Source: an uncultured Clostridia bacterium (GTDB lineage Bacteria; Bacillota; Clostridia; Oscillospirales; Acutalibacteraceae). Taken from it: a stretch of 41,695 nt of DNA. The stretch's first letter is position 1. The number at the start of each line of letters is the position of its first letter. Below, piece after piece: positions 1 through 41,695 of the stretch. Where the stretch lies: the NCBI GenBank assembly GCA_944380675.1, contig CALWIH010000009.1, positions 1 through 41,695 of the forward strand, read 5' to 3'. Below the pieces are notes generated by a model. It was not told the origin of the DNA. It worked only from the letters and a program-made list of their open reading frames with translations, and did no database searches. The translations under genes and the position numbers were made by a program.

Positions 1-1
1 C

Positions 2-1051
2 AAGCAGAACAACAAGTACAACAAGAACGAGAGCAAGATTACCTTTGCGGATGTGGAGGACTGCCTGATCCTCGTGGTCTCTTCCTTTTCGAACGTGACC
101 TCCTACGAAAACCAGACGAAAAAAGCTATCACAAACAAGGGCATCCAGGAAGCGATGACGGATCTGCTGCGCCGTCAGCTTGAGATTTATCTCATTGAAA
201 ACCCTATCGAGGCGGAGCGCATCGGCGCGCAGGTGCTTGTCAACAAGCGCAGCCGCGAGGACGCCGAAAAGACGCGCCTCAACATCAAGAAAAAACTTAC
301 CAGCACGATGGATGTGACGAGCCGCGTGGCCAAATTTGTGGATTGCCGCAGCCGCAACGCGGAGGAGCGGGAAATTTTCATCGTGGAGGGCGATTCCGCC
401 CTCGGCGCGTGCAAGCAGGCGCGCGACCCGGATTTCCAGGCCATCATGCCGATCCGCGGCAAGATTCTCAACTGCCTCAAGGCGGATTATGATAAGATTT
501 TCAAGAGCGACATTATCACCGATCTCATCAAGGTGCTCGGCTGCGGCGTGCAGGTCAAGTCAAAGGCGAACCGCGATCTCTCGTCGTTCGATATGAATTC
601 CCTGCGGTGGAGTAAGGTGATCCTCTGCACCGATGCGGATGTGGACGGCTTCCAAATCCGCACGCTGCTGCTCACCATGCTGTATCGCCTCACGCCCGCC
701 CTCATCGAGGCCGGCAAGGTTTTCATCGCGGAATCCCCGCTTTTTGAGATCACCTGCAAGAATGAGACGTATTTTGCCTATGATGAGCAGGAGAAGGAGC
801 GTATCCTCAAAAAGCTCGAGGGGAAAAAGGTTACGATCCAGCGCAGCAAAGGACTTGGTGAAAACGAGCCGGACATGATGAACCTCACCACCATGAATCC
901 TGCCACCCGACGGCTCATCAAGGTCATGCCGGATGATGCAGAACGCACGGCGCAGGTGTTTGACCTGCTGCTCGGCGACAACCTGACCGGCCGGAAGGAT
1001 CACATTGCGGAATATGGCCGTCTATACGTGGATGAAGCCGACGTGAGCTGA
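2..1051 (+). CDS. Type IIA DNA topoisomerase subunit B (ParE/GyrB-like), 3' part
   Basis: C-terminal 349 residues of the ATPase subunit of a gyrase or topoisomerase IV; the reading frame is open to the window edge, so the start lies outside. The TOPRIM metal-binding motifs are visible: the EGDSA box, the PIRGKILN stretch, and DADVDG, followed by the conserved QRSKGLGE segment. With the A subunit it would relax or decatenate DNA. It ends 16 bases before the A-subunit gene, so the two are co-transcribed. The sequence looks like the divergent second B subunit that many Clostridia carry beside canonical GyrB; whether it acts as topoisomerase IV or gyrase cannot be settled from this fragment. Confidence 0.9.
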   Translation, partial: KQNNKYNKNESKITFADVEDCLILVVSSFSNVTSYENQTKKAITNKGIQEAMTDLLRRQLEIYLIENPIEAERIGAQVLVNKRSREDAEKTRLNIKKKLTSTMDVTSRVAKFVDCRSRNAEEREIFIVEGDSALGACKQARDPDFQAIMPIRGKILNCLKADYDKIFKSDIITDLIKVLGCGVQVKSKANRDLSSFDMNSLRWSKVILCTDADVDGFQIRTLLLTMLYRLTPALIEAGKVFIAESPLFEITCKNETYFAYDEQEKERILKKLEGKKVTIQRSKGLGENEPDMMNLTTMNPATRRLIKVMPDDAERTAQVFDLLLGDNLTGRKDHIAEYGRLYVDEADVS

Positions 1052-1067
1052 GAAAGGAGGAAATAGA

Positions 1068-3305
1068 ATGCCGAAAAAGAAGGACGGGCCGGCCAGGCCG
1101 GCCCGCACCGCTGCGCGCGGTGTGATTGAGCGCGCCGGCGAGGTGGTGGAGCAGCCTATCGTGGAGACGCTTGAGAAGAACTACATGCCCTACGCCATGA
1201 GCGTCATCCTCTCTCGCGCCATCCCGGAGATCGACGGCTTCAAGCCCTCCCACCGCAAGCTGCTCTTCACAATGTACAAAATGGGGCTTCTCGGTTCCGC
1301 GCGTACAAAGAGCGCCAACATCGTCGGCCAGACGATGAAGCTCAACCCGCACGGCGACGCCGCCATCTACGACACGATGGTGCGCCTGAGCCGCGGCTAT
1401 GAGGCGCTGCTGCACCCGTATGTGGACTCGAAGGGCAACTTCGGCAAATTCTATTCGCGCGACATGGCGTGGGCCGCCTCGCGATACACGGAGGCGCGCC
1501 TCGACAACATCTGCCAGGAGCTGTTCCGCGACATCGACAAGGACACCGTCAACTTCGTCGACAACTACGACAACACCCTCAAGGAGCCGACGCTCCTTCC
1601 GGCGACGTTCCCGTCGGTGCTCGTCAACGCGAACACCGGCATCGCCGTCGGCATGGCGAGCTCAATCTGCCCGTTCAACCTCGCGGAGGTCTGCCAGACG
1701 GCGATCGGCCTCATCCGCGACCCGGAGTTTGACGTGCTGTCGACGCTGCAGGCCCCCGATTTTCCGGGCGGCGGCCTGATTGTCTACGACAGAAAGCAGA
1801 TGGAGGAGATCTACGCCGGCGGGCGCGGCAGCTTCCGCGTCCGTGCGCGCTACTCCTATGACAAGTCCGCCAACTGCGTCGACGTGACGCAGATTCCGCC
1901 GACCACGACGGTCGAGGTCATCGTCGAGAAGGTCGTCGATCTCATCAAGCAGGGAAAGCTCAAGGAGATTTCCGATATCCGCGACGAGACCGGCCTGAGC
2001 GGCCTGAAAATCACCATCGACCTCAAGCGCGGCGTCGACCCCGACAAGCTCATGCAGAAGCTCTTCCGCATGACGACGCTCGAGGACAGCTTTTCCTGCA
2101 ACTTCAACGTCCTCGTCTCCGGCGTCCCGCGCGTGATGGGCGTGCGCGAGCTCCTCGACGAGTGGACGGCCTTCCGCGTGGAGTGCGTCCGCCGCCGCAC
2201 CTACTACGACCTTTCCCGCAAGCGCGAGAAGCTTCACCTGCTCCGCGGCCTGCAGGCCATCCTGCTCGACATCGACAAGGCCGTGAAGATTGTCCGCGAG
2301 ACGGAGGAGGAGGCCGAGGTCGTCCCGAACCTGATGATCGGCTTCGGCATCGACGAGACGCAGGCCGAGTTCGTGGCGGAAATCAAGCTGCGCCACCTCA
2401 ACCGCGAATATATTTTGAAGCGCACCGACGAGATCGAATCCCTCGAGAAGGACATCGCCTCCCTGCAGGAGATCATGGACAGCAAGGCCAAGGTCAAGTC
2501 CATCATCGTTTCCGAGCTCCGTGAGGTCGCGAAGACGTACGGCCAGCCGCGCCGCTCGATGCTCCTCTACGCCGACGAGCTCGAGGAGGACGCCGCTGAG
2601 GAGGACGTGCCGGACTATCCCGTCCACCTCTTCTTCAGCCGCGAGGGCTACTTCAAGAAGATCACCCCCCAGTCGCTGCGCATGAGCGGCGAGCAGAAGC
2701 TCAAGGAGGGGGACGAGATCGTTCAGGCGCTCGAGGCGACGAACAACTCCGATCTTCTCTTCTTCACCGACCGCTGCCAGGTCTACAAGGCGAAGGCCGG
2801 CGACTTCGGCGACACGAAGGCGAGCGTCCTCGGCGAGTATATCCCCGCGCGCCTCGGCATGGACGAGGGAGAGAACGCCGTCTATATGGCGGTGACGAAG
2901 GACTATTCCGGCTGGATGCTGTTCTTCTTCGACAACGGTAAGGCCGCGAAGGTCGATCTTGCCGCCTACGAGACGAAGACGAACCGCAAGAAGCTCCTCG
3001 GCGCCTACAGCGACAAGTCGCCGCTCGTCAGCGCCTACCAGCTCCCCGAGGATCGCGAGTTCCTCCTCACCAATTCGCAGGGCGGCAGACTGCTCCTGTT
3101 CCATACGGGCGCCGTCGCGTCGAAATCCACGAGAAGCACGCAGGGCGTGCAGGTGATGACGCTCAAAAAGGGCGCGCGCGTGCTCTCCGCCGTCCCGTAT
3201 GAGGAGGGAATGCTCAAAAAGCCCGACCGCTGCCGCAAAAGCATCCCCGCCGCCGGCGCTCTGCCCACCGCGGAGGAAACGCAGGGCGAGCAGCTGACGC
3301 TCTGA
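1068..3305 (+). CDS. Type IIA DNA topoisomerase subunit A (ParC/GyrA-like)
   Basis: 745-residue breakage-reunion subunit. The catalytic tyrosine is Y140 in SRYTEARL. The winged-helix region holds GFKPSHRKLL (about 57-66) and NPHGDAAIYDT (93-103), and a beta-pinwheel-like C-terminal half follows. It starts at an ATG behind a strong AAAGGAGG site (1053-1060) just after the B subunit, with which it forms the holoenzyme. It is shorter than typical GyrA, as expected for a ParC-type paralogue. The residue matching GyrA Ser83, the usual quinolone contact, is alanine (A98). No gyrase-specific GyrA-box was recognised, so topoisomerase IV is the more likely role. Confidence 0.9.
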   Translation: MPKKKDGPARPARTAARGVIERAGEVVEQPIVETLEKNYMPYAMSVILSRAIPEIDGFKPSHRKLLFTMYKMGLLGSARTKSANIVGQTMKLNPHGDAAIYDTMVRLSRGYEALLHPYVDSKGNFGKFYSRDMAWAASRYTEARLDNICQELFRDIDKDTVNFVDNYDNTLKEPTLLPATFPSVLVNANTGIAVGMASSICPFNLAEVCQTAIGLIRDPEFDVLSTLQAPDFPGGGLIVYDRKQMEEIYAGGRGSFRVRARYSYDKSANCVDVTQIPPTTTVEVIVEKVVDLIKQGKLKEISDIRDETGLSGLKITIDLKRGVDPDKLMQKLFRMTTLEDSFSCNFNVLVSGVPRVMGVRELLDEWTAFRVECVRRRTYYDLSRKREKLHLLRGLQAILLDIDKAVKIVRETEEEAEVVPNLMIGFGIDETQAEFVAEIKLRHLNREYILKRTDEIESLEKDIASLQEIMDSKAKVKSIIVSELREVAKTYGQPRRSMLLYADELEEDAAEEDVPDYPVHLFFSREGYFKKITPQSLRMSGEQKLKEGDEIVQALEATNNSDLLFFTDRCQVYKAKAGDFGDTKASVLGEYIPARLGMDEGENAVYMAVTKDYSGWMLFFFDNGKAAKVDLAAYETKTNRKKLLGAYSDKSPLVSAYQLPEDREFLLTNSQGGRLLLFHTGAVASKSTRSTQGVQVMTLKKGARVLSAVPYEEGMLKKPDRCRKSIPAAGALPTAEETQGEQLTL

Positions 3306-3314
3306 AAAAAGAAT

Positions 3315-3339
3315 CCGCCGGAGCCAATGGCTCCGGCGG
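3315..3339. other. Perfect hairpin after the topoisomerase A gene
   Basis: An 11-bp stem (3315-3325 with 3329-3339) around loop AAT. No T-run follows on the plus strand. A run of A precedes it (3305-3310), so it reads as an intrinsic terminator only in the minus direction. It could still block 3' exonucleases on the plus-strand message. Confidence 0.6.
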
Positions 3340-3420
3340 ACTGGAAGCGGGAGCGGCAAACGCATACATTCGCTCCGGCTCCTGACCCTTAGTATGGCGG
3401 ATCGCCGCCCCGATATTCTT

Positions 3421-3459
3421 CCGCGCACGGCTTTCCTTTGCCGTGTGCGGATTTTTTTT
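3421..3459 (+). terminator. Intrinsic terminator of the topoisomerase operon
   Basis: 11-bp stem (3421-3431 with 3440-3450, one G-U pair) followed by A and eight T's (3452-3459). It lies 115 bases after the A-subunit stop and just before a new promoter. Confidence 0.9.
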
Positions 3460-3479
3460 CAAAAACCGCGGGGGAATGA

Positions 3480-3508
3480 TTGACAAGCGCCGCTTCTTTC
3501 GCTATAAT
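3480..3508 (+). promoter_or_regulatory. Sigma-70/SigA promoter for the symporter gene
   Basis: Consensus TTGACA (3480-3485), 17-base spacer, consensus TATAAT (3503-3508). The inverted repeat TTTAC-N8-GTAAA at 3516-3533, right at the expected start of transcription, could be an operator. Confidence 0.92.
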
Positions 3509-3565
3509 GGCGTTGTTTACTTTATCAGGTAAAAGCTTTAAACCGATAAACTGAGGAGTGGGAGT

Positions 3566-5089
3566 ATGCCAAAGGAAATTTCTATCTGGATTATCATCGC
3601 CCTCTATATCGCGGCGATGGTGCTTGTGGGAATTCAGAGCGCCCGCAAGACAAAGACGCTGACCGATTTTGTCGTCGGAGGCCGCAAGGCGGGTCCGTGG
3701 GTTTCCGCGTTCGCGTACGGTACGACGTACTTTTCCGCGGTGCTGTTCATCGGCTACGCCGGCGGCAGCGGCTTCAGCTTCGGCCTCTGGGCGGTGCTGA
3801 TCGGCGTCTCGAACGGCCTGCTCGGCGCGTATCTCGCGTGGAAGCTGCTCGCGCCGAAAACGCGCGACGTCACGCGGCGCCTCAAGATCAAGACGATGCC
3901 GCAGATGTTCGAGAAGCGCTACTGCTCCTCGCGCATGAAAACGTTCGCCGCGATTCTGATCTTTATCTTCATGGTGCCGTATTCGGCGAGCGTGTATTCC
4001 GGCCTTTCCTACCTGTGCGAGATTGCCCTCGGCATCCGCTATGAGTGGGCGATGGTGGCGATTGCGGTCGTCGCGGCGGCTTACCTCATCGCGGGCGGCT
4101 ACATTGCCTCGCTGCGGGCCGATCTCATTCAGGGCATGGTGATGATTTTCGGCGTGCTGCTGATGGTCGGCTTTATTGTCGCGTCGCCCGACGTCGGCGG
4201 CTTTACCGCCGGCCTTGAGCGCCTGACGAAGGTGATGGACGAGCAGGGAATTCTCAAGCTCAGCGGCTCCGGCGTCGCGCAGCTTATCGGCCTGTGCCTG
4301 CTCACGAGCGTCGGCACCTGGGGAATGCCGCAGATGATTCAGAAGTTCTACGGCGTCGCCGACGAGAAGGCCATCCGCGCCGGCACGGTGATCTCGACCG
4401 CGTTCTGCACGCTGATCTCCGTCGTCGCCTACTTCATCGGCTCGCTGACGCGCCTGTTCTTCACGGAGGCTCCCGCGGGCGGCACCGACCAGATGATTCC
4501 GATCATCCTCGACAAGACGCTGCCCTCCGTTCTGCTCGGCGTGGTGCTCGTGCTTGTGCTCTCCGCGTCCGTCTCGACGCTCTCCGGCCTGACGCTCTCT
4601 GCGTGCTCGGCTATCTCGATTGACCTCATCGCGGCGCACCGCAAGGTCGACGACAGAAAGAAGACGCTGTTCCAGACCCGCGTGCTGTGCTTCGTCTTCA
4701 TCGTGCTCTCGTTCGTCATCGCCGTCTTCAAGACGCCGATCCTCACCCTGATGTCCTTCTCCTGGGGCACGATTTCCGGCGCGTTCCTCGCGCCGTACTT
4801 CCTCGGCCTGTGGTGGAAGAGGATGAACCGCACCGGCGCGTGGGCGGGTATGATTGTCGGCGTCTGCGTGTCTCTCGGCCTCGCGATCGGCTCCGGCTTC
4901 AACACCGGCAACGCGGCGCTGTTCGGCGTTATCGCGATGGCCTCGTCGTTCGTCGCCTGCCTGATCGCCGCCCCGGTCGGCTGCCGTCTCGGCGGGAAAT
5001 TTGCCGAGGTTCCCCCGGAGTTCTACGACAAGAGCTTCAGCCTCCAGGCGGGGGAGGGCAAAAACGCCGTCGCCGGGGCGAAAAAATGA
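3566..5089 (+). CDS. Sodium:solute symporter (SSF family)
   Basis: 507-residue integral membrane protein with about 13 hydrophobic segments spread along its length, the usual size for this family (PutP/PanF-like). Family features include the early TDFVVGGR stretch, GLWAVLIGVSNG, and the GGYIASLRADLIQG segment typical of SSF carriers. It should couple inward sodium flux to uptake of a small solute such as an amino acid or carboxylate; the substrate cannot be told from the sequence. It starts at an ATG behind GAGGAG, has its own strong promoter, and a new promoter begins right after its stop, so it appears monocistronic. Confidence 0.88.
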   Translation: MPKEISIWIIIALYIAAMVLVGIQSARKTKTLTDFVVGGRKAGPWVSAFAYGTTYFSAVLFIGYAGGSGFSFGLWAVLIGVSNGLLGAYLAWKLLAPKTRDVTRRLKIKTMPQMFEKRYCSSRMKTFAAILIFIFMVPYSASVYSGLSYLCEIALGIRYEWAMVAIAVVAAAYLIAGGYIASLRADLIQGMVMIFGVLLMVGFIVASPDVGGFTAGLERLTKVMDEQGILKLSGSGVAQLIGLCLLTSVGTWGMPQMIQKFYGVADEKAIRAGTVISTAFCTLISVVAYFIGSLTRLFFTEAPAGGTDQMIPIILDKTLPSVLLGVVLVLVLSASVSTLSGLTLSACSAISIDLIAAHRKVDDRKKTLFQTRVLCFVFIVLSFVIAVFKTPILTLMSFSWGTISGAFLAPYFLGLWWKRMNRTGAWAGMIVGVCVSLGLAIGSGFNTGNAALFGVIAMASSFVACLIAAPVGCRLGGKFAEVPPEFYDKSFSLQAGEGKNAVAGAKK

Positions 5090-5090
5090 C

Positions 5091-5119
5091 TTGCAAAGCA
5101 CCTTTGAATGTGCTATGAT
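5091..5119 (+). promoter_or_regulatory. SigA promoter for secG
   Basis: TTGCAA (5091-5096), 17-base spacer, TATGAT (5114-5119), starting two bases after the symporter stop codon. Confidence 0.85.
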
Positions 5120-5157
5120 GTTCTAAGATCGATATTTATGCTTTTCGGAGGTGCCTT

Positions 5158-5406
5158 ATGCCAGCTATCCAGATTGTCTTTGGCGTCATCCTTCTGCTGT
5201 TTTCCATCGCGATTACGGTGATTGTAATCCTGCAGGAAGGCCATCAGCAGAACGTCGGCGCTATCACCGGCGGCGCGGATACGTTCCTTTCGAAGAACAA
5301 GGCCCGTTCGGTCGACGCGTTCTTGGCAAGATGGACGAAAGTGATTACCATTGGCTTCTTTGTCCTGGTCATCGCGATCAACATCTTCATGTTCTTCTCG
5401 AAATAA
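5158..5406 (+). CDS. secG: Preprotein translocase subunit SecG
   Basis: 82-residue protein with two transmembrane segments (about 5-23 and 61-79) separated by a loop containing the family motif ILQEGHQQNVGAITGGA. It is the small accessory subunit of SecYEG and helps SecA-driven export of unfolded proteins across the cytoplasmic membrane. The ATG follows a good CGGAGG site. It has its own promoter and terminator, and rnr follows as in many Firmicutes; smpB, the other common neighbour, is not here. Confidence 0.96.
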   Translation: MPAIQIVFGVILLLFSIAITVIVILQEGHQQNVGAITGGADTFLSKNKARSVDAFLARWTKVITIGFFVLVIAINIFMFFSK

Positions 5407-5415
5407 CGAAGATCG

Positions 5416-5444
5416 GCCCCTCGCCGGAAGGCGGGGGGCTTTCT
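5416..5444 (+). terminator. Intrinsic terminator after secG
   Basis: 10-bp GC-rich stem (5416-5425 with 5430-5439, one G-U pair) with tetraloop GGAA, followed by TTTCTTTG. Read-through into rnr is possible. Confidence 0.8.
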
Positions 5445-5553
5445 TTGCTTCCTGTTTGTCATGGGATAGCCGGCACAGCCGCGCGATCGGCGGCCCGGCC
5501 CCGTTTGAGCGGGGCGGAAGGCAATATGATGTGTGTGTGAAGATGGAGGAAAA

Positions 5554-7587
5554 ATGAGCAAGAAATTCAAAGGAAAACAGTACGGCGGTTCCCGCCCGCA
5601 GCCGAGCCGCCGCCCGCAGACGACGACCATTCACCTCGGGGAGCGCCCGGCCGCGGCGCCCGCGGAGAAGAAAAGCGTTCCGGGGAGAATTGTCTCCCTC
5701 TCGAGAAACTTCGCGTTTGCCCGTCCGGACGACGGCGGCGAGGATATGTTCATCCATGTCGACCGCCTGCACGGCGCGTTTCTCGGCGACAGCGTCGTGC
5801 TGACGAACATCGTCCAGCAGGAGAAGGGCCCGAGCGCCGAGGTGGGGGAGATCACCGCCGAGGGCTCGCGCTTTCTGACGGGTACGCTCCGCCGCGACGA
5901 TTTCGGCACGCTGTTCCACGCCGACGCCGCCCTGCGCTACGCCCTCCCGCTCGCGAAGGGCAGCCTGACGGGGCTGCACGACGGCGACAAGGTGCAGGTC
6001 GAGGTTGTGGCGGGCAGTCACGGCGAATATATGGGCCGCGTCCTCAAGCGGTACGGCCGCGGCGACTCCGCCCGCGTCTGCGCGGAGGCCATCATCGACG
6101 AAAACCGGATCCGCCGCGAGTTCCCGGAGGACGTGCGCGCCGAGGCGGAAAAGCTGAAGCACCGCAAGGTTCTGCCCGAGGAGCTCAAGGGCCGCCTCGA
6201 CCTGCGCGACACGGCGATCTGCACGATCGACAGCGCGTCCGCGAAGGATCTCGACGACGCGATCTCCGTTTCCCGGACGAAGACGGGCTACAAGCTCGGC
6301 GTGCACATCGCGGACGTCTCGCACTACGTCCGCCCCGGCAGCGCCATCGACCGCGAGGCGATGGAGCGCGGCACGTCCGTCTATTTCGCCGACCGCGTCA
6401 TCCCGATGCTCCCCGAGGAGCTCTCGAACGGCGTATGCTCCCTCAACGCGGGGGAGGACAAGCTGACGTTCTCCGCCCTCATCTGGATCGACCTTGACGG
6501 CAATATTGAGAAATACGAATTCCACAAGTCCGTGATTCATTCCAAGGTGCGCGGCGTTTACTCCGAGGTCAACGAGATCTTCGCCGGAAAGGCGTCGAAG
6601 GAGCTCAAGGAGAAATACGCTCCCGTCCTCCGCTCGCTGTCGATGGCGAGAAAGCTCGCCGCTCTGCTCCGCCGAAAGTCGAAGGAGGCCGGCACGGTCG
6701 ACCTCGCGACGACCGAGCCCGTCTTCACCGTCGACGAGAACGGCGTCTGCATCGACGTCAACCCGCATCCGACGGGCGAGAGCGAGCAGATGATTGAGCA
6801 GCTCATGATTATGGCGAACCGCGCCGCCGCGATGCTCGCGGAGAAGCATCAGCTTCCCTTCGTGTACCGCGTCCATGAGAAGCCCAACCCCGACCGCGTC
6901 GACAGCCTCGCCGAGCTTGTGACGGCGCTCGGCCTCTCCGCGAAGCCGCTCGAGCACCGCGGCGACGTGAAGACGGCAGACCTCGCCGCCGTCATGCGCC
7001 AGGCCGAGGGGACGAGCTCCGAGCGCGTCATCTCGCACCAGATTCTGCGCACGATGGCGAAGGCGCGGTACGACACCGCCCCGCTCGGCCATTTCGGTCT
7101 GGCTCTCGCCGATTACTGCCATTTTACCTCGCCCATCCGCCGCTATCCCGATACCTCGATTCACCGCATCCTTTCGCTGTGGCTCGAGACGCAGAACCGC
7201 GGCGAGTGTGCCGCGCGCTTCCAGAGCTTCGCGCAGGAGTCGGCGTCCCGTTCCTCGGAATGCGAGGTGCGCGCCATGGCGGCGGAGCGCAGCGCGGAGG
7301 ACTGCTATATGGCCGAATATATGCACGGCCATCTCGGCGAGCGCTATATCGGCGTCATCAGCGGCGTGACGATGCGCGGCGTCTTCGTCCAGCTGCCGAA
7401 CACCGTCGAGGGCTTCGTGCCCGTGGAGAGCTTCCCCAATGCCCGCTACCACTTTGACGGCGCGGTCAGCCAGGTCGACGAGACGACGGGCCGCCGCCTG
7501 ACCATCGGCCAGGAGCTTCCCGTCAAGGCTGTCGCAGCCGACGTTTCCAGCGGGCGCATCGATTTCGCGTACGACCCCGCGGAGTAA
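5554..7587 (+). CDS. rnr: Ribonuclease R (RNB-family 3'-5' exoribonuclease)
   Basis: 677 residues. A basic, Pro/Arg-rich N-terminus (1-40) is followed by a cold-shock/OB domain (about 42-110), the RNB catalytic domain with the four metal-binding aspartates D226, D232, D234 and D235, and a C-terminal S1 domain (RYIGVISGVTMRGVFVQ). It degrades structured RNA and takes part in rRNA and mRNA quality control. The ATG at 5554 is chosen because ATGGAGGA just upstream is its ribosome site; an upstream GTG at 5533 would place that site inside the gene. It is shorter than typical RNase R: the N-terminal helix-turn-helix and the lysine-rich tail are missing. A possible TATGAT -10 at 5525-5530 lacks a good -35. 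Confidence 0.93.
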   Translation: MSKKFKGKQYGGSRPQPSRRPQTTTIHLGERPAAAPAEKKSVPGRIVSLSRNFAFARPDDGGEDMFIHVDRLHGAFLGDSVVLTNIVQQEKGPSAEVGEITAEGSRFLTGTLRRDDFGTLFHADAALRYALPLAKGSLTGLHDGDKVQVEVVAGSHGEYMGRVLKRYGRGDSARVCAEAIIDENRIRREFPEDVRAEAEKLKHRKVLPEELKGRLDLRDTAICTIDSASAKDLDDAISVSRTKTGYKLGVHIADVSHYVRPGSAIDREAMERGTSVYFADRVIPMLPEELSNGVCSLNAGEDKLTFSALIWIDLDGNIEKYEFHKSVIHSKVRGVYSEVNEIFAGKASKELKEKYAPVLRSLSMARKLAALLRRKSKEAGTVDLATTEPVFTVDENGVCIDVNPHPTGESEQMIEQLMIMANRAAAMLAEKHQLPFVYRVHEKPNPDRVDSLAELVTALGLSAKPLEHRGDVKTADLAAVMRQAEGTSSERVISHQILRTMAKARYDTAPLGHFGLALADYCHFTSPIRRYPDTSIHRILSLWLETQNRGECAARFQSFAQESASRSSECEVRAMAAERSAEDCYMAEYMHGHLGERYIGVISGVTMRGVFVQLPNTVEGFVPVESFPNARYHFDGAVSQVDETTGRRLTIGQELPVKAVAADVSSGRIDFAYDPAE

Positions 7588-7592
7588 ACCGA

Positions 7593-7619
7593 AGCCCGGC
7601 AGGACTGCCGGGCTTTTTT
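7593..7619 (+). terminator. Intrinsic terminator after rnr
   Basis: 9-bp perfect stem (7593-7601 with 7606-7614), loop GGAC, then five T's. Confidence 0.92.
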
Positions 7620-7635
7620 GAAGGAGGATTCAGCC

Positions 7636-8445
7636 GTGATCACAGCCGACTGCCATCTGCATACCTCGTTTTCCACCGACTCCGACGCTCCCATGGAGGC
7701 GATGCTCGCGTCCGCCGTCCGGAAGGGACTCTCCACCGTCTGCTTCACGGAGCATCTCGACTACGATTACCCGCCGGAGAACGGGGAGGAGGTCTTCCTC
7801 CTCGATTTGCCCGCGTACTGCGAAAAGCTGCTGGAGCTGCGCGAGCGCTTCCGGGGAAAAATCGAGGTGCTGTTCGGCGTCGAGCTCGGCATGATGCCGT
7901 ACCTCGGCGCGCGCTGCGAGGAGGTTGTGCGCGCGTGGCCGTTTGACTTCGTGATTGCCTCGTCTCATCTGGTGGACGGGCGCGATCCGTACTATCCCGA
8001 CTTTTTCGAGGGCGTTTCGGAGGAGGAGGCGTACGCCTCCTATTTCCGCACGATTCCGGCGAACGTCCGGGCGTTTTCGTCGTTCCACACCTACGCCCAC
8101 CTCGACTACGTCGTCCGCTACGGCCCGCACCGCAACGAGCGGTATTCCTATGAGAAGTACCGCGAGGCGATCGAGCCCGCCCTGCGGATTCTGATTGAGA
8201 ACGGCAAGGCGCTCGAGGTGAATACCGGCGGCTACCGCAGCGGTCTCGGACAGCCGAACCCGCACCTCGACGTGCTGCGCGCTTACCGGGAGCTCGGCGG
8301 CGAGCTTATCACCATCGGCTCCGACGCCCATGCTCCGGAGGGCGTCGCGCTCGAGTTCGATCGCCTTTCCGAGCTCCTGCCGGCGCTCGGCTTTACGCAT
8401 TACGCGGTCTTCAAGGGCGGTAAGCCGGAGCTTCGTCCGTTCTGA
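7636..8445 (+). CDS. hisK: PHP-domain histidinol-phosphatase (HisK/HisJ type)
   Basis: 269-residue PHP-superfamily metal hydrolase. Metal ligands are visible in order: DCHLHTSF (H7, H9), FTEHLDY, the GVELG segment, ASSHLVDG, the FHTYAHLDY stretch, and the late GSDAH motif. HisJ-family members dephosphorylate L-histidinol phosphate, the penultimate step of histidine synthesis; other phosphoesterase roles are possible because no other his gene is nearby. The GTG at 7636 is preferred because AAGGAGG sits 8 bases upstream; an earlier in-frame TTG lies in the rnr terminator tail. It runs toward the SpoVB-like gene without an obvious terminator. Confidence 0.82.
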   Translation: MITADCHLHTSFSTDSDAPMEAMLASAVRKGLSTVCFTEHLDYDYPPENGEEVFLLDLPAYCEKLLELRERFRGKIEVLFGVELGMMPYLGARCEEVVRAWPFDFVIASSHLVDGRDPYYPDFFEGVSEEEAYASYFRTIPANVRAFSSFHTYAHLDYVVRYGPHRNERYSYEKYREAIEPALRILIENGKALEVNTGGYRSGLGQPNPHLDVLRAYRELGGELITIGSDAHAPEGVALEFDRLSELLPALGFTHYAVFKGGKPELRPF

Positions 8446-8518
8446 GCCTGTCATATCAGCGCCTGCGCGCGCCGTATATATGTAGGGAAGTTTCGGCGTT
8501 CGCGCCGGAGAGCGGGGG

Positions 8519-10255
8519 ATGGGAATGAAGCGGAGAAGCCAGGGCTTTCTGGGCGGCGCGTTGATTCTGCTGCTTGCGGTCGGCATTGTGAAGGTGATGG
8601 GTGCGCTCTTCAAGATTCCTCTCAACGCCGCCATCGGCGACGTGGGCATGGGATATTTCGGGACGGCGTATACCATTTATAACCCGATTTTCAGCCTCGC
8701 GACGGCGGGGCTGCCTGTTGCGGTCTCACGCCTTGTTTCGGAAAACAGAGCGCTCGGCCGCTTCCGCGACGTGCGCCGCCTGCACGCCGTGTCCGTTCCG
8801 ATTTTTGTGCTGATGGGGGCGCTGGCCTGTGCGCTGATGCTGTTCGGGTCCGCGCCGTTTCTGTCTTTTGTCAACGAGGCCGATCAAAACGCGCTGCCCG
8901 CCATGCTCGTCCTCGCGCCCGCCGTCTTTTTCGGCGCGCTTTCCGCCATCTTCCGCGGCTATTACGAGGGACTCGGCGATATGCGCCCCACGGCCTTCTC
9001 GGAGGTGGCGGAGTCGTTCTGCCGGCTCGTCCTCGGCCTATATGCCGCCAACCGCGTGATGGAGCGCGCGATGGACGAGTACGCCGCGTCCGGGACGGTT
9101 TTCGGCGCGCCTGCCGCTTCTGCGGAATACGCCCGCTCCGCCGCGCTTCCGTACGCGGCGGCCGGCGCGATCCTCGGCGTCACCGTGGGGTCGGTGATCG
9201 GTCTGCTGCTCCTGTTTGTCTATCACCGCGTGCGGGGCGACGGAATTTCCCGCGAGCAGCTTGCCGCTTCTCCCGCTCCGGCGGGGCGGCGGAAGCTCGT
9301 GCGGCAGCTGGTCTGCACCGCCGTCCCTGTCGCCCTCGCTGCGCTTGCCGTCAACCTCTCGAGCCTGGTGGATACCGCTTTTCTGCAGAACCGCATCGGC
9401 GCCGTGATGCGGGAGAGTCCCGACGTCCTCCTCGGGCTGTACGGCGATTTCCTCCGCCCGGAGGACGTCGCGCAGGGCAGAGTGCCGACGGCGCTGTTCG
9501 GCTGCTACACGAACGCCCTGACGCTGTTCATGCTGGTGCCCGCCCTCACGCAGGCGTTCGGCGTCTCCGCACTGCCGAGCGTGACGGCGGCCTGGGCGAG
9601 CGGAAGCCGGAAAAGGCTCGAGCGCAGCGTCGAGAACGTGCTGCGCGTCGTGGCGCTGATCGCTTTGCCCGCCGGGATGGCGCTCTCCGTTCTCTCGGAG
9701 CAGATTGCCGCCCTGCTCGGCTACAATCCGATTACGGGGAAGCTGCTCGTCCTTTTGGGGCTCGCCTCCATCTTCGCGGCGGCAAACGTGCCGGTAAACA
9801 GTATGCTGCAGGCCGTGGGCCGCGTCGATCTGCCGGTGAAGCTCCTCTGCTTCGGCCTTGCTTTGAAGATCGCGCTCAATTATGTCCTGACGGGCGTCCC
9901 GGAGATCAACGTGATGGGCGCCGGGATCGGGACGCTCGTCTGCTATTTCTTCCTCACCTTCTTCGGCCTCGCCGCGCTCGGGAAGGAGACGGGGCTGCAA
10001 ATGCGCCTGTTTCGGCTTTTCGGAAAGCCCTGCGCCGCCTCCGTTTTGGCCTCGGCGGCCGCCTGGCAGATCGCGGAGCGAACGGCCTCCTGCACAGCGG
10101 AAAAGCCGCGCGCCGCGCTCTCCATGGGCGTTTTTTTGCTCGTCTACGCGATTTGCGTGTTATTTTTGAAGGTTTTGAGAAAAACTGATCTCGAGGCTTT
10201 TCCCGGAGCAGAAAAAATTACGAAAATACTTGAAAAACATCACTGGATAGGGTAA
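8519..10255 (+). CDS. SpoVB/YabM-like polysaccharide flippase (MVF/MurJ superfamily)
   Basis: 578-residue membrane protein with about 14 hydrophobic segments. The N-terminus, with ALFKIPLNAAIGDVGMGYF followed by NPIFSLATAGLPVAVSRLV, is typical of the SpoVB/MurJ-like lipid-linked oligosaccharide exporters. It is expected to move peptidoglycan or cortex precursors across the membrane. It occupies the yabM position directly before mazG (yabN in Bacillus subtilis), which supports a sporulation or envelope role. Two close ATGs exist (8519 and 8525); the first is taken, with GGAG 8 bases upstream. The mazG promoter overlaps its last codons. Confidence 0.87.
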   Translation: MGMKRRSQGFLGGALILLLAVGIVKVMGALFKIPLNAAIGDVGMGYFGTAYTIYNPIFSLATAGLPVAVSRLVSENRALGRFRDVRRLHAVSVPIFVLMGALACALMLFGSAPFLSFVNEADQNALPAMLVLAPAVFFGALSAIFRGYYEGLGDMRPTAFSEVAESFCRLVLGLYAANRVMERAMDEYAASGTVFGAPAASAEYARSAALPYAAAGAILGVTVGSVIGLLLLFVYHRVRGDGISREQLAASPAPAGRRKLVRQLVCTAVPVALAALAVNLSSLVDTAFLQNRIGAVMRESPDVLLGLYGDFLRPEDVAQGRVPTALFGCYTNALTLFMLVPALTQAFGVSALPSVTAAWASGSRKRLERSVENVLRVVALIALPAGMALSVLSEQIAALLGYNPITGKLLVLLGLASIFAAANVPVNSMLQAVGRVDLPVKLLCFGLALKIALNYVLTGVPEINVMGAGIGTLVCYFFLTFFGLAALGKETGLQMRLFRLFGKPCAASVLASAAAWQIAERTASCTAEKPRAALSMGVFLLVYAICVLFLKVLRKTDLEAFPGAEKITKILEKHHWIG

Positions 10256-10258
10256 AAT
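10230..10258 (+). promoter_or_regulatory. SigA promoter for mazG
   Basis: TTGAAA (10230-10235), 17-base spacer, TAAAAT (10253-10258). The element overlaps the stop codon of the flippase gene. Confidence 0.82.
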
Positions 10259-10299
10259 AAACTCTAAACTGTGATGCGGAGCCTCGGGGGGATTGCGCC

Positions 10300-11007
10300 T
10301 TGAATTTTGTGCAGAAGGATAAATATTCGATGGACGATCTGCTTGTTCTGATGGAATGCCTGCGCGCGCCGGACGGCTGCCCGTGGGACAGGGAGCAGAC
10401 GCACCGCTCCATCCGCCAGTGCTTTCTCGAGGAGACGTACGAGGCGCTGGAGGCCATCGACACGGAGAATGCCGCGCTTCTCGAGGAGGAGCTTGGAGAC
10501 GTCCTGTTCCAGGTCGTGTTCCACGCGCAGCTCGAAAAGGAGAAGAATTCCTTTGCTTTTGACGACGTCGTCGACGGCGTCGTGCGCAAAATGCTGCTGC
10601 GCCATCCTCATGTGTTCGGCGACGTGACGGTCGGCGGGACGGGAGACGTCCTGCGCAACTGGGACGCCATCAAGAAGGAATCGAAGCATCAGAAGTCGCA
10701 GACGGAGGTTCTGCAGAGCGTCGCCAAAACGCTGCCCGCGCTGATGCGGGCGCAGAAGCTGCGTCATAAGGCCGCGTCCGCCGCTCCCTTTACCGGGGAG
10801 GAGTGCGCGCAGGATATCCGGACGTCGCTTTCAAAGCTTGAGAGCGCGCAGACGAAGGAGGAAAAATCCTCCCTGCTCGGAGAGCTGCTGTTTGCCGCCG
10901 CCGGTCTCGCGGATTCCCTCGGCGTCGAGTCCGAGGAGGCGCTCGTGCGTTCGTGCGAGTCGTTCCTCGCGGAGTTTGCCGAGCGGGAGGCGGAAAAGAA
11001 CCGATAA
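10300..11007 (+). CDS. mazG: MazG nucleoside triphosphate pyrophosphohydrolase (YabN C-terminal domain type)
   Basis: 235 residues. The MazG motif GCPWDREQTH (27-36) is followed by the metal-binding helices with EETYEALEAI and EEELGDVLFQ (44-72). It hydrolyses NTPs to NMP and pyrophosphate and is thought to cleanse the nucleotide pool. In Bacillus the neighbour YabN fuses a tetrapyrrole methylase domain in front; here only the MazG part is present. The TTG at 10300, with a GGGGGGA site about 7 bases upstream, is taken; GTG 10309 or ATG 10330 (behind AAGGA) are alternatives. Confidence 0.9.
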   Translation: MNFVQKDKYSMDDLLVLMECLRAPDGCPWDREQTHRSIRQCFLEETYEALEAIDTENAALLEEELGDVLFQVVFHAQLEKEKNSFAFDDVVDGVVRKMLLRHPHVFGDVTVGGTGDVLRNWDAIKKESKHQKSQTEVLQSVAKTLPALMRAQKLRHKAASAAPFTGEECAQDIRTSLSKLESAQTKEEKSSLLGELLFAAAGLADSLGVESEEALVRSCESFLAEFAEREAEKNR

Positions 11008-11061
11008 TTTTCGGATGCAACCAAATCCGATAAATTTAATAAAATGTTGGAGGTCAAAAGA

Positions 11062-11337
11062 ATGAATAAAACTGAGTTGATTGCCGCTGTCGCGGAAAAG
11101 GCTAGCATTTCCAAGAAGGATGCCGACAGCGCCGTGAACGCTGTTATTGATACCATCGTGGAAGCTCTCGCCGCCGAGGAGAAGGTTCAGCTGGTCGGCT
11201 TCGGTACGTTTGAGGTTCGTTCCCGCGGCGCCCGCCAGGGCCGCGACCCCAGAACGAACTCCCCGATCACCATTCCCGCTTCCAAGGTTCCTGCCTTCAA
11301 GGCCGGCAAGGCGTTCAAGGACTCCGTTTCCAAGTAA
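11062..11337 (+). CDS. hup: DNA-binding protein HU
   Basis: 91-residue nucleoid protein. The whole HU/IHF fold is recognisable: [13 protein letters not shown] at the N-terminus, VGFGTFEVR, and the DNA-bending beta arm with GRDPRTN and the intercalating proline region ([18 protein letters not shown]). It acts as a dimer that bends and compacts DNA. The ATG is placed by GGAGG (11049-11053). It sits between mazG and the S4 gene, an arrangement common in Clostridia, and is followed by its own strong terminator. Confidence 0.97.
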
Positions 11338-11354
11338 GCGGTTTTGTATGCCAG

Positions 11355-11397
11355 GGCTGCGGGCGAGGCGCGAGCGCGCTTCGTCTGCGGCCTTTTT
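11355..11397 (+). terminator. Long intrinsic terminator after HU
   Basis: 17-bp stem (11355-11371 with 11376-11392) containing four G-U pairs, loop GAGC, then five T's. It would uncouple abundant HU message from the downstream genes. Confidence 0.9.
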
Positions 11398-11421
11398 CTA
11401 TCCCCGGGAGGTGAAAGAAAG

Positions 11422-11664
11422 ATGAGACTTGACAAATATCTGAAGGTATCGCGCCTGATCAAGCGCCGCACCGTCGCGAACGAGGCGTGCGACGCCGGAC
11501 GCGTCCTGGTCAACGGCAAGCCCGCCCGCGCGTCGTACGACGTGAAGGTCGGCGACGTCCTCGAGGTGCAGCTCGGCGCGCGCACGCTCAAGGCGCGCGT
11601 GCTCTCCGTCTCCGAGTACGCGAAGAAGGAGGAGGCGGGGGAGCTCTACGAATTCCTCGCCTGA
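11422..11664 (+). CDS. rqcP: RqcP/YabO-type S4-domain RNA-binding protein
   Basis: 80 residues, nearly all one S4 RNA-binding domain (MRLDKYLKVSRLIKRRTVA...GRVLVNGKPA). YabO/RqcP works in ribosome-associated quality control, stabilising P-site tRNA on 50S subunits while RqcH adds alanine tails; that role comes from the Bacillus family member. The ATG follows GGAGGTGA (11407-11414). A longer in-frame start at 11344 is rejected because it would run through the HU terminator. Its place before yabP matches the Bacillus order. Confidence 0.9.
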   Translation: MRLDKYLKVSRLIKRRTVANEACDAGRVLVNGKPARASYDVKVGDVLEVQLGARTLKARVLSVSEYAKKEEAGELYEFLA

Positions 11665-11667
11665 GAC

Positions 11668-11698
11668 GCATGATCTGCCCCGTTCTCCGCATACAAAT
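11668..11698 (+). promoter_or_regulatory. Possible sigma-E-like promoter for yabPQ
   Basis: GCATGAT (11668-11674), 15-base spacer, CATACAAAT (11690-11698). This resembles the mother-cell sigma-E consensus (GCATATT and CATACAAT) and lies upstream of two genes of sporulation families. No SigA-type pair is visible here. Confidence 0.45.
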
Positions 11699-11705
11699 AG
11701 GATAA

Positions 11706-11740
11706 CCCCAAGCGCGGGGCGGCAGCTCCGCCGCGCGGGG
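11706..11740 (+). other. GC-rich hairpin in the yabP leader
   Basis: Imperfect stem built from CCCC/GGGG, GCGCGG/CCGCGC and CGG/CCG with small bulges and loop CAGCT. No T-run follows, so it is not a terminator. It may affect stability or translation of the yabP message. Confidence 0.4.
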
Positions 11741-11768
11741 GAACCTCAGAAAGCGGAGGAGAAGGCGT

Positions 11769-12047
11769 ATGACGGAGGAGAAAAAACAGGGCAAGACCCC
11801 GCACAGCGTGATTCTGGAAAACAGGAAAGCCTTTACGGCCACGGGCGTCTCGAACGTCGACAGCTTTGACGAGCAGACCATCGTGGCATACACCGATCTC
11901 GGCGAGCTGACCGTCAGGGGCAGCGGGCTGCACATCAACCGCCTCAACATCGAGACGGGAGAGCTGACGCTCACGGGGGAAGTGACCTCCCTGACGTATT
12001 CCGAGGGGCGTCCGAGCGGCGGCGTGCTTTCCCGCCTGTTCAAATGA
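11769..12047 (+). CDS. yabP: Sporulation protein YabP
   Basis: 92-residue protein matching the YabP/YqfC family: a short polar N-terminus, then a repeated beta-rich pattern (HSVILENRKAFTATGVSNVD, TDLGELTVRGSGLHINRLN, GELTLTGEVTSLTYSE). In Bacillus YabP is made in the mother cell and is needed for spore formation; the molecular activity is unknown. The ATG follows GGAGGAGAAGG. Its stop overlaps the yabQ start (ATGA), so the two are translationally coupled. Confidence 0.9.
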   Translation: MTEEKKQGKTPHSVILENRKAFTATGVSNVDSFDEQTIVAYTDLGELTVRGSGLHINRLNIETGELTLTGEVTSLTYSEGRPSGGVLSRLFK

Positions 12048-12502
12048 CGGAGCTCAATCTCCCGCTCGACGAGCAGGTACGGGGCTTTCTGATAGCCGCC
12101 GCGGTCGGCGTCCTGCTCGGCGCGCTGTACGACGCCGCGCGCGTTTACCGCATCCTGATGCGCCCGCCGAAGCGGCAGGTCTTTTTTCTCGACGCGGCGG
12201 TGATCTGCCTTTGCGCGCTGCTGACCTTTCTCACGGCGCTCGCGGTGAGCCGCGGCACGCTGCGCTTCTATCTGTTTCTCGGAGAGGCGATAGGGTGGTG
12301 CGCCTATGCCGTTTCCATCGGGCAGGTGACCGTCAGGCTGGCGCGCGCCCTTTTGCGGCTTCTCGAACGGGCGCTGTTTCGCCCCCTGCGGCGCGTCCTC
12401 GCGAGCCTGCGCGCGCTTTTTCTCCGCGCGGCGCGAAGCGCGGAACGTTTTCTGAAAAAAATCCTGAATCTCAGGAAAAAAGCCTTGAAACCGCGCGGGT
12501 AA
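12044..12502 (+). CDS. yabQ: Sporulation membrane protein YabQ
   Basis: 152 residues with several hydrophobic segments (about 13-33, 45-65 and 70-95) and a very basic Arg/Lys-rich C-terminal tail. The N-terminal layout LDEQVRGFLIAAAVGVLLGALYDAARVYR is characteristic of YabQ. In Bacillus YabQ is a mother-cell membrane protein of the forespore envelope required for cortex formation. It overlaps yabP by four bases, and the divIC promoter begins inside its 3' end. Confidence 0.88.
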   Translation: MTELNLPLDEQVRGFLIAAAVGVLLGALYDAARVYRILMRPPKRQVFFLDAAVICLCALLTFLTALAVSRGTLRFYLFLGEAIGWCAYAVSIGQVTVRLARALLRLLERALFRPLRRVLASLRALFLRAARSAERFLKKILNLRKKALKPRG

Positions 12503-12514
12503 GTAGTGTATAAT
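12485..12514 (+). promoter_or_regulatory. SigA promoter for the divIC-like gene
   Basis: TTGAAA (12485-12490), 18-base spacer, TATAAT (12509-12514). It overlaps the end of yabQ and lets divIC be expressed in growing cells. Confidence 0.82.
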
Positions 12515-12578
12515 CGAGGTGGACTGCAGGACTCGCCCGCGCGCGGGAATCGTCGGTCACAGAAGGGCGGCGGCGGAA

Positions 12579-12881
12579 GTGAAGGTCATCAAAACACAGA
12601 AGAAAAAGAACAGCTTCCTGCTGAAAATTGCCGTGCTTGCGTTTTCCGTCTATATGGTTGCGGCTCTTGTCAATCAGCAGATTCAAATCAGCGAAAAAAC
12701 GCGCCAGCTCTCGGAGATGCAGCAGCAGCTCGAGGAGCAGGATATCCGCAACGAGGAGCTTCGCCGCTCTCTCTCCGACAGTACGGAGGAGAACGAGGAC
12801 TATATCGAGCGCTATGCCAGAGAAGAACTCGACTATGCGAAGCCGAGCGAGCGCGTCTTTGTCAATATAGCCGGTAATTGA
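12579..12881 (+). CDS. divIC: DivIC/FtsB-like septum formation initiator
   Basis: 100 residues: a short basic cytoplasmic end, one transmembrane helix (about 13-31), then a coiled coil rich in Gln/Glu/Leu (33-68) and a short C-terminal domain, the layout of DivIC/FtsB. These proteins bridge FtsL and DivIB/FtsQ in the divisome. The GTG at 12579 is chosen because the promoter puts the message start near 12520, which rules out the GTG at 12519. The ribosome site (AGAAGGG) is rather distant. Confidence 0.85.
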   Translation: MKVIKTQKKKNSFLLKIAVLAFSVYMVAALVNQQIQISEKTRQLSEMQQQLEEQDIRNEELRRSLSDSTEENEDYIERYAREELDYAKPSERVFVNIAGN

Positions 12882-12913
12882 AGAAGTGTCATTAAGGAGG
12901 ATAAAACAGGTTT

Positions 12914-13360
12914 ATGCAGCTTGAGGTAGGAATGATCCTGGAAGGAAAAGTAACGGGGATCACGAAATTCGGCGCGTTTGTGGAGCTTCCGGGCGGACGG
13001 ACGGGTATGGTACATATCTCCGAGGTCGCCGCTACCTTTGTCAAGGAGATTCGCGATTATGTGAGCGAAAATCAGACGATCAAGGTCAAAATCCTCAACA
13101 TCAGCGAGGACGGGAAGATCAGCCTTTCCATGAAGCGCGCGGTGGATCCGCCTCCGAGAACGGGGAATTCCGCGTCCCGCCAGCAGCGTCCCGGAAGGCC
13201 CGGCAGCTATGAGTGGCAGAGCCGCAGGAACGAGGGCGGTACCTTCGAGGAAATGATGTCCCGCTTTAAGCAGACCAGCGACGAAAAAATGTCGGACCTC
13301 AAGCGCTGCATGGAATCCAAGCGCGGCGGCTTCTCCCGCCACGGCGGATCGCAGAAATGA
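12914..13360 (+). CDS. yabR: YabR-like S1-domain RNA-binding protein
   Basis: 148 residues. The N-terminal half is one S1 domain (EVGMILEGKVTGITKFGAFV to DGKISLSMKRA, about 3-76). The rest is a basic, low-complexity tail rich in Arg, Gly, Ser and Pro. The family resembles general stress protein 13 and the S1 module of polynucleotide phosphorylase, and probably binds RNA or ribosomes. It follows divIC as in the Bacillus order; spoIIE, next in Bacillus, is absent here. AAGGAGG lies 13 bases before the ATG, a slightly long spacing. Confidence 0.87.
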   Translation: MQLEVGMILEGKVTGITKFGAFVELPGGRTGMVHISEVAATFVKEIRDYVSENQTIKVKILNISEDGKISLSMKRAVDPPPRTGNSASRQQRPGRPGSYEWQSRRNEGGTFEEMMSRFKQTSDEKMSDLKRCMESKRGGFSRHGGSQK

Positions 13361-13384
13361 CGCGGACTGACAAGCTTTCAGAAG

Positions 13385-13412
13385 GCGGAGCGGATTGCTG
13401 CTCCGCTTTTTT
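13385..13412 (+). terminator. Intrinsic terminator after yabR
   Basis: 7-bp stem (13385-13391 with 13400-13406), 8-base loop, then six T's. Confidence 0.9.
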
Positions 13413-13460
13413 GCGCGGTAAATTGCGAATATTAGGGAAAGAACGGGGAGTGTGGATTTA

Positions 13461-14609
13461 GTGCTGTTTCTGAACGCGGTGATACATACCATGGCGGGGC
13501 CTGTCCTGCCGAACGGGTATCTGAGAATAGAGGGAACGAAAATCATGGACGTCGGCCCGATGCCGGTGGAGCCGGACGAGGAGTCCGTCGATCTCGGCGG
13601 CGCGCACGTCTATCCGGGCTTTATCGACGCCCACACGCATATCGGTATGTGGGAGGACGGTCTCTGCTTCGAGGGAGACGACGGCAACGAGGAAACGGAT
13701 CCGGTGCAGCCGCAGCTGCGCGCCATCGACGCCGTCAACCCGATGGATCGCTGCTTCTCCGAGGCGGTTGACGCCGGCGTCACGACGGTGCTGACGGGTC
13801 CCGGCAGCGCGAACCCGATTGGCGGCCAGTTCGCCGCCCTGAAGACGTTCGGCAGACGCGTCGACAAGATGATCGTCCGCGCGCCCGTGGCGATGAAAAT
13901 GGCGCTCGGCGAAAACCCGAAGAACGTCTACCACGAAAAGAATCAGTCTCCCTCCACGCGCATGGCCACCGCCGCCCTGATTCGCGATCAGCTGATGAAG
14001 GCGAAGCGGTATGAGGAGGCTGTCCTGCGCGCCGAGGCGGACGACGAGCTCGACCCGCCGGAGTACGACGGCAAGTGCGAGGCGCTGCTGCCGGTCCTGC
14101 GCCGGGAGCTCAAGGTGCATTTTCACGCCCACCGCGCCGACGACGTCTTCACCGCGATGCGGATAGCGTCCGAGTTTTCGCTCGACTATGTGATTGTCCA
14201 CGGGACGGAGGGCGCCCTCATTGCCGACGAGCTCGCCGAGGAGCACGTCCGCGTCCTTTCCGGCCCGCTGATCTGCGACCGCTCGAAGCCGGAGCTGCGC
14301 AACCTGACGCCCGCCACGCCCGGGAAGCTCGCGAAGGCCGGCGTGCCGACCGCCATCATCACCGATCACCCCGTCGTCCCGATCCAGTACCTCCCGCTCT
14401 GCGCGGCGCTCGCCGTGCGCGAGGGGATGGACGAGGAGGAGGCGCTCGCTGCCATCACCTGCAACCCCGCGAAAATCTGCGGCATCGACGACCGCGTCGG
14501 CACGCTCGAGACGGGGAAGGACGCCGATTTTGTCGTCTTCCGCGAGAATCCGCTGTCGCTTGCCGCAAAGCCGGAGATGGTCTATATCAGCGGCCGCCGC
14601 GTGCGCTGA
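13461..14609 (+). CDS. Metal-dependent amidohydrolase (imidazolonepropionase-like)
   Basis: 382-residue amidohydrolase-superfamily enzyme: a small N-terminal beta domain, the metal-binding GFIDAHTHIG motif (H58, H60), further ligand regions FHAHRADD, YVIVHGTEG and ITDHPVVP, and the closing GTLETGKDADFVVF stretch. It should hydrolyse a C-N bond in a cyclic or peptide-like substrate; the substrate is unknown. GTG 13461 gives the usual MLFLNAVIHTMAG beginning and a sensible distance from GGGGAG; GTG 13452 would sit on top of that site. The fumarase subunit starts 13 bases after its stop, so they are probably co-transcribed. Confidence 0.85.
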   Translation: MLFLNAVIHTMAGPVLPNGYLRIEGTKIMDVGPMPVEPDEESVDLGGAHVYPGFIDAHTHIGMWEDGLCFEGDDGNEETDPVQPQLRAIDAVNPMDRCFSEAVDAGVTTVLTGPGSANPIGGQFAALKTFGRRVDKMIVRAPVAMKMALGENPKNVYHEKNQSPSTRMATAALIRDQLMKAKRYEEAVLRAEADDELDPPEYDGKCEALLPVLRRELKVHFHAHRADDVFTAMRIASEFSLDYVIVHGTEGALIADELAEEHVRVLSGPLICDRSKPELRNLTPATPGKLAKAGVPTAIITDHPVVPIQYLPLCAALAVREGMDEEEALAAITCNPAKICGIDDRVGTLETGKDADFVVFRENPLSLAAKPEMVYISGRRVR

Positions 14610-14622
14610 GGAGGGAAATGTC

Positions 14623-15465
14623 ATGAGAGAAATTGACGTGCGGGAGATCGCGGACGCCGTCGCGCGCCTCTGCGTCGAGGCAAACCGCGAGCTGCCCGCC
14701 GATCTGGAAGAGAAAATCGGAGCCGCCGCCCGGTCGGAGCAAAACGCGCTCGGCAGGGCCGTGCTCTGCGATCTGTGCCGCAATATGCAGGCGGCGCGGG
14801 AGCTCAGCCTGCCCGTCTGCCAGGACACCGGCATGGCCGTCGTCTTCGCCGAGATCGGCCAGGACGTCCATCTGACGGGCGGCTCGTTTGAGGACGCCGT
14901 GAACGAGGGCGTCCGCCGCGGCTATACGGACGGGCTCCTCCGCTGCTCCGTCGCGGCAGACCCGATCCGCCGCGGCAACACGGGAGACAACACCCCCGCC
15001 GTCCTCCACACACGGCTCGTTCCCGGCGACCGCGTCAGCCTTACCGTCGCGCCGAAGGGCTTCGGCAGCGAAAACATGAGCCGCCTGCGTATGATGACGC
15101 CCGCCGCCTCGGAGGACGACATCGTCGCCTTCGTCGCGGAGACGGTGCGCGAGGCGGGAGGGAACCCGTGCCCGCCCGTCGTCCTCGGCGTCGGCATCGG
15201 CGGAGATTTCGAGCAGTGCGCGTATCTCGCGAAGAAGGCGCTGTGCCGCTCCGTCTCCGAGCGCAATCCCGATCCGTACTACGCCGCGCTCGAGGCGAAA
15301 ATGCTCGAGGCCGTCAACGCGCTCGGCGTCGGGCCGCAGGGCTTCGGCGGCGACACGACCGCTCTTGCCGTCAACATCGAGTGGGCGCCGACGCATATCG
15401 CGGGGCTTCCCGTCTCGGTCAATGTCGGATGTCATGTAACCCGTCATAAAAACGTGACAATTTAG
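14623..15465 (+). CDS. Class I fumarate hydratase, alpha subunit
   Basis: 280 residues, the standard length for the N-terminal (alpha) half of two-subunit iron-sulfur fumarases or L-tartrate dehydratases. The three expected cluster cysteines are present: C66 in VCQDTG, C183 in NPCPP and C270 in NVGCH. The APKGFGSEN and GVGIGGDFE segments fit the family. Fumarase interconverts fumarate and malate in anaerobic central metabolism. The ATG at 14623 follows GAGGAGGG. The beta subunit, normally the next gene, is not in this window; hpf follows. It may lie elsewhere, or the substrate may not be fumarate. Confidence 0.88.
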   Translation: MREIDVREIADAVARLCVEANRELPADLEEKIGAAARSEQNALGRAVLCDLCRNMQAARELSLPVCQDTGMAVVFAEIGQDVHLTGGSFEDAVNEGVRRGYTDGLLRCSVAADPIRRGNTGDNTPAVLHTRLVPGDRVSLTVAPKGFGSENMSRLRMMTPAASEDDIVAFVAETVREAGGNPCPPVVLGVGIGGDFEQCAYLAKKALCRSVSERNPDPYYAALEAKMLEAVNALGVGPQGFGGDTTALAVNIEWAPTHIAGLPVSVNVGCHVTRHKNVTI

Positions 15466-15470
15466 TCACG
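15453..15470. other. CGTGAC-N6-GTCACG palindrome over the fumarase stop codon
   Basis: Perfect 6-bp inverted repeat with loop AATTTA, spanning the TAG stop (15463-15465) and followed by a T-rich stretch. It could be a weak terminator for the amidohydrolase-fumarase unit, or an operator just upstream of the hpf promoter. Confidence 0.5.
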
Positions 15471-15477
15471 ATTCTTA

Positions 15478-15506
15478 TTTACTTTTTTATTCTGTATTGC
15501 TATAAT
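15478..15506 (+). promoter_or_regulatory. SigA promoter for hpf
   Basis: TTTACT (15478-15483), 17-base spacer, consensus TATAAT (15501-15506), within an AT-rich patch. Confidence 0.78.
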
Positions 15507-15574
15507 AAAGGTGCAGACTTATCCCTGCGCCGGGAACTCTCCGGCATGATACGCAATGGCAAGGAGATGTTACA

Positions 15575-16126
15575 ATGAGAATCAGCATTACAGGCAGAAA
15601 AGTCAACCTCAGGGATAACTTCAAACAGCTTGCCCAGAAAAAGCTCTCGCGTTTTGAACGCATTTTCGATGAGGACGCCGAGGCAAATGTCGTTGTCACG
15701 GTGGAGAAAAACCGCCAGACGGTTGAGATTACGATTAAGCAGCGCGGCATGATTTACCGCGCGGAGGCCACGGAGCGCGAGATGAACGACGCGCTCGACC
15801 GCGTCATCAGCGCGCTCGGCCGTCAGATTCGCAAGAACAAGGCGAAGCTCGACAAGCGGATCCACTCCGCCGACCTTGAAAAGTATGTATCCGAGTTCTA
15901 CAACTCCGAGGAGGAGCCCGAGGAGTACAACGTCGCGAGAGTGAAGCGCTTCTCCGTCAAGCCCATGACGGTGGAGGAGGCCATTCTGCAGATGAATATG
16001 CTCGGTCACCAGTTCTATATGTTCCGCAACGAAGCCTCCGGCGAGATCAACGTCGTGTACGCCCGTAAGGACGGCGGCTACGGCCTCCTGGAGCCCGACG
16101 AGGCCGATTCGGAAGAAGGAGCATAA
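15575..16126 (+). CDS. hpf: Long-form ribosome hibernation-promoting factor (HPF)
   Basis: 183 residues. The N-terminal RaiA/YfiA domain (about 1-95, beginning MRISITGRKVNLRDNFKQLA) is joined by an acidic linker to the C-terminal dimerisation domain (about 125-175, VKRFSVKPMTVEEAILQMNMLGHQFYMFRN). Long HPF binds the 30S decoding region and pairs ribosomes into inactive 100S dimers in stationary phase. The ATG follows AAGGAGA. It has its own promoter and terminator. Confidence 0.96.
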   Translation: MRISITGRKVNLRDNFKQLAQKKLSRFERIFDEDAEANVVVTVEKNRQTVEITIKQRGMIYRAEATEREMNDALDRVISALGRQIRKNKAKLDKRIHSADLEKYVSEFYNSEEEPEEYNVARVKRFSVKPMTVEEAILQMNMLGHQFYMFRNEASGEINVVYARKDGGYGLLEPDEADSEEGA

Positions 16127-16138
16127 CCCGCCAACCCG

Positions 16139-16171
16139 GCGCGGCGCGATTTTTCGCGCCGCGCTTTTTTT
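16139..16171 (+). terminator. Intrinsic terminator after hpf
   Basis: 10-bp all-GC stem (16139-16148 with 16155-16164), loop ATTTTT, then seven T's. Confidence 0.95.
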
Positions 16172-16175
16172 CTGC

Positions 16176-16204
16176 TTGACAAACCGAAATATTGTATATA
16201 TACT
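16176..16204 (+). promoter_or_regulatory. SigA promoter of the gntR-ABC operon
   Basis: Consensus TTGACA (16176-16181), 17-base spacer, TATACT (16199-16204). The -10 is embedded in the first operator half. Confidence 0.9.
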
Positions 16205-16223
16205 ATATACACAGTATATATAC
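16194..16223. promoter_or_regulatory. Double GTATATATAC operator for the GntR regulator
   Basis: The 10-bp palindrome GTATATATAC occurs at 16194-16203 and again at 16214-16223, with centres 20 bp apart (two helix turns). The first copy overlaps the -10 box and the second the transcription start. This is the expected place for autorepression by the regulator encoded next. Confidence 0.75.
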
Positions 16224-16251
16224 CGTGCCTCTGTCGCGAGGGGGCGAAAGG

Positions 16252-16641
16252 ATGAAAGCCTTGCAAATTATCATTGCAAACAACAGCGGCAAACCGATTT
16301 ATGAGCAGATTACGCAGCAGGTCAAGGCGGCGATCATGAAAGGAGAGCTTTCTCCCGGCGATCCCCTGCCGTCGATGCGCGTCCTGGCGAAGGAGCTGCG
16401 CATCAGCGTCATCACGACGAAGCGCGCGTACGAGGATCTCGAGCGCGAGGGCTTTCTCGTGAGCGTGGTGGGGAAGGGGAGCTTTGTCGCCCCGCAGAAC
16501 CCGGAGCTCCTGCGCGAAGCCCGGCTGCGCGAGGCGGAGGAGCATCTCGGGCGCGCCGTCGAGGCGGCGCGGACGGGCGGCATCACCCTCGCCGAGCTGC
16601 AGGAGACGCTTTCTCTGCTCTTCGGGGAGCCGGAGCCATGA
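16252..16641 (+). CDS. GntR-family (YtrA-type) transcriptional regulator
   Basis: 129 residues. The winged helix-turn-helix (about 13-80) has typical GntR motifs: PIYEQITQQVKAAIMKGEL, GDPLPSMRVLAKELRIS and the wing GKGSFVA. Only a short helical C-terminal region follows, as in the YtrA subfamily, which usually represses an adjacent ABC transporter operon. The ATG follows GAGGGGG (16238-16244). An upstream in-frame start would run through the promoter and is rejected. The ABC ATPase gene begins 22 bases after its stop. Confidence 0.93.
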   Translation: MKALQIIIANNSGKPIYEQITQQVKAAIMKGELSPGDPLPSMRVLAKELRISVITTKRAYEDLEREGFLVSVVGKGSFVAPQNPELLREARLREAEEHLGRAVEAARTGGITLAELQETLSLLFGEPEP

Positions 16642-16663
16642 GCCGAAAAGGCGGGAGGAACAG

Positions 16664-17530
16664 ATGGAACAGATATTGCTGCAGGTCGGCGGCCTGACAA
16701 AACGGTATCCGGGCTTTGCGCTCGACGGCGTGAGCTTTTCGGTGCCGGGCGGGAGCATCATGGGATTTGTCGGGGAAAACGGCGCGGGCAAGACGACGAC
16801 GCTCAAGCTGATTCTCGACGAGCTGCCGCGCGACGGCGGGACGGTCAAGATTTTCGGCCTCGACAACCGCGAGCGCGGCAGCGAGCTCCGCGCGCAGATC
16901 GGCGTCGTGTTCGACGACTGCCATTTTCACGAGATGTTTACGCCGGCTGAGGTCGGCACGGTACTCAGGGGCTGCTACAAAACGTGGGACGACGGGCTGT
17001 ACCGCTCGCTGCTTCGCCGCTTCGGCCTGCCGGAGAAGGGGAAAAAGCTCAAGGAATTTTCCCGCGGCATGACGATGAAGCTCGGCGTCGCGGCGGCGCT
17101 CGCGCACAGGCCGCGGCTGCTCCTTCTCGACGAGGCGACAAGCGGCCTCGACCCCATCGTGCGCGACGAGGTGCTCGAGCTGCTGCAGGAGTTTGTCTGC
17201 GACGAGGAGCACGCCATCCTCTTTTCGAGCCACATCACCGAGGATCTCGAGAAGATCGCGGACTATATCACGTTCCTGCACAAGGGCAGGGTCGTGTTCT
17301 CCGAGCCGAAGGACGCCCTTCTCTACGACTGGGGCGTCATCAGGTGCGGCCGGGCGGATCTCGCGCGCATCGGCCGGGAGGATATCGCCGCCGTGAAGAG
17401 CGGCGCGTTTGAGACGCGCGTCCTCGTCAAAGACAGGGAGGCCGCCGCGCGGAAATACAGGGGCCTTGTTGTGGATCGCACCTCCATCGAGGAGATCATG
17501 GTGCTGTACGGAAGGGGAGAGGAACGATGA
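16664..17530 (+). CDS. ABC transporter ATP-binding protein
   Basis: 288 residues. Walker A is GENGAGKT (37-44), the signature is the divergent FSRGMTMKL (132-140), and Walker B is LLLLDEATSGLD (D156, E157), followed by the SSHITEDLE switch region. The Q-loop position reads VVFDDCHFHEMF rather than the usual Q-containing form. With the permease it forms an exporter of the kind controlled by YtrA-type regulators, often for antimicrobial peptides or envelope stress; the substrate is unknown. The ATG follows GGAGG; it overlaps the permease start by four bases (ATGA). Confidence 0.92.
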   Translation: MEQILLQVGGLTKRYPGFALDGVSFSVPGGSIMGFVGENGAGKTTTLKLILDELPRDGGTVKIFGLDNRERGSELRAQIGVVFDDCHFHEMFTPAEVGTVLRGCYKTWDDGLYRSLLRRFGLPEKGKKLKEFSRGMTMKLGVAAALAHRPRLLLLDEATSGLDPIVRDEVLELLQEFVCDEEHAILFSSHITEDLEKIADYITFLHKGRVVFSEPKDALLYDWGVIRCGRADLARIGREDIAAVKSGAFETRVLVKDREAAARKYRGLVVDRTSIEEIMVLYGRGEER

Positions 17531-18177
17531 AGGGGATTCTCGTGAAGGATTTGCTGCTCGCGTGGAAGAATATGAAATACCTGCTGTTCGCGTTCGTGAT
17601 TTTCGCCCTCGCGATTTTCTCACAGAGCTCGGAGACGCGCGTGATGATGCTGGGGATGTACCTGTGCCTCATCGGCGTGCTGACCCCGCTTTACACCTTC
17701 AGCTACGACAGGACGGCAGGCTGGGACGTCTACGCCCGCGCCCTGCCCGTCGAGCGGTGGAAGCTGGTGCTCGTCAAATACCTGCTCGGCCTGATTTTCC
17801 TCTGCGCCGGTCTTTTGATAGGCGGCGTCCTCATCGCCGTCTCCGCCTCGATGGGCGCAGCCTCAGAAACAGGGAGAATGCTCGGCGCCCTCGCGGGGAT
17901 GATGCTTGCCGGGCTGCTGCTTCTCTCGGTGCAGCTTCCGTTTTTCTACCGCTTCGGCCCGGAGAAGGCGCGCCTGTTCATCGTGGTGACGATTCTTCTC
18001 GTCACGACGATCTGCGGCGCGCTGATGTCCGTACGGGAGCTGGAGAGCAGCGAGCTGCTGCTCTGGCTGCTCAGCCCCTCGCCCGCGGCGATCGCCCTGC
18101 TGGCTTTTTTTGCCGCGGCGCTGATTTTCGGTTCTTTTTTCCTGAGCGTCCGCATCTATGGAAGAGGGGACGTCTGA
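17527..18177 (+). CDS. ABC-2-type transporter permease
   Basis: 216 residues with about six hydrophobic segments (around 17-33, 37-55, 80-110, 115-140, 150-170 and 185-208). The pattern, with ILVKDLLLAWKNMKYLL at the start and SYDRTAGWDVYARALPVER after the second segment, fits the small ABC-2 permeases found next to GntR-ABC ATPase pairs. It would be the membrane half of the exporter. It is translationally coupled to the ATPase. Just past its stop a hairpin CGGAAA/TTTCCG (18178-18209) has no T-tail. Confidence 0.85.
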   Translation: MKGILVKDLLLAWKNMKYLLFAFVIFALAIFSQSSETRVMMLGMYLCLIGVLTPLYTFSYDRTAGWDVYARALPVERWKLVLVKYLLGLIFLCAGLLIGGVLIAVSASMGAASETGRMLGALAGMMLAGLLLLSVQLPFFYRFGPEKARLFIVVTILLVTTICGALMSVRELESSELLLWLLSPSPAAIALLAFFAAALIFGSFFLSVRIYGRGDV

Positions 18178-18307
18178 CGGAAAATGCGGCGCAAATGCGC
18201 GGCTTTCCGCGGCGCGGCGCGGGACAGGGGCGGTATGAGAGAGGAAGAAGGCTGAACAAAATCCGCTTTTTTGCCCGAAAAAACCTCCAAATTGTCCGAT
18301 AACCGGT

Positions 18308-18336
18308 TTGTATCTTGCCGGGTTTTATGGTAAGAT
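18308..18336 (+). promoter_or_regulatory. SigA promoter for nfeD-slipin
   Basis: TTGTAT (18308-18313), 17-base spacer, TAAGAT (18331-18336). The 12-bp palindrome CAGCCGCGGCTG (18353-18364) lies in the leader. The rest of the 255-base gap shows no gene. Confidence 0.75.
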
Positions 18337-18432
18337 GATACCAACATCCAGTCAGCCGCGGCTGCGGATGAATAATGGCCCGAGCCGGTTCCATCGAAGA
18401 ACGCGGACGGCCGGAAAGGAAGGAAAGAGGCA

Positions 18433-18885
18433 ATGAATATTGGTTGGGCGATTTTCTGGCTTGCCATGATCGTCGCTGCCGTCGCCGTGGAAGCGGCGAC
18501 GAATCAGCTGGTCTCCATCTGGTTCGTTCTCGGCGGAATCGCGGCGCTCGTTGCCAATCTCTTCGGCGCGCCGCTGTGGCTGCAGTGGGTTCTGTTTGTC
18601 GCCGTTTCCGCTGCCGCGCTCGTCTGTACGCGGCCTCTCGTCAAGCGCCTGACGGGCTTTGGCCGTCAGGACACGAACGCGGGGCGCGTGGTCGGGCAGG
18701 TCGCGGTGGTGACGCAACAGATTGACAACACCGCCGCCGTCGGGCAGGCCAAGGTGCTCGGGAATGTGTGGACGGCCCGCTCCGCGCGGGGAACCGTGAT
18801 TCCCGAGGGAAGCAGAGTGATCGTCCGCGCGATCGAAGGCGTCAAAATCATTGTGGAGGAGCTTTCGACCGAGCCGCAACTGTGA
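18433..18885 (+). CDS. NfeD-family membrane protein (short form)
   Basis: 150 residues: two or three N-terminal transmembrane segments (about 3-23, 27-45 and 47-66) and a C-terminal OB-fold domain (about 85-150, GRVVGQVAVVTQQI...GTVIPEGSRVIVRAIEGVKIIVEEL). Short NfeD proteins lack the protease domain and partner with slipin/SPFH proteins at the membrane. The ATG follows AAGGAAGGAAAGAGG. The slipin gene starts 19 bases after its stop. Confidence 0.9.
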   Translation: MNIGWAIFWLAMIVAAVAVEAATNQLVSIWFVLGGIAALVANLFGAPLWLQWVLFVAVSAAALVCTRPLVKRLTGFGRQDTNAGRVVGQVAVVTQQIDNTAAVGQAKVLGNVWTARSARGTVIPEGSRVIVRAIEGVKIIVEELSTEPQL

Positions 18886-18904
18886 CAGAGGAGGAATGTA
18901 AAGA

Positions 18905-19813
18905 ATGTGGCCGCTGTATGTATTTCTTGCACTTGTCATCGTGCTGATCATCATCGTCATCAGCAACGTCAAGGTGGTTCCGCAGGCGTATGCGTACGTC
19001 ATGGAGCGCTTCGGCGCGTACAACACGACGTGGGGCACCGGCCTGCACATCAAGATTCCGTTCATCGACAAGATCTCGAAGCGCGTCTCCCTCAAGGAGC
19101 AGGTCATCGATTTCCCGCCGCAGCCCGTGATCACGAAGGATAACGCGACGATTCAGATCGACACCGTCGTTTACTTCCAGATCACCGATCCGAAGCTGTA
19201 CGCGTACGGCGTCGAGCGCCCGATCTCCGCGATTGAGAATCTCTCCGCGACGACGCTGCGCAACATCATCGGCGAGCTCGAGCTCGACGCGAGCCTGACG
19301 TCCCGCGACATCATCAACACGAAGATTCGTCAGATTCTCGACGAGGCGACCGACGCCTGGGGCATCAAGGTCAACCGCGTGGAGCTCAAGAACATCATCC
19401 CGCCTCCGGAGATCCAGAACGCGATGGAGAAGCAGATGAAGGCCGTGCGCGAGAAGCGCGCCGTCGTCACCGAGGCCGAGGGTACGAAGCAGAGCGCCAT
19501 CCTCGTGGCGCAGGGCGAAAAGGAGTCCACCATCCTGCGCGCCGAGGCGAAGAAGGAAGCCCGCATCCGCGAGGCGGAGGGCGAGGCCGAGGCTATCATG
19601 GCCGTGCAGCGCGCTCTGGCGGACAGTCTCAAGATGCTCAACGAGGCCGCCCCGTCCGACCGCGTCATCGCGCTCAAGAGCCTCGAGGCGTTCCAGAAGG
19701 CCGCCGACGGCAAGGCGACGAAGATCATCATTCCGTCGGAGATTCAGTCTCTGGCCGGCCTGGCGACCTCCGTCAAGGAGCTGATTTCCAACGACGGCAA
19801 GTCCCTCTCCTGA
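18905..19813 (+). CDS. SPFH/Band 7 (stomatin, slipin-like) membrane protein
   Basis: 302 residues. One N-terminal transmembrane helix (about 3-22) is followed by the SPFH domain (about 25-185, with ERFGAYNTTWGTGLHIKIPF and LRNIIGELELDASLTSRD) and a long Ala/Glu/Lys-rich coiled coil (about 180-240). It resembles QmcA/slipin proteins that oligomerise into membrane rings or microdomains. It sits in an operon with short NfeD, the usual partner. The physiological role is not known. No clear terminator follows; the purE promoter begins 73 bases downstream. Confidence 0.93.
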   Translation: MWPLYVFLALVIVLIIIVISNVKVVPQAYAYVMERFGAYNTTWGTGLHIKIPFIDKISKRVSLKEQVIDFPPQPVITKDNATIQIDTVVYFQITDPKLYAYGVERPISAIENLSATTLRNIIGELELDASLTSRDIINTKIRQILDEATDAWGIKVNRVELKNIIPPPEIQNAMEKQMKAVREKRAVVTEAEGTKQSAILVAQGEKESTILRAEAKKEARIREAEGEAEAIMAVQRALADSLKMLNEAAPSDRVIALKSLEAFQKAADGKATKIIIPSEIQSLAGLATSVKELISNDGKSLS

Positions 19814-19886
19814 GCGGCAGAATAGACAAAATCCGGCCCTTCTCCTCCGGCTTCCCCGATTTCTTCTACGAATTCAGGAAAATCGC

Positions 19887-19915
19887 TTGAATTTATGGCG
19901 TATTTATCCTAAAAT
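19887..19915 (+). promoter_or_regulatory. SigA promoter of the purine operon
   Basis: TTGAAT (19887-19892), 17-base spacer, TAAAAT (19910-19915). Transcription should start near 19922, giving a leader of about 215 bases before purE. Confidence 0.82.
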
Positions 19916-19966
19916 GAAGAGAGAAGCTTGTCCGGCATAACCGGAGAGAGGTTGGAGGGAAGCGCG

Positions 19967-20026
19967 ATGGGCAGTTGGTTTCTGTGTCGTTCCGCAGAGC
20001 CGCATTGCGCCAATTTTTCCCCGTAA
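19967..20026 (+). CDS. Possible 19-residue leader peptide
   Basis: ATG-to-TAA frame MGSWFLCRSAEPHCANFSP with a strong GGAGGGA site (19954-19960) six bases upstream, lying inside the purE leader and ending 12 bases before the terminator stem. Ribosomes on this frame would open the inner hairpin and free the proposed antiterminator strand. It has no run of one regulatory codon, so amino-acid-type attenuation is not obvious. It may be chance. Confidence 0.35.
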   Translation: MGSWFLCRSAEPHCANFSP

Positions 20027-20038
20027 CCCGGAACGATA

Positions 20039-20083
20039 AGCAGGCTGCGCAGCAGAATATGCCGCAGCCTGCTTTCTTTTGTT
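20039..20083 (+). terminator. Intrinsic terminator in the purE leader
   Basis: Perfect 11-bp stem (20039-20049 with 20063-20073), 13-base loop, followed by TTCTTTTGTTT. It stands between the operon promoter and purE, so it must be conditional or the upstream transcript must be a separate RNA. Confidence 0.85.
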
Positions 20084-20137
20084 TCCGGCGAGGAGCGCGC
20101 GATTCCTCCCAAGACGTTTTGGAGCTGAGAAAGGAAG

Positions 20138-20641
20138 ATGTCTGTGAAAAAGGTAGCCGTCATTATGGGGAGCGACAGCGATTTTCCGGTGGTTTCCCCC
20201 GCTGTCAAGCGCCTCAAGGAGTTTGGAATCCCGGTGGAGGTGCGCGTGATGTCCGCGCACAGAACGCCTGACGCGGCCGCCGCGTTTTCCGCGAACGCCG
20301 TGAAGGACGGCTTCGGCGTCATCATCGCCGCCGCGGGCAAGGCCGCGCATCTGGCCGGCGTCCTGGCCGCCCACACCACGCTGCCCGTCATCGGCATACC
20401 GGTCAAGTCCTCCACGCTCGACGGCCTCGACGCCCTGCTCGCGACCGTCCAGATGCCGAGCGGCATCCCGGTGGCCACCGTCGCCATCGACGGCGCCGAC
20501 AACGCCGCCATCCTCGCCGCGCAGATGCTCGCGCTCTCCGACGAGGGACTCGCCGCGCAGCTCGCCGCGATGAAGAAGAGCATGGCGGAGGGCGTGGCGA
20601 AGAAAAACGCCGCCCTGCAGGAAAAGGTCGCCGCCCTCTGA
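20138..20641 (+). CDS. purE: N5-carboxyaminoimidazole ribonucleotide mutase (PurE)
   Basis: 167 residues. Class I PurE motifs: GSDSD (11-15), SAHRTP with H41, and [25 protein letters not shown]. It interconverts N5-CAIR and CAIR in de novo purine synthesis and forms an octamer. The ATG follows AAAGGAAG. It is the first gene of the purE-M-N-cyclohydrolase-transformylase-D operon. PurK, the partner of class I enzymes, is not in the window. Confidence 0.96.
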
Positions 20642-20686
20642 GAAACGCGAAGCCCCATCGATCGAAAAACGGGAGGAATCATATCC

Positions 20687-21727
20687 ATGAACGAAAAGAG
20701 CTACAGCAACAGCTATAAGGCCGCGGGCGTCGACGTCACCGCCGGCTACAAGGCCGTCGAGCTGATGAAGGAGCACGTCAGGCGTACGAACATCCCCGGC
20801 GTCCTGTCCGGTATCGGCGGCTTCGGCGGACTGTTCCAGCCCGGTCTTGCCGGAATGAAGGAGCCTGTCCTCGTCAGCGGCACCGACGGCGTCGGCACGA
20901 AGCTCAAGGTCGCCATGCTGCTCGACAAGCACGACACCATCGGCATCGACGCCGTCGCCATGTGCGTCAACGACGTGGTGTGCTGCGGCGCGCAGCCGCT
21001 GTTCTTCCTCGACTATATCGCCTGCGGGAAGAACGTGCCGGAAAAGATCGCGCAGATTGTCGCCGGCGTCGCGGAGGGCTGCGTGCAGTCCGGCTGCGCC
21101 CTCATCGGCGGCGAGACGGCGGAGCATCCCGGCATGATGCCCGACGACGACTACGACGTCGCCGGCTTCACGGTGGGCATCGTCGACAAGGAGAAGATCC
21201 TCGACGGCAGCACGATGCAGGCCGGCGACGTTCTCATCGGCCTTGCCTCCACGGGCGTCCACTCGAACGGCTTCTCCCTCGTGCGCAAGGTCTTCAACCT
21301 GAGCGAGAAGAACATCAATCTCTATCTCGGCGAGCTCGGCACGACGCTCGGCGAGGCGCTGCTCACGCCGACGAAGATCTACGTCAAGCCCGTGCTCTCC
21401 GTGCTCAAAAATCACACCGTCCGCGCCATCTCCCATGTGACGGGCGGCGGCTTCTACGAGAATATCCCGCGCATGATGAAGGACGGCCTCACCGCAAAGA
21501 TCGAGCTTGCCTCCTTCCCGAAGCTGCCCATCTTCACGCTGCTGCAGCAGCAGGGCAAGATTCCGGAGCGTGATATGTACAACACCTTCAACATGGGCAT
21601 CGGAATGTGCATGGCCGTCCCGAAGGACGAGGCCGACGGCGTGCTCGCCGACCTGAAAGCCTCCGGCACGGCCGCCTATCTCATCGGCGAGGTCGTCGAG
21701 GGCGAGGAGGGCGTTGTCCTGTGCTGA
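20687..21727 (+). CDS. purM: Phosphoribosylformylglycinamidine cyclo-ligase (AIR synthetase, PurM)
   Basis: 346 residues, the normal size. Hallmarks are [19 protein letters not shown] near the N-terminus, the ATP-binding [31 protein letters not shown] and [11 protein letters not shown], and the late [14 protein letters not shown]. It converts FGAM and ATP to AIR. The ATG follows GGGAGGA. Its last seven bases overlap the start of purN. Confidence 0.97.
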
Positions 21728-22350
21728 ACATTGCGGTACTCGTCTCCGGCGGCGGCACAAACCTGCAGGCGCTCATCGACGCGCAGGGCAGGGGAGAGCT
21801 CCCGAACGGGAAGCTTGCCCTCGTCCTCGCGAGCAAGCCGGGCGTCTACGCGCTCGAGCGCGCGGCGAAGGCCGGCATTCCCTCCGACGTTCTCGTCCGC
21901 CGCGATTTCCCGACGCAGGACGCGTACGACGAGGCGCTGATCGGCAGGCTCGAGGCGGCGCGCATCGATCTCATTGTGCTCGCCGGTTTTCTCACCATCA
22001 TCAGCGAAAAGGTCGTCAGCCGGTTTGAAAACAGAATCATCAACGTGCACCCGTCTCTCATCCCGTCGTTCTGCGGGGAAGGCTATTACGGGCTGCGCGT
22101 GCACGAGGAGGCGCTGCGCCGCGGCGTGAAGGTGACGGGTGCGACCGTCCACTTCGTCAACAACGTCTGCGACGGCGGCCCGATCATTCTTCAGCGCGCG
22201 GTGGAGGTGCGGGAGGGCGACACCCCCGAGCTTCTCCAGCGCCGCGTGATGGAACAGGCCGAGTGGAAGCTGCTCCCGAAGGCCGCCGCCCTCTTCTGCG
22301 AGGGCAGGCTCACCGTCGAGAGCGCGATTGTGCATATCAGGGAGGAATGA
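21721..22350 (+). CDS. purN: Phosphoribosylglycinamide formyltransferase (PurN)
   Basis: 209 residues. The start loop is [17 protein letters not shown], and the catalytic triad N108, H110, D151 is present ([19 protein letters not shown]). It transfers formyl from 10-formyl-THF to GAR. The GTG at 21721 overlaps the purM stop, with GAGGAGGG upstream inside purM, so translation is coupled. Confidence 0.95.
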
Positions 22351-22354
22351 GGAA

Positions 22355-23062
22355 ATGAACGTCAAGGAAATGAAGGCGGAGATCGCCTCCACGAGCTACC
22401 CGGGCCGCGGCATCCTGCTCGGCCGCAGCGAGGACGGGAAGAAGGCCGTCATCGCGTACTTCATCATGGGACGCAGCGCGAACAGCCGCAACCGCGTCTT
22501 CGAGGCGATGGGCGACGATCTGCGGACCCGCGCGTTCGACGAGAGCAAGATGGAGGATCCGAGCCTTGTCATCTACAACGCCGTCCGCGTGCTCGGCGAT
22601 ACGACCATTGTGACGAACGGCGACCAGACCGACACGATTTACGATTTCCTCGCCGAGGGGAAGACGTGGGAGGAGGCGCTGCGCACGCGCACCTTCGAGC
22701 CCGACGGCCCGAACTTCACCCCGCGCATCTCCGGCGTCGTCTGCAATAAGACGGGCGCGTACCGCCTCTCGATTCTCAAGAGCGACAACGGCGACGAGAC
22801 CTCCGCGCAGCGCTTCTTCTACGAGTACGCGCAGCCGAAGGCCGGCGAGGGCCATTTCATCCACACCTATATGGGCGACGGCAATCCGCTCCCGTCCTAC
22901 GAGGGAGAGCCCACGCCGGTGACGGTGCGCGGCGATCTCGCGCAGTTCACGGAGGACGTGTGGCAGTCGCTTGACCCGGAGAACAAGATTTCCCTCTTCA
23001 CCCGCTTCATCGACCTCGAGACGGGCAAGTGGGAGACGGAGATCCGCAACAAGAACCAGTAA
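22355..23062 (+). CDS. IMP cyclohydrolase (PurO-type)
   Basis: 235 residues. The N-terminus STSYPGRGILLGRSEDGKKAVIAYFIMGRSANSRNRVF and the later TNGDQTDTIYDFL fit the archaeal-type PurO IMP cyclohydrolase family, unrelated to the N-terminal domain of bifunctional PurH. It would close the ring of FAICAR to IMP. It lies directly before a stand-alone AICAR transformylase, so the pair replaces bifunctional PurH. The ATG follows GGAGGAATGAGGA, four bases after the purN stop. Confidence 0.9.
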   Translation: MNVKEMKAEIASTSYPGRGILLGRSEDGKKAVIAYFIMGRSANSRNRVFEAMGDDLRTRAFDESKMEDPSLVIYNAVRVLGDTTIVTNGDQTDTIYDFLAEGKTWEEALRTRTFEPDGPNFTPRISGVVCNKTGAYRLSILKSDNGDETSAQRFFYEYAQPKAGEGHFIHTYMGDGNPLPSYEGEPTPVTVRGDLAQFTEDVWQSLDPENKISLFTRFIDLETGKWETEIRNKNQ

Positions 23063-23089
23063 GCGAACGACAGGATGGAGGAATGCAGG

Positions 23090-24268
23090 ATGTCTCAGGA
23101 ACTGATGCTCAAATACGGATGCAACCCCAACCAGAAGCCTTCCCGGATTTTCATGCAGGACGGGTCCGAGCTGCCGATTGAGGTGCTCAACGGCCGCCCC
23201 GGCTATATCAACTTTCTCGACGCCTTCAACAGCTGGCAGCTCGTCCGCGAGCTCAAGGAGGCCACCGGCCTGCCCGCCGCGGCGTCCTTCAAGCACGTCA
23301 GCCCGGCCGGCGCCGCCGTGGCCGTGCCGATGAGCGACACGCTCAAGAAGATCTACTTCGTCGACGACCTCGAGCTCTCGCCGATCGCGACGGCCTACGC
23401 CCGCGCCCGCGGCGCGGACCGGATGTCCTCCTACGGCGACTGGGTCGCCCTCTCCGACGTCTGTGACAAGGAGACGGCCACCCTCCTCGCGCGCGAGGTG
23501 TCTGACGGCATCATCGCCCCCGGCTACACGGACGAGGCGCTCGCCATCCTCAAGACAAAGCGCAAGGGCTCCTACAACGTCGTGAAGATCGACCCCGACT
23601 ACCGCCCCGCTCCGGTGGAGCATAAGGACGTGTTCGGCGTCACCTTCGAGCAGGGCCGCAACGAGCTTAAAATCGACGAGGCGCTGCTCCAGAACATCGT
23701 GACGGAGAACAAGGAGCTGCCCGAGGACGCGAAGCGCGACCTCATCATCTCCCTGATTGCCCTCAAGTACACGCAGTCCAACTCCGTCTGCTACGCGAAG
23801 GACGGGCAGGCCATCGGCATCGGCGCGGGTCAGCAGAGCCGCATCCACTGCACCCGCCTCGCCGGCAACAAGGCCGACGTCTGGTACCTGCGCCAGCATC
23901 CGAAGGTGCTCGGCCTCAAGTTCAAGGAGGGCATCCGCCGCCCCGACCGCGACAACACGATCGACGTCTACATCTCTGACGAGTACATGGACGTCCTCGC
24001 CGACGGCGCGTGGGAGCAGTTCTTCGCCGAGAAGCCCGAGCCGCTGACCCGCGAGGAGAAGCGCGCCTGGCTCGACACGATGACGGGCGTCTCCCTCGGC
24101 TCTGACGCCTTCTTCCCGTTCGGCGACAACATCGAGCGCGCCCGCAAGAGCGGCGTGCAGTATGTGGCGGAGCCGGGCGGCTCCATCCGCGACGACAACG
24201 TTATCGAGACCTGCAACAAATACGGCATGGCCATGGCCTTCATCGGCCTGCGCCTGTTCCACCACTGA
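23090..24268 (+). CDS. AICAR transformylase (stand-alone PurH C-terminal domain)
   Basis: 392 residues, matching only the formyltransferase half of bifunctional PurH. The KYGCNPNQKPSRIF start and the catalytic Lys-His pair (K68, H69 in SFKHVSPAG) are present, with SDAFFPFGDNIERA and the terminal FIGLRLFHH. It makes FAICAR from AICAR and 10-formyl-THF. ATG 23090 is preferred because GGAGGA lies 7 bases upstream; ATG 23075 would precede that site. Confidence 0.94.
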   Translation: MSQELMLKYGCNPNQKPSRIFMQDGSELPIEVLNGRPGYINFLDAFNSWQLVRELKEATGLPAAASFKHVSPAGAAVAVPMSDTLKKIYFVDDLELSPIATAYARARGADRMSSYGDWVALSDVCDKETATLLAREVSDGIIAPGYTDEALAILKTKRKGSYNVVKIDPDYRPAPVEHKDVFGVTFEQGRNELKIDEALLQNIVTENKELPEDAKRDLIISLIALKYTQSNSVCYAKDGQAIGIGAGQQSRIHCTRLAGNKADVWYLRQHPKVLGLKFKEGIRRPDRDNTIDVYISDEYMDVLADGAWEQFFAEKPEPLTREEKRAWLDTMTGVSLGSDAFFPFGDNIERARKSGVQYVAEPGGSIRDDNVIETCNKYGMAMAFIGLRLFHH

Positions 24269-24278
24269 GAGACGATGG

Positions 24279-24325
24279 GGTTTCCCGCCCGGGACGCGCT
24301 GCGCTCCGCGGCGGGAAACCTCTTT
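24279..24325 (+). other. Intercistronic hairpin between the AICAR transformylase and purD genes
   Basis: Perfect 11-bp stem (24279-24289 with 24310-24320) around a 20-base loop that holds an inner GCGC pairing. Only TCTTTG follows, so termination would be partial. It may set the level of purD or protect the upstream message. Confidence 0.65.
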
Positions 24326-24350
24326 GCGTGAAGAAGGAGGAAACCATCTG

Positions 24351-25616
24351 ATGGATATTCTTGTCATCGGCGGCGGCGGGCGCGAGCACGCCATCGTCCG
24401 CAAGCTGAAGGAGAGCCCCCGCACGGGGAAGCTGTACTGCGCGCCCGGCAACGGCGGCATCGCGAAGGACGCCGAGTGCGTTCCGATCTCCGCGATGGAC
24501 ATTCCCGCCGTCGTCGCGTTCGCGAAGGAAAAGAAGATTGACCTCGTCTTCGTCGCCCCCGACGATCCGCTCGCGGCCGGCATGGTCGACGCCCTCGAGC
24601 AGGAGGGGATCGCCGCCTTCGGCCCGCGCGCGAACGCGGCCGTCATCGAGGCGAGCAAGGTCTTCTCGAAGGACCTGATGAAGCGCTACCACATCCCGAC
24701 GGCGCAGTACGAGGTCTTCTCCGAGCCCTCGAGCGCCATCGCCTGGATTGAGCAGAACAACCGCTTCCCGATCGTCGTCAAGGCGGACGGCCTTGCCCTC
24801 GGCAAGGGCGTGCTCATCTGCCCCGACCTGCAGGCGGCGAAGGACGCCGTCAAGGAGATTATGGAGGACAAGGTCTTCGGCGCGTCCGGCAGCCGCGTCG
24901 TCGTCGAGGAATTCCTCACCGGCTCGGAGGTCTCCGTCCTCGCCTTCACCGACGGCCACTGCGTCAAGCCGATGGTCTCGAGCAAGGATCACAAGCGCGC
25001 CCTCGACAACGACGAGGGCCTCAACACCGGCGGCATGGGCACGATCAGCCCGAACCCGTACTACACCGACGCCATCGCGAAGGAGTGCATGGATACCATC
25101 TTCCTGCCGACGATCGAGGCCATGCAGCAGGAGGGCCGCCCCTTCAAGGGCTGCCTCTACTTCGGCCTGATGCTCACCCCGAACGGCCCGAAGGTCATCG
25201 AGTACAACGCCCGCTTCGGCGACCCGGAGACGCAGGTCGTCCTGCCGCGGCTGAAGACGGACTTCGTCGACGTGATTATGGCCGTCGTAGAGGAGCGCCT
25301 CGCCGAGCAGCCGATCGAGTGGAGCGACGAGGCGTGCGCGTGCGTCGTCATGGCGTCCGGCGGCTATCCCGGCCACTATGAGAAGGGCATCCCGATCGAG
25401 GGGCTCGACGAGAACGGCCAGGTCGACGGCGCCGTCGTCTACCACGCCGGCACGGCGGAGAAGGACGGCAGGCTCGTCACGAACGGCGGACGCGTCCTCG
25501 GCGTCACCGCGACGGGGGAGACGCTCCCCGAGGCGCTCCAAAAGGCGTATGAGGCCGTCGGGAAAATCCACTGGGACGGCGTCCACTACCGCCATGACAT
25601 CGGCGCGACAAAATAA
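24351..25616 (+). CDS. purD: Phosphoribosylamine-glycine ligase (GARS, PurD)
   Basis: 421 residues, typical of PurD. The N-domain begins MDILVIGGGGREHAIVRKL; the ATP-grasp domain shows VKADGLALGKGV, the EFLTGSEVSVLAF and SSKDHKRALDNDEG segments and GGMGTISP; the end carries EYNARFGDPETQ. It joins glycine to phosphoribosylamine. The ATG follows AAGGAGG. It is the last gene of the operon; glyA, with its own promoter, follows. Confidence 0.97.
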   Translation: MDILVIGGGGREHAIVRKLKESPRTGKLYCAPGNGGIAKDAECVPISAMDIPAVVAFAKEKKIDLVFVAPDDPLAAGMVDALEQEGIAAFGPRANAAVIEASKVFSKDLMKRYHIPTAQYEVFSEPSSAIAWIEQNNRFPIVVKADGLALGKGVLICPDLQAAKDAVKEIMEDKVFGASGSRVVVEEFLTGSEVSVLAFTDGHCVKPMVSSKDHKRALDNDEGLNTGGMGTISPNPYYTDAIAKECMDTIFLPTIEAMQQEGRPFKGCLYFGLMLTPNGPKVIEYNARFGDPETQVVLPRLKTDFVDVIMAVVEERLAEQPIEWSDEACACVVMASGGYPGHYEKGIPIEGLDENGQVDGAVVYHAGTAEKDGRLVTNGGRVLGVTATGETLPEALQKAYEAVGKIHWDGVHYRHDIGATK

Positions 25617-25626
25617 TTTATTTTTG

Positions 25627-25655
25627 TTGCAATTTAGCGTGATAAAGCGTATAAT
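25627..25655 (+). promoter_or_regulatory. SigA promoter for glyA
   Basis: TTGCAA (25627-25632), 17-base spacer, consensus TATAAT (25650-25655), in an AT-rich gap after purD. Confidence 0.9.
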
Positions 25656-25724
25656 AAACGAAGCGCCGCGCAGTAATCCGGCGTGAATCAACAGCGAGCA
25701 ACGCATGGAAGGGGAAAACCAAAG

Positions 25725-26975
25725 ATGTATCAGAATATGATGGATACCATCGGCTTTGTCCGCGCGGCGGATCCGGAGGTCGGCGCCGCCATGGCCGACG
25801 AGCTTGGCCGCCAGCGCCGCAACCTGGAGCTCATTGCCTCCGAGAATCTCGTCTCTCCCGCCGTCATGGCCGCGATGGGCAGCATCCTGACGAACAAGTA
25901 TGCCGAGGGCTATCCGGGCAAGCGCTACTACGGCGGCTGCGAGTACGTCGACGTCGTCGAGAACATTGCCCGCGAGCGTGCCTGCCGTCTCTTCGGCGCG
26001 GAGCACGCGAACGTGCAGCCGCATTCCGGCGCGCAGGCCAACACGGCGGTCTATTTCGCCCTGCTGGAGCCCGGCGACACCGTCATGGGCATGAGCCTCT
26101 CCGAGGGCGGCCATCTCACGCACGGCTCTCCGGTCAACCTGTCCGGCAAGTACTTTAACTTCGTGCCCTACGGCGTCAACAGCGAGGGCTTTATCGATTA
26201 TGAGAAGCTGCACGACCAGGCCATGCAGGTGAAGCCGAAGCTGATCGTCGCCGGCGCGAGCGCCTATCCGCGCGCCATCGACTTCAAGAAGTTCCGCGAA
26301 ATCTGCGACGACTGCGGCGCGCTGCTCATGGTTGATATGGCGCACATTGCCGGCCTCGTCGCCTCCGGTGACCACGCGAACCCGGTCGAGTGGGCGGACA
26401 TCGTCACCACGACGACGCACAAGACGCTCCGCGGCCCGCGCGGCGGTCTCATTCTCTGCAAGGAGCAGTATGCCAAGGCAATCGACAAGGCCATCTTCCC
26501 CGGCACGCAGGGCGGCCCGCTCATGCACATCATCGCCGGTAAGGCCGTCTGCTTTGGCGAGGCGCTCAAGCCCGAGTTCAAGGAGTACGGCCACCGCGTC
26601 GCGGCGAACGCTCAGGCGCTCGCGAAGGGCCTGCTTTCGCGCAATGTGAAGCTCGTCTCCGGCGGCACGGACAACCACCTCATGCTTGTCGACCTGACCG
26701 GCCTTGAGCTGACCGGCAAGGAGCTCGAGCACCGCCTCGACGCCGTCTACATCACGGCGAACAAGAACACGGTGCCGAACGAGCAGAGAAGCCCGTTCGT
26801 CACGAGCGGCCTGCGCCTCGGCACGCCCGCCGTTACGACCCGCGGCCTCGACGAGGGCGACATGGATCAGGTGGCCGAGTGCATCGCGCTTGCCATCCAC
26901 GACTTTGAGAACAGCGAGGAAAAGATTCGCGCGATGGTCACCGCCATCTGCAAAAAGCATCCGCTGTACGAATAA
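25725..26975 (+). CDS. glyA: Serine hydroxymethyltransferase
   Basis: 416 residues. The PLP-binding lysine is K233 in [41 protein letters not shown] and [11 protein letters not shown] are family motifs. It converts serine and THF to glycine and methylene-THF, supplying both glycine for purD and one-carbon units for purN and AICAR transformylase. The ATG at 25725 follows GGAAGGGG; a GTG at 25683 is in frame but has no site. Confidence 0.97.
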
Positions 26976-26992
26976 GCGGGAACGCCTGCACA

Positions 26993-27025
26993 GAGCCGGA
27001 GAGCGTCGACTCCCCGGCTCTTTTT
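26993..27025 (+). terminator. Intrinsic terminator after glyA
   Basis: 7-bp stem GAGCCGG/CCGGCTC (26993-26999 with 27014-27020), with further GAG/CTC pairing inside, followed by five T's. Confidence 0.88.
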
Positions 27026-27071
27026 CTGCGTTTTCCCGCTGCAGCACGAGAACGGGAAGGGGGAGGGTCAT

Positions 27072-28346
27072 ATGGCTTCTCCGCTCGCGGACAGGATCCG
27101 TCCGCGGACGCTCGACGACATCGTCGGACAGCGTCATCTGCTTGCGCCGGGCAAGGCGCTGCGCCGGATCATCGAATCGGGGGAGATCCCCAACATGGTT
27201 TTCTACGGCCCGCCGGGCGTAGGGAAGACGACGCTCGCCGCGCTGATTGCCCGTCAGACGAACAAAAAGCTCGTCAAGCTCAACGGCACGACGGCCTCGA
27301 CGGCGGACATCCGCGAGGTGGTGGCCGGACTCGGCGGCCTCGACGCGATTCACGGCGTCCTGCTCTACCTCGACGAGATCCAGTATTTCAACAAGAAGCA
27401 GCAGCAGACGCTGCTCGAGTTCCTCGAGGACGGCAGCATCACGCTGATTGCCTCGACGACGGAGAACCCGTATTTCTACGTCTATAACGCGATTTTAAGC
27501 CGGTCGACCGTCTTTGAGTTCCGCTCCGTGGAGCCCGAGGAGGCGCTGCGCGCCGTGCGCCGCGCCTTTTCGATTCTCACGGAGGAGAGCGAGACGCCGA
27601 TCGAGGTCGCGGACGGCGTGCCGGAGCTCATCGCCTCGGCCTGCGGCGGCGACGTGCGCAAGGCGATGAACGCTGTCGAGCTCTGCGTCCTCGCGGCGGA
27701 CACGACGCCGGAGGGCGTGCGCCTCGTCCTGCCGGAGAGCGCCCGCGAGCTCACGCAGCGCAGCGCCGTCCGCTACGACAAGGACGGCGACGAGCACTAC
27801 GACCTCATCTCCGCGTTTCAGAAATCGATGCGCGGCTCCGACCCGGACGCCGCCGTCTACTACCTCGCGCGGCTGCTCGCGGCGGGCGATCTGCCGTCCG
27901 TCTGCCGCCGCCTGATGGTCTGCGCGTGTGAGGACGTCGGCCTCGCGTACCCGCAGATCATCCCGATCGTCAAGGCCGCCGTCGACGCCGCGCTGCAGGT
28001 CGGCCTGCCGGAGGCGAAGCTTCCCCTCGCCGACGCCGTCATCCTCGTCGCCGTCAGCCCGAAGTCGAATTCCGCGCACGACGCCATCGCGCGCGCATGG
28101 GCGGATGTCGAGGCGGGAAAAATCGGCAGAATTCCGCGACAGCTGCAAAATAAGCATTTCGACGGGGAAGATAATCCGAAAAAAGGGCAATTCTATCTGT
28201 ATCCGCACGATTTCCCGAACCATTGGGTGGAGCAGCAGTATCTTCCCGACATCGTCGCGGGGACGCGGTACTACGAATGGGGAGACAACAAGACGGAGCA
28301 GGGCTTCCGCGGGTACTGGGAACGAATCCGGGGCGGTTCCCGCTGA
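27072..28346 (+). CDS. rarA: Replication-associated recombination protein A (RarA/MgsA AAA+ ATPase)
   Basis: 424 residues. The start [21 protein letters not shown], Walker A GPPGVGKT (46-53), Walker B LLYLDEIQ (D101, E102) and the sensor region STTENPYF are diagnostic. The C-terminal part is the tetramerisation domain of the RarA/WRNIP1 family. It acts at stalled replication forks. The ATG follows GGGAGGG. It stands between two terminators, so it is probably monocistronic. Confidence 0.95.
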
Positions 28347-28371
28347 CGGGAAAACGGATTCCCGTTTTCTT
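28346..28371 (+). terminator. Intrinsic terminator after rarA
   Basis: 7-bp stem ACGGGAA/TTCCCGT (28346-28352 with 28359-28365), loop AACGGA, then TTTCTT. It starts at the last base of the rarA stop codon. Confidence 0.82.
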
Positions 28372-28393
28372 GTGGATCCTGTCAAATTTTCTC

Positions 28394-28422
28394 TTGTAAG
28401 TTGTTCCGGAAAATGGTATCAT
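28394..28422 (+). promoter_or_regulatory. SigA-like promoter for the flavoprotein-rubredoxin gene
   Basis: TTGTAA (28394-28399), 17-base spacer, TATCAT (28417-28422). Confidence 0.72.
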
Positions 28423-28467
28423 GGTGAGAGACAGGCGAGAACCTTTTTGGGTGGAGGTGAAGACAAA

Positions 28468-29124
28468 ATGAAGGATGAAGTGCTTTTCAGCCTTTCGTAT
28501 GGAATGTATGCCATTGGGGTGAAGGGGGAGACCAGACCCTCTGCCTGCATCGTCAACACGGTGTTTCAGGTGACGAACAAGCCGAACAGAATTGCTCTGA
28601 GCATGAACCACAACAACTACAGCCACGAGTGCATTGAGAAGACCGGCCTGTTTACCGTGTCCGTCCTCTCGGAGGATACGCCCGGGACGGTGATCGGCGC
28701 GCTTGGCTTTACTTCCGGCCGCGACGCCGACAAGCTTGCGAACGTACGCCACCGCGTCCTCGCGGAGGGTGTTCCGGTCATCAAGGAGAACACCTGCTGC
28801 TGGTTTTTGTGCCGCGTCGTCAGCAGGGCGGACACCGATACGCACACGATCTTCATCGGCGAAATTCTCGCGGGCAGCGACAAGTCCCGCGGCGTTCCGA
28901 TGACGTACGACTATTACCACAAGGTGATTAAGGGCTCCGCGCCGGTCAACGCGCCGACCTACCGCCCCGCTCCCCGCCAGGATGAGGGGAACGACGGCGG
29001 AGCGTGGGTGTGTACCGTCTGCGGCTATCTGTACAACGATCCGGACGTCCCGTTTGAGGAGCTTCCGGCGGATTGGGTGTGCCCGATCTGCGGAATGCCG
29101 AAATCGGCGTTCAAACGAAAGTAA
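28468..29124 (+). CDS. Flavin reductase-like domain fused to rubredoxin (Hrb-type)
   Basis: 218 residues. The N-terminal part (about 1-155) is an FMN-binding flavin reductase/flavoredoxin domain ([12 protein letters not shown]...[23 protein letters not shown]...[17 protein letters not shown]). After a linker, a C-terminal rubredoxin domain holds C182, C185, C205 and C208 for one iron atom. Such fusions (high-molecular-weight rubredoxin) pass electrons from NAD(P)H to oxygen- or NO-reducing flavodiiron proteins in anaerobes. The distance between the two CxxC pairs, 19 residues, is shorter than in classical rubredoxin. The ATG follows GTGGAGGTGA. No flavodiiron gene is nearby. Confidence 0.9.
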
Positions 29125-29137
29125 AACGGAACAGGAA

Positions 29138-29182
29138 AGCTCACTTCGCCGCGGCGTTCCGCGGCGGATGGGCTTTTTTTTT
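29138..29182 (+). terminator. Intrinsic terminator after the rubredoxin fusion gene
   Basis: Perfect 8-bp core CGCCGCGG/CCGCGGCG (29147-29154 with 29159-29166), extended outward by about eight further pairs with one bulge, followed by nine T's. Confidence 0.93.
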
Positions 29183-29254
29183 GAGTTTTTGCGAAACTGC
29201 GGCAGTTCTGCGGGTATCCCGCGTGCAAGAATATGAGGAAAAGAGGAGAGTCTA

Positions 29255-30592
29255 TTGAAAAAGATCATTCAGGTCAATGAGAGGCCCCCGCTTGGGCAGG
29301 CAATTCCGCTGAGCATTCAGCATATGTTTGCAATGTTCGGCGCGTCCGTGCTCGTCCCTACGCTGTTCCACATTGACCCCGCCGTCGTCCTCCTGATGAA
29401 CGGTCTCGGCACGCTGTTCTTCATCTTCATCACGAAGGGGAAGGCGCCGGCCTACCTCGGCTCGAGCTTTGCGTTCATCGCGCCGGCCCTTCTCGTCATG
29501 GCACAGCACGGATCGCCGTATGCCGACCCGCTGTTCTCCAACCCGACGGCGGAGGATACGGCGAAGCACATGGAGGCGTTCTCCTATGCGCAGGGCGGCT
29601 TTGTCGTTGTCGGCATTCTCGGCTGCGTGCTGGCGCTTATTATCTACAAGTTCGGCTCCCGCTGGATTGACGTTGTCCTGCCGCCCGCCGCGATGGGTCC
29701 GATCGTCGCGCTGATCGGCCTCGAGCTCGCGAGCAGCGCCGCCGACACTGCCGGCCTGCTGCCCGGCGAAGGGGAGGCTGTAGATCCCCGCGGCCTGGCG
29801 GTCTTCCTTGTGACGCTCGCCATCGCCGTCCTTGGCTCCATCCTGTTCCGCAAGTTCTTCAGCGTAATTCCCGTGCTGATTGCAATCGTCGCGGGCTATG
29901 TCCTTGCCGCCGTCCTCGGCCTTGTCGATTTCACCGCCGTCAACGACGCCGGCATCGTCTCGCTGCCGCACTTCCAGCTCGCGAAGTTTGAGGTGAACTC
30001 CATCCTTACGATGGTGCCCGTCCTCCTGATCATCGCGTCCGAACATATCGGCCACCAGATCGTGACGAGCAAGATTGTCGGCCGCGACCTGCTCAAGGAT
30101 CCCGGCCTGCACCGCTCGCTGCTCGGTGACAACATCTCCACCGCCGTCTCCGGCCTGATCGGCGCCGTCCCGACGACGACGTACGGCGAGAACATCGGCG
30201 TCATGGCGATGACGAAGGTCTACAGCGTGTGGGTCATCGGCGGCGCCGCCGTGCTGTCCATCGTCTGCGCGTTCATCGGCAAGTTCTCGGCTCTTATTTC
30301 GTCGATTCCCGGCCCCGTCATCGGCGGCATCTCGTTCCTGCTCTACGGTATGATCGGCGTGTCCGGCCTGCGGATTCTCGTCGACGCGAAGGTCAACTTT
30401 GACCGCGCCCGCAATCAGGCGCTCACCGCCGTCGTCTTCGTGACGGGCCTCTCCGGCATCACCGTCAACCTCGGCGACATCCAGCTCAAGGGCATGGTGC
30501 TCGCGTGCATCGTCGGGATGCTCATGGGCCTGCTGTTCTACATCTTCGACAAGCTCCGCATTTCCAACGACCTGGAGGACAAGGCTGCCTGA
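29255..30592 (+). CDS. uraA: Uracil/xanthine permease (NCS2 family)
   Basis: 445 residues with about 14 hydrophobic segments. NCS2 features: PPLGQAIPLSIQHMFAMFGASVLVP, YLGSSFAFIAPAL, the helix-10 region SEHIGHQIVTSKI, and the TTTYGENIGVMA motif. It imports uracil or a related nucleobase by proton symport; xanthine or guanine are alternatives given the purine context. The start is a TTG at 29255 behind AGAGGAGAG; no ATG gives a better fit. No clear promoter is seen in the 72 bases after the previous terminator. Confidence 0.92.
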   Translation: MKKIIQVNERPPLGQAIPLSIQHMFAMFGASVLVPTLFHIDPAVVLLMNGLGTLFFIFITKGKAPAYLGSSFAFIAPALLVMAQHGSPYADPLFSNPTAEDTAKHMEAFSYAQGGFVVVGILGCVLALIIYKFGSRWIDVVLPPAAMGPIVALIGLELASSAADTAGLLPGEGEAVDPRGLAVFLVTLAIAVLGSILFRKFFSVIPVLIAIVAGYVLAAVLGLVDFTAVNDAGIVSLPHFQLAKFEVNSILTMVPVLLIIASEHIGHQIVTSKIVGRDLLKDPGLHRSLLGDNISTAVSGLIGAVPTTTYGENIGVMAMTKVYSVWVIGGAAVLSIVCAFIGKFSALISSIPGPVIGGISFLLYGMIGVSGLRILVDAKVNFDRARNQALTAVVFVTGLSGITVNLGDIQLKGMVLACIVGMLMGLLFYIFDKLRISNDLEDKAA

Positions 30593-30610
30593 GCCATCCT
30601 CCTGAGTAAC

Positions 30611-30647
30611 GAAAGGGCCGGATTCCCCAGCGGGATCCGGCCCTTTC
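30611..30647 (+). terminator. Terminator-like hairpin after the permease
   Basis: 16-bp stem (30611-30626 with 30632-30647) with one G-U pair and a 5-base loop. The only T's are in the stem end (CCCTTT), so termination efficiency is uncertain. It faces the gdhA terminator. Confidence 0.7.
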
Positions 30648-30696
30648 CGCGTCACACGGGGAGGAGGAAAAGCAAAGGGACAGTAAGAAACAGAAG

Positions 30697-30736
30697 AAAA
30701 AAGAAAGAGGCCGAACCCCTTTCGGGATCCGGCCTC
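30697..30736 (-). terminator. Intrinsic terminator of gdhA
   Basis: On the minus strand a 13-bp stem (three G-U pairs) closes on a GAAA tetraloop (plus coordinates 30707-30719 with 30724-30736), followed by TTTCTTTTTT. Confidence 0.93.
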
Positions 30737-30762
30737 ACAAAGGAGCGTATTGCAAACGGAAA

Positions 30763-32100
<1,338 letters not shown>

Positions 32101-32155
32101 TTACCTCCTATTTTAGAACTCTGACGCTGCAGCGTTCCTTCTCATTTACTGTACA

Positions 32156-32184
32156 AGTTTATCACAGTAATATGCAGTTTTCAA
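32156..32184 (-). promoter_or_regulatory. SigA promoter for gdhA
   Basis: On the minus strand TTGAAA (plus 32179-32184), 17-base spacer, TAAACT (plus 32156-32161). Transcription would start about 55 bases before the gdhA ATG. Confidence 0.78.
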
Positions 32185-32334
32185 TATTTTGGAATGAAAA
32201 AATTGAATTTGTTTCGTTTTTTTGCAGGAAGCAAAATTTTAATTGCAGAACGCTCGTAAAAAAGCGGATTGAGCGTCTTCGGCAGACCGATTTTTGTGCA
32301 CAAATCTAAATCACAGCGCGCGAGGCGAAAATCA
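32185..32334. promoter_or_regulatory. AT-rich divergent control region between gdhA and glnA
   Basis: No gene is visible. It holds the 12-bp perfect palindrome TTTGTGCACAAA (32293-32304), about 30 bases upstream of the glnA -35, and an inverted repeat ACGCTC/GAGCGT near 32253-32279. These are candidates for a nitrogen regulator binding site. Confidence 0.4.
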
Positions 32335-32363
32335 TTGACACCAAAATGAAAATATAATAGAAT
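32335..32363 (+). promoter_or_regulatory. SigA promoter for glnA
   Basis: TTGACA (32335-32340), 17-base spacer, TAGAAT (32358-32363). A nearer TATAAT at 32353-32358 would leave only 12 bases and is less likely. Confidence 0.78.
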
Positions 32364-32379
32364 GAAAACGTATGTTGAT

Positions 32380-32426
32380 GCCGGCAGCCGGCCGGGCAAG
32401 GGAGCTTATAACCCGTTGCCCTTTTT
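32380..32426 (+). terminator. Terminator (attenuator) in the glnA leader
   Basis: A small hairpin GCCGG-CAG-CCGGC (32380-32392) is followed by a terminator stem: GGGCAAGGG (32394-32402) pairs with CCC and TTGCCC (32412-32421) with one bulged G, then five T's. It sits between the promoter and the glnA start, which implies regulated read-through. Confidence 0.7.
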
Positions 32427-32458
32427 ACTTTCAATTGATTTGGGAGGCCGTAAACAAT

Positions 32459-33790
32459 ATGGGTAAATACTCCAAGGAGGACGTCCTTCGCATTCTCGAG
32501 GAGAACGACGTCAAATTCATTCGCCTGCAGTTTACCGACATCTTCGGCACGCTGAAAAACGTGGCCATCACGCGCAGTCAGGCGAAAAAGGCGCTCGACA
32601 ACGAGTGTATGTTTGACGGTTCTTCGATTGAGGGCTTCGTGCGCATCGAGGAATCCGATATGTACCTGCGCCCCGATCTGGACACGTTCTGCCTGCTTCC
32701 GTGGCACACGCAGCACGGCAAGATCGCCCGCCTTATCTGCGACGTTTATAAGAAGAACGGCGAACCGTTCGAGGGCGACCCGCGCTACATTCTGCGCAAA
32801 ACGCTGCAGGAGGCCGCCGACATGGGCTACACCTTCAACGTCGGCCCCGAGTGCGAATTCTTTCTCTTTAATACCGACGAGCACGGCCATCCCACGACGG
32901 TCACGCACGACACGGCGGGCTACTTCGATATGGGTCCCTCCGACCTCGGCGAGAGCTGCCGCCGCGAGATCTGCCTCACCCTCGAGGAGATGGGCTTTGA
33001 GATTGAGGCGTCCCATCATGAGTGCGCCGTCGCCCAGCACGAGATTGACTTCAAGTACAGCGACGCCCTGAGCGCCGCCGACAATATCCTGACGTTCAAG
33101 ATGGTCGTCAAGTCCGCCGCCGATTCCCACGGCCTGTGCGCGACCTTCATGCCGAAGCCGCTGTTCGGCCAGGCGGGCTCCGGAATGCACACGAACATGA
33201 GCCTGTTCTCCAACGGGAAGAACGCGTTTTACGATCCCGACTCCCCGACGGGGCTGAGCCGGATTGCTTATAACTTTATCGCCGGCATTCTCGCCCATAT
33301 CCGCGGTATGAGCGCCCTGACGAACCCGCTCGTCAACTCCTACAAGCGACTCGTCCCCGGCTATGAGGCGCCGTGCTACATCGCCTGGACGGCGAGCAAC
33401 CGCAGCGCCCTCGTGCGCGTCCCGGCGACGCGCGGCATGGGGACGCGCGTGGAGCTGCGCTCGCCCGACCCGGCGTGCAACCCGTATCTCGAGCTCGCCG
33501 TCCTGCTCGCCGCCGGACTTGAGGGCATCCGCAGGGATATGACGCCGCCCGAGCCCGTCTCCGCGAACATTTACACCATGACGGAGGAGGAGCGCCTCGC
33601 GCAGGGCATCGAGAACCTGCCGTCTACGCTGCTTGAGGCCATCAACTATATGAAGGCCGATCCGTTTATCCGCGGCGTCCTCGGCGAGCACGCGTATAAC
33701 AAGTACACCGAGGCCAAGAAGCTCGAGTGGGACGAATACTCCACCCGCGTCTCCCAGTGGGAGATCGAGCGCTACCTGAGCAAGTTCTGA
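32459..33790 (+). CDS. glnA: Glutamine synthetase (GSI-alpha type)
   Basis: 443 residues, the length of Firmicutes GSI-alpha enzymes, which lack the 25-residue insertion and adenylylation control of GSI-beta. Motifs: [21 protein letters not shown], the ATP-site [17 protein letters not shown] and the [13 protein letters not shown] segment. It forms glutamine from glutamate, ATP and ammonium, feeding purine genes and glmS downstream. The ATG follows TGGGAGG. dapF starts 16 bases after its stop, so read-through is likely. Confidence 0.97.
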
Positions 33791-33806
33791 TAAAGGGGGA
33801 GCTCCC

Positions 33807-34640
33807 TTGAAATTCACGAAAATGCAGGGCATTGGCAACGATTACATCTATGTCAACTGCTTTGAGGAGGGCGTCCCGGACGATCCCGCCACGCTCTCCC
33901 GCCGCCTGAGCGACCGTCATTTCGGCGTCGGCTCCGACGGCCTCATCCTCATCCGCCCCACGGAGAACGGGGACGCGATGATGGATCTGTACAACGCCGA
34001 CGGCTCCCGCGCCATGATGTGCGGCAACGGGATCCGCTGCGTCGGCCGGTATGTCTACGAGCGCGGCATCGCGAAAAAGGAGACGCTGCGTATCGATACC
34101 CTCAGCGGCGTCAAGACGCTCCGCCTCGACGTGGAGGGCGGGCTTGTCCGCTCCATCGAGGTCGACATGGGCGCGCCGATTCTCGAGCCCGCCCGGATTC
34201 CGGTGCTGCTGCCGGGCGAGCGCGTTGTCGCTGTTCCGGCGGAGATTGGGGGAGAGCGCTTCTCCGTGACGTGCGTCTCGATGGGGAACCCGCACTGCGT
34301 TCTCTTTGTGGACGATGCCGACGCGTTGGATCTCCCGGCGATCGGCCCGAAATTCGAGTGGAACCCGCTGTTCCCCGAGGGGGTTAACACGGAGTTCGTT
34401 GAGGTGATCTCCCGCGGCGAGCTGAAAATGCGCGTCTGGGAGCGCGGCTCCGGCGAGACGTGGGCCTGCGGCACCGGCGCGTGCGCGTCGCTCGCCGCGG
34501 CAGTCCTCTGCGGCTATGCCGACCGAAGCGCAGTGGTGCATCTGCGCGGCGGCGACCTGCAGATCCGCTGGGAGGAAGGCGGCAGCGTGTTCATGCGCGG
34601 CCCCGCGGAATTTGTGTTCGACGGTGAAATCAGCCTGTAA
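33807..34640 (+). CDS. dapF: Diaminopimelate epimerase
   Basis: 277 residues. The start MKFTKMQGIGNDYIYVN is the normal DapF beginning, so the TTG at 33807 is the start, behind AAAGGGGGAG. The two catalytic cysteines are C72 (MMCGNGIRC) and C221 (WACGTGACAS). It epimerises LL-DAP to meso-DAP for lysine and peptidoglycan synthesis, in the cytoplasm. It probably shares the glnA transcript. Confidence 0.96.
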   Translation: MKFTKMQGIGNDYIYVNCFEEGVPDDPATLSRRLSDRHFGVGSDGLILIRPTENGDAMMDLYNADGSRAMMCGNGIRCVGRYVYERGIAKKETLRIDTLSGVKTLRLDVEGGLVRSIEVDMGAPILEPARIPVLLPGERVVAVPAEIGGERFSVTCVSMGNPHCVLFVDDADALDLPAIGPKFEWNPLFPEGVNTEFVEVISRGELKMRVWERGSGETWACGTGACASLAAAVLCGYADRSAVVHLRGGDLQIRWEEGGSVFMRGPAEFVFDGEISL

Positions 34641-34676
34641 CCCAGGCGGGAAAGGGGATGTGCAGATTGCCCGAAA

Positions 34677-34719
34677 AAAGACTGCTTCCGCAGCCCGGAT
34701 GCGTATTTCTGCGGTCTTT
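34677..34719 (+). other. Hairpin in the dapF-purB gap
   Basis: 9-bp helix AAAGACTGC/GCGGTCTTT (34677-34685 with 34711-34719) with an inner CGCA/TGCG stem. No T-run. A second hairpin, with ATTCC/GGAAT and GGC/GCC pairing, lies at about 34786-34816. The 312-base gap holds no convincing gene. Confidence 0.45.
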
Positions 34720-34824
34720 CAGGGGGAATCGCACCCTTTTTCCGGCAGCCTGCCCTTTTTCCGCGGTCTACAACAGAAAGACGGTCCGGCATTCCGAAGC
34801 GGGGAATGTGCCCGGCCTTATTTG

Positions 34825-34880
34825 AAATTGTCGGCGGCACGGCGCACTGACGCGTCGTGCCGGAGACAATTTTTCTTTTT
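34825..34880 (+). terminator. Strong intrinsic terminator before purB
   Basis: AAATTGTC/GACAATTT (34825-34832 with 34865-34872), a 2x2 internal loop, then CGGCACG/CGTGCCG and a short GCG/CGC top, followed by TTTTTCTTTTT. It probably ends the glnA-dapF transcript, or attenuates purB if that transcript starts upstream. Confidence 0.88.
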
Positions 34881-34909
34881 CCCGTTCCCGCTGCAGTCAG
34901 TAAAAAAGA

Positions 34910-34938
34910 TCGATATGCCTTCCCCGATACTTTAGAAT
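34910..34938 (+). promoter_or_regulatory. Possible promoter for purB
   Basis: TCGATA (34910-34915), 17-base spacer, TAGAAT (34933-34938). The match is moderate. It would give a leader of fewer than ten bases. Confidence 0.5.
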
Positions 34939-34952
34939 GGAGTGTGAAAGGT

Positions 34953-36383
34953 ATGGTAACCAATTACGAATCCCCGCTGTCCTCACGCTACGCCGACGAC
35001 GAGATGAAATATCTTTTTTCGGCTGAGAAGAAGTTCCGCACCTGGCGCCGCCTTTGGGTCGCGCTGGCGCAGGCGGAGCATGAGCTCGGCCTCCCCGTGA
35101 CGCAGGAGCAGATTGACGAGCTTGTCCGGTATCAGGACGACATCAATTACGACGTCGCCCAGGCGCGGGAGAAGGAGGTTCGCCACGACGTGATGTCGCA
35201 CGTCTACGCGTACGGCGTCCAGTGCCCGAAGGCCAAGCCGATCATCCACCTCGGCGCGACCTCCTGCTACGTCGGCGACAACACCGACATCATCATCATG
35301 ACGGAGGCGCTGCGCGTCGTGCGGAAGAAGCTCGTCCTCGTTATCCGCGCCCTCGCACGCTTTGCGGAGCAGCAGAAGGATCAGCCGACGCTCGCCTTCA
35401 CGCACTTCCAGCCCGCCCAGCCGACAACGGTCGGCAAGCGCGCCACGCTCTGGATTCAGGATCTCCTCATGGATCTCGAGGACGTCGAGTACCAGCTTTC
35501 AAAGGCGAAGCTTCTCGGCTCGAAGGGCACCACCGGAACGCAGGCGAGCTTCCTCGAGCTGTTTGACGGCGATTACGCCAAGGTGCGCGAGCTCGACCGC
35601 AAGATTGCGGAGAAGATGGGCTACTCCGCGTGCTTCGCCGTTTCCGGCCAGACGTATTCGAGAAAGCTTGACAGCCAGATCCTCTCCGTCCTCAGCGGGA
35701 TTGCGCAGAGCGCGGCGAAGTTCTCGAACGACATCCGTCTGCTCCAGCACCTCAAGGAGGTCGAGGAGCCCTTCGAGAAGAACCAGATCGGTTCCTCCGC
35801 AATGGCGTACAAGCGCAATCCGATGCGCACGGAGCGCATGGCGTCCCTTGCTCGCTACGTCATCGCGGACAGCCTCAACCCGGCTCTGACGGCCTCCACC
35901 CAGTGGTTCGAGAGAACGCTTGACGATTCCGCCAACAAGCGCATCAGCGTGCCGGAGGCGTTCCTTGCCGTCGATGCTATCCTCAATCTCTACCGCAACG
36001 TCACCGACGGCCTCGTCGTCTACCCGAAGGTCATGGAGCAGCGTCTCCGCCGCGAGCTTCCGTTCATGGCGACGGAGAATATCATGATGGACGCCGTCAA
36101 GCGCGGCGGCGATCGCCAGCAGCTCCATGAGAAGATCCGCGTCCACTCGATGGCGGCGTCGCGCGTCGTCAAGGAGGAGGGCGGCGAGAACGATCTCCTC
36201 GAGCGCATCGCGGGCGACCCCGCCTTCGGCGTGACGCTCCCCGAGCTTGAGGCGATGATGGAGCCCTCCCGCTACGTCGGCTGCGCGCCGATGCAGACGG
36301 CGGACTTCCTCGCCGAGGTCGTGCGTCCCGTGCTCGCCCGCTATGAGGCGCTGCCGGAGGAGACGCCGGAAATCAACGTGTAA
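34953..36383 (+). CDS. purB: Adenylosuccinate lyase
   Basis: 476 residues of the fumarase/aspartase superfamily. NYESPLSSRYADDEM at the start, the IHLGATSCYVGDNTD region, FTHFQPAQPTTVGKRA and the signature SSAMAYKRNPMRTE are typical of PurB. It cleaves SAICAR and adenylosuccinate with release of fumarate. The ATG at 34953 has GGAG 10 bases upstream; a longer frame back to 34857 would cross the terminator and is rejected. purA follows. Confidence 0.96.
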   Translation: MVTNYESPLSSRYADDEMKYLFSAEKKFRTWRRLWVALAQAEHELGLPVTQEQIDELVRYQDDINYDVAQAREKEVRHDVMSHVYAYGVQCPKAKPIIHLGATSCYVGDNTDIIIMTEALRVVRKKLVLVIRALARFAEQQKDQPTLAFTHFQPAQPTTVGKRATLWIQDLLMDLEDVEYQLSKAKLLGSKGTTGTQASFLELFDGDYAKVRELDRKIAEKMGYSACFAVSGQTYSRKLDSQILSVLSGIAQSAAKFSNDIRLLQHLKEVEEPFEKNQIGSSAMAYKRNPMRTERMASLARYVIADSLNPALTASTQWFERTLDDSANKRISVPEAFLAVDAILNLYRNVTDGLVVYPKVMEQRLRRELPFMATENIMMDAVKRGGDRQQLHEKIRVHSMAASRVVKEEGGENDLLERIAGDPAFGVTLPELEAMMEPSRYVGCAPMQTADFLAEVVRPVLARYEALPEETPEINV

Positions 36384-36499
36384 GCCGTGCCGGGCGGAGA
36401 GGGGGCTGCAGTCCGCTTTTCGCCGGGCTTCATCCAGCCGCGGACAGGCACAGGCACACCGCGGCCGACATAATGTGAAAGGAATCAGGTGCTTTCAGT

Positions 36500-37777
36500 A
36501 TGGTAACTGCTATCGTTGGCGCCAATTGGGGCGACGAAGGAAAAGGAAAAATCACAGACGTCAAGGCGGCGCAGTCCGATATCGTCATCCGGTATCAGGG
36601 CGGCAGCAACGCGGGTCACACGATTGTCAACCCGTACGGCAAATTTGCGCTTCATCAGCTTCCCTCGGGCGTTTTTCACAGCCACATTGTCAACATCATC
36701 GGCAACGGCGTCGCCCTGAGCCCGGAAAAGCTTGTCGCGGAGCTCAAGTCTCTCGAGGATCGCGGCGTGCCGAAGCCGAACGTGATCGTCAGCAACCGCG
36801 CGCAGGTGGTCATGCCGTATCACGTGGCGTTTGATACGCTCGAGGAGGCTCGTCTCTCCTCGAAGTCGTTCGGCTCCACCCGGTCCGGCATTGCGCCGTT
36901 CTACGCCGACAAATTCTCGAAGATCGGCTTTCAGGTCAGCGAGCTCTTTGAGGACGAAGCCACGCTCCGCGACCGCATCGAGCGGATGCTTGCAATCAAA
37001 AATACGCTTCTCGTCCATCTGTATGGGCAGAAGCCGCTCACGGTCGACGAGGTTTTCGAGAAGCTGATGGAGTACAAGGAGATGCTCGCGCCGTACGCGG
37101 CCGACACCTTCTCCATCCTGCACGACGCCGTAAAGGAGGGCAAGCATATTCTCCTCGAGGGTCAGCTTGGTTCGCTCAAGGATCCGGATTTCGGCATCTA
37201 CCCGATGGTGACCTCGAGCTCCACGCTCGCGGGCTACGGCGCTGTCGGAGCCGGTTTGCCGCCGTATGAAATCAAGGAAATCATCACCGTCGTCAAGGCG
37301 TACTCGAGTGCCGTCGGCGCGGGTGAATTCGTCAGCGAAATTTTCGGCGAGGAAGCGGATGAGCTTCGCCGCCGCGGCGGAGACGGCGGCGAGTACGGCG
37401 CGACCACGGGCCGCCCGCGCCGTATGGGCTGGCTCGACCTTGTGGCCACCCGCTACGGCTGCCAGGCGCAGGGTACGACCGCCGTCGCGATGACGGTGCT
37501 CGACGCCCTCGGCTACCTCGACGAGATCCCCGTGTGCGTGGCCTACGAGCTCGACGGCAAGAAGATCGACTACTTCCCGCCGACGTGCGACCTCAAACGC
37601 TGCAAGCCGGTGCTCAAGACAATGCCAGGATGGAAATGCGACATTCGCGGCATCCGCGAGTACGGCAAGCTTCCGGAAAACACCCGCCGCTATATTGAGT
37701 TCGCCGAGCAGCAGATCGGCTTCCCCGTGACGATGGTCTCGAACGGGCCGGCGCGCGACGACATCATTTACCGCTGA
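36500..37777 (+). CDS. purA: Adenylosuccinate synthetase
   Basis: 425 residues. The GTP loop NWGDEGKGK gives catalytic D12, and NAGHT gives H40; GTTTGRPRRMGWLD-type and TCDLKR segments follow in order. It makes adenylosuccinate from IMP, aspartate and GTP, the first step to AMP. The ribosome site AAAGGAA is 15 bases upstream, which is long. The 116-base gap after purB carries a CCGCGG inverted repeat and only a weak CATAAT -10 (36469-36474), so co-transcription with purB is likely. Confidence 0.96.
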   Translation: MVTAIVGANWGDEGKGKITDVKAAQSDIVIRYQGGSNAGHTIVNPYGKFALHQLPSGVFHSHIVNIIGNGVALSPEKLVAELKSLEDRGVPKPNVIVSNRAQVVMPYHVAFDTLEEARLSSKSFGSTRSGIAPFYADKFSKIGFQVSELFEDEATLRDRIERMLAIKNTLLVHLYGQKPLTVDEVFEKLMEYKEMLAPYAADTFSILHDAVKEGKHILLEGQLGSLKDPDFGIYPMVTSSSTLAGYGAVGAGLPPYEIKEIITVVKAYSSAVGAGEFVSEIFGEEADELRRRGGDGGEYGATTGRPRRMGWLDLVATRYGCQAQGTTAVAMTVLDALGYLDEIPVCVAYELDGKKIDYFPPTCDLKRCKPVLKTMPGWKCDIRGIREYGKLPENTRRYIEFAEQQIGFPVTMVSNGPARDDIIYR

Positions 37778-37807
37778 GGAGCAGTTCCAGGAAGGAGCCA
37801 GAGAACT

Positions 37808-39634
37808 ATGTGTGGTATTGTAGGATACGCAGGCGAGGTGCAGGCGGCTCCCGTCCTTTTGGGCGGGCTTGAGAAGCTGGAGTACCGCGGCTACGATTCG
37901 GCAGGAATGGCAATCTACGATGGGGAGGCCATCCATGTGGCGAAGGCGAAGGGCCGTCTGCAGGTGCTTCGTGAGCTGACGAAGGACGGCTCCCTGATTC
38001 CGGGCGTTATCGGAATCGGTCATACGAGATGGGCGACGCACGGCGCGCCCTCCGATATCAATTCCCATCCGCAGGTGAGCGATTCCGGAAAGTTTGCCGT
38101 GGTGCACAACGGTATCATCGAAAATTATCTCCAGCTCAAGGAAATGCTGATGAAGAAGGGCGTCGCCTTTGTGTCCGAGACGGATACGGAGGTCGTGGCT
38201 CAGCTGCTTGAGTATTACTACAAGGGAGACATCATCGACGCGGTGATTCAGGTGCTTCGCCGTGTGGAGGGCTCGTATGCTCTCGGCGTCCTGTGCGAGG
38301 ACGCGCCGGATCAGATCGTCGCCGTCCGCAAGGACAGCCCGCTCATTGTCGGTCTCGGGAAGGGGGAGAACTTCATCGCCTCCGACGTTCCCGCGATTCT
38401 CAGCCGTACGCGAGACATTTACCGCCTCAACGACAATGAGATTGTCGTCCTGAAGAAGGACTCCGTGCGGGTACTCAATATGGATAAGGAGCCGATTGAG
38501 AAGGAAGTCTCCCACATCGACTGGGACGTTTCCGCCGCGGAAAAGGGCGGCTACGAGCATTTCATGGCCAAGGAGATCATGGAGCAGCCCAAGGCGGTGC
38601 GCGACACCGTGTCCCCGCGCCTGCGCGGCGGCCGCGTGGTCTTTGACGAGATCTCCCTGACGCCGGAGCAGATCCGCGCGTTCCGCAAAATCTATATTGT
38701 GGCCTGCGGCTCCGCGTATCACGTCGGCGTAGTCGCGAAGTATGTCCTCGAGCAGACGACGCGCGTTCCCGTGGAGGTGGACGTCGCTTCCGAATTCCGC
38801 TACCGCCAGCCGATCCTCGGCCCTGATACGCTCGTCCTCGTCATCAGCCAGTCCGGCGAGACGGCCGACACGCTGGCCGCTCTGCGCGAGGCCAAGCGCC
38901 TCGGCGCGTATACGCTCTCGATTGTCAACGTGGTGGGCAGCACCATCGCGAATGAGTCCGACGACGTCATCTACACCTGGGCGGGCCCGGAGATCGCTGT
39001 CGCCACGACGAAGGCGTACAGCACCCAGCTCGCCGTCGTTTACCTGCTGACGCTTTATCTCGCCGACCTGCTCGGCGCCCTGACGCCGCAGCAGTACGCG
39101 GCGTATATTGAGGAGCTCACCGCGCTGCCGGAGAAGATGGAGGCCATCCTGAACAACCGCGCGATCATCCAGTATCTCGCGTCGAAGTTCTTCAATGTGC
39201 GCGACGTGTTCTTCATCGGCCGGAACCTTGACTACGCGATGTCGCTCGAGGGCTCGCTCAAGCTCAAGGAGATCTCCTACATCCACTCGGACGCATACGC
39301 GGCTGGAGAGCTCAAGCACGGGACCATCAGCCTTGTGGAGGACGGCACGCTCGTCGTCGCCCTCGCGACGCAGAAGCGGCTGTTTGACAAGATGATGAGC
39401 AATGTCCGCGAGGTCAAGACGCGCGGCGCCGTCGTCCTCGGCGTCACAACCTCGTCGCAGCGCCAGATCGAGAAGGAGGCGGACCACGTCTTCTACATTC
39501 CCGACTGCTGCCCGATGATGCTTCCGTCTCTCTCCGTCATTCCGCTGCAGCTCTTTGCCTACTATGTCTCCTCGATGAAGGGCTGCGATATCGATAAGCC
39601 GAGAAATCTCGCGAAATCCGTCACCGTGGAGTGA
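37808..39634 (+). CDS. glmS: Glutamine-fructose-6-phosphate aminotransferase (isomerizing)
   Basis: 608 residues. The N-terminal glutaminase domain begins MCGIVGYAG with nucleophile C2; two SIS sugar-isomerase domains follow ([13 protein letters not shown] and [23 protein letters not shown]), ending in KSVTVE. It makes glucosamine-6-phosphate for the cell wall. Only 30 bases separate it from purA, so no glmS ribozyme, the usual Firmicutes control, can precede it. The ATG follows AAGGAG. Confidence 0.97.
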
Positions 39635-39671
39635 GGCGCTTTTTGGAATTCTCAAGTTTCGGAGGAACAGT

Positions 39672-41204
<1,533 letters not shown>

Positions 41205-41272
41205 GCAAAAAGTGAATATGAGGGCCCGAAAACCCTTGAAAACACTGACTTTTTGATTTTCAAATTCCCCAT

Positions 41273-41292
41273 TTGATAGCAGATTGATAGCA
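41273..41292 (+). repeat. Tandem TTGATAGCA direct repeats
   Basis: TTGATAGCA at 41273-41281 and 41284-41292, 11 bp apart, between guaA and the integrase gene. Position and spacing suit arm-type binding sites for the integrase. Confidence 0.5.
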
Positions 41293-41381
41293 CTCGCTAA
41301 ATTCCGATTTAACTATCTAATCCTCAAAAACCATTGATTTTTCAAGGCTTCACGCCTGTTTTTCATTCAAACCTTATCTGT

Positions 41382-41430
41382 TTGCCCTTGTTTTTGCCCT
41401 TACGAGCCGAAACAAGGGCAACTTTTTATT
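41382..41430 (+). terminator. Intrinsic terminator downstream of guaA
   Basis: Perfect 12-bp stem TTGCCCTTGTTT/AAACAAGGGCAA (41382-41393 with 41410-41421), 16-base loop, then CTTTTTATT. It is oriented to stop transcription from guaA entering the integrase gene, and overlaps the integrase stop codon. Confidence 0.85.
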
Positions 41431-41695
41431 CCCCGCCGACCACCTTATCCAGCAGCCTTGCGGAAGTGCGCTTCGCTTCCCTTGTAGAGTGAGCGTAGAT
41501 GTTCATTGTGGTACTGACATCGGAGTGTCCGAGAAGTTCCTGCACATCTTTCGGCTTTGCGCCGCCGGAAAGCAGATTGCTTGTGTAGGTGTGACGGAGC
41601 GTGTGGAAATGGAAATCTTCAAGCCCTTTCACTTTCTTCTTTGCCGCCCTGCACATAATCCCTACCGTACTCGGCGCTTCATACGCCCCGTCTGC
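41426..41695 (-). CDS. Tyrosine-type site-specific integrase, C-terminal part
   Basis: 89 residues, open to the window edge, on the minus strand. The catalytic domain end is clear: [16 protein letters not shown] (His-x-x-Arg box), VQELLGHSD (second His) and STTMNIYAH with the nucleophilic tyrosine. It is close to Tn916/phage-type integrases of Firmicutes. It lies 221 bases from guaA, in the orientation usual for an integrase next to its attachment site. Its N-terminal arm and core-binding domains are outside the window. Confidence 0.93.

What the first reader, a model, noticed from the sequence alone, without database searches (positions are those of the whole stretch)
19887..20137. Conditional terminator and competing RNA structure in the purE operon leader
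A clear promoter is followed by about 160 nt that can fold into a closed multi-stem structure ending in a perfect terminator, all ahead of purE. The strand 19993-20001 can pair either with 19977-19986 (inner hairpin) or with the terminator arm 20043-20049, a classic switch layout. I cannot match it to the guanine, ZTP, PRPP, SAM or THF riboswitch cores. It may be an undescribed purine-responsive element, or a free-standing small RNA of 6S-like shape.
Basis: partly seen in the sequence, partly recalled or inferred. Interest (0 to 1): 0.7.

Follow-up and report, generated by a model that had tools for sequence, protein, structure and literature searches.

The report
Leader-peptide switch controlling purine genes
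Ahead of a purine-making operon, this gut bacterium and many relatives carry a tiny gene that ends just before a transcription stop signal, so a ribosome on the tiny gene probably decides whether the purine genes are read.

Summary
The promoter, about 160-nt leader and strong terminator ahead of purE are real. In relatives' purE leaders, starts chosen blind to their stops end near the terminator in 40 of 48 (frame 0) against 4 and 5 in the other frames. In 618 kb around purE in 80 named contigs, 18 of 19 sites with this layout lie just upstream of purE. The peptide is weakly constrained, shows no codon-specific enrichment, and no antiterminator pairing is conserved. Of 25 sampled genomes none showed Bacillus-type PurR over cut-off or a purine riboswitch. 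Best reading: a ribosome-mediated attenuator of pyrBI/pyrE type on purine synthesis: slow polymerase lets the ribosome close in, block the hairpin and turn purE on. The terminator 5' arm carries TG[C/T]G in 40 of 54 leaders (79 of 444 background sites), resembling a pause whose escape needs GTP; that would make it a GTP gauge. Regulation itself is untested. Not 6S RNA; no Rfam family.

The parts
19887..19915 (+). promoter: -35 TTGAAT (19887-19892), 17-nt spacer, -10 TAAAAT (19910-19915); transcript expected to start near 19922
   Evidence: promoter-like site of 9 of 12 or better upstream of the uORF start in 40 of 54 leaders vs a fraction of 0.27 in mononucleotide shuffles
19931..19945 (+). 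small 5' hairpin of the leader (TCCGG/CCGGA)
   Evidence: fold; mostly gaps in the alignment, so not tested
19954..19959 (+). Shine-Dalgarno GGAGGG of the uORF
   Evidence: sequence; -9.8 kcal/mol with the anti-SD
19967..20026 (+). upstream ORF (leader peptide) ATG...TAA, MGSWFLCRSAEPHCANFSP*
19962..20010 (+). hairpin within the uORF that would cover its start codon when not translated (GCGCGATG/CATTGCGC)
   Evidence: fold; nearly invariant in the 2 distinct genus relatives aligned, so no covariation test
20027..20039 (+). 13-nt spacer between uORF stop and terminator stem
   Evidence: sequence; stop end lies between 8 nt before and 1 nt into the stem in 44 of 54 leaders (which admitted only -20..+3)
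20040..20081 (+). intrinsic terminator: stem 20040-20049/20063-20072, U tract 20073-20081
20046..20049 (+). TGCG in the terminator 5' arm: pause-like TG[C/T]G element, next nucleotide G
   Evidence: TGYG in 5' arm 40 of 54 leaders vs 79 of 444 background terminator-like sites
20130..20137 (+). Shine-Dalgarno of purE (AAAGGAAG)
   Evidence: sequence
20138..20641 (+). purE, first gene of the controlled operon
   Evidence: TIGR01162
20687..26975 (+). downstream genes: purM, purN, PurO-like IMP cyclohydrolase (below cut-off), stand-alone AICAR formyltransferase, purD, glyA; one operon is inferred from spacing and order
   Evidence: NCBIfam

Best explanation
The leader is a ribosome-mediated transcription attenuator of the purE operon. 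RNA polymerase starts near 19922 and makes a short leader with a translated 19-codon uORF that ends just before an intrinsic terminator. If no ribosome is close behind, the hairpin forms and transcription stops (off). If polymerase is slowed, the ribosome closes in, sits at or near the stop codon and keeps the 5' arm from folding, so polymerase reads into purE (on). The signal is most likely purine nucleotide supply acting on polymerase speed: a pause-like TG[C/T]G in the terminator 5' arm needs GTP to escape, so low GTP gives a longer pause, a closer ribosome and readthrough. Shown by comparison: the uORF, its placement, its tie to purE, the TGYG enrichment. Inferred: that ribosome position controls termination here, that GTP (or ATP) is the signal, and the on/off polarity. 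I hold the uORF-attenuator part at about 0.9 and the nucleotide-sensing coupling mechanism at about 0.5.
For: Blind frame test: best Shine-Dalgarno start chosen without regard to its stop; stop end within -12..+18 nt of the terminator stem in 52 of 64 (frame 0), 5 of 64 (+1), 8 of 64 (+2); after dropping 9 whose open frame exceeds 60 codons and 7 near-duplicates, 40, 4 and 5 of 48. Context test: 1512 terminator-like sites in the 80 named purE loci (618,134 nt), 19 with the layout, 18 directly ahead of purE. 65 of 175 distinct leaders pass a stricter layout filter, 54 nonredundant, peptides 17-42 aa, about two dozen genus labels by my count. Substitutions in 11 gap-free close pairs (of 13; 2 with gaps not counted, 14 codons with several changes set aside): 29 synonymous, 35 nonsynonymous, where 23% synonymous is expected without selection on the peptide; pairs overlap. 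-10 end to uORF start 29-35 nt in 24 of the 40 leaders with a promoter hit. TGYG in the 5' arm 40 of 54 vs 79 of 444 (Fisher p 1e-16); in the 21 stems without GGCTG, TGYG in 11 and TGYR in 18; control CRCA 6 of 54 vs 47 of 444. Stop end to the pause nucleotide is 12-14 nt in 20 of those 40. Spacer A-rich, 0.49-0.50 A vs 0.26-0.30. No PurR over cut-off and no purine riboswitch in 25 of 25 genomes. Published: an E. coli terminator a few nt after a stop codon is almost fully repressed by ribosomes, repression vanishes on uncoupling, and ribosomes are unlikely to catch polymerase in the first 100 bp unless it pauses (PMC4824070, abstract and passages). Escape from the consensus elemental pause (RNA ending U-G-C) needs GTP (PMC6336406, passages).
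Against: No expression data. The strict layout was found in 65 of 175 distinct leaders only; 69 of the 133 leaders with a terminator have no start reaching the strong Shine-Dalgarno limit. It is missing in same-genus G003, which keeps promoter and terminator. In the window the stop-to-stem spacer is 13 nt and the stop-to-pause distance 22 nt, at the long end, so a ribosome on the stop codon would only just reach the stem. Only the 3' half of the pause consensus matches; the upstream GG (recalled) is not at the right place. The background for the TGYG test is mechanical terminator-like sites, many inside genes and unproven, and the leaders are related, so shared ancestry of the stem could explain part of the enrichment. 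A NusG-type TTNTTT motif (recalled) is not enriched (26 vs 23.0 in codon shuffles). In B. subtilis polymerase outruns the ribosome (stated in PMC9226507, passage); coupling in this family is unknown. pyrB (20 loci), purA (19) and purF (20) loci do not show the layout ahead of those genes; some lie at contig edges or inside operons, so their true leaders were not always in view.
Confidence: 0.55

Rival explanations
1. Same uORF attenuator, but it gauges translation initiation capacity, for example fMet-tRNA and hence 10-formyl-tetrahydrofolate (used twice in purine synthesis; purN, AICAR formyltransferase and glyA follow purE), or general translation activity, rather than polymerase speed.
For: Translation and stop position appear conserved more than the peptide. 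A uORF with terminator ahead of streptococcal fthC was proposed to sense initiator tRNA (PMC11109978, passages). Gene content.
Against: Polarity would shut purE off when one-carbon units are short; does not explain the TGYG enrichment in the stem.
Confidence: 0.17
2. A protein binds the common GGCTG[C/T]G hairpin and controls termination; the uORF is secondary.
For: GGCTGYR in 27 of 54 leader terminators vs 13 of 419 background sites.
Against: Does not explain why the frame-0 stop lies at the hairpin foot; 21 of 54 layout leaders have stems without GGCTG.
Confidence: 0.08
3. Codon-specific attenuator (trp/his type) or arrest peptide that senses an amino acid or metabolite through the nascent chain.
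For: Cys present in 47 of 54 peptides; mild purifying selection.
Against: No residue stands out strongly against the other two frames (Cys 6.4% vs 4.7/4.9%, Phe 8.4 vs 8.2/9.5; Thr 6.2 vs 3.7/2.1 is the largest rise among common residues); peptides differ widely between leaders; no antiterminator.
Confidence: 0.08
4. Undescribed purine riboswitch with competing RNA structures.
For: Window leader folds better than shuffles; uORF hairpin invariant in the genus sequences compared; pre-terminator leaders fold slightly better than shuffles (mean z -1.17, 10 of 54 below -2).
Against: No Rfam match (0 of 40 relatives' leaders); no conserved antiterminator; outer helix broken in a relative; DNA similarity found only within the genus in the genomes searched while the coding layout spans the family.
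Confidence: 0.04
5. Free-standing small RNA of 6S shape.
For: Promoter and terminator frame about 160 nt.
Against: 6S RNA found elsewhere in the genome; no RF00013 match here; translated uORF.
Confidence: 0.01

Closest known systems
E. coli pyrBI leader attenuator (UTP-sensing, transcription-translation coupling; described in passages of PMC4824070 and PMC3641672, otherwise recalled)
   Same: short translated leader, intrinsic terminator, nucleotide biosynthesis operon, peptide sequence not the signal
   Different: senses UTP by U-tract pausing; the terminator lies inside the leader frame; here the target is purine synthesis, the frame ends just before the terminator, and the candidate pause needs GTP
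E. coli rph-pyrE attenuator (recalled)
   Same: upstream frame ends a few nt before a GC-rich terminator; ribosome near the stop codon prevents termination
   Different: the upstream frame is a full gene, the signal UTP, the target pyrimidine synthesis
Salmonella mgtCBR leader, ATP-sensing mgtM uORF (PMC3641672, passages)
   Same: uORF attenuator proposed to read a purine nucleotide through polymerase/ribosome coupling; peptide not conserved
   Different: conserved adenines rather than TGYG; alternative stem-loops, no intrinsic terminator; high ATP turns it on; virulence/Mg operon
Streptococcus fthC uORF motif (PMC11109978, passages)
   Same: uORF followed by a terminator-like stem in a Firmicute, one-carbon gene downstream
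   Different: three-hairpin structure, fthC not purE, Streptococcus only
Weak riboswitch candidate ahead of an FGAM synthase operon (PMC11109978, passage)
   Same: candidate RNA control of a purine synthesis operon
   Different: an RNA motif with a possible anti-SD, not a uORF attenuator; FGAM synthase, not purE; not compared here by sequence

Membership tests
ribosome-mediated (leader-peptide) transcription attenuator | translated short ORF between promoter and structural gene | tested here: met
   by comparison; no protein or ribosome data
ribosome-mediated (leader-peptide) transcription attenuator | intrinsic terminator within reach of a ribosome on the ORF | tested here: met
   window spacer 13 nt, at the long end
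ribosome-mediated (leader-peptide) transcription attenuator | termination depends on leader translation | not testable with these tools
   needs reporter or in vitro work
pyrBI/pyrE-type nucleotide-sensing coupling | no codon-specific runs, no conserved antiterminator | tested here: met
pyrBI/pyrE-type nucleotide-sensing coupling | nucleotide-dependent polymerase pause before the terminator is complete | tested here: inconclusive
   TGYG enriched 40 of 54 vs 79 of 444; TTNTTT not enriched; pausing itself not measured
trp/his-type codon-specific attenuator | runs of a regulatory codon and alternative antiterminator structure | tested here: not met
known riboswitches (Rfam 15) | covariance-model match over gathering score | tested here: not met
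   (window); 0 of 40 relatives' leaders (L116-L155 only, of 175 distinct leaders)
6S RNA (RF00013) | match to the 6S covariance model | tested here: not met
   no match at the leader; genomic 6S at G000:C44
Bacillus PurR regulon | PurR over curated cut-off in the genome | tested here: not met
   0 of 25 over cut-off; 25 of 25 have weak matches, best 63.6 bits vs 258.7, listed stretches starting at profile position 80 or later

The most novel reading that the evidence does not exclude
A GTP gauge made of RNA polymerase and a ribosome: a TG[C/T]G pause in the terminator 5' arm (40 of 54 leaders; 12-14 nt after the uORF stop in 20 of those 40) lengthens when GTP is low, lets the leader ribosome close in, blocks the terminator and switches on purine synthesis. 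It would be a purine counterpart of the pyrBI attenuator, in bacteria where neither PurR nor a purine riboswitch was found.
Probability: 0.35. Interest if true: 0.75.

Novelty: new variant of a known kind. Interest (0 to 1): 0.62.

Why it matters
Purine synthesis in well-studied Firmicutes is controlled by PurR or purine riboswitches (recalled); 25 sampled genomes of this family showed neither, and here is a candidate replacement seen under about two dozen genus labels. If the coupling model holds, it extends nucleotide-sensing attenuation from pyrimidine to purine synthesis and to these Firmicutes, and would indicate that transcription and translation can be coupled in short leaders of Clostridia, an open question given uncoupling in B. 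subtilis (PMC9226507, passage). It looks testable in isolates such as Caproiciproducens galactitolivorans BS-1 (L082) or Anaeromassilibacillus sp. An200 (L037), both of which carry the layout.

Tried and rejected
Rfam at gathering and at E up to 10 (only a microRNA model, E 0.62). Own-genome 6S check. DNA-level search for the leader: matches in 4 of 6 genus genomes including the window's own and 1 of 150 family genomes, the window's own (where at most 5 candidates a genome were scored in the rows shown), so the leader could not be followed by sequence; the uORF layout was followed instead. Antiterminator pairing to the 5' arm: mean z 0.06, 2 of 54 at p<=0.05; to the 3' arm mean z -0.34. Codon-specific sensing: rejected. 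TTNTTT pausing: 26 observed vs 23.0 in codon shuffles, reached in 157 of 500. Same layout ahead of pyrB, purA or purF: not seen. In the 41 loci, four other sites passed a looser filter and look like chance; in the 20 purF loci, five hits, of which L255 is again the purE leader of G023 and the other four look like chance; some of these genes sit at contig edges or inside operons. Order level: 13 of 64 purE leaders pass a looser Shine-Dalgarno limit (-6.5), at least one (L258, G025) from the same family; no shuffle control was run there, and those from other families often lack TGYG, so breadth beyond the family is uncertain. Among 68 purE leaders with a terminator but outside the strict layout set, 19 have TGYG (layout vs these: Fisher p 5.5e-7); L017, L018, L093 and L130 among them do have a uORF that my open-frame filter dropped, so 65 of 175 is probably an undercount. 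On the other side, some of the 52 are ends of longer open frames (L038 at least looks like the end of an upstream gene); removes these and near-duplicates. The nonredundant set admits weak Shine-Dalgarno sites (-5 or better), so it may hold a few false members. Searches drew their background from the first and second 40 of the 80 named loci. Many genomes had only 103 candidates scored, so the riboswitch absence is not exhaustive; ZTP, PRPP and other purine-related riboswitches were not searched genome-wide. Not all 25 genomes carry the layout. Literature: of ten searches six aimed at purine leaders or purine control; the listings I saw (capped; two returned none) showed no report of a leader peptide or uORF ahead of purE. 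Subscription journals are mostly missing from the library.

Full report
The finding. The promoter (TTGAAT-17-TAAAAT, 19887-19915), the fold of the leader (z -4.05) and the terminator (-26.4 kcal/mol, z -4.75) are there; without the terminator the fold is only moderately better than shuffles (z -2.17). The gene downstream is purE (193.3 bits), followed by purM, purN, a PurO-like gene, a stand-alone AICAR formyltransferase, purD and glyA. No Rfam family matches.

What was missed. Reading purE upstream regions of relatives (partly cut) showed a recurring pattern: promoter, GGAGG-type Shine-Dalgarno, a short ORF, its stop codon, then a GC-rich terminator, then purE. In the window this is GGAGGG 19954-19959, ATG 19967 to TAA 20026 (MGSWFLCRSAEPHCANFSP*), spacer of 13 nt, stem 20040-20049/20063-20072, U tract 20073-20081.

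Is it more than chance? I collected 193 purE upstream regions, 175 distinct and long enough; 133 had a terminator in the searched range. In each, the start with the best Shine-Dalgarno upstream of the terminator was chosen without looking at its stop. For 64 with a strong site (-8.5 kcal/mol or better; the other 69 had none), the frame-0 stop fell within -12..+18 nt of the stem in 52, against 5 and 8 in the two other frames. Because ends of upstream genes could mimic this, one search dropped 9 with open frames over 60 codons and 7 near-duplicates: 40, 4 and 5 of 48. As a second test I scanned both strands of all 80 named loci (618,134 nt, each around a purE gene; 1512 terminator-like sites): 19 sites had the full layout and 18 of those were immediately ahead of purE. 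The window has one such site, this one. Translation is also supported by substitutions: 29 synonymous and 35 nonsynonymous single changes in 11 gap-free close pairs, where about 23% synonymous would be expected (pairs are not independent, 14 codons with several changes set aside).

What it is not. Relatives' leaders show no Rfam match (0 of 40 given). The genome's 6S RNA lies elsewhere. Across 54 nonredundant leaders, pairing of the leader with the terminator 5' arm is no better than in shuffles; their pre-terminator parts fold slightly better than shuffles (mean z -1.17), 10 of 54 below -2. No amino acid stands out strongly against the other frames of the same DNA, so a trp- or his-like codon sensor is unlikely; peptides differ widely, so a conserved arrest peptide is unlikely.

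How it probably works. What is conserved is that a ribosome starts early (-10 end to ATG 29-35 nt in 24 of 40 leaders with a promoter hit, 51 in the window) and stops right at the terminator. Published measurements in E. coli show that a terminator a few nucleotides beyond a stop codon is almost fully repressed, that uncoupling translation abolishes this, and that ribosomes are unlikely to catch polymerase in the first 100 bp without pausing (PMC4824070, abstract and passages). So something should slow polymerase in this short leader (ATG to stem 59-131 nt). The terminator 5' arm contains TG[C/T]G in 40 of 54 leaders against 79 of 444 other terminator-like sites, and TG[C/T][A/G] in 47 of 54 against 120 of 444; stems without the common GGCTG core still show it (11 and 18 of 21); the reverse-complement control is equal (6 of 54, 47 of 444). 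The pause nucleotide would lie 12-14 nt after the stop in 20 of the 40. The consensus elemental pause studied in vitro ends U-G-C and needs GTP to escape (PMC6336406, passages). A pause whose length depends on GTP, ahead of purine genes, suggests a direct gauge. This last step is inference: the window's own stop-to-pause distance is longer (22 nt), only half the pause consensus fits, the background sites are mechanical, and the stems may owe part of their likeness to common descent.

Context. The layout was not found ahead of pyrB, purA or purF in 20, 19 and 20 loci, some at contig edges or inside operons. It is not universal: 65 of 175 distinct leaders by strict criteria (probably an undercount), and same-genus G003 retains promoter and terminator without a clear uORF.

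Known relatives in mechanism. Closest are the pyrBI and pyrE attenuators (partly recalled) and the ATP-sensing mgtM uORF (PMC3641672, passages). uORF candidates ahead of other genes, and a weak riboswitch candidate ahead of an FGAM synthase operon, are reported by genome surveys (PMC6429828, PMC8632094, PMC11109978, passages); in those passages I saw none ahead of purE. The reading is therefore a new variant of a known kind.

Noticed in passing
window 22328-24268: The purH function is split: a weak PurO-like (archaeal-type) IMP cyclohydrolase match (56.8 bits, below cut-off) followed by a stand-alone AICAR formyltransferase (PRK07106 type, 748 bits).
   Followed up: no
L004 1000-1700 (genome G003, same genus): This relative keeps the promoter and the GCAGGCTGCG terminator ahead of purE but has no clear uORF; it carries instead an upstream GGCAGGCTGCAG resembling the terminator 5' arm.
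   Followed up: partly
L028/L096 upstream of purE: A leader with a good GGAGGG site and the GGCTGCG terminator but no recognisable ORF between them; possible decayed or shortened attenuator.
   Followed up: no
window 19962-20010: Within the genus, the uORF sequence itself can pair over its own start codon (GCGCGATG with CATTGCGC); nearly invariant in the sequences compared, so its role cannot be judged from variation.
   Followed up: partly
L095, L097, L112 (Herbinix and a Bacillota MAG): A different shared purE leader block (about ACACAAATTAAC ... GTAAGCCGATATCTTGGGAG) with a terminator, read by eye; not checked against Rfam.
   Followed up: no
G006, G023, G025, G033, G152, G155, G218: These genomes have two purF matches over the curated cut-off (G023 three); in all but G006 one lies next to purE.
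   Followed up: no
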